The notes under the pieces: generated by a model
What the model was told of the DNA's origin: nothing
What the model saw: only the letters and a program-made list of their open reading frames with translations
Database searches by the model: none
Assembly (NCBI RefSeq): GCF_032884065.1
Contig: NC_088864.1
Span: 22,062,994-22,126,993 of the forward strand
DNA from: Artemia franciscana
Taxonomy: Eukaryota > Arthropoda > Branchiopoda > Anostraca > Artemiidae
DNA: 64,000 nucleotides
Reading direction: 5' to 3'
Shown: piece after piece, positions 1 through 64,000 of the stretch
Layout of the letters: each line of letters starts with the position of its first letter
Position numbering within the stretch: the stretch's first letter is position 1
Translations under genes and position numbers: made by a program

Positions 1-775
1 AAGATCCTCCCACATATCCCCTTCCCCTCAACCCACACCCAAACCAAAAAAATCCCCCTGAAAACGTCGGTACACTTCCCAATAACCGTTACTGTATGTA
101 AACATTGGTCAAAGTTTGTAACTTGCAGCCCCTCCCCCAGGGACTGTGGGGTGGGGTAAGTCATCCCCAAAGACATAGTTATTATGGTTTTTGACTATGC
201 GGAACAAAATGGCTATTTAAAAATTTTGATCCGTTGACTTTGGGAAAAAAATGAGCGTAGGAGGGGGCCTAGGTGCCCTCCAATTTTTTTGGTCACTTAA
301 AAAGGGCACTAGAACTTTTCATTTCCGTTAGAATGAGCCCTCTTGCAACACTCTAGAACCATTTGGTCGATACGATGACCCCTGGAAAAAAAAAACAAAC
401 AAACAAACAAATAAACACATACCCGTGATTTGTCTTCTGACAAAATATACGAAATCCCACATTTTTGTAGATTGGACCTTGAATTTTTTTCTGTAGGGTT
501 CTCTGATACGCTGAATGCGTTGGTGTGATTTTCGTTAAGATTCTATGACTTTTAAGGGGTGTTTCCACCTATTTTCCAAAATAAGGCACATTTTCTCAGG
601 CTCGTAGCTTTTGATGAAAAAGACTAAATTTAATGAAACTTATATATTTAAAATTAGCATAAAAATCCAATTCTATTGATATATCTGTTAGCATCGAAGT
701 TCCGTTTTTTAGAGTTTCGTTTACTATTGACCCGGGTCGCTCCTTACTACAGTTCGTTACCACGAACTGTTTGAT
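1..775 (-). repeat. PR-family palindromic repeat, right part (cut by window edge)
   Basis: Non-coding dispersed repeat in minus orientation. It shares long near-identical blocks with the copies at 22529-24224, 36312-38060 and 38780-40477, such as the blocks around 120-330 and 420-600. It ends with the family's terminal small palindrome near 752-772 (CAGTTCGT, spacer TACC, then its complement) followed by TTTGAT. The short open frame here (353-568) also appears in other copies with different breaks, so it is not a gene. Confidence 0.85.
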
Positions 776-1440
776 AGGGCCGCTTCCTTGAGGGATTCAG
801 CCTAACCTCTGTTCTTACAAGCTATGCTTCTGCTTTATAATCAAATAATGGTCTAATTCGCAAGATTTCACGTCGAAGTGCCAGTTCTTTTGCGAAAGGA
901 GCGCTTTCCTTATGTAATTAAATAAGAAAAACAAGCTTCTTCAACTAAAAGTAAGGAGATACACTAAAACTTTAAACAAACAGAAATTATTACCTATGTC
1001 AGGGGAATTACCCTCTGTTTTTATTACTCTTATATTTACTATCGTGTGTCAGGGGAATTGCTCCTAAAGTTTTTACTACTTTAAAAAAGCTAGTTATTGT
1101 TCTATTTAAACGACCCTGGTGTTTCAGGAGTCGTTCAAGGTTTGAATATTGGAACAAAATTTAAACCTTGGCGTATAGAGTGAGGTATCGGGGATGAGGC
1201 ATCCTCCTCACGTAAGAAATAATTCCTGTTCAATTTAAGTTTTAATGTTGTTCCTTACTTTCAGTCAAAAAAAATCTTCAATTTGATTTCTCATCGTTTT
1301 TAAATAACACCATGAAATCCAGCCCCACCACCACGGAACAATTCCTATGTTTGCATAAAATACACACCCAAATGAACTGTATTGTTGTTCTAGCTGTTAA
1401 AACAGGTCAGCTGCAGGTACCCGGGGGGACGATATGACAC
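776..1440. repeat. Interval with an eroded PR palindrome
   Basis: From about 920 to 1275 there is a worn copy of the PR hairpin module: AAAGTAAGGAG near the left side and its complement CTCCTTACTTTC-like sequence near the right, with a loop of changed sequence between. The rest of the interval shows nothing recognisable. Confidence 0.55.
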
Positions 1441-4400
1441 GTTGGTTGCGCGTTTGAGTTAGTCTGGATTTCTAAGAGTAGGTTATAATTTGTATGGGCT
1501 TGCTCTAGATTTCTACACACTGATCTCCTTATTTCGTCGGATTGCTCTTGATTTTTAAAGATTGGCCTTGATTGCTTTAGTTTGGTCTTGATTTTTATGA
1601 ATTCGTTAAAATTTCTAGGGTATGGTTATGACTTGTATGTGGTGGTTTTGATCTTTAGATGATACCCTTGATTTCTTTTGATTGGTCTTGATTTCTACAG
1701 GTTGATCAAGATTTCTAAGGTTTAGTCTTCGTTTTTACGTTTGCGTCTAGATTTTGATGTACCGGTCATGATTTCTAAGATTGTTCTGAATTTTATATGG
1801 TGATCTCTTGATTTCTACGGTTTGGTCTTGATGTGTATGGTTTGCTCTGAATTTTTAGGGTTGACCCCTGATTTTCATGAATTCGTGTTGATTTTTATGC
1901 ATTGCTTTTGATTCCCAAGAATCCGTAAAAAATTTTTGAATTGGCTATGATTTCTAGGGGAATCTTCAGGATTTTTAAATGTTGATCTCTGAATTTCTAG
2001 GGTTTGGTTTGGATTTCTATGCATTGGTCTCTTGATTTCTATGGTTTGGTCTAGATTTCCATGGTTTTTCTGGATTTCTACATAACGATCTCTTGATTTT
2101 TTCAGATTGGCCATAGTGTTAGAGGCTGAACTTAATTTCTACAGTTTAGTCTAGATTTTTATGGTTTGTAGTGGATTTCCATGATTTACTCATGATTTGT
2201 TCGGATGGGTCTTGATGACTATATGGTTTAGTCTGGATCTCTAGGGTTAACTGTTCTTGCCTTTTAGAGGTTGGCCTAGATTTCTTTGGTTCAGTCTAGA
2301 TTTGTATGAATTCGTTTGGATTTCTAGGGTCTGGTCATGATTTTTGTGTATTGATTTCTAAATTGATTTTTAAAGTTTGATCACGGTTTTTACGGTTTGG
2401 TCTGGATTTCAATGCACTGGTTATGATTTTTAAGTCTTGATTTCTAAGGACTGTTCTAGATTTCTTTATGTTGATCTCTTTAATTTTGTGAGTTCGTCTG
2501 GTTTTCTAAGTATTGACAATGATTTATGTGGAATTGCTAAAGATTTTTACATATTGACCTTTTGATTTCTTCGGATTGGTTATGATTTTTAGAGGTTGAC
2601 CTTAATTTCTTCAGTTTGGTCTTGATTTTTTTGAATTAGTCTGAATTTCAAGGACCTGGTCATTATTTCTGTGTATTTGTTATAATTTTTAGATGCCGAC
2701 CTTGGTTTTTTGTATGTATCTTGATTTCTTAAAGGACGATCTTCATTTCTAGAGTTTGGTCTTGCTTTTTACTCCGTAGTCCAGATTTTTATGCATTGGT
2801 CATGATGTCTAGGAATTTGTATGAATTTCTATATGTTGATCATTTCTTTATGATGATCAAGACCGGGGTACGGTCTTGATGTATTTGGTTTGGTCTGGAT
2901 TTTCAGTGTTAACTCCGATTTTTATGAATTTGTTGATGTCTGTGAATTGCTTGCGGTTTCTGTGGATTCATCTGGATTCCTATGTAGAGGTTATAATTTC
3001 TATAGACTGGTTTGGATTCCTAGAGTTGGGTCTTAATTCTTATGAGATCGCCTGGATTTCTACGTAAAATTTTGATTTTGAAGGATTATTCTAGATTTCT
3101 GAATGATGATCCCTCGATTTCTGGGGGTTGGTTTTGATTCTAGGGTTTGGTATTTCTTTGCATTGGTCTTCTGATTTCTGTGGGTTGGTTTGGTTTTCTA
3201 GGGTTGTTCCTGATTTTCATGAATTTTTCTAGATTTCTATGCATTAGTTATGATTTCGATGAACCAGTCTAGATGTCTAGAGTTTGGTCTTGATTTTTAC
3301 CAGTTCGCCTGGATATGTATGTATTGACTTTTATTTTTAAGGATTCTTCTGGATTTCTGTATATTGATCACTTGATTTCTGAGGGTCGGTCTTGATTTCT
3401 ATGGTTTGGTTTGGATTTCTACTATTGATTTCTTGATTTCCTCAAACTGGTTGTAATTTTTAAAGGTTGGCCTTGATTTCTATAGTTTAGTCTTGATTTT
3501 TATGGTTTTTTGTGGATTTCTATGAACTGGTCATGATTTTTAAGGATTGTTCGAGATTTCTTCATATTGATCCTATGATTTCATCATATTGATCTTGATA
3601 TCTATGGTTTGGTCAGAATTTTCAGGGTTGGCCCTGATTTTTATGAATCTGTCTGGATTTCTATGCATTTGTTATGATTTATATGACTTCCCCTAGATTC
3701 CTAAATATTTTCCTCTTGGTTTTTTCGGATTGGTCTTGAGTTTTTAAGGTTGGCATTGATTTCTACAGTTTGGTCTTGATTTTTATTAATTCGTCGGAGT
3801 TCCTATGTACTGGTCGTAATTTTTAGAGAATGGCCATGATTTCTATAGTTTAGTCTTGATTTCTAAGGTTTGTTAATTATTTCTATGTATTAGTCTTGAT
3901 TTGAACTGTTTGGTCTTGACTTCTAGATTTGGTTTAAATTTTTACCTATTGATATGGACTTCTAAGGATTATTCTGAATTTCTAGATATTTATCTCTTGC
4001 TTGTCGCAAGTTCGTCTGGATTTCTATGGTTTGGTCTGGATTTTTTGCATTGGTCTCAATTCCTATTGCTCGGTCTGTATTTTTATGGTTTGGTCTGGAT
4101 TTTTAAATATTGGACCGTTGATATCTTTGGGTTGGTCATAATGTTTGAGGTTGACCTTGATTTTGTCAGTTTAATCTTCATTTTTATGGTCTGGTGTGGA
4201 TTTCTGTTCCTTGGTCATGAATTATAAGGATTATTCTAGATTTCTACTATTGTTCTCTTGATTTCTTCGTATTGGTCTTAATCTCTATGGTTTGGTTTGT
4301 ATTTCTAGGGTTGGCCCTGAATTTTATGAATTAGCCTGGGTTTTAGTTCAGTGGTTATAATTTCTATGAATCTCCCTGGATTTCTATGCATTGGGTTTAA

Positions 4401-4760
4401 TCTCTATGGGAGTTTTCTTGATTTCTATAGATCGATTTTGATTTCTTCCGTTTTGTCTTGATTTATGGGTTGGTTCTGATTTCTATGTATTGGTCTTGTT
4501 TTCTAGGGATTGTTCTGGATTTCTATATATTGACTTATTGACTTCTTCGGATTGGTCTTGATATCTATGGTTTGGTCTAAAATGCTATGGCTGACCCTGA
4601 TATTTTTGAATTCATGTGGATATCTCTGCATTGTTATAATTTCTATGTACTGGTCATGATTTTAGAGGTTGTCCTTGATTTCTACAGTTTGTTCGTGGAT
4701 TCCCTAAGTTTGCCTGGATATCTACGGTTTAGTATTTTGTCTGTATTTCTGTATGTTGTG
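1441..4760 (+). repeat. Degenerate minisatellite, unit near 20 bp
   Basis: About 3.3 kb of imperfect head-to-tail units of roughly 19-22 bp. A typical unit reads GATTTCTATGGTTTGGTCTT, with the ending varying between GGTCTTG, GGTCTGG and GGTCATG. Units are rarely identical, so the array is old or was built from diverged subtypes. Short open frames inside (for example 3901-4227 and 4587-4802) are products of the periodic sequence. Both flanks are other tandem or dispersed repeats. Confidence 0.9.
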
Positions 4761-4799
4761 GGAATAAGGGAAAGGCTTGTTCATGAAAATATCTCTTTT

Positions 4800-5600
4800 T
4801 AACAATCAGTTGGATTTTTGCAAAATCACTGGAAATAAGGAAAAGAGAGTGTGAAAGAAAAATCGTAATTTAACAATGAAATGGCAAATTCTCGCCATTC
4901 ATGTAAAAATAATGGTCATTTAGGGTTTATAAGGTTATTTTTGCGGGGAAAAGCTTGAAAACCCATTCAGTGTGAAAGTATGCACTATAGGGCGTCATTG
5001 GGGTGGTAGATTGTGCCTTGCTGGCCTCAATTGCCAGGAGTCACCAGAAGAAATGTTATTGGGAATTTTTCGTTAAGTTTTAACGATCCATTCTAGTGCA
5101 AACGATTATTTTTGGAGAAACATGTCTCAAAATGTCTTGTGTATGAAATTAGTTGCCAGAGGGTGCCGTTTACCTGGTCTTAAGTGTGAGACTCTGGGAT
5201 TTGCCATGGAACATCACAATCTAACGATGAAATGGCAAGTTTTCGCTGTTGAAATTAAAAAATGGTTATTTTTAGTTTATAAAGTTATTTCAGTGGGTAA
5301 CAGGATAAAAACCTCTGAAGTGTGATAATATGCTCCAGAGGGTGGATTCTCCAGAGGTGATATGTCCCTCATCAGAGTGTTAGATTCTGTCAAGCTGGCC
5401 CCCATAGCCAGGAGTCAACAGAACAAACGCTATTGGAAATTTTTCATTATGTTTAAACGATTGATTCCAGTCTAACATATATTTTTGTAGGAAAATATCA
5501 GACAAATGCCTTTAGAATGATAAAGGGTGCCAGAGGGTACCGTGTGTCATCCATAGTGTGACACGGCGAAGTGAATTACCTTGGACTAACATGTTCTACA
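4800..5600 (+). repeat. Two tandem copies of a ~375-bp unit
   Basis: Two diverged head-to-tail copies. Paired landmarks are AATGAAATGGCAA near 4875 and GATGAAATGGCAA near 5225; GCCAGGAGTCA near 5032 and again near 5410; and GGGTGCCAGAGGGTACC near 5525 against the similar GAGGGTGCCG near 5160. The frame 5122-5325 lies inside the unit and is not supported as a gene. Confidence 0.75.
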
Positions 5601-5639
5601 GCTTAAAGTTAAGGTTGAAGGGATTAAAAGTGTTAATTT

Positions 5640-6870
5640 GTGGAGATGGCTAAAATCTAACAGCCAGTCAAAGAAACGAGGCATTTTCACTAGGAGTCTC
5701 AGAAATAATTCTTAATATTGTTTTATATTTATCGCTAATAACAAGACTGCCTTCTAGATTTGCTCGCTAGGGCAGGGTAGTCACATATTGTCGCGATGGC
5801 GTGAATATGAATAGCCTTTGCTCAAAAGAACGTGCTATTTCCTTTAAAACCTCTCAGAAATAGCTCTAAAAATTGTTTCAATTTATTTCTAATAACAAGC
5901 AGCCCTACGTCTGGACTTACTTTCTAGGGTATGGGCAAGCTATATATTTTCACGGTGGCATGAATATGCATGGTCTTGGCTCAAAGAAACGTGGCATTTT
6001 CATTAAAATCTAACAGCAATAACTCTTAACATAGATTAAAAACAATCTCTGATTACAAGCCTCCCCTCTGAAATTTCTTGCTAGGTGAAGGGCAGTCACA
6101 TACTGTCACGGTTGCGTGAAATATGCATAGCCCTGGCCGCAAGAAACGTAAAATTTCCATTAAAATATCCCAGATGTAACTTTTAATATGGTTTTCTTCC
6201 CTATATAGAATTGGTTGCTAGGGGTTGGGCCAGCCACATATTGTCACAGTGGCGTGAATATGCAGAATCTTGGCTCAAGGAAACGTGGCTTTTTCATTGA
6301 GACCTCTCAGAAATATCTCTTAATATGGATTAAATTTATCTCTAATAACGAACCTCCCTCCTGGAATTGGTTGCTAGGGGGCTAGCCAGCCGTATATTAT
6401 CATTGTGGCATGAAATATGCATAGTTTTGGTTCAAGAAACATAGCATTTTCATTATGACCTCTTAAAAATAACTCAATGCAAAAATATGTCTTTTTTCTT
6501 GTAGGCGTGTCTACTAGAGCAATATAAACGTAGTATTTTCATTAAGACCTCTCAGAAATATCTATTAGTAGGGTTTTAATTTATCTCTAATGACAAGCCA
6601 CTCCTTCAGAATTGGTTGCTATGGGATGGGCATGCCTCATATTGTCACGGTGTTTCAAATATATATAGCCTTGGCTCTATAAAACGTAGTGTTCCTATTA
6701 AAACCTATCGGAAATAACCGAATGCAAAAATGTGTCTCTTTTTTGGAGATGCGTCAAATAGACACGTGGTATTTTCAAAAAGACCTCTCAAAAATAACTA
6801 TTAATATTATTTGAATTTATCTCTAATAACAACTCTCCCCTCAGGAGTTGGTTACTAGGGTTCCCACCTT
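5640..6870 (+). repeat. Satellite-like array, unit near 160 bp
   Basis: Seven to eight diverged units of roughly 150-165 bp. The recurring landmarks are CCTCTCAGAAATA (near 5690, 5850, 6300, 6550), TCTCTAATAACAAG, GGTTGCTAGGG, CACATATTGTCAC and GTGAATATGCATAG, always in the same order. Two units near 6470 and 6715 carry an extra short segment with AATGCAAAAATATGTC, so at least two subtypes alternate. Confidence 0.85.
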
Positions 6871-7669
6871 TCTTTATTTTATGGTTCTTTTTGCTTATGT
6901 TTTATCCTTGATGCGCTTTTCTCACGTTTTCTTTTTCGTTTGTTGTGTTTTAACTTTTTTTGTGTTTTAATAATGCTTGTCAATATAATTCTATTGATAA
7001 AAGTTGTATGTGCGAAAGCCTTCATTCTTTATGTTTCTTGTTCCAGGAAAAAAATTCAATATATAATCATTCACGTAATGAAATATCTAAAGCCAATGCT
7101 ATATAACATCTCACTGACGTAATAGCTAGCTTAACTTGGGAAGGTCATGTTGGAAAACGAATAGCTCTGTAATACACACATGCATCTAATAGACCATAAA
7201 TCATTAGCATTGAACTGCTTTTGCGCTCTGACGTAGAAAGGGTTGAAAACCTGCGAACCATTTAACCTTTCTAGAGGGTGGGTAGGGAATTCCCCCGTGT
7301 GCAAATCAGTCAGCATTTAGAAAGTATTCCTCGAATAATAAAATTAGAAAGGCTTTTGTAGTCCACACGTCTAGTGCTCCATCCCGTTGAGGGGGATCCC
7401 TTTTGAATTCTAATACGGATAAAAACTTTTGGATTATAAAGGTTCCCTAATGAAAAACGCCATGAAAAAACCGAAAATCTCATAGAGTACTATGTAACAA
7501 CCCACACGTGCATGTCATTATATAACAGTTCACGTGTGCGCTTCTGTTATATCATTCCCAATAAATCTAACAAGTCACTTAAGAATACAGCACCCCGATA
7601 TATCCGTCAAGTCAAACAACATTGCGTTACATCCTACGTGTGCACCGTCATTAAATGTCATCCACATGT
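6871..7669. other. Unassigned AT-rich interval
   Basis: No gene, tandem repeat or repeat boundary was recognised. Short open frames at 6940-7122, 7131-7316 and 7512-7721 lack recognisable motifs and look like chance frames. Confidence 0.5.
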
Positions 7670-8170
7670 ATTTCTCTCTCAGTTACAAACAGGGATTCCC
7701 CACTTGACTAGTGAACTCTAACAAATTCTCATACGTAACAAGTACCACCATCTCTTAGGAAACATTCTCAAATACGTACCAACCAAAAGTAAACAAACCC
7801 TAGTGCGTAACACATGTCTGCCGGCTGTGGTCGAAGTGGTGGGATATGTGTGTCATGGAATAGTTGGATAGTGGGTGTTATGAAAAAAATGGTATTATAT
7901 ACAGATGTACTATACCGTTACAGATGCGCTATAGTACTGCTTACGACCCATGTGCGCGTAATAACGTCTTAAGGGCTACTAGTTTTTTGTACACCCCCTA
8001 TGGACGTTTATAAATAGAATGACCCATCACTACTCACGCTAAAATCGACAACCTGGATCATCAATGCGACAACACCAATACTGGCAGCTAAAGCAAAGAC
8101 CATTGCTAAATTATCGGAAGTAATCAAAATCCTAAAACGTGTCATAAATAAAATGAAGAGCGAAAACACA
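7670..8170 (+). repeat. Dispersed repeat, copy 1 (pair of 15480-16010)
   Basis: Shares ordered blocks with 15500-15815, including AAAAGTAAACAAACCCTA, GTGGGATATGTGTGTC, ATGGAATA, GTGCGCGTAATAACGTCTT and a block ending in AAATAGAATGACCC. The last 75 bases (about 8040-8115, containing ATCGACAACCTGG) match 15880-15955 only in reverse complement, so one copy carries an internal inversion or a different junction. Confidence 0.75.
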
Positions 8171-9790
<1,620 letters not shown>

Positions 9791-9814
9791 TGTTTAATTC
9801 CTTTTTGTTTTTAA

Positions 9815-11612
9815 TTAAATAAAAAAAAAACAACTTTTTTCAACTAAAAGTAAGGAGCAACATTTAAAACTTAAAACGAACAGAAATTACTCCGTGTATG
9901 AAAAGGGCTTTTCTTCCTCAACGCCCCGCTCTTTACGCTAAAGTTTGACTCTTTCTCTTAACTCTACTTTTTAAAATAGTAAATAACTTTAACGTAAAGA
10001 GCGGGGTATTGAGGAGGAAAAGCCCTTTTCATATACGGAGTAATTTCTGTTCGTTTTAAGTTTTATTGCTGCTCCTTACTTTTAGTTAAAAAAAACTTGT
10101 TTTTTTATTTAATTTCTGGACGTTTTTGAATTAATGAATCTTTGATCTTGGTTCTCCACACATAAATAATTAAAACGAAATTTGAATATTAATTTTTTTG
10201 GCTAAATGGCTTTCTCATAGTTTTAATTGGAAGATTTTAAGAAAAAAGGAGCGAGAGAGTAGGCCTAGTTGCCCTCCAATTTTTTGATTGCTTGAAAAGG
10301 CATCTAAAACTTTTAATTTCTTACGAACGTTTTCATTTGTAAAACATATACGTAACTTACGAAATAGCTGACGTAACGAACTTCCATATTTTTATGATCT
10401 TATTGCGTATATGAGGGGGTTCACCCCCTTGTCAGTACCTCGCTCTTTACACTAAAGCTTAAATTTTGTCTTAATTCCTTAAGAATGAACCCTGAATCAC
10501 AAAGGCCGTAGAACAAATTGTTGAAATTACTAAAAATAATTTAGCGTAAAGAGCGTGGTATTACGAGGAGGTAAAGCCCTAATATGCGTAATAATTTCTA
10601 TTCGTTTTAAGTTTTAATGATGCTCCTTACTTTCAGTTGAAAAAAGTTTCCATACTTATATTTCCATTGTTTTTTTTAATAATACAAGAAAATCCTGCGC
10701 CTCCTTAATTGAAATTCTCTTCCCCCATGACAAATTACTCCATGGGAATATCCATCCACATAATCCTTCCCCCCCCCCTCAAAACAAAAAAGAACCTGAA
10801 AACATCTGTACACTTCCCAATAACCACTACTATATGTAAACACAGGTCAAAGTTTGTAAATTGCAGCCCCTTACATGGGGAATGTGGAGGAGTAAGTCGT
10901 CCCCAAAGACATAGTTCTTAGGTTTGTAGACTATGGTGAATAAAATGACTATCTCAAAATTTTGAGCTGGTTATTTTGCGGGAAAATGAGCGTGGGAGGG
11001 GGCCTAGGTGCCCTCCAATTTGTTTGACCACTTAAAAAGGGCACTAGAAATTCATTCAATTAGAATGAGCCCTCTCGCGACATTCTAGGACCACTTGGTC
11101 GATACGATCACCCCTGGGAAATAAAAACAACAAAAACACAAATAAACACGCATCCGTGATCTGTCTTCTGGCAAAAAATAAGATCCACATTTTTGTAGAT
11201 AGGAGCTTGAAACTTCTACAATAGGGTTCTCTGATACACTGAATCTGACGGTGTGATTTTTGTTAAGATCCTATTACTTTTAGGGGGTGTTTCCCCCTAT
11301 TTTCTAAAATGAGGCAAATTTTCACAGGCTCGTAACTTTTGATGGGTAAAACTAATCTTGATGGTAAGACAAATTTATATATTTGAAATCAGCATTAAAA
11401 TTCGATTCTTTTGATGTAACTATTGGTATCAAAATTGAGACAAATCCAAAAAATCAAGTTCAGCCTCTGGAAATCAAAACGAATACATCAGCAGGTTCTA
11501 TACGTCCAGACGAATTCATAAAAATCAAGACCAATCCTTTTTTTTCGAGTTTCGGCTACTATTGAGCCGGGTCGCTCCTTACTACAGTTTGTTACCACGA
11601 ACTGTTTGATTA
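9815..11612 (-). repeat. PR-family copy, minus orientation, with minisatellite insert
   Basis: Near full-length copy. The first palindrome is at about 9820-10110, its core CTCTTTACGCTAAAG pairing with a right-arm complement. The second palindrome core is at 10440-10560. The terminal hairpin is at 11586-11606, followed by TTTGATT. Positions 11430-11545 do not belong to the family: they are units of the ~20-bp minisatellite in reverse orientation (ATTCATAAAAATCAAGACC), placed where other copies read straight through. Confidence 0.85.
11430..11545 (-). repeat. Minisatellite fragment inside a PR copy
   Basis: About 115 bp made of units AATCAAGACCAATCC, AATCAAGTTCAG and AATCAAAACGAAT, the reverse complement of the 1441-4760 array. 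It interrupts the PR sequence between GGTATCAAAATT and the GAGTTT..GGCTACTATTGAGCC block. Confidence 0.75.
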
Positions 11613-11820
11613 AACAGTTCGGTTGCCCCCTTGTCCATGCACCACTCTTTATGCTATAGTTCTTTAGAAATTAAGACAAAAGATCAAATTTTAGAGTAAA
11701 GAGCAAGGTATTGAGGAGGGGTCAGCCCCCCTCATAAACGGAACCATTTATGCTCGTTTTAAGTTATATTGCTACTCCTTACTTTCAGCTGAAAAATTTG
11801 ATTTTTATTTAGTTCAAGAA
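11613..11820 (-). repeat. Isolated PR hairpin remnant
   Basis: Abuts the preceding copy. Left arm CACTCTTTATGCTATAG and right arm TAGAGTAAAGAGCAAGG form a worn palindrome, followed by CTCCTTACTTTCAGCTGAAAA. Confidence 0.65.
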
Positions 11821-11875
11821 AAAGTAATTGACTTGGAATTTTGAAAAAGTAGTAATAATTATGGGATTTCATTAT

Positions 11876-14065
11876 CAAACAGTTCGTGGTAACGAACTGT
11901 AGTAAGGAGCGAACCGGCTCAATAGTAAACGAAACTCTAAAAAACGGAATTTTGACACTAAAAGATGCATCAAAAGAATCAGATTTTCATGCTGATTTTA
12001 AATATGTAAGTTTCATCAAATGTCGTGTTTTTCATCAAAAGTTACGAGCCTGTGAAAATTTGCCTTATTTTGGAAAATGGGGGAAAACACCCCCTAAAAG
12101 TGATAGAATCTTAATGAAAATCACAACATCGTATTCAGCGTATAAGAGAACCATGTTGCAAACTTTCAAGCTCCTATCTACAAAAAGGTGGAATTTCGTA
12201 TTTTTTGCCAGAAGACAGATCACGGGTGCGTGTTAATTTGTTTTTTTTTTGTTTTTTTTTTTCCCAGGGGTCATCGTATCGACCAAGTGGTCCTAGAATT
12301 TTGCAAGAGGACTAATTCTAAAGGAAATGAAAATTTATATTGCCCTTTTTAAGTGACCGAAAAATTGGAGGGCACCTAGGCCCCCTCCCACGCTCATTTT
12401 TAACCAAAGTCAACGGATCATCATTTTGAGATAGCCATTTTGTTCAACATAGTCAAAAACCATAAGAACTATGTCTTTGGGGATGACTTACTCCCCCAAA
12501 GTCCCCGGGGGAGGGGCTGCAAGTTACAAACTTTGACCATTGTTTACATACAGTAATGGTTATTGGGAAGTGTACAGACGTTTTCAGGCTTTTTTTGGTT
12601 GGGAGGGGGGGTGAGAAGAGGGGGCTCTGTGGGAGGATTTTTCCATGGAGGAATATGTCATGGGGGAAGAGAAATTCAATGAAAAGGGTGCAGGATTTTC
12701 TAGCATTACTATAAAAAAAAACAATGAAAAAATAAACACGAAAAAGTTTTTTCGGTAAAATTTTAGTTAATTGACTTCTTGCTATCTCAGAAATGGTTTA
12801 GGTTAGAAAATTGAAACTTTCAGGGATGAGTCTACAGGCTAAAGTATGTTCCGGGAAGGTATTTTAAAGTACCCACCTCCATTCTTTCTCCCTCTAGAGG
12901 GCCCTGAAATTTGCCTACATGACAGGTCTATACGTATTGAAATTTTGACAAAACAACATTTTACCATAATTTTCAGTTACTAGTTGCTTTTTCTCAGCCT
13001 TTAGTTCTGAAGATGCTATTCCTGTCATTTGAGTAGAATTTTGAGCCATACCAATGTTTTTTTCAAGATTTAGGAAATGTATTTGCATATCTTTAAAACC
13101 ATATTAAATAGAATTGAGCAAAGTTGAAGCTGAAAACTATTTTGTTGTCCTTCAATTAAGTAGAACATCTATATTGAAAGGTTTCACTTTTATAACACAC
13201 ATATTTTTAAAGGTCATAAAAGGTCAGAGCCCTCAAGAGGGAGAAAGAGTGGAGGTAGTTGCTTCAAAATACTTTCCTGGGACATACTTTAGTCTGTAGA
13301 TTCATCCCTGAAAGTTTCATTTTCCTAACCTAAACCCTTTCCGAGATAGCAAGAAGTCAATTAACTAGAATTTTACCGTTTTTTCAATTGAAAGTAAGGA
13401 GTAGCATTAAAACTTAAAACGGAAAGATATTATTACGCATATGAGGGGCTCTTTTCCTCCTAAATACCTCGCTCCCTATGCTAAAGTATCTTTAGTAATT
13501 TCAACTATTTATTCTACGGCCTTTCTGATTCAGGGGTCATTGTTAAGGAAATGGGACAAAACTTGAGCTATAGTGTAAAGAGCGAGGTATTAACGAGGGG
13601 ACAAACCCGTTCATATACATAATAAAAATATAAGGATATAGAAGTTTGTTACGTAATTTAATTCTTAAGTTACGTATATTTTTTACTAATAAAAACGTTC
13701 GTTAAAAATTAAAAGTTCTAGTTCCCTTTTTAAATAACCAAAAAAATTAAGGGCAACTAAACCTCCTTCCCCACCCCTTATTTCTCAAAATTGTCTGATC
13801 AAAACTAAGAGAAAGCCATTTAGCCAAAAAAAGAATTTATATGCAAATTTCATTTTAATAATTTATGTGCGGAGAGCCCAAATCAAACATGCATTAATTC
13901 AAAAACGTTCAGAAATTAAATAAAAAAAATAGTTTTTTTAACTGAAAGTAAGGAGCGACACTAAAACTTAAAACGAAACTCCGTGTATGAAAGGGGCTGC
14001 TCTCTTCTCAACGCCCTGCTCTTTACGCTAATTTTTTTTACTGTTTAATAAAGTAGAATAGTCAA
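11876..14065 (+). repeat. PR-family copy, plus orientation, split by a MITE
   Basis: Begins with the terminal hairpin CAAACAGTTCGTGGTAACG and runs through the full PR order to the poly-A/T region near 12700. It is interrupted by the inverted-repeat element at 12753-13378, resumes at 13379 with TTTTTTCAATTGAAAGTAAGG, and ends inside the last palindrome near 14065. The 116-codon frame 11886-12236 is an artefact of one copy; other copies break it. Confidence 0.85.
12753..13378. mobile_element. MITE-like element with ~165-bp inverted repeats
   Basis: Outer ends are CGGTAAAATT and AATTTTACCG. The inverted repeats run inward about 165 bp (shared blocks TTAATTGACTTCTTGCTATC, GAAACTTTCAGGGATGA, CTAAAGTATGT, TTTCTCCCTCT). 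The element is 626 bp, has no coding capacity, and sits in a T-run of a PR copy with six T on each side. The site duplication is therefore T-only and of uncertain length. The frame 13114-13299 falls in the right inverted repeat and is not a gene. The superfamily cannot be named from the ends alone. Confidence 0.85.
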
Positions 14066-14504
14066 AATATAGCTATGTAAAAAACTTAATCAGAAGCCTT
14101 GGACTTTACACGGGTCTGGATGCAATCCACGTTTGAATTTTAAAGAAGGTACTAGGTCTTCCAATTTTCAATCGGATAAGCACTTGAAAAAATTTCAGAA
14201 TTGACTCTGAAAAAAAAAACAACACAAATGACACATTAAAAAATCATTGCTAAACGCTACATGCAACGCAAGTGCGCTGCTTCTCATAAAACTATTCGTT
14301 ATTAATTTAATAAACTTTGTTTTCTTGTATAATCATCCGTAGGACCATTATACCGTTTTAACCGTAGTACGGTATTAACCGTAGTAGCGACATCTGGCCT
14401 AAGCTCTTACTGAGCACTAAGTACATCAAATCTGCTCTCATTGTTTTTGGTGTTTTGTTTTCTTTACTTGCCACTATTACTTCTTCTCGCAAACTTTTCA
14501 AAAA
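14066..14504. other. Unassigned AT-rich interval
   Basis: No gene or recognised repeat. The minus frame 14358-14546 runs into the start of the next PR-like copy and has no motif. Confidence 0.5.
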
Positions 14505-15390
14505 GTTCATCGTAACAAACTGTAAATAAAGAGTGACGAGGCTCAATAGTAACCGAAACTTTTAAAGATGGAATTTTTACACCAATAAATACATAAGAAA
14601 TTTGCTTATTATGCTGATTCCAAAACGTATAAGATTCACAAAGTTGGTGTTACCCATCAAAGGGTACGACCCTGAGAAAATATACCTATATTTGGAAAAG
14701 TCGAAAAATATTAATGAAAATTACATGATCAGATTCAGCACCCAACTGTACATTAGAACCCTGCTCTAGAGGTTTCAAGCTCATATTTGCGAAAATGTGG
14801 AAATTTGTATTTTTGTTTGCCAGATGGTCCAATAAATAGTCCTAGAATATGAAGAGAGTCTCATTCGAAGAGAAATTAAAACTTCTAGTGGCCTTTTTTA
14901 GCGACCAAAAATTTTGGAGGGCAACTTGTCCCCCTCTCATTGCCTGAACTTGCCCAAAATCGTCAAATCAAAATTTGGAGATTGCCATTTATTCAAAATA
15001 GTTGGAAGATCTGATAATTATGCCTTTATATATGACCTCCCACAGCCCCTGAGACAGCCTTTTGTCAATATGTTATAAAATTTGCTCCCTGTTTACTTAG
15101 ATTATTTGTTATTGGGAAGAAGACATACATTTTTTTAGTGGGGGAAGTGAATCTTCTGCTGGGGGATTTTTCACAAGGAGAATTTTCTATGAGGAAGGAG
15201 GATTCTACGGGTTGAGCTTTTCAGGAAAATTTATACATCGTTGGAATTTACATGAATTCCAATTTGATTTTTTTCTTACTTTCTCCTTGCTGACTCAGTT
15301 TTACATATGGAGATATTAAGGATGATTGCCCGAAGTAAATTTTCACTGGGAATGATTGTCTAGAGAATTTATCTGTGGGCCACACAGTTT
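14505..15390 (+). repeat. Strongly diverged PR-family copy, plus orientation
   Basis: Starts with a worn terminal hairpin (GTTCATCGTAACAAACTG) and keeps PR block order: GAGGCTCAATAGTAACCG, TTTGCCAGA, TAGCGACCAAAAATTTTGGAGG, CCCCTCTCATTG, TATGCCTTTATATATGACC, then the G-rich block with GGATTTTTCAC. It is older than most other copies. Confidence 0.65.
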
Positions 15391-15479
15391 TTAAGGATTC
15401 AGCCTTTTTCTTACGTGCTAGTAGGTTAGGTTTGGGGACGGTACCAAGCAAGGTGGATCCTAAAACTAAACTTTCAACC

Positions 15480-16010
15480 GGGGATTTCATGCTTGACTCT
15501 GAACAAGTCCTGTTGCGCAGTAAATACCTGCATCTCTTAGAAAATATTCCCAATTACGTAACAAGCAAAAGTAAACAAACCCTATTACGGAACAAGTACC
15601 TGTCGGAACGGTGGGATATGTGTGTCCTGGAATGTTGGGGTAAAGGGTGTCATGGAATATTGGGAATATTTACAAATGTAATTAACTGTAGCTGGTGCGC
15701 TATAATACTGGGTAGGACCCAGGTGCGCGTAATAACATCTTGAGAGGCTAATAGCTCCTTTTTTACGCCTCGTATGGATGTGCTTAAATAGACTGACCAA
15801 TTACTATGGGGGATCGCCCGTGTCTTTGCTTTTCATTTTCATTTTTACTCGCTTTTAGATTCTCATTACTTCAGTCAACTTACCAATGGCCTTTGTTTTA
15901 GCTGCCCGTGTTGGTGTTATCGGAATTGATTGTCCAGGTTGTCGATTTTCACAGCTCATCACGTTTGATAGTTCGGTGTTGGTACCAAAGTTGTTTTCCA
16001 ACTGTAAATT
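15480..16010 (+). repeat. Dispersed repeat, copy 2 (pair of 7670-8170)
   Basis: Same ordered blocks as the 7.7-kb copy up to about 15815. The block at 15880-15955 is inverted relative to that copy. The 79-codon frame 15886-16125 depends on this block, which reads in the opposite direction with stops in copy 1, so it is not called a gene. Confidence 0.75.
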
Positions 16011-16229
16011 TTTGTTTTTTGGGTCTTCCAACAGACATTATAACATAAAAGTAACTGATGCGTTGGAAACTCAACAATCTTGTTTTTTTCTATGCATCAT
16101 ATCATATGAGAATATGCTTATATGATGTCATACGAAATGCTTATATGATATACTAACATAGCACATGCCGTCATTTTCAAAAACCAAAATTAAGGCTCTT
16201 AGCAAATTTTTTCATATTTCTGACCTGCT

Positions 16230-16560
16230 TAGATCGTTTTTCTTAAGTAAAGTTATTTTTAAGTAAAGGACAAAACTAAAACTTGAAACGAAATGGATTT
16301 ATTTTGTGAGTCCTGCCTCTTCTTCAACCCTCCGCTCCTTACACTAATGTTTTCTATGTGTTCTAAATTTACTTTAGAATCCAATTCAATGTTTTGTGCT
16401 TGAATAGTCGCTCTTAAAGAATTGTGTCAAAAATCCGAATTTTAGCATAAAGACCGGTGAGAGTAAGGGTTGAGGAGGGCACAGAACCCCTCATTATTGA
16501 ACAATTTCTGTTTACTTTAATTTTTATTGTTATCCTTTACTCTCAACTGGGAAAACCTGT
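16230..16560. repeat. PR hairpin remnant
   Basis: Worn palindrome: AGTAAAGGACAAAACTAAAAC and CCTCCGCTCCTTACACTAA on the left, TAGCATAAAGACCGGTGAG and TTTACTCTCAACTGGGAAAA on the right. Confidence 0.55.
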
Positions 16561-19030
16561 TTTTTCTTGTTGTTAACTAAGATAAAAGAAAAATTCTATG
16601 AAATACTTACAACGAAGCCAAACTCCTTAGCAATACAAAGAAACACACAATTATTATGATTGGATTGATTATTAAGCGCAATAATTTCAGAAAAGATATC
16701 TTATTTTCTTTTGTATCCATCACTATCCAACTATAACAACTATTTCTTAGATAAACTTTTCCCAGTATTTTTTAAAACATTTTAAATCGAGAGCAAATAA
16801 GATTCTGTGCCAAAAATGCGATTGGTAAACAAAGGAGCTCACAAAAACAAAAACAAAACAAAAATTATACAAGTAAAACATTTAATGATATAAAATTGTA
16901 CATCCGATGTTTACAAAATGGTTTAAAAGCATTAAAAAGACACTAGTTCAGAGAAGGCCAGAGTTGCCTATTTTAAATTAACAGGGAAATGAATACTTAT
17001 TATTCAAATAATCGACAATCACCTAAGTTCATGGCAGTATTTAAGCAAATTGATAATGTTTTTGCACCAAAAGGCCAAAAATTAATTCAAATAATTTAAT
17101 CCTATTACTTACCAAACTGAACTGGTAATACTTAAAAAGATGCTTCTACGGGATATAATTCTGATTTTAACTTATTTTCGTAACATTAGGATTTACATAT
17201 ATCTGTTTTCAGGCAGAGAGTAGGGGATGGAGACCTTCAGGCCTTTTCCCAATAAAGTCGTCACTGTTTTTTGATTTCCAAACCCCTATGTTTTGCCAGT
17301 TGTCCAAACTCACCCCTCCGGCAGCCCTTTAACCCAAAATGGTCTCAATATTTTTATAAAATCGACACATTTCTTTGCCTAAAATTGAGCTTTGTCTGAA
17401 CTCCCCCTCCCCCATGAAAAATGCCTGCGTTAGTGCCTGGTTGTTTGCTAAATTATTCCTCGTTCCCATTTGCATGGAAATGGATTATCTATGCCTGGCT
17501 AGACGTTTACAGTGTGCCTTATCGTAATTTTTCCTTCCGTAAATCTACTTCTGAAGTTGCAATTTAACTTCATGGCAATCACCAGTAATTACCAACGAAT
17601 TTTTATTTGTGCTAGGTATTTCATATCATCTTGTCTCACCAATATGCCAAAAGAGTATTGATGTATGAAAAAGGGTGTTTGGCCTTCTGGTCGAATTAGT
17701 AAATAAAATATTTTGCAATTTTTATTAAACAGGTGAATTGATGTAAAAACCGTGTGGCACTGCAGTGGATAAACCACCTGCGAAATTTCAGGTAACCCCG
17801 GTTTAGTCCTACCTCCTGGAGAGGGGACGATTCTCAGGGTAAATATAGTCAAGAAACTCAGTTTTGTGCTACTGCGCTGTCTTCAGATGACTTTGTGCTC
17901 TTATGACTTTTTTTTATCATTATATTTGATAAATGAATTCAGAGTGTGTTCCAGAACTTTTTTTTAATCTTAAGACTAATAGCCTTAGCATTAACCTTAG
18001 CCTTATTACCTTAGCAGATAATACCGAATTAGGCCCTGTTCTCAGGCCCTAATACCCAAATTAGGTCCACAAAATGATCAAAGTGCATGCAATGGAGCAA
18101 GTCGGTCTGCACTTCCAGCACTACATACTGCTTATGATTTTCTGTTATCTTGGAAGGGAAACAATGGCAGATAATTCGTTATCCATAAGAAACAAACGCA
18201 CGATTAAAATTAAAGACGGCAAAACTAGAATGACCCACTTCGAATCCTTTTTTGGCTAGTGTGGAACTGGGGTTTGGATTAAGAGATGTAAAAGTTTACA
18301 AAATCCACTAAATTCCTGGTTGGACCACAAGTCAAGCAGAACTAGTGGATGATCAGAACATGGATTTTAATTCACGCATATTTTGTAACTCATACAATTA
18401 AGTCCCTTAGGGTCAACTGTTTTTGATTTTAGTATAATTTTTGTTATACGTATTAAAGGAGACTGAATCTTGGAATACGAACAGATTCACAGAGGCACGC
18501 GCGCATGTGATAATTACATTTTTCAGGGGAAACGGTACAGATTTGACAAAATAGCAAAAGACAGGACACTTTTTTGCTTATCTCAAATAAACACTGAAGA
18601 ATCGTTACAGTTTGGGGGGGTTGGGGCAGGAGTACATCTCCTTGGATATGACTACTCTGATCTTACATCAAAGAGGTAAAAAATATATAGGATCTTTTAA
18701 GTATGGCTTGGACATGCAACATATTTTTTCGCATAACTCTTTCTAGTCACGTGCCAATCCAATAAGTCTTCTTGTAACATATTTTAAAAAAGAAACTCTT
18801 TCGTAATTGTAAAGTTTTCACACTTTTTTTGTCCAATCACGTTTACACATTTTTGTACTAAATAGTGCACGTCATTAAGGTCCTTAGAAGTTCATGAAAG
18901 ATTGTGGAGTATATGCTGAGGCACAAATTTTCATCCCAATCATGAACCCAAATTGAAAAAATTTCTAACTTCCATTTCAGTCGGATCCAGTCCAAAACAG
19001 CCTCATATGAGGCAAATATTATATTAGTGG
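16561..19030. other. Unassigned interval downstream of locus B
   Basis: No gene could be supported. The plus frame 18470-18679 (69 codons) and the minus frame 17589-17852 (87 codons) have ordinary composition but no recognisable domain. The 3' untranslated part of locus B presumably falls just below 19031, but no clear polyadenylation site was chosen. Confidence 0.4.
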
Positions 19031-19166
19031 TTAGTTTGCTGGTATTTCCTTTGTAAATAAGTCTGACAACTTGAATCGGCGTGCATATTCTGGCGACTTG
19101 CGAAACTTTGTGTCTGTCCCGTGTATGTAGTCTAATATTCCAATAAGACCATAGCACTGCGTGAAC
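19031..19166 (-). CDS. FAXDC2-like fatty acid hydroxylase, locus B, last exon
   Basis: Terminal coding exon of a membrane di-iron hydroxylase of the fatty acid hydroxylase/sterol desaturase superfamily. It is preceded by a good acceptor (CCCCCATTTCAG). One base finishes a Lys codon, then 44 codons and TAA. It encodes FTQCYGLIGILDYIHGTDTK and a short basic tail. This aligns without gaps at its start with the last exon of locus A (41134-40978), including the invariant-looking GILDYIHGTD block that follows the HDYHH motif in FAXDC2 proteins. The entry phase matches the donor at 31006, 11.8 kb upstream. The tail (ending EIPAN) is shorter than that of locus A and differs from it. Confidence 0.88.
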
Positions 19167-20017
19167 CTGAAATGGGGGATTTTAAAATTATATAAAAATA
19201 TGGGGATATCTGAAAGAATATTTTTACTTAGCTTGATTTATGTTTTGTCAATATATTGGATGCTACACTCAATGAAAAAAAAATCAGCAGAAACGCCTTT
19301 TAAACGCTTTTTATGTAACTTGGTCTGTTTAGAGGCCAATATAACAAATCTTAAGAAAATAAAAGGAACACTCCAAAAAAAATTTTTTGAGAGAAAATCA
19401 TGCTACTGATTAATCGTTTACAGGTATGCTTTCAATATATTCAAGTAATGCTTTTGCTATTTGATGTTGAATGAAGCGGTAGGTGTTGTTTTGGAATGCA
19501 ATTTAATGTGCAAGATTTGTCTGTGCAAACTATGCATCGTAATTTGCAAAATATCGTCCAGACTAAAAAGTCGAATAAGACTTCAGCCTAACACAAAAAC
19601 TGTAAATTCTAAACCATGATAAAAGAAAGAATGGGATAGTCGAGATACATTTTCTTAGACATTCAAATATGATTTTCTACAGTCCAATCCAACCCAACTT
19701 TGAGTTTTGATTTTTTTAAATTCCATTCCACCTGGTAGCTAGAAAAACAAAATAACTAGTACCTTTTAGTTCACTTGGAGACAAAAGTATTTTTGATATT
19801 TGTTCATTTATTAGTAGTGTTGCTCTATAAGAAAAAAAAAATCAAAAGAAAATTATTTTCTGAACACAATCCTTTGATTGAAGAATATACCATAGGAATT
19901 TAGAATTTACTGTTTCAAATCAATTATAAAATTTGTAGGTTTACAGACCATTTTAAACCACATTTGGCTGGCCACCAGAATTAACTTCAAGGCAAGGGCA
20001 TCTGAATGCACTGGAAG

Positions 20018-20315
20018 CCGCTCATAGTCCATGATAGTAGTATGGCCAAGATAGGTCCAGCAGTGGGACACATGAGGCACTAAAGCCTACCTATAATCGG
20101 GTCATTTACCTACTTAGATGACCATACTACAATAGAGATACATCATTATCGTAATTGAGCCGCCATCTTATTTTAAAATACCTGTCTGAACATGATTAAC
20201 AAAAGAAAGTAGCCGCTTCATTTGATTTTAAATCGGACTAAAATAATTTATGATATAGCATTGAACTTTACATAACAGCATTTATAACATAGGCATAGTG
20301 TAACTGCTTGTACCT
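20018..20315 (+). repeat. Left arm of a ~290-bp inverted repeat pair
   Basis: Matches the reverse complement of 24236-24535. Shared blocks in order: GAGGCACTAAAGC, ATACTAC, AAATACCTGTCTGAAC, TGATTAACAAAAGAAAGT, AATTTATGATATAG and GGCATAGTGTA. Identity is roughly three quarters by eye. Confidence 0.8.
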
Positions 20316-20869
20316 TATTTTCATAGGAACGAGTGCTTATATGAACACTTCTTCATAGTGAACTTATGGTCATCCATGCCCCACCTCCAAGGGCTCCAAT
20401 GAACCCCCCACTACTTTTTGACCCACCTAACCTCCATGTTTGACCCCTCTCCCCCACAAAAGAACTTGGACTTGAACTTTTTTGTGAATTTAAAATTGCT
20501 CGGACCCAATTTTTTTATTTCAGAATGTGGAGACTCAGAATTTTTGGGACTCAGGGCCTGGTAGCGGGTGATTGCAAAAATATATGTATATATTTTAACA
20601 AGGGAGATAGGGGGATGAAAGGAGAAGTAGAAAGTATGAGTTAGGGGATATGGCGGTGTGTAAGTGAGGGCTACGTATATCTTTTTTTTATCTTCGTTGC
20701 TTATCAATCTGTTTTCGTTGTTAGTAGCTGATAAGAAATTTTAGCTGTCAGACTTTTGAACACTTTGATTAAGCCGATTCTATCATTTCCCCCTCCCATC
20801 AATTTGGAGTAAACCCTCTTTATGCGCTTGACTAGATTTAGGCCCAATGGGATTTTTTAAGATTTCCTA

Positions 20870-22510
20870 GAAAGTTCATGGGTAGAGTTTTATTTTTCTT
20901 AATGACATTGTAATACAACGACAAAGAACGACTATTGAATGCATCGTTGTTTACGATGAAAGGTGAAACCAAGACCAGAATATTTTTGAGTTTTTTTTTC
21001 ACAAGAAAGAGTTTATTTATCTTAATTATATGCTAATGTAATGGGAAGGAATGGGTAGGGAATGCCTCTCTGTTTATGCTAAGAGGTGAATCAGAGATCA
21101 GAGGATTTTTTATATTTTTCATCGGCTAGAGTTTTATTTTTCCTAATGACATTCTAATGCAATGGGAAAGAGCGAATATTTAATACATCATTGCTTATGC
21201 TAAGAGGTAAAACCAAGACCAGAGGAATTTTGAGATTTTTCATTGGCCAGAGTTGTATTTTTCTTAATGACAATCTAATACCATGGAAAAGAACGACAAT
21301 TAAATACTTCACTGATTCGTTTTCGATTTTTAGCAATTTTGTTGGCAATATAGATTGAACATGAATATTTAAGTGGGACAATGCGTGCGTCAACCAAATT
21401 TAAACGTTATGGCATTTTCCTAAAATTCATTTTGACTCCATTTTTCGATTTTTATCAATTTGGTGTGCAAAACAGATTGAACTTGAATATTCAAGTCTAT
21501 TTTTGGAAAATGTTTCAGAAATCTGAAAGTAAGCAAATTCAGTCCTAATGTTTTCAGGCTTAGGGTTTATTAGATCGTAAGTTGAAAATAAAGGAAGTCC
21601 TGGAAAATATCTTTTTAGTAGGTTTTCCTCTGGTTTTATATAGCAGGACTTCCTCAGAGTGCAAAAAAAAAAAATTGCCCCTACCCACTTCCCCCGCTAA
21701 ACTTACGAGAATCCAAGATATCTACGATATCTTCACTAAATTCTATAAATTTTGTGTCTTTGAAACGCTTCAGAAATCTGAAATTAATAAATTCATTCCC
21801 TCTGCTTTTGGTCCTAGGCTATAGTAGATCCTGAATTTAAAACAAATCCAATCTTTGAAAACACCTTTTATGAAGTTTTTCTTCAGATTTGATAAAACGA
21901 TATTTCCACAGAGTGCTAAAAGAAATAAAGTATTGAGAATTCCCACTACCCCCCCCCCCCCCCAAAAAAAAAAATACAAAAGACATAAATGGCATCAAAA
22001 TGAACTTTGGAAAAGGATATAAAGCTGAAATTCTCACTTAAATATTCAAAATCAATCTGTATTGCACACAAAATAGCTTAAAATTGAAAATAGATCAGTG
22101 AAATATTCAATTGACCTTCTTTCTCATGGTATTAGAAGTAGATTAAGAAAAATAAATTCTGGCCTATTTAAATCTCAAAAAACCACTGACTAAATTCTCA
22201 CATGAATATTCAAAATCAATCTGTATTGCACACAAAATAGCTTAAAATTGAAAATAGATCAGTGAAATATTCAATTGACCTTCTTTCTCATGGTATTAGA
22301 AGTAGATTAAGAAAAATAAATTCTGGCCTATTTAAATCTCAAAAAACCACTGACACCTTCACCCTTAGCGCAAACATCTCTGAAATCCTTCACGTTTTAG
22401 CGTAAACAACGACAAATTGATTAGTCGTTGTTTCGCATTGCATTAGATTGTCATTAAGAAAAATAAACTCCGGCCTATCAAAAATTTTAAAAATCCTCTT
22501 GTCCTGGTTT
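20870..22510. repeat. Complex palindrome with ~120-bp tandem units
   Basis: Left half holds four tandem units of about 120 bp beginning near 20887, 21008, 21128 and 21248, each with AGAGTTTTATTTTTCTTAATG-like sequence, AATGGGAAAGA and GCTAAGAGGTGAA. The right half (about 22031-22500) carries the same unit in reverse orientation. The centre (21490-22030) is partly poly-C and poly-A. No coding sequence. Confidence 0.75.
22031..22354 (+). repeat. Nearly identical 164-bp tandem duplication
   Basis: Two adjacent copies, period 164 bp by the positions of AATATTCAAAATC (22041 and 22205). They are almost identical through TCTCAAAAAACCACTGAC. This contrasts with the older, diverged units around it and implies a recent duplication, or an assembly duplication. 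Confidence 0.9.
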
Positions 22511-22528
22511 TACATCTTAAAGTATTAA

Positions 22529-24224
22529 ATATGAAAAAAACAAGTTTTTTCAACTGAAAGTAAGGAGCGACATTAAAACTTAAAACGAACAGAAATTACT
22601 TCGTATATGAAAGGGGCTGCTTCCTCATCAACGCTCCGCTCTTTACGCTAAAGTTTGACTCTTTCTCTCAACTCTTCTTTTTAAAATAGTAAAAGACTTT
22701 AGCGTAAAGAGCGGGTCATTGATGAGGAAGTAGCCCCTTTCATATACGAAGTAATTTCTGTTCGTTTTAAGTTTCAATGTCGCACCTTACTTTCAGTTGG
22801 AAAAACTTGTTTTTTTATTTAATTTCTGAACGTTTTTGAATCAACGCATGTTTTGATTTTGGCTTTCCGCAGAGGAATAATTAAAACGAAATTTGCATTT
22901 TGTTTTTTTGGCTAAATGGCTTTCTCATAATTTTGATCGAATGATTTTGAGAAAAAAAGAGAGGGGAAGGAAGCCTAGTTGCCCTCCAATTTTTTGGTTT
23001 ATTAAAAAGGCAACTAGAACTTTGAATTTTTTACGAATCTTTTTATTAGTAAAAATATACGTAACTTATAAATTAGCTTACGTAAAGAATTTTTTATTCT
23101 CATGTTTTTATTACACATATGAGAGGGTTCGCCCCCTCGTCAGTACCTCTCTCTTCACACTAAATCTTAAATTTTGTCCCAATTCATTAAAAATGACCCT
23201 TGAATCACAAAAGCCGTAGAATAAATAGTTGACATTACTAAAAATACTTTAGCGTAAAGAGCGAGGTATTAGCAGGAGGTGAGCCCCTCATATGGGTAAT
23301 AATTTCTGTTCGTTTTAAGTTTTAATGCTGCTCCTTACTTCCAGCTGAAAAAAACTTTTTCATATTTATTTTTTCATTGTTTTTTTTTTAAATAATGCTA
23401 GTAAATCCTGCGCTCCCTTCATGGAAATTTTCTTCCTCCATGACAAATTCCTTGATGGAAAGTTCTCCTAGTATATCCCCCTCTTCTCAACCCCTCCCCC
23501 AACCAAAAAATCCTCCTGAAAACGCCTGTATACTTCCCAATAACCATTACTATATGTAAGCACTGGTCAAAGTTTGTAACTTGTAGCCCCTCCCACGGGA
23601 ACTGTGGAGGAGTAAGTCGTCTCCAAAGACATAGTTATAAGTTTTTTCGACTACTTTGAATAAAATGGCTATCTCAGAATTTTGATCAGTTGACTTTGGG
23701 AGAATAATTAGCGTGGGAGGGGGCCTAGATGCCGTCCAATTTTTTCGGTAACTTAAAAAGGGCACTAGAACTTTTCATTTCCGTTAGAATGAGCTCTCTC
23801 GCAACATTCTAGGACAACTGGGTCGATACGATCACCCCTGGAAAAAAAAAAAAAACAAACAAATAAACACGCATCCGTGATCTGCCTTCTGGCAAAAAAT
23901 ACAAAATTCCACATTTTTGTAGATAAGAGCTTGAAACTTCTACAGTAGGGTTTTCTGATACGCTGAATCTGATGGTGTAATTTTCGTTAATATTCTATGA
24001 CTTTTAGGGGCTGTTTCCCCCTATTTTCTAAAATAACACAAATTTTCTCCGGCTCTTAACTTTTGATTCATAAGACTAAACTTGATGAAACTTATATATT
24101 TAAAATCAGCATTAAAATGCGATTCTTTTGATGTAGCTATCGGTATCAAAATTTCATTTTTTAGAGTTTTGGTTTCTATTGAGCCGGGTCGCTCCTTACT
24201 ATAGTTCGTTACCACGGACTGTTT
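22529..24224 (-). repeat. PR-family copy, minus orientation, near full length
   Basis: Starts with AAAAACAAGTTTTTTCAACTG. First palindrome 22540-22810 (arms ATTGATGAGGAAGTAGCCCC and its near complement), second palindrome core 23150-23270, terminal hairpin 24202-24222. Minor frames 22893-23219, 23550-23765 and 24021-24215 recur broken in other copies and are not genes. Confidence 0.88.
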
Positions 24225-24235
24225 GAACAGAGAAT

Positions 24236-24535
24236 ATTATGATGCAAGCGACTACACTATGCCAATGTTATAGAGGCTGTCATGTGAAGTTCAATACTAT
24301 ATCATAAATTCTATTAGTGCAATTCGAAATGAAATGAAGTGGTTCACTTTCTTTTGTTAATCAAGTTCAGACAGGTATTTGAAAATAAGATACCGGCTGG
24401 ATTACGCCAAAGATGTGCCCCTATCGTAGTATAGTCACCTAAATAGGTCGATGAAACGAATATAGTCAAGCTTTAGTGCCTCAGTGGTCTTACCGCTGTA
24501 CCCATCTTTACCATAATACTCATGGCTGCTTTTAA
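24236..24535 (-). repeat. Right arm of the inverted repeat pair with 20018-20315
   Basis: Reverse-complement partner of the left arm. It begins immediately after the end of the PR copy. The two arms enclose about 4.5 kb. Confidence 0.8.
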
Positions 24536-25263
24536 TTTTTAAAAGGCTAATTTTCGAAATACAGAGCAGAGTCCACAAATATCTGAAAAATTATTTCAGA
24601 TAAACTGGCTTTTAATATTTCCCTCAATAGGTAAAATTCTGAAAAAATTCCATTTATACTAAACCCAAACAAAATTCATAAAAAACAGAATTAGGAGCAA
24701 AGAAAGCTTAATTCACCTACATAAAATAAAAGACAAATTTATAAGGCTTCTAAAAATCTTTTACCGGTTATGAAATAATAAATTTAAATATATGGTTTTA
24801 ATTCTCTGCAAGCTCCAGCAAGCTTAGTTTTCAGTAAACTGCTAGCTTTCCAGAATTCGACAATTAAGGGGCATTATGTCGAGCCAGCTTATAAAGTAGT
24901 TTTCTAACATGCGCTGTATTAACTACAAAAAAACTATTTTTTGTTTGTTTTTGTTTTCAACTTCGTTCTTAACTTTCATCAGAAAACTTTTTTAAGTAAT
25001 TTTTGTTCGCTTTTATGCTTTTAAAATATTCACAATAAAACCTATAGAAAGATCATTGTCCATATTAGGCAAAGAAACTACTGAAGTCAATATGAGTTTT
25101 TGTTAAGAAAAAAAAGGCCATTAAATATAATTTTTACTTCGTATCTTCTTAAACTTTACCTTAAAAAAAAAAATGCAATTTAGTCACATAAATAGTGCAA
25201 ATGGTAAACTATCCTTGGCATCTTCGAGGAGTTTAGTAAAGCAACTAATTATCTATGAAAAAT

Positions 25264-25306
25264 TGTCTTATTTATTATTCTTATTATTATGTCTTATTAT
25301 GATGTC

Positions 25307-25353
<47 letters not shown>

Positions 25354-25515
25354 TATTATTATATAAATTATTATATAATTTATATATAAATTATTATTAT
25401 ATATCAATATTATATAATATCATGAAAAGAGAAATCCCCAATGCAACAGCACAAACACACAAAAAAAAGAAAAAAAAAAAAAAAAAAAGAAAGAGAGAGA
25501 AGCAGAAAAGGAAGA
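25264..25515. repeat. (TTA)n and A/G-rich microsatellites
   Basis: (TTA)n from about 25264 to 25375, then irregular AT sequence, then A-rich sequence with AAAGAAAGAG near 25455-25515. Poly-Y, poly-K and poly-F frames across it are artefacts. Confidence 0.95.
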
Positions 25516-26038
25516 CTGTTTTCCTACATTAGTAATTAATATAGACCAGCACTTGAATGAGGCCTTAACCCTACTCATCCATACAATCACATAGGTCAAA
25601 CAGCATAGCCATACACAATCAACCATAAAGAATAATCCATGGACAGGCAGTTATGTCGTCAATAAGTATAATTCGTCATTTACCAAACAATATAAAAAAT
25701 AATAAAGACAAATAATTCAGAGGCAACAACCCAACACAAGGGCTCATCAGGAGAATACACTGGCCGATATAGGGTTTCGCTACTTTAAATTCTCTACCCA
25801 GCCAAGTGTTGTGGCTACCACAGAATATCCATGGCATCCCCGTGTCAGGTATTACCCCCAAAATACATGCCTATGAAAGAAAAAAAAAACAGCAAATGTA
25901 AAACAACCAAGTAACACCAAAACAAGCTTATCCTGTTAATATATCTCTCTTTTTAGCAACAATAGGTAAACTAAATATAATAAATTTTACCAAATCACAA
26001 ATATTAACACATTGCAAAAACCTGAATGAACTATATAA
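25516..26038. other. Interval between two microsatellite clusters
   Basis: Ordinary-complexity sequence of about 500 bp flanked on both sides by TTA/TA microsatellites, a setting like that of short retroelement copies with microsatellite tails elsewhere in the window. No coding motif or RNA polymerase III box was recognised. Confidence 0.35.
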
Positions 26039-26272
<234 letters not shown>

Positions 26273-26716
26273 TGTCTTATTATGAAATTATTTATACAGA
26301 TTCTAACAATCTGAAGCACATTAAAAGAATTGCAGATGGGTAGTTAATATAATTTATGGGAGCTTATTATATTGTTTTGCAATTTTTCTGTTATAATGCT
26401 TTTAAGAGTTTTTAACTTCTCATACGAAAGAATGCTCTCCTTATTTTTGCTTCTCGGACTTCAAAATTTTAGAGGAAATAGTTATTAGAAACGAAAATTA
26501 CACCATTGGAATCACCATGGTTGAAAACCTCATACAAGTAGTACATTAACACTCTCCTACCTTTAACAACAAGAAAGATCACTTTTTGCATGAAAAGCAC
26601 TAAAATGCATCCTTGGTTTCATTAAAAAAAAAAAAATTTCGCCACTAGTGGGGCGCTAAAAAGTAAATATTCATTTCGTAGAAAAACTGTATAAAGGAGA
26701 ATTCGAGCCTAAGTAT

Positions 26717-28412
26717 CAAACAGTTCGTGGTTACGAACTGTAGTAAGGAGCGATTCGGCTCAATAGTAAACGAATGTTTAAAAAATGGAATTTTGATACT
26801 AATAGATACATCAAAAGAATCGATTTTTTACACTGATTTAAAATATGTAAGTTTCACCAAATTTAGTCTTACTTATCAAAAGTTACGAGCCTGAGAATAT
26901 TTCGCTTATTTTCGAAAATATGGAGAAACACCCCATAAAAGTGATAGAATCTTAACAAAAATCACACCATCACATTCAGCGTATCAGAGAACCCTATTTA
27001 GAATTTCCAAGCTCCTATCTACAAAAATGTGGTATTTCGTAATTTTTGCCAGAAGACCGATCACGGGTGCGTGTTTATTTATTTTTTTATTTTCCCCGGG
27101 GGTGATCGTATTGACTCAGTGGTTCTAGAATGTTGCGGGAGGCCTCATTCCACCGGAAAGTAACATCTCTAGTGTCCTTTTTAAGTGACCAAAAATATTG
27201 GAGGTCACCTAGACCCCCTCCCACGCTCATTTCTTCCCAAAGTCAACTGGCAAAAATTCTGAGATAGTCATTTTGTTCAGCATAGTCGAAAACACAATAA
27301 CTATGTCTTTGGGGACACCTTACTCCCTCATAGTCCCCGGGGGAGGGGCTACAAGTTACAAACTTTGACCAGTGTTTACATATAGTAATGGTTATTGGGA
27401 AGTGCATAGATGTTTTCAGTGGAATTTTTTCTTGGATAGGGAGGGGGTTGAGGGGAGGGAGTTACATGGGAGGACCTTTCCACGGAGGAATGTTTCATGA
27501 GAGGAGAGAATTTCCATGAAGGGGGCAGGATTTTCTAATATTATTTAAAACAAAAAACAATGGAAAGATAAATATGAACAAGCTTTTTCAACTGAAAGTA
27601 AGGAACAGCATTAAAACAAAACGAACGGACATTAATACGCATATGAGGGGCTCATCTCCTCCTAAATACCTGCTCTTTACGCCAAAATATTTTTAGTAAT
27701 TTAAACTATTTCTTCTACAGCCTTTGTGATTCACGGGTCATTCTTAAAGAAATGGGACAAAATTTAAGCTTTAGTATAAAAAGCAAGGTATTAAAGAGGG
27801 GGCAAACCCCCTCGTATGCGTAATAAAAATATACGAATATGGAAGTTCGTTACGATAGTTAATTCGGAAGTAACACATATTTTTTATTAGTAAAAACGTT
27901 CGTAAGAAATTAAAAGTTCTAGTTGCCTTTTTAAGTAGCCAAAAGACGGGAGGGCAACTAAGCCTCCTCCCCCACTCCTTTTTTCTCAAAATCGTCCGAT
28001 CAAAACTAAGAAAAAGCCATTTAAAAACAAAAAAAACCTGCAAATTTCGTTCTAAGTATTCATGTGCGGAGAGCCAGAATCATAACATGCATTAATTCAA
28101 AAACGTTCAGAAATTATATAAAAAAAAAAGTTTTTTTCAACTGAAAGTAAGGATCGACATTAAAACTTAAAACAAACAGAAATTACTCCGTATATGAAAG
28201 AGGCTGTTCCCTCCCCAACGCCCCGCTCTTTTCGCTAAAGTTTTTCACTGTTTTAAAAAGTAGATTTGAGAGAAAGAGTCGAACCTTAGCGCAAAGAGCG
28301 GGGCATTGAGGTGGCAACAGCCCCTTTCATATACGGAGTAGTTTCTGTTCGTTTTAAGTTTTAATGTCCCTCCTTACTTCCACTTAAAAAAACTTGTTTT
28401 TTTTTTATTTAA
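26717..28412 (+). repeat. PR-family copy, plus orientation, near full length
   Basis: Starts CAAACAGTTCGTGGTTACG and ends with a palindrome and TTTTTTATTTAAT. The palindrome arms near 28195-28235 and 28290-28330 are mutually complementary over most positions. The frame 27771-28043 is an artefact of the repeat. Confidence 0.88.
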
Positions 28413-28924
28413 TGTAGCCACAACATGAAATTCCAGCCACTAGACCATCCCATTCTACTTAGTAGTTTTTATTCTAACCTCCTTTGTGCTCCGAATCATC
28501 CGTCTATTCCGTGTTAGAAACTTATGACAACAAAATGGACCTCTAAATCTATCGCAACTTGATATGCTCTTTTCAAATATAAATCTACAAGAAGCGAGTA
28601 GATATGCTCAAAAGCTTTGAATCGTAACCTGTCCAATGGTGTGCTTTTCATTTCTACCTAACGTCATTTTAGAGGGGTTTCAAGAAGTTTTTGATATAAA
28701 TTTGTTTTCGCAATGGCGCTTTACTAATGATTAATCAAAATAACAGTCAATTTTCGTGAACAACTACGAATGGTAATTTTTTCTTATCTTTTTGTGTGCT
28801 CTATTTTGAACTTACGGTTGCTTTTGGCCGAGATTCGCTCTTTACCACCTATCAGTACAACCATGATCTTTGATGCCCCTGGCGTCAAATAAAATATGGT
28901 TCCATAGTATTTTATGATTAAACG

Positions 28925-29742
28925 AAAATGAACAAGTTTTTCAACCGGAATTAAAAAGCAACATTAGAACTCAAGACGAACAGAAATCATCCCGTATATG
29001 AAAAGGGCTGCCCCTTCCTTAGTTCCCGGTCGTTGCACTAAAGTTCTTTAGTGACCAACCATGTCTTTCAGGAGTCATTCTTATAGGATTAACCAAAAAT
29101 GTTGAACTTAATCGTAAAGATCGAGGGTTGAGAAAGGGGTAGCCCCCTTCGTACCCAGGATAATTTCTGTTTTTTGAAGTTTTAAGGTTGCTCCTTACTT
29201 TCAGTTGAAAAAAACTCGATTATTTTATTTAATTTTTATTCGTTTTTCAAATCATGCCAGCAAAACCATCTCCTTTCTCTGTGCAAAATTTTCATTGAAA
29301 AATTTCTCTCCCACGGAAAATTCCCCCGTAGGATTACCCCTATGTAAATTTTTCCCCCTGGTAAATTCTCATTACCTTCGGTTGAAACTTTCAACTTTTT
29401 TTTAAATTTTGTTCGTTATTAAAATCATGCTGGGAATTCTACCCCACCCCTTTCGTGAAAAATCTTCCTAAGAATCCTCCTTTCACCCCATCAGAAGCTC
29501 TCCCTCGAAAAACGTCCGTATATTTCGAATAATAAAAACTATATGTAAACAATGGGCAAATATCATAACTTACAATCTTTTCTCCCCCCGCCCATGAAAA
29601 ACTTTCCTGGAAAATTCCGCCCGGAAACTTTCTTTCCTCCTCAGAGAAAATTTGGATTCGAAGTTGTTTTTCTAGAATTTCAATTACTTTTATGCCGAGC
29701 CACTTCTTATTTAAAGTTTGTTACCACGAATTGTTTAGTAAA
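28925..29742 (-). repeat. Shortened, diverged PR-family copy, minus orientation
   Basis: Has the palindrome at 28940-29215 (GACGAACAGAAATCATCCCG; GGTTGCTCCTTACTTTCAG), a G/C-rich middle with AAATTCCCCCGTAGG, and a worn terminal hairpin at 29718-29740 (GTTTGTTACCACGAATTG). Most of the middle of the repeat is missing. Confidence 0.7.
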
Positions 29743-31005
29743 ATAAAATAGCCACATCCTGCTTTAATTGATTATTAATTTCTTCTGGAAGATGGGATTT
29801 TTTAATGACGAAAGTATCTATTTTCATTTCGTATTTACAACCAGTCTTTATGAATTAGTGGATTTGATTTATTTATTTGTATTCAGATGTTGAACAGTTT
29901 TGGTTTTATAACTTTTACGTGTTTTTTGCGATTTAACCATTCAAAGGTCAGTTTGGTCAGGTCCTACTAATAAGCGGTGGAGTAGATTGTAAGAAAAAAT
30001 TGATTTATTAGAGGTTTATGTTTTCCTGTACCAACCACTTGTTACAAAAAAGTTTAAGAATTATCATTGTTTATTTTTGTGCTTGAACGTTCAAATATGG
30101 AGAACATTCAAGTAAATCCAATTATGAACGTAGTCAAATCTGATTCTAAAAAAATTGCTTTCTTAAACATTATCAAATATTAAAAGTGTTTTCATTTTAT
30201 TGAAAAATTGAGAAAGGGGTGTTTTTAAATAAAAACACCCATTTAGCAAAGACAAAAAAAACTTAGAAAGAGGGGGGCAGGGGGTAAAAATATCTTAGGG
30301 GGTAAAGTAACCCCGCCCTTTCTTTCATTCGACATGCCTAATTGCTCAAAAGCGCAATGTAGGGATAAAAGGATTTTGTTCTTCTTTACGCAACTGTTTG
30401 GTTATGACTATTGTCCAAGGTCTAATCTACTCATGGGGGTAAGCTTTTTGGTTGATATTGAGAAGTATAAATTAATGTTCAAGCACATTTGCCCGAAAGA
30501 CTATTGGGTCCAAACCATAAGCCAATGGTTGAAGGAGGGGCCTAAGGGCGATTATAATCACGTTATCGTAAAAAAAAAAATCCGATTTGTAAGGATGGCA
30601 TACGCCTTTTTATAGAAAATATCGAATAGAAAATAGCTTACCCACTTTTCATAGAAAATATTTATAAAAAAAAATATCGATTTGTAAGGATGGCAAACGC
30701 CTTTTTATAGATCTGTAATGTTTCTTATAGGTTAAAGTGAATATGTGGGCATTATTTCTGCTGGGTTATCATTCCATGCGTGAGCAAGTGCATATTTTTG
30801 GAGAAAATATGAGTAAAGAAAATTTCTCAATACTTCTTACTCATTGAAATTTCCAACATTATTGTGTTTTCTAACAGTAGAGGCGACTTTTGCCGCAAAC
30901 TAAAGTATTTGAAAAGTTGTATGACGAATCACTCTTTAAATCGCTTTTGTGAACAAAAAGCCTAAGTTTCGCAATAAACACTCGTAAATCAATGTGGATT
31001 CTTAC

Positions 31006-31163
31006 TTCATGTGGTGGTAGTCATGCGCCTCCGATGTCGAAATAAACGGTAAGTGGAAACCACAATGGTCGTTGACCGTGTGAATCGTAAGCGTTGCGAG
31101 CCAAACCCATATCGTGGCTGCTTGGGGGTAGACAATCACAATGCCAATCACAGGAGGTAGTAG
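31006..31163 (-). CDS. FAXDC2-like hydroxylase, locus B, penultimate exon (3' part)
   Basis: On the minus strand the sequence leaving the assembly gap is open without a break and encodes LLPPVIGIVIVYPQ, then TIHTVNDHCGFHLPF, then SEAHDYHHMK. It ends at a good donor, AA|GTAAGA. The HDYHH cluster is the third histidine motif of the fatty acid hydroxylase superfamily, which supplies ligands for the di-iron centre. The donor leaves two bases of a Lys codon, exactly the phase required by the exon at 19166. Compared with locus A exon 4 the same layout is kept, but many positions differ, so this is an old paralogue, not a recent copy. The 5' part, with the second histidine motif, must lie in the gap. 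Confidence 0.88.
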
Positions 31164-31263
31164 NNNNNNNNNNNNNNNNNNNNNNNNNNNNNNNNNNNNN
31201 NNNNNNNNNNNNNNNNNNNNNNNNNNNNNNNNNNNNNNNNNNNNNNNNNNNNNNNNNNNNNNN
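31164..31263. other. Assembly gap of exactly 100 N
   Basis: A run of 100 N, the usual placeholder for a gap of unknown size. It cuts the locus B penultimate exon. Sequence on its other side (31264 onward) is AT-rich and not coding on the minus strand. Confidence 1.
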
Positions 31264-31776
31264 TGTTACTAAAGTATTATATTTTCATCATATTTTGATA
31301 TATTTTATTAGGGTTAACATAAATTCACTTCTTTAGTGTGGTTGCTCTAATACGCAAGTACCATTTTAGCTTAAAAGTCACTCTCCGTATTAATAGAGAT
31401 GAAAACAAACAGTTTTTAATTTCAAATATGTATCAAAACCAATAGTACCTATACCAGCCACCAAAAAGTTCCAAACCCGTCTTCTTCAAAGATTGTCGTG
31501 GCTTTTTTTTAGGTAGGTAGATATGCGTTTATTTCATCAAATAAAAATTACTAAAACTGCACTTACAATCAATAATATGCTGCTCAATATAGGGACCTAA
31601 AATGTCCCTGTTCAGCAGCAAAAATACAAAAAATAAATGATAACTATTCATTCAAAATCAAAGAAATACGAAAAAAAAAAAAAAAAACAGATGAAACACT
31701 ATACAATCTCTAAACAGCCATCTCTCATCATAAAAAAAAGAAAAAAAAAAGGGATAAAAATTTTACCAAAATTAAT

Positions 31777-33265
31777 TTATAATTTATTCAAAAAATAATT
31801 TTTTATTCTTACTTTAAATAACATAAGGTTTTCAGAACACCTAACACTCTCTGGAATTGAGTTCCAAATAACAACACCTACATGTTTAATCATAAACCCA
31901 GATCGCGTTGTATGCCTGATTTCACTAGTCAGCTGATCAGAGCTCCTAGTAGAATAATCGTGATAATTTGAATTATATCGATAAAAACTTTTTAAATATT
32001 GAGGAGACAATCCATTTAAAACCTGGTATACAAAAATTAAAATCTGTTGAGATTTAATTAAATCAATATTCAAAATATCTAAATCTCTAAAACAATCTCT
32101 AGTACTACCACACGCAATATACTCACCCAAACTTCTAATTGCCTTATTCTGCATAATCTGGACCCTTTTTACATGACTAGAAAAATTGCTTGCATACAAT
32201 GAACAACCATACATGGACAATTGAATAATAAATTGCTTTCAGGACATGTAGAGGAAAAAAATTATGAAATCTTCTTAAAATACCGACTCCGCAAGCCAAT
32301 TTTGAAGATAAAACTTTGCAATTATGAATCCAACTAAAATTTACATCAAAATAAAATCCTATATATTTACATTGAAAAACCTGATTAATGGAAACACCTT
32401 GTAAAAGAATACTATGACAATTATTTACAACTTTACCAATTCGACTAAATATCATACAATTAGTCTTCTCAGTATTCACTGCAAGAAAACTATGCTTTGT
32501 GAACTGAGATAAATTCTCCAAAGCTACATTAGTTATCTCTATAAGATCTTCGACAGATTCCCCAATCACTGTAAGCGCTGTGTCATCTGCGAATGATGTA
32601 ACTACGGCACCAGGAATGTAAAAACGCATTGTATCCACGTATATAAGAAACAGTAAAGGTCCTAATGCTGAACCTTGGGGCACTCCACAATTCACATTGT
32701 AGGGTTTCCCTACCACATCATCTATCATAACTTTGATGGACTTACCATGCAAGTAAGACCTAAACCAATCCAAACACTTCTCACGGACTCCCAAACAAGC
32801 TAGCCTACTTAATAAAAGATTAAAATCAACGGTATCAAACGCTTTTTTAAAATCTATGAACACAGTAAGAGGGATAAGATTCCTTTCTAGGGCACTATTA
32901 ACGCACTCCATTAGATGGTATGCCGCATGAACAGTTGAATGTTTAGTTCTGAAACCGAACTGTGACTCACTTAATATTCCGAGCTTGTCTAAATATTCAT
33001 ACAGCTGTCGATGTACTATTTTCTCGTATATCTTTGAGAATAGTGGTAACAAGCTTATAGGTCGATAGTTCGTCATATCTTGCTTATTGCCCGATTTGAA
33101 CAGTGGTAGGACCTTTGCTTGCTTAAGCGCTTCAGGGAATTGGCCGACTTCAATTGACAGGTTAACGAGGTAGAGAAGACATGGTAGTAGATACACTGAA
33201 ACTACTTTGAATGCTTTCAGATTCAAACCGTCAATACCAGCAGCATTTGACTTTAAATTCTTCAC
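31777..33265 (-). pseudogene. LINE ORF2: reverse transcriptase and C-terminal region
   Basis: Reads KSNAAGIDGL near its start, VLPLFKSGNKQDMTNYRPIS (the usual RT entry motif with YRPISLLP), FRTKHSTVHA, VFIDFKKAFDTVDF (first catalytic Asp), GVPQGSALGPLLF, and FADDTAL (the catalytic FADD box). The first frame stops at 32177. The C-terminal region continues in another frame from 32220 to 31777 (QNKAIRSLGEY, WNSIPESVR, FKVRIKNYFL), as is typical after the RT domain in CR1/L2/Jockey-type elements. At least one frameshift near 32200 separates the pieces, so it cannot encode an intact polymerase. Confidence 0.92.
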
Positions 33266-34803
33266 AATTTTTGTTAATTCTTCAATTGACGCTTTTTCAA
33301 ATTGAAATTTATGATGTTCACCTCGATTATCTTCAAAGAGCGTGTCACATTACGCTGGGTCTCCGTGAGAAGTGTCTTCCCTGATTCTACTTCCAATACC
33401 AGAGAAGAATTTACCAAACTCGTCAGCAATCTGCTGCTTATCAGTGACTGTAACACCCTCGACAGTGATAGCATTTATGAGGCCATAATGTTTACCTGTG
33501 CCTTTAATCACGGCGTTAATGGTCTGCCAAGTGCCCCGTATATCACCTTTTTGTTCATTAAATTTTTCGATGTAATATTTTTTTTTTTTTTGAACGTCTT
33601 AGCTTATTCACTAAATTTTGTTGACGAATATATTCATTTTTACTTTCTTCAGATGAGTCATTTAAACTTTTAAAGAAGCAAGCGTTACGAGCATTTATAG
33701 CTTCAACAGCTTCATCATAAATCCAGGGTTTTTGGGGGATATCTCGTTCTTTTTTCCTAGTAAGTTTCAAGGGACAAGCAGACTCAAATATCGGATTAAT
33801 TATCCCAAGAAAGTTGTCGAGGGCACGCGAGGGATCCGGTTCTTCATACACTTTCTCCCACGATATTACACTTATTTGTTCACGGAACTCATGTAAATTT
33901 GACGGCCGAAGATCTCTTATAAGTTTACGCCTAGACTTTTCGTAAGTCGGGCTCCGTTGCTTTATCGTACATGAAACAGGAAGATGATCAGATCCCGGAT
34001 GGATCATGACATCACAATAAGAATCAGGAACTAAATTTGAAGGGAGAAACACATTATCAATAAGAGTAGCAGAATGTTCAGTTATTCTAGAAGGAAGGCG
34101 ATTCATTGGAAAATAACCATGCGATAACATCAAGTTAAAAAACTCAAAATTATAGCTATTCAAACATAACAAATCAAAATTAAAATCACCCATGATTATG
34201 CATTCATTTTTTACCGACAGAATTTTACATAAATAATCATCAAATAAATCAAGGAACTCAACCGAGGGAGTGCTAGGTGGCTTATAAACCAAACAAATTA
34301 CTATCTTTTTATTCTCAGAAATTTTTTCTGTGGAAATTGTATATGGAAATTGGAAATTGTACCTTCCCTTCAATCCAAAGGCATAAGTCATCCCTTTCTT
34401 CAAATGTTATTCCATTTTTCAACAAAAAAGACAAACCTCCTTGTCTCATCCGATTTCTAACCTTCGAAATCATTTAGTAACCTGGAAAAATGTAAGACGA
34501 GAGACAGCTGTCCATCGATAAAAACGTTTCACAAATACCTACTACATCAATACTACTATTCATAGCAGACAAAAAATTTTCAATATCCTCAGACAATGAC
34601 GTAACATGGCAATTCCATTCAGACACACGAAAACTCTTATTTTCGTTCCGTATTGCAAATTCAATTGATACATACTGACTTTTTCTTACTGGCTCAGGGC
34701 ATTTTACAACACTATCTTGAGCAATTTTACACTCTAAAATTTCATTAACATCTAAAGCATTATTTTCTAATTCATCCAACTGATCCTTCTGGTGTAACGG
34801 CAA
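33266..34803 (-). pseudogene. LINE ORF2: AP-endonuclease domain and linker
   Basis: The N-terminal piece (34803-34474) contains VSEWNCHVTSL and VVGICETFL, the usual start of an exonuclease-endonuclease-phosphatase domain (catalytic Glu in ETFL). After a stop and a frame change, 34403-33558 continues with IIMGDFNFDL and GSDHLPVSCTI, the GDFN and SDH catalytic boxes. The linker before the RT continues in further frames (33474-33274). Three different frames are used, so indels have broken the ORF. Confidence 0.9.
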
Positions 34804-34879
34804 AACTAATTATCAAGAAATAAGAGCAATATAAACTGTACTGATTCCTATTGGAAAAAAAAAAAAAAAAAAAAAAAAT

Positions 34880-35578
34880 CTAAGCGGCATCTTGCAACGA
34901 CCATAGGCGACGGGGGAAAGCATCACTCGCAAGGCATATATAAATTCGACCTTGATCAGACCACACTTGTTTATTACCGTATTTTTCTCGTGCTAGGTTC
35001 AGAATGTCCCGTCTCTGCTTTATTAAATTTTCTGATACAAATATACCAGTGCGCACTAGTTTCGACTTAAGCTTAAAAACTTTTTGGGCAATTTCTTTCG
35101 ACCTGAATTTGACTAGGACCGGAGCTATGGCATCTTGACGAGTTGTAGAACTGTTTATTTTAAATCTTCTCACTTCCACAATATCACCATCAGACACTTC
35201 AGATATTTCCATTTTATTGCGAATCACACCCCCGATTACAGACTTTAAGTTACTACTTGGAGGCTGTTTGATACCGTTGAAAAGAAGAGTATCCAGCCTT
35301 AAGTCCTGATCATACATATCTAATTTCTACTCTGCATTCTTAACTCTCTTCTCAAGAAATATTATTTGATTTCTTAGAAATTTCAGCTCGTTACTGAGGG
35401 CTAAGAATTTCGGTTCAAACTCAACAATCAAAGCTGAATAAACTTCACTAATGATAGTTGAACTCTGAGCTTTTATGGCATGCAAAGTGTCACTGGATAG
35501 AGACTGCCTACCAGCAGCAGTGGCCACTAGTTTTTCATCCAGCTTTTCGTCTATTTTTTTAGCAAGATTTTCCATCAC
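34880..35578 (-). pseudogene. LINE ORF1-like protein, one in-frame stop
   Basis: One frame from ATG 35578 to 34880, interrupted by a TAG just after KNAE near 35327. The first part is charged and heptad-like ([35 protein letters not shown]), consistent with a coiled coil. The second part (GDIVEVRRFK, APVLVKFRSKEIAQKVFK, SENLIKQRRDILNLAREK) resembles the RNA-binding and C-terminal region of LINE ORF1 proteins, which coat element RNA. It lies directly upstream of the endonuclease ORF, which supports this assignment. Confidence 0.8.
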
Positions 35579-35589
35579 ACTTTGGATTT

Positions 35590-35826
<237 letters not shown>

Positions 35827-36311
35827 TCAAAATTTGAATGAAAGTGTTTGGGGAAATTATAGGCAAAGGAGGGGGCTGGTTTCCTTCCGATCCCTTTCGA
35901 TTATTAAAGACGGCACTAGTCCTTTCAATTTGCAATTGAATGAGCTCTTTTCGAAGTTTTACGACAAAAATGGCCATCTTAAAATTTCTATCAAATGCAT
36001 TTTAGGAAAATACGACGTATGTGTGTGTAGGGGGCGGGGACCTCTGATCAATTTGACTCTTAAGAACAGCACTATAACTTCTGATTAACAGTTTAATGAG
36101 TCCCCTCCGAAGCTTAAACGACAACCCATTCTATGAAAGGCTTATATACCCCAAGGGCATAGATTACAATCCTTTCCCTGAGGGCTATAGAGGGGGGTGG
36201 GTGTCATCCTCAAGGACATGATTTCTGGAACTTTCAACTACGCTGAAGAAAATGGCTATCTAAAAATTTGGATTGGTTGTAATTAGGAAAAATAATGGTA
36301 CGGAGGGGGTA
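35827..36311. repeat. Diverged PR-like sequence
   Basis: Contains blocks reminiscent of the PR family (GGGGGCTGGTTTCC, AAAGACGGCACTAG, TGAGCTC near 35940, GGCTATCTAAAAATTTGGAT near 36250) at low identity. The frame running out of the (TA)n array to 36088 is not a gene. Confidence 0.45.
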
Positions 36312-38060
36312 CGAGCAGAAATTACTTCGTATATGAAAGGGGCTGCTTCCTCATCAACGCCCCACTCTTTACGCTAAAGTTAGACTCTTTCTCTAAAGAG
36401 CGGGGCGTTGATGAGGAAGCAGCCCCTTTCATATACGAAGTAATTTCTGTTCGTTTTAAGTTTTAATGTCGCTCCTTACTTTTTGTTAAAAAAACTTTTT
36501 TTTTTTAAATTTAATTTTTGAACGCTTTTGAATCAATGCATGTTTTGATTTTGGCTCTCCGCAGATGAATAATTAAAACGAAATTTGTATATTTATTTTT
36601 TTGGCAAAATGGCCTTCTCATAGTTTTGATCGAATAATTTCGAGAAAAAAAGGAGCGGGAGAGGAGGTCTAGTTGGCCTCCGATTTTTTGGTTACTTAAA
36701 AAGGCAACTAGAACTTTTAATTTTTTATGAATGCATTTATTATTAAAAGATATACGTAACTTACAAATTAGCTTACGTAACGAACTTCTTTGTTCTCATG
36801 TTTTTATTACGTATATGAAGGGGTTCACCCCCTCGCTCTTTACACTAAAGCTTAAATGTTGTCCCAATTTCTTAAGAATGACCCCTGAATCACAAAAGCC
36901 GTAGAATAAATAGTTGAAATTACTAAAAATACTTTAGCGTAAAGAGCGAAGTATTAGGAGGAGGTGAGCCCATCATAAGCGTAATAATTTCTGTTCGTTT
37001 TAAGTTTTAATGCTTCTCCTTACTTTCAGTTGAAAAAAAATTTCATATTTTTTTTTCATTTTTTTTAAATAATGCCCCATGAAAAATTCCTCCAAGAAAA
37101 GTTCCCCCAACTTATCCCCCTCTTATCAACCCCCCCCCCCCACAACCTAAAAATCCCCCTGAAAACTTCTGTACATTTCCAAATAACCATCTCTATATGT
37201 AAGCACTGGTCAACGTTTTAACTTGTGGCCCCTCCCACGGGGACTGTGGGGGAGTAAGTCGTCCCCAAAGAAATATTTAGAAGGTTTTTGACTACGTTGA
37301 ATAAAATGGCTATCTCAGAATTTTGACTTGGTGACTTTGGGAAAATAATTAGCGTAGGAGGGGGCCTAGGTGCCCTCCAATTTTTTAGTCACTTAAAAAG
37401 AGCACTAGAACTTTTCATTTCCGTTAGAATGAGCCCTTTTGCAAGATTTTAGGACCACTGGGTCGATACGATACGATCGGCTTGAAACTTCTACAATGGT
37501 GTTTTCTGATACGCTGAATCTCATGGTGTGATTTTCGTTTAATATTCTATGAATTTTAGGGTTTGTTTCCCCCTATTTTCTAAAATAAGGCAAATTTTCT
37601 CAGGCTCGTAACTTTTGATGGAACAGACTAAACTTGATAAGATTTTAGGACCACTGGGTCGATACTATCACCCCTGGGAAAAAAAACAACAAACAAATAA
37701 ACACGCAAGCCTTCTGGCAAAAAATACAAAATTCCACATTTTTGTAGATAGGAGCTTGAAATTTCTAGAATAGGGTTCTCTGATACGATGAATCTGATGG
37801 TGTGATTTTCGTTAAGATTCTATGACTTTTAGGGGCTGTTTCCCCCTATTTTCTAAAATAAGGCAAATTTTCACAGGTTAGTAACTTTTGATGGGTAAAA
37901 CTAAACTTGATTACACTTATATATTTAAAATAAGCATTAAAATGCGATTCTTTTGATGCAGCTTTTGATATCAAAATTCCATTTTTAGAGTTTTGGTTAC
38001 TATTGAGCCGGGTTGCTCCGGGTTGCTCCTTACTACAGTTCGTTACCACGAGCTGTTTGA
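36312..38060 (-). repeat. PR-family copy, minus orientation, with internal duplication
   Basis: Starts within the first palindrome (36312-36460). Its arms GGGGCTGCTTCCTCATCAACG and the complement match exactly, with a shortened loop. The second palindrome core is at 36830-36950 and the terminal hairpin at 38036-38056. About 230 bp is duplicated: GCTTGAAACTTCTACAATGG near 37480 through ACTTGATAAG near 37640 recurs, diverged, at 37640-37910. Confidence 0.87.
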
Positions 38061-38070
38061 TGGAGTTCGG

Positions 38071-38540
38071 TCAAGTCCCAGGTTTAAAGTTAGGATAATT
38101 ATCATTTTCAGCAGCATTATTTTGGGTGGCGCGCTCGGTGTCACTCACCTCTTGAATTTCAATGTATTTCCAGTTCAATGGTGGAAGCGATACAGATAAG
38201 CTATTAACACGAGGAACAGGTTTGGGTGTAGGTAGTGCATTAGGATATTCAATTTTATGTATTTGCTTTTTTGAATAAGCTTCAAAGTTCGTTTGACAAA
38301 AGTAACAATAACCAAATGATTTAAAAACTCCCACCGCATCGTAAGGCTGGAAAATGGCATTAAGGCCAATTTTTTTCTTGGTTAACAATTTTGCACCCAA
38401 AATCCAGAAAAAAACTTTACACTTCTTTTCTTGAATGGGTGCCTTGTGAATTCAATATAACTGGTCCATAAATACGAAAATAATTGTCAGGCGTAGTTTG
38501 ACAAGAAATTGCCATTTTCGATATGAATGAAAACAAAGCG
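38071..38540 (-). CDS. Unidentified reading frame
   Basis: Not recognised. A 109-codon minus frame (38400-38071) has balanced composition, including FQPYDAVGVFKSFGYCYFC, then a Pro-rich stretch PNALPTPKPVPR, then LPPLNWKYIEIQ and a polar tail. Upstream, in another frame, ATG near 38515 opens MAISCQTTPDNYFRIYG and stops after about 33 codons, so the two could be joined by a short intron or a frameshift. The stop codon lies about 10 bases beyond the edge of a PR copy. It could be a small gene, a processed pseudogene or part of an unrecognised element. Confidence 0.35.
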
Positions 38541-38779
38541 GAAATAACTAGATGCTAGAAGGGTGAGTAGCAAGATTGCCATAAGAGGTTGGTGCGGGCA
38601 TTTGGCTCCAGAATCATGAAAATTGGACGACCTAATTGTTGTTATAAAAAGAAAATATTGAAACTTCGTAGAACTTTTCTACTTATAGTTATTTAGTCAA
38701 TAATGTGAATTAACTATAACATAATAATTTGGTTGTTGTTAGCGAACCACTGTAGAAAAGTGAGCTATCAATACTATTA

Positions 38780-40477
38780 AATAAAAAAAAACAAGCTTTT
38801 TTAACGGAAAGTAAGGAGCGACATTAAAACTTAAAACGAACAGAAATTACTTCGTATATGAATGGGAATACTTCCTCATCAAAGCCCCGCTCTTTACGCT
38901 AAAGTTTGACTCTTTCTCTTAACTCTACTTTTTAAAACAGTAAAAACACTTTAGTGTAAAGAGCGGGGCGTTGATGAGGAAGCATCCCCTTTTATATACG
39001 AAGTACTTTCGGTTCGTTTTAAGCTTTAATGTCGCTCCTTACTTTCCGTTAAAAAAAACTTGCTTTTTATAATTTAATTTCTGAACGTTTTTGAATCAAT
39101 GCATTTTTTGATTTTGGCTTTCCGCAGATGAATAATTAAAACGAAATGTGCATATTTAATTTTTTTTTTGCTAATTGGCTTTCTCATAGTTTTGATCGAA
39201 TGATTTTGAGAAAAAAAGGAGCGGGAGAGGAGGCCTAGTTGCCATCCGATTTTTTGGTCACTTAAAAAGGCAACTAGAACTTTAAATTTTTTTACGAATG
39301 TTTTTATTAGTAAAAGATATACGTAACTTACAAATTAGCTTACGCAACGAAATTCTGTGTTCTCGCATTTTTATTACGTATATGAAGGGGTTCACCCCCT
39401 CGTCAGTACGTCGCTCTTTACACTAAAGCTTAGATTTTGTCCCAATTTCTTACGAATGACCCCTGAATCGCAAAAGCCGTAGAATAAATAGTTGAAATTA
39501 CTAAAAATGCTTTAGCGTAAAGAACGAGGAATTAGGAGGAGGTGAGCCCATTATATGCGTAATAATTTCTTTTCGTTTTCAGTTTTAATGCTTCTCCTTA
39601 CTTCCAGTTGAAAAAAAAATTTCCTATTTATTTTTTTCATTTTTTTTTTAATAATGCTAGAAAATCCTGCGCTCCCTTCATGAAAATTTTCTTCCCCCAT
39701 GAAAAATTCCTCCAAGGAAAGTTCCCCCAACATATACCCCTCTTCTCAACCCCCCCCCCACCCACTACCTAAAAATCCCCCTGAAAACTTTTGTACACTT
39801 CCAAATAACCATTACTAATATTTAAGCACTGGTCCAAGTTTGTAACTTGTGGCCCCTCCCACGGGGACTGCGGTGGAAAAAGTCGTCCCCAAAGACATAG
39901 TTATAAGGTTTTTTGACTACGCTGAATCAAATGGCTATCTCGGAATTCTGATCTGGTGACTTTGGGAAAATAATTAGCGTAGGAGGGGGCCTAGATGCCC
40001 TCCAGTTTCTTTGGTCACTTAAAAAGGGCACTAGAACTTTTCATTTCCATTATAATAAGCCCTTTAGCAAGATTCTAGGGCCACTGAGTTGATACGATCA
40101 ACGCTGGGGAAAAACAAACAAATAAACAAACAAACAAATAAACACGCATCCGTGATCTGCCTTCTGGCAAAAAATACAAAAGTCCACATTCTTGGAGATA
40201 GGAGCTTGAAACTTCTAGAAAAGGGTTCTCTAATACGCTGAATCTGATGGTCTGATTTTCGTTAAGATTCTATGACTTTTAGGGGTTGTTTCCCCCTATT
40301 TTCTAGAGTTTTGGTTACTATTTATTTATTTGAAAACCCATCAATCATACGAAATGAAAAAGACGGAGCACGAACATATAAATATAAGAAAATATATAAG
40401 AACATATCAGAGGAGACATAACTAGAAAGAGAGCCGGGTCGCTCCTTACTACAGTTCATTACCACAAACTGTTTGAT
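38780..40477 (-). repeat. PR-family copy, minus orientation, with deletion and small insert
   Basis: Starts AAAAACAAGC, first palindrome 38800-39055 (arms CTTCCTCATCAAAGCCCCG and GGGGCGTTGATGAGGAAGC), second palindrome core 39410-39525, terminal hairpin 40455-40475. About 190 bp usual in other copies is missing near 40305, and a foreign segment lies at 40323-40430. Confidence 0.87.
40323..40430. other. ~108-bp insertion inside a PR copy
   Basis: Sequence starting TATTTATTTGAAAACCC and ending ACTAGAAAGA, absent from all other PR copies in the window, which read ACTATTGAGCC across this point. An A-rich end in reverse orientation (AATAAATA) suggests a retroelement 3' end, but this is weak. Confidence 0.6.
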
Positions 40478-40977
40478 AAAGCACTAGCACAGGCTTTCTA
40501 ATGCTTTATTACCTGCTAATCTACTGACGAGTCGGCTAACTAACATGGCCTTGCCTTGCAAATAATTTTCAAGACTAGTGAAAAAGTTTCAGGCTGATAA
40601 TCACAAGCTAGTCAGAATTAGTTAGACTTGGAAAACTAAATTATGTTACGATTTGAAACTGTTTCTGGCTAGGGATTGATTGAATCAAATTCAAACTTAT
40701 ATCCTTATTGGCATTGAAACAATCTTTCATTTTCGTCATTTTCTTTAGTTTATAAATTGAGAACTCGGTTAAGTGAATAGCCATTTTGGTGAGTTCATAA
40801 TCATAGCTGAAACGCTGTTTACTACTTCTAGAGTGTGGTCACCTAATAAAAAATACTAGAAATACGTTTAATTACCAGCAGGGTTATATATTCACTACAA
40901 ACACTGTCTACAAAAAATTTTTGCTCTTCGTATCTTTGATAGTTCATTTTTCTCACGTGTTTAAAATAATGTTCCAC

Positions 40978-54666
<13,689 letters not shown>

Positions 54667-55518
54667 CTAAAAACAATAGAATATAATTGAATATATTTTT
54701 CTAAATCTTTTTCTAGGTTCCTAGTTTCTTCTAGATCACAGCACATATTGGTAACATTAAATATGAAGATTTAGAGTGCTCCACGTATTAACTTTCATTA
54801 TTATTCATTAATTTTATTCATTAAATCAATTCCACATCGCCAAATAATACAAAAAAGTGAATCTCACCCATTTTTAGTAGAATTCCGCAATAAATTACAA
54901 GTAGCTATTTTTGTTCATAGTAAGTCCATACTTGAAAAAGTGGCAGTTTTTATTGATAGAGCATAGAGTTCTCGATTCTATTTTTAATGTTCGCCGTTCA
55001 ATTAAGCTTATTAATTAGACATAACTAAGACATTACTAGGCTTATTAATAATAAAAAATGGAACCTTTTGTGTATGTTTAAAGGTTGACTACTTTTCAAA
55101 TTAATTTAGAAAAGTTTTTCCATAAAATAAGTTTTTCAAAGAAAAATAAAGAGCTCCATTAAAACCAAAAATGAGAAGATATTAACATGAGCAGGGCTGA
55201 CACCACCCATGCTCTCTTAAGATCAAAACATAATTTGCACTTTACTGAAAACAAAATACATTTTAAATCTTTTCAATTTTTTTTTACTCTAATTAATCAA
55301 TGATCTATATTAAACTGGCAACACATATCGCTTGTTTTTTCAGTAAAGTGCAAGTTATGCGCTGATTTTCAGATTGCGTGGGGGGGGGGGGGTTCAGCCC
55401 TATCCATGTTAATTTCTGCTCGTTTTGAGTTTGACTCGGTTATTTATTGTGATTTTAAAGTAGATCGTAGGTATAGATTTCAGGATTTCATTTGTATATA
55501 TATGTACACATATGCATG

Positions 55519-55736
<218 letters not shown>

Positions 55737-56410
55737 TTTTAGTACCCACAAACATACAAAAGTATAAGCAGTGGAGTACAGAGCAAAAATTAATAAACAA
55801 AGTAAAACAAACGTACACGTAACTTAACAATAGCAAGCACAACAAAACATATATAAATAAGAAAAACAGTAAAATAAAATATACTAACAGATCAGTAGAA
55901 ATGACGAAGTAAAGCTGCATTGATAACTAGAAATATTTACAAATACAGTACAGACCGCCACTCATGTTACGCATTCATCATGATCATCATTTATTTTTAA
56001 CCCACAAAGATGACTAGAATACTATGGAGAAAAGAAAAAGCAAACAAAATTAACACAACAACCAAAGACTAAACACTTAAACACAAAAAAGATACATAAA
56101 TAACAAGAGAACCAAACTAGAAAGATAACTTATGAGAAGAAGAAGATTATGGCACCATCGCCCCATACAGGGAGTTATTTTTGCAGAGAGATCGGACATA
56201 GCAAGAAAACTGATTTTGGACGGCCAAGTATGGATCAATGATGTCATATCTTTCACTAATCCAAGAGTTTCTAGTCCAGGGTGGTAGCAAGAACTTCCAA
56301 AAACGATAAAAGCGTGACCAGATGGTACGCTTATTCCGACCGGTTAACAGAGCCAAAAACGGGGAAAGACCAAAAACGTGTGGCTGCACCAGCGCATGCA
56401 CCGATTTCTA
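55737..56410 (-). mobile_element. 3' fragment of a LINE with (ATT)n tail
   Basis: The minus frame 56401-56147 encodes FGLSPFLALLTGRNKRTIW, FYRFWKFLLPPWTRNSW and ISERYDIIDP. This is the region after the reverse transcriptase also seen at 49310-49420 (LLTGR, KFL.LP). About 400 bp of 3' non-coding sequence follows and runs into (ATT)n, probably the element's tail. It is 5' truncated. Confidence 0.72.
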
Positions 56411-57089
56411 ACAACGATTTCTACTAGTTTAAAATGTCAAGTACTTTTCTAGTTTGAACAAAAATATTGAAGCTATTGCTCTGGCACTGTAAATATTTTT
56501 TTTTGTAATTTACATAATAACTTTAGCGATTCTGAATGAACTTAAAAAAAATTTCCACTTTTTCCATGACATTGCCTATACTTATAAAAAAAGAGATTTG
56601 GGAATGATGTTTTTCTAACAGCGATCTCTACTAAGCTTCAAAACTTTATTTTTCTTATTTAAAGTTTTTAAATTTTCGTAATCCCTTGTTAAAATATATG
56701 CATATATTTTTGCAATTACCAGTTTTTTGTTCTTTAGGCACTTTAATGTCTTCTCATTATACGACTTATTCAAAGAAATTTGATTAAGACCCCTTAACCC
56801 AAAAAATTGTCGGCTCCCTCCGGTCAAATCATTTACATTTTCTGGATATTCAATAAACAGGTTAGTTAATTTGGGGTTCAGTTATGTACATACAGAAAAA
56901 TCTCTGAATTTGGTATTCAACTATACTTTTCAAATATCAAAATGCTATCACTATTTTACATGTAAAGAAAATTTCCACCAGGGGAAGTTGTTAAGGGGGA
57001 TTTATATATGTATATATACATGTTTATATATAGAGTTGAATGTATGTTTATCTCTCTGTCTGTCTGTGTATCCTGTATGCTTTCTAACA
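56411..57089. other. Unassigned interval
   Basis: No gene or known repeat recognised. The frames 56615-56827 and 56871-57305 have no motif and run into the G-rich repeat. Confidence 0.5.
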
Positions 57090-57490
57090 TTGTTCATCTG
57101 GTCGTCAGGAATCTTTAAGAAGTTCCCCAATGAAGGAGAATTGTCGGAGGGAATTTTCCATGGGGGACGGGAATTTTTCCTGAGGAAAATTTTTTATTGG
57201 GTGGATTTCTGGAGCCGAGAATATTCCATGGGGGGGGGGAGATTTTCTTATAGGAAAATAGTCCGCGGGAGGAACTTTCCGGGAAAAATTTTCAAATATA
57301 TTTGAATTTAAAAATGCTCGATTATTATTAATATGCATCGGGAATTTCCCATGAGAAAGTAGGGAGGGCTCCATGAAGGAATATTTTAAGGGGGAATCTT
57401 ATGCAAGGAGAATCTTCCACGGAAAATGAGTCTTCTAAAAAGGGGTAATTTTCCGCGAGGAAATTTTCCGGGGGGATTTCCTTTCTTTTG
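57090..57490. repeat. G-rich repeat fragment related to PR copies
   Basis: Short imperfect units such as GGAATTTTCCATGGGGG and GGGGATTTCCTTTC, like the G-rich blocks at 9270-9610, 15130-15390 and, in reverse, 29280-29680. Probably a detached piece of diverged PR copies. Confidence 0.55.
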
Positions 57491-58468
57491 AGTCACAGCA
57501 ATGGGTGACTTAAGATTGCAGCGACGCAGCTTTAAGTTCATTGCAGAAGAGCCTAGATTAATAGAAATTTGCGGAATTTGAGACATCTACAAAAATTGGC
57601 ATATATAAATTTCAACAAAGCTTCAATGTGTAAAACTGAAAAATACAGTTAGAAAATAGCTTTTATTCAAACTAAAAGTTTATAGAAGCTTTCCTTGTTA
57701 AAAAAGTTTTTCATTTTCTACTTTATCAAAAATGATTACATTCCTCCAATACTCTATAATTTAAAAATGTTACATCACAAGAAAGTAGACTGAATTTTTC
57801 TTAGCCGGTGAAATCTGAAGCGCAGTGCGATAAAGCTCTAAAATAAAACGTTTGGTCTTTTTTTAATACGGATAATTAATAAAGGTCTCTCCTCTTTAAT
57901 AGGATGGTTCAGCAATATCGAGGCTCTTTCTATATTGTCTTTGTTTTTTTTCTTGTACCAATAGCTTATAATAGAAAAATAAGTCATTTCACAGATTTTT
58001 AATAATGGAGAACATCAATCTCATTGTTTCTAAAGACCAATTGTTTCTGAAGCTGGACCACTAGTCTCATGAAAGTTTAATTTTTTTTTTTTATTTAGAC
58101 TTTCTTTGTATCTTTAAATAATAACTTGCTTTTAGATAGACTGAAAGTTGCTTTTTACAGACATAATAATTACGCTTGTAGGTTTAACCAGTTGAAACTG
58201 AGAAGGCTCCGATTAAGAAGGTATTGGCGTATGTAAGCAGAAGATGGAAGGAAATCCTTGATTTAATAGGTGGGGTGGCTCTAGAGGTGCTCTGTCAGCG
58301 TGAATCGGTTAATTCAGCATTGTAGCAGATAATTACAAAGTAGGAATAGATGTTAAGGTAGGCCATCCCAGGCTAATGTTACTTATAGGATAGAAATCTG
58401 ACAGTAAAAAGATAAATATTCAATTTGAATCTCATTTCAATGCTCTTTGCATGCATAATAATGACTGA
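57491..58468. other. Unassigned interval next to the TIR element
   Basis: AT-rich with no gene or repeat recognised. Confidence 0.5.
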
Positions 58469-58955
58469 CATTGTAACAATAGTCAGAGCGCCAGATTCTG
58501 TATCTCGCTTATTTCGATTAGTACCCATGCCGGAAGGTACAAAAATGTTAAGGGTGGATCCCATGGTAGTCGACCATGCTGAAAACGACTATCGTAAGGC
58601 GCATGTTCGCCGTTGGGGCGTTTCTGAGATATAGGCCAAAAACACCAAATTTGACTTATAATGGGGCTCGACGATTCTAATTTTTTTTACAGATAAGATT
58701 GGTCAATCCAGCGTACTCTTACATCAATAGAAAGAAGAGACTTGGGGCTACATGAATATGATTTTTTTGTAAAAAAAAATAAAAAATAATACAGTTTTTA
58801 CTGCAGTTTAAAAAAAATCAGATTTTTGTCAACAAATTTCTAACAGAAAGGCTAAAAACTCAAAATTTTTTCAAGATGAAGTTTTTTTTATGTTAAAAAA
58901 GAAAGCCAGTTTCATTCCTAACACATTGAGCTAAGAAATTAAGTTTAAATCATTG
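58469..58955 (+). repeat. Left terminal inverted repeat
   Basis: Pairs with 63140-63634. Shared blocks from outside in: GCGCCAGATTCTGTAT, CCATGCCGGAAGGTACAAAA, GTAGTCGACCATGCTGA, GGGGCGTTTCTGAGATATAG, GCCAAAAAC, ACTGCAGTTT, AAAGGCTAAAAACTC and TTGAGCTAA. Confidence 0.92.
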
Positions 58956-59279
58956 TATCTGGGGGGTCTGCAACTTTCTTAGCGAGTGTACCCGATAATA
59001 GGAATTTTGATTAGTAACCTGCTACCTAGCGGGAAGTTGATTGATAAGCTAAGCAGAAGAAATTGATAAGCAGAGGATGAAAAATACAAAGTGAGTCAGG
59101 TAGGCCAAGATAAAAAAAAAAAAAAAAAACTGATTTGCTGATGGATGATAATGAAGAATATGGCACAAATTTGGAAGATAAAAAAAATGTAAGAAATAGA
59201 ATTTTTAAAAGCACTTTTGGTGTTGTTAAGTTGGCTGGCGAAAGGAGTCTAAATTTTTTTTGCAGAAGTAAGAGACTTA

Positions 59280-59486
59280 ATGAAAGTAACTTGCAAAATT
59301 AAATATCACAGGAAACTAGGTGATACTGACTCCTTTAGATTTATAAGGACTGATCAAAAGGCATCTTACATTGATCAATCAGATTTAGTATTCGAACTTC
59401 CAGTTCCAGTGAAAACCCGTGGGACTGCTTGTCGAATGGAATATCTGCAATTTGAAATTGATATGATAATATTTAATCTAGAATAA
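59280..59486 (+). CDS. Small unidentified frame inside the TIR element
   Basis: 68 codons from ATG, in the same phase as the main coding frame 380 bp downstream. It contains KVTCKIKYHRKLG and FELPVPVKTRG. No motif recognised. It could be an N-terminal exon or remnant of the main protein, or a chance frame. Confidence 0.3.
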   Translation: MKVTCKIKYHRKLGDTDSFRFIRTDQKASYIDQSDLVFELPVPVKTRGTACRMEYLQFEIDMIIFNLE

Positions 59487-59864
59487 ATGATACTTGCTGG
59501 AGAATAAGTAGTAAATGTGTTCCTTTTTTTTTGTACTTATTTATGAAAGTAGTCAAAATTACAACACAAAGTGGCCAAAGGTACATGATCTATGCTGTAC
59601 CTCTGACCAGTTGATGTATATTTTTTGACCTGTGTTTACTCTAAAAAAATAATGCAATACACGTTCCAGAGATGAAATGTGTGTTTTAAGAACGAAAGTT
59701 GGTTATGAATCTAATGTATCATTTCATAATGAAATACAGTCTCGAACGAAAATGGTCTCGAAGTCTGGAAGGAAAATGTTCCTAAAAGCAACGCGTTTTA
59801 CTTGCCTTTCCTTCATTAAGCACCAAACAACCATGCAACAGTCGACAAATCTCTGCGAACGTTC

Positions 59865-62768
59865 ATGGCGACAAGTAAAGCTGTCGGATGTTACGATACG
59901 GTGTTCACGCAAGATCTCTTCATTTATCAGCTAGCACAGGGAGTGAAAAGTAAATACCCGGATGACTTCAAAAACGTAAACCTATGGATAGAAGGCTTCC
60001 ACCTCCTGCTCAACTATCTCAAGGCAGTTGGTAAGATAATGGACAGCTCCGGAGTCAAAGAGATTACAGTGCAGGCAAAGCTGCTGCTTCCTGGTACTTG
60101 CAAAAAGGTATTTCAAGGGAAAGGCTACTACCAAGCTATCAATGCCTACTGCATACTGTACGAGATCTTGCCAGCCCTCTACTGGGAGTCCTTGAAAGAG
60201 TATTACTCTGAAGCACAAGAAGAATTATCCCGTCTGGACCAGCTGGGTAGTGCCATTGAGTTATTCAGGACTTCATTGGCAAACGGGGCTAACGCGCGAA
60301 CTGCACTTCAGGAGGCAAACGATACCTTATTTACTTTGGCTCCCATAATGAATGCCTTCGACATTCTGCGAAACACGTCACCCACGTTTGCTTTCTGGCG
60401 GCAGTTCTTTGAAATGCTTGAAATAGCGATGCAATTCATTCATGCTGAATCAGACTGTGACTGGGAGCCTCATTTGACAGTAATTGCTCGGATGTTGCCA
60501 TACTTGGCGGCGACTGACCATCCTCAGCATACAAGATGTCTCATACAGTACCTATCAGACATGCAAAGTTTGCAACAAACCTTTCCTGATGTACACAGGA
60601 AGTTCATGAAAGGATACTTAGCAGTGAAGAGAACGCACACCAGGTTCATGGTCACCTGGTCCGATCAGATACTGGAATGTACAGTGAACAAGGATGCAAA
60701 GACGACGGCCGGAATGATAGGAGAACAAATGGATTAGAGACAGACTGAAGCTTGGATTCTTACCATACCGATTTTCGCTGCCATTAGCAATGGTTTCCTG
60801 CATGTAGTCAACGTATCCACAAAGACATTGAAACATCACGAAGACAATCAGTTGACGACGACGCGATTATAACTTTCGCGAGATAGACTTCGAGACATTT
60901 TCACTACATGTGGCAATCAGTTCAGCAGAGTGGACTTCGACCTGACGAATATTGTGACTTCAGAAGTTGTGGACGATGAGAAGATTGTTTCTGATATTAC
61001 TTGCGTAGCCACAAAAGTAAAAGAGGTGGTTGAGGACTTTCTGTGCAACAGGAAAGACGATGTGAAGAAGGTTGCACTCCGAACTTTCCCTTCAGAGAGA
61101 AAAACTCAGAAAGTGAAGGGTGTCCCTAGAACGGATCTCCTGAGCTCTGAAGCAACAGCCTTGAAGAGCATCATTACTGCTAAGTTGAGCTACGGTGAAG
61201 AAAAGGGGAAAGCAGTTGCAAAGATCCTCACAAAAGAGATTCTTCTTTTCCCTCCATCCATTTTTGAATATCTTCCGCAACAATCAACCAAGACTGCCTC
61301 TGGATGGAAAATGAGGAAAGGGAACAAAGCTGTGCGGTTGAACTTGCTACGAAAAAAAAGGAGGACTTGCAGGTTGGCCGGCGACTTTGAAATCGAAAGA
61401 AACAACATCAGCTACAGTACACATCATTAACCTAATGTCCAAGATGAGGTCATATCGGCCTGTCAGGTTTGAAACAGTCAAATCCTTCGCCGAAAGATTG
61501 CTTCTATCGTTGCTGAATGATCTTCCAGTTGGTATTCCTGAAGTCCACATTGTTGCAGATCGGTGGCAACGGGCTGTTTGGGAAGCTCACGGACACCGGA
61601 CAGTCCATCTCTTTGAAATCAGCATGCAGACTCCAAATGAGGGAAAGGGAGAAATCTCCAGATTTCCACTCCTAGCACAATTGAAAAATGGGATGCCGTA
61701 CTTGCAAGCTCAGCATCTAAAAGCCGACTCCTCGAAATTTTGTATGAAACCTGGGAGCAGATGGGTGATCAGCCTCCGAAAGCCCTCAACATTTTTCTCT
61801 CAGGTGGGTTCAAGTAGAGATTCAAAGCGTCTCTGGTCAAGCGTGGCTGCAGTCTAACTTTACCAGAACACTGTGACTACGAGGAATGCTTGTCCTCCAG
61901 CCACGAAGAGGCTGACCAACACCTTATGACACATGCCAAGCACGCTAGCCGTTGCGCTTGTAGCATTTTTGTGAATGCCAGCGACATAGACGTGGCAGTA
62001 GCCTGTGTTCATTTTTTTTAAGCGCTTCAAGCTGAAAGACTGAGCGAACTTTTCTTTAACTTCCTGACTTACATTATCCCAGTACATGAGCAGGCGGATG
62101 GAGTTCACTTGTCCAAAGAGGAGCAGGTTATATTATCGTTCGTGCACTGTCTGTCAGGGTGTGACACAACGAACTTTTTTTTCGGCGTCGGGAAAGATTC
62201 TTTCTTAAACACCGCGGCGTCTCCAACGTTTGCCACAAAAATGGTCTCTGTGACGGAGCGAATCAAGGGTGCAGAAGGGAAGCTTTCAGTCGACGCGTTT
62301 AGAGAAGTTTACGACCTATCAAAATCCCTGGTGATTGAAATGCGCTGTAAACAGGCCGGTTTCAATTCACTGGCCAGTGTAAGGGCTTACATTTGGTGCC
62401 AGAAACAAGAAGTGAGAAGACTGCCACCTTCTGACGACACCTTAAAGCCATGCATACGAAGAGCCATATTCGCTACACGGATAATCTTGTCGTCAGTACA
62501 GGCTCGGCCGAGCATTCCAGATCCACTCCTCCATAAACGGAAGATGGCTGAAGGGGGAGTAGATGCGCTTGTCTCAAGCTATAAAGAAGCATCAAGCCTG
62601 GAAGCTTACTGCAGATGCAAAAATGGAAGATGCCGGAAAGGCTGTAGCTGCTCAAAAATGAAAGGTTGCTGCAGCTTATGCTCCTGCCACTTAACGAAGA
62701 GGGCGTGCAGGGAGTCTGATGTTGCCCCATCTGAATTCTCGGAAGAAGAAAAAGAGGAATATTTTTGA
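59865..62768 (+). pseudogene. FEN/PIN-like nuclease with C-terminal CXC cysteine cluster, broken
   Basis: About 968 codons in one phase. In-frame stops are at 60735 (TAG), near 60867 (TAA), 61816 (TAG) and 62019 (TAA), and a displaced segment near 61355-61640 reads in another phase after an A-run. The N-terminal helical domain (59865-60737) has WIEGFHLLLNYLKAVGKIM, GSGVKE-like SSGVKE, KGYYQAINAY, and DQILECTVNKDAKTTAG. Then IPEVHIVADRW, FLSGGFK, SSSHEEADQHLMTHAKHAS, VNASDIDVAV, and FVHCLSGCDTTNFFFGVGK. The order E-E-D, D-x-D, G-C-D then G-x-GK is the acidic-residue and helix-hairpin order of Rad2/XPG/FEN nucleases. The tail, beginning YCRCKNGRCRKGCSCSKMKG at 62607, resembles a tesmin/TSO1-type CXC zinc-binding domain. 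Nuclease activity is inferred. Confidence 0.78.
62607..62720 (+). other. CXC-like cysteine cluster coding region
   Basis: Eleven cysteines within about 35 residues (CRCKNGRCRKGCSCSK, then GCCSLCSCHLTKRAC), followed by an acidic C-terminus EFSEEEKEEYF and TGA. The CXC/CXCX4CX4CXC-type spacing suggests zinc-dependent DNA binding, as in tesmin/TSO1 proteins. Confidence 0.75.
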
Positions 62769-63139
62769 AAGTTTTATTTGATACCTTTTAATTTTAATTA
62801 CAACAGGTCCCTAGTAGGTTACTATTACCCAATTTTACGGGCAGGCCGAGTAAGACAACTCCAGTGCGCCGACTGAATCTATCTGTGAAGCGGAATTCTT
62901 TCATGTAGTAAATATCTCAGTGGTATCAGTGGCAAAAAAAAAAACATTCTAAAAAAAACACTTTTTTGAGTCAACATCTTTTTTAAACCTATTTTTATTT
63001 TTAAGTAAAAGTTAAAAATTTTAAAAAGTTAGGAAGTTTAAAGTATTCCTACCCTTTGGAGAAAAACAAAATTATGTCCCTTTTCACGATTCGGCTAGTG
63101 ATCATTTCAGTGACACTACAAAAAAATTGAAGACCTTTT
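62769..63139. other. 3' non-coding part of the TIR element
   Basis: AT-rich sequence between the stop codon and the right inverted repeat. Nothing specific recognised. Confidence 0.6.
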
Positions 63140-63634
63140 AAAAATAAAAATAGTTTATATTTTTTAGCTCAAATTGTACAGAATTGAATGAACTTTCTTT
63201 TCGAATGTGAAAAAAAAAGTTCGTTACCTTGAAGGAATTTCGAGTTTTTAGCCTTTCTTTGAGATACTTGTCGAATTTTACAGCACTTATTTTGAAACTG
63301 CAGTAAATAGACAAAAAAAATAGTGTTTTTTTTTCAATTTAAAAATCATATTCTTGTAGATCTAGATCTCATCTTTCGATTGACATAACATTACGCCGGA
63401 TTCGTCAACCCCATAACTCGGAAAAAAAAATCCTGAATCGTCACGCTTAGTTATAGGCTAAATTTGGCGTTTTTGGCCTATATCTCAGAAACGCCCCAAA
63501 GGAGAACATACGCCCTACGATATTCGTTATCAGCATGGTCGACTACCCTAATATCCGTCCTCAGCATTTTTGTACCTTCCGGCATGGGTGGGTGCACGAT
63601 ACAGAATCTGGCGCTTTGACTAATAACGTCCCTG
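63140..63634 (-). repeat. Right terminal inverted repeat
   Basis: Reverse complement partner of 58469-58955. Divergence between the arms is visible throughout (roughly one position in four or five outside the best blocks), implying an old insertion. Confidence 0.92.
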
Positions 63635-64000
63635 CCTTTTTATTCTCCTGATGTGGCAAGATGTAGTCTTTGGTTATATATAGCCTTATAAGACAATTAT
63701 CTATAATGTGTTAGAGGTAATTACTTGGCTAGAACAAAACAAGAGGAAGAAGAAAAGAAGGCCACACATAACGAGTGTGGTCAAATAAACGAAGGAAATC
63801 GGCTGATGTTGCTTTTAGATCAAGAGAAGCTATATGATTTATATGAAAATTGGATTACTTGTTTAGAAATTTTCTACTTACTCAGCGGTTCCATTCACTG
63901 CAACTGTCATTATCGAAAACGATAGTAATTACTATGCCAAAGAATCACAAACTTCACTTTTATATCAGTTCGTGATTCACTTTTCAAAAAAAGGAATAGT
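63635..64000. other. Right flank of the TIR element
   Basis: Contains a 66-codon plus frame (63725-63925) with no recognised motif. No repeat identified. Confidence 0.5.

Follow-up and report, generated by a model that had tools for sequence, protein, structure and literature searches.

A decayed inverted-repeat DNA transposon of Artemia franciscana with a FEN/XPG-like protein half, most likely of the AcademX lineage

The Academ superfamily is included in the list of DDD/E transposases, several lineages of which carry different accessory nucleases or helicases (PMC9587614). According to the available part of a second publication, AcademX is the nuclease lineage and makes target-site duplications of 3 or 4 bp, AcademH has a helicase and duplications of 9-10 bp, and, in the view of one author, how long the duplication is goes with the enzyme carried (PMC10045372). 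The available text of two further sources gives 3-bp duplications for Academ (PMC5199201) and a mean length of 5,565 bp for curated bivalve Academ elements (n = 100) (PMC10294476). Our literature search found no paper joining Academ, XPG and transposons. The nuclease of AcademX, Kojima's lineage, is reportedly of the XPG type.

The element described here lies at 58480..63622 (5,143 bp, coding strand +) of the window, by which we mean the whole stretch of 64,000 nucleotides of Artemia franciscana DNA that was analyzed; the ends and protein features below are likewise given on the + strand. Its termini, delimited by alignments and by the ends common to its copies, are at 58480 (TAGTCAGAG...) and 63622 (...TGACTA). 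The 5' terminal inverted repeat (58480..58941, starting TAGTCAGAGCGCCAGATTCTGTATC) and the 3' repeat (63160..63622, last bases TGACTA) measure about 460 bp and are ∼75% identical. The best ungapped arm pair, 58523-58688/63424-63589, spans 166 nt at 83%, and a second one, 58480-58504/63598-63622, spans 25 nt at 96%. In gapped alignments, other copies matched window positions 58478-58941 at their opposite end with ∼71 to 78% identity, and the two ends of the window copy itself (430 bp each) were 75% identical. Long inverted repeats are present as originally noted, but the span first given for the element, 58469..63634, overshoots it by 11 to 12 bases at either end. Flank comparison showed CAA on the left (58477..58479) and ATA on the right (63623..63625); since the two differ, the window copy has no intact target-site duplication.

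At least 40 places in the 1.27-Gb genome matched the coding DNA at 61000-62600 (43 rows; 40 of 263 candidates scored). Protein searches of the genome gave at least 145 matches for the N-terminal half (135 of 916 candidates scored) and at least 126 for the C-terminal half (105 of 1,027 scored). The element was present in 19 of the 20 loci first extracted, the other, L025, coming from a wrong place, and both protein halves occurred together in 20 of 21 extracted element loci, the exception being L030, which is without the C-terminal half. The ends were linked to the coding part at 32 of 40 scored end matches, as well as in two of the three loci extracted from the remaining eight. Terminal inverted repeats are common to many copies, as in a cut-and-paste DNA transposon. 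No relatives were found in the plasmids searched or in viral contigs; in the latter, a pattern picked out 13 stretches, all of which stayed unconfirmed.

Of 13 independent bounded copies, 11 were flanked by an exact target duplication of 3 bp, whereas re-pairing the flanks 2,000 times gave a mean of 1.7 and a maximum of 7; the window copy is one of the two that had no matching duplication. Uninterrupted empty sites were found elsewhere in the genome for two of the three insertions tested. For L023, seven uninterrupted places covered 200 of 200 bases at 90 to 94%, and all five that were extracted showed a single GAA target. For L024, 38 of 40 scored rows were uninterrupted and 6 of 6 extracted places ran through. 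The joined flanks of L026 matched only the two flanks of L026 itself. The element is thus genuine and was once mobile, and the number of its copies, the duplications of 3 bp, and the empty sites support the original reading of a DNA transposon bounded by terminal inverted repeats.

The single long coding frame reported at first does not hold for the window copy, in which a decayed frame of ∼980 codons is broken by stops and by frameshifts near 61345, 61561, and 61640. The N-terminal half of the protein frame, traced through relatives across the genome, occupies 59820..61340 and contains stops TAG at 60735 and TAA at 60870. The FEN/XPG-like half starts in a shifted frame at 61342..61560, and its remainder, together with the tail, returns to the first frame at 61639..62768, with stops at 61815 and 62019. 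Frame reading places 10 Cys in the tail at 62610..62708, which is possibly zinc or DNA binding; the frame holding it had no match in Pfam.

No copy among those examined had a fully open frame, but the N-terminal half of L030 retained 486 open codons (1368-2825 of that copy), and the C-terminal half of L022 is open over 4298-5482. Differences between copies at codon positions 1, 2, and 3 were 0.331, 0.332, and 0.337 in the N-terminal half (26 loci) and 0.352, 0.327, and 0.321 in the C-terminal half (30 loci), showing no sign of coding constraint among copies. Several copies had stops in common in the N-terminal half (position 51 in 5 of 18, position 180 in 4 of 21). Since these stops are common to a sublineage, at least one sublineage multiplied when already broken, which implies that the enzyme was supplied in trans. 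The family thus probably spread at least partly in trans and is now decayed.

The C-terminal half carries the residues of FEN/XPG nucleases in their order. The first FEN-like acidic position is D in copies L022, L027, L035, and L036 and N in the window copy (61429). EAD (61908-61916) and DID (61983-61991) make up the E-x-D and D-x-D motifs at 61908..61991, and GCD (62157-62165) and GVGK (62184-62195) form a hairpin-like motif at 62157..62195, so that the ordered acidic residues followed by GCD and GxGK were confirmed as first read. A pattern of this order, which was devised after inspecting both families and leaves out the first acid, was present in 69 of 73 archaeal FEN1 proteins and in copy L022, the element copy tested, and in 0 of 20,000 shuffles of L022. 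Comparison of the C-terminal half with Pfam, NCBIfam, PDB profiles, and archaeal FEN1 (hhalign, hmmsearch) gave nothing significant. Against the 73 archaeal FEN1 proteins, hhalign returned a probability of 0.07 and a score of 13.0, compared to 19.7 for a reversed decoy, and ten or more of the 59 shuffled decoys also scored higher; because the element profile is shallow (diversity only 2.0) and built from decayed copies, this null result is weak evidence either way. Every row listed by hmmsearch with the FEN1 profile was a shuffled sequence, PDB sequence searches gave nothing except one row at E 0.75, and Pfam searches with the 12 members of alignment A1 returned no more than two families, each in a single member and at chance level (E 0.17 and 0.18). 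AlphaFold predictions from single sequences, made for fragments of the two halves, had pLDDT values below 40 and were uninformative (37.6 for the N-terminal piece; 38.5 for 61701-62525, a C-terminal piece without the domain start).

The same genome holds XPG-family genes at XPG_I-positive places, one with a GCD-type motif; of three such places extracted and named from motif reading, L031 and L032 are Asteroid-like and L033 is GEN1-like. None of the 15 rows of the genome-wide XPG_I search coincided with a C-half place among the matches listed. In the element, E-x-D, D-x-D, G-[CT]-D, and G-x-G are ordered and spaced as in FEN1, XPG, GEN1, and Asteroid, but no profile similarity to these nucleases was significant, and the nuclease-like part belongs to a transposon protein that has an additional N-terminal half as well as a tail rich in cysteine. 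The original description as a FEN/PIN-like nuclease is thus supported by motif order and found no backing in profile searches.

Upstream of the nuclease-like part, ∼500 codons (59820-61340) that the original prediction had missed form one protein frame with it and are found across the family. We read this N-terminal half as a putative transposase, presumably of the DDD/E type. Neither Pfam nor other domain searches recognized a DDE domain in it, the sole Pfam row being the unrelated, subthreshold PF04464 (E 0.029; 13.8 bits versus a cutoff of 22.1). Inspection by eye of three frames upstream of 59820 in the window copy, L029, and L012 did not find a first catalytic D, nor was one found in the 1.9-kb insertion of L010.

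As 3-bp duplications and a putative nuclease fit the published description of AcademX, we consider the element a decayed cut-and-paste DNA transposon, most likely one family within the AcademX lineage of the Academ superfamily. The likeness, which is one to a description, comprises the 3-bp duplications, the inverted ends, the length of ∼5 kb, and a coding region that includes a nuclease-like domain, and the difference lies in the first catalytic D of DDD/E enzymes, which was not found in the element. If the assignment holds, AcademH belongs to the same superfamily but differs in its helicase and its longer duplications, whereas domain searches with the element gave no helicase match.

The element could also be a DDD/E transposon, likewise equipped with an accessory nuclease, from a different or undescribed superfamily outside Academ, which we regard as rather unlikely. 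Harbinger and EnSpm/CACTA likewise make 3-bp duplications, and our placement draws on published descriptions rather than on sequence comparison with Academ proteins; on the other hand, Pfam DDE families gave no match, and Kolobok duplicates TTAA. The lineages KolobokE, KolobokD, and KolobokP also combine a transposase and an accessory nuclease in one element, but the nucleases described for them differ in kind, being lambda-exonuclease-like, DEDDh, or His-Me finger enzymes (PMC9587614). Among the described lineages considered, a nuclease and 3-bp duplications go together in AcademX, as far as the available text shows (PMC10045372).

The original prediction was that the FEN/PIN-like nuclease, present instead of a recognizable transposase, may itself be the transposition enzyme and define a new superfamily. 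We consider this improbable, even though the FEN/XPG residue order is present and the searches run did not recognize a DDE domain. Fixed-length short target duplications are the usual outcome of DDD/E strand transfer, and the ∼500 further codons of the N-terminal half accompany the nuclease-like part in 20 of the 21 element loci. In addition, AcademX, a lineage of a DDD/E superfamily, has already been described with a nuclease and 3- to 4-bp duplications in the available portions of the sources (PMC10045372, PMC9587614), and given this lineage and the large additional half, neither the absence of a transposase nor a new superfamily is supported. Slightly less probable again is the broader proposal in which the N-terminal half is something other than an RNase-H-like transposase, cutting is done by the FEN/XPG-like half, and the family and its relatives in other genomes form an inverted-repeat superfamily driven by a structure-specific nuclease. 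Finally, it is barely credible that host FEN-family genes (Asteroid- or GEN1-like) ended up between unrelated inverted repeats by copying or capture, for although the genome does hold such genes, including the one with the GCD-type motif, they match Pfam XPG models that the element does not, and the ends and coding part co-occur at dozens of places.

Under the AcademX assignment, the source element would have encoded one long protein in which an N-terminal half acting as the transposase was followed by a FEN/XPG-like nuclease half and by the cysteine-rich tail. The putative DDD/E transposase half would bind and cut the ends and join them to the target with a 3-nt stagger, from which host repair would make the 3-bp duplication, and, as the element is excised or joined, the nuclease may trim flaps or branched DNA. 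One sublineage or more would have spread when already broken, using enzyme in trans, and the sampled copies would have decayed to their present state.

An apparent transposon with a repair nuclease in place of a transposase thus falls most simply into a described group, to which it adds an abundant and well-bounded family for which both target duplications and empty sites are at hand. It also keeps in view the question of the role of the FEN/XPG-like domain in such elements. If the nuclease did turn out to be the mover, this would be a new transposition chemistry.

Long inverted repeats bound positions 58480-63622 of the window, in agreement with the original prediction of such repeats, although its coordinates (58469..63634) overshoot both ends by 11-12 bases. 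The best ungapped inverted arms of the window copy span 166 nt (83% identity), plus the terminal 25 nt (96%), and gapped alignment of the window ends with the opposite ends of other copies covered ~460 bp at ~71-78% identity. The left and right ends of the window copy are 75% identical, whereas the same end compared across ten copies showed a mean identity of 91-92%, indicating that the ends were already unlike in the source elements. Four short CGGGAATTTTTCCTGAGGAA-like units (repeat family D1) lie just upstream of the element (57148-57462). Elsewhere in the window, the motifs of two neighbouring minus-strand frames, 390 and 282 codons long (32177-34406), point to a non-LTR retrotransposon, of which they would be the reverse transcriptase and endonuclease portions.

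We searched the genome (1.27 Gb, 6468 contigs) with the window coding DNA at 61000-62600 and obtained 43 rows, which mark at least 40 matching places; of the 263 candidates, 40 were scored. The element was found in 19 loci fetched from these matches, and an end pattern located both ends in 13 of them, or in 15 of 23 sources comprising the window and loci L009-L030. Conversely, 40 of 513 candidate end matches were scored, and 32 of these had a coding match at most 8 kb away on the same strand; three of the remaining 8 were fetched, two proving to be full elements and the third a lone end over the 6 kb retrieved. Since the ends are linked to the coding part in this way, the element withstands the objections that the coding region occurs without these ends or that the ends lie chiefly at other sequence.

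Leaving out two duplicate copies (L013 of L011, L018 of L016) reduced the 15 bounded copies to 13 independent ones. An exact 3-bp duplication immediately flanks TAGTCA...TGACTA in 11 of the 13, whereas 2000 random re-pairings of the flanks gave 1.7 on average and never more than 7; the window copy (flanks CAA/ATA) and L029 showed no matching 3-bp duplication. Within each of the pairs L011/L013 and L016/L018 the flanks are shared, and these insertions seem to have been copied together with surrounding DNA. For three insertions (L023, L024, and L026), we then searched genome-wide with the two flanks joined through one copy of the duplication. Of the 40 rows scored for L024 (1275 candidates), two were its own flanks and 38 crossed the junction; all six places fetched were continuous through it. 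With L023, seven places matched over 200/200 bases at 90-94%, and all five fetched carried a single GAA target. The L026 search returned nothing beyond its own flanks. The uninterrupted places for two of the three insertions show that the element inserted with a 3-bp duplication.

The protein frame runs from position 59820 or earlier to 62768. Originally described as a single long coding frame, it is broken in the window copy by four stops (60735, 60870, 61815, and 62019) and three frame changes. Naturally open stretches were found in L030 for the N half (486 codons) and in L022 for the C half (395 codons), and the matches listed included at least 145 for the N half and at least 126 for the C half. 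Both halves occur together in 20 of 21 element loci of L009-L030, most of which were picked by a query overlapping both; L030 lacks the C half. Stops at N-half positions 51 and 180 are common to a sublineage (L020, L026, L028, L029, and partly L023), which therefore multiplied when already broken. In both halves, codon positions 1, 2, and 3 differ among copies to about the same degree, a pattern shared with two non-coding stretches, so no coding constraint is visible since the copies spread. The common stops and the codon-position pattern suggest that the sampled copies have decayed and that the family was, at least in part, mobilised in trans. About 320 bp of the window copy (59480-59801) are missing at the same points in L020, L023, L026, L028, L029, L161, and L163, the mark of a sublineage or of an internal deletion.

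The nuclease of AcademX, a lineage of the Academ superfamily of DNA transposons, is of the XPG type. Where the region is intact, the C half of the element, comprising a nuclease-like part and a Cys-rich tail, carries HIIDLMSK, VHIVADRYDG, EADQ, HANDTDV, and SGCDTTNFFFGVGK. A pattern built on the order and spacing that FEN proteins show in the last motifs matched copy L022, upholding the proposed order of acidic residues followed by GCD/GxGK, as well as 69 of 73 archaeal FEN1 proteins; these 73 came from the 80 loci used, out of 118 fetched stretches, and had frames of 300 codons or more. None of 20,000 shuffles of L022 matched, and among 372 background frames from archaeal loci the pattern matched, beyond the FEN1 set, only four, with FEN1-like starts and motifs. 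Because the pattern was composed after both families had been inspected, this order is supportive, non-decisive evidence for a FEN/XPG kinship. The proposed HMM comparison with FEN1/XPG families revealed no significant similarity: the C half had no match of note in Pfam and none in NCBIfam or PDB sequences; hhalign against archaeal FEN1 gave a probability of 0.07, with a score below a reversed decoy and at least the ten best shuffled decoys; the FEN1 hmmsearch score was not above shuffles; and a genome-wide XPG_I search gave 15 rows, none at C-half places among the matches listed. Host XPG-family genes do match Pfam (L032 above the XPG_N cut-off; L031 sub-threshold, E 1.3e-4 to 0.007), so the element would be at best a far outlier. 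The two host frames are Asteroid-like and on the minus strand (L031, 2162-3097; L032, 2075-2959). Such XPG-family frames, each ~300 codons long, are spread over several sites of contigs C17, C34, and C19, with further ones on C17; some come in pairs with equal scores, and together they are possibly an expanded host gene family.

The original prediction of a nuclease in place of a transposase overlooked ~500 codons upstream of the nuclease part (the N half, 59820-61340). Domain searches recognised nothing there, Pfam giving one unrelated sub-threshold row, and a single-sequence structure model was uninformative. The first catalytic D of a DDD/E triad was not found upstream of 59820 (window, L029, and L012) or in a 1.9-kb insertion of L010. 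That the N half is a DDD/E transposase is suggested by the duplications of 3 bp together with the inverted ends, by the published description of AcademX, and by what we take to be a resemblance to common animal transposon-like proteins.

A full-text literature search found nothing joining Academ, XPG, and transposons. Within the Academ superfamily, a passage of one study gives duplications of 9 or 10 bp for AcademH and 3 or 4 bp for AcademX and ties these lengths to the helicase and nuclease encoded (PMC10045372). Excerpts from other sources list Academ among DDD/E-transposase superfamilies (PMC9587614), give its target duplications as 3 bp (PMC5199201), and put the mean length of curated bivalve Academ elements at 5565 bp (PMC10294476). 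The window element agrees with these published accounts in duplication length and size, and its putative nuclease and DDD/E transposase would agree with them as well. The proposal of a new transposon superfamily passed over a known group, AcademX, as well as the second protein half. That the nuclease itself is the mover keeps a low probability, because neither half's fold could be demonstrated. The element represents a decayed, well-supported cut-and-paste family, probably of the AcademX lineage, with a FEN/XPG-like accessory domain.
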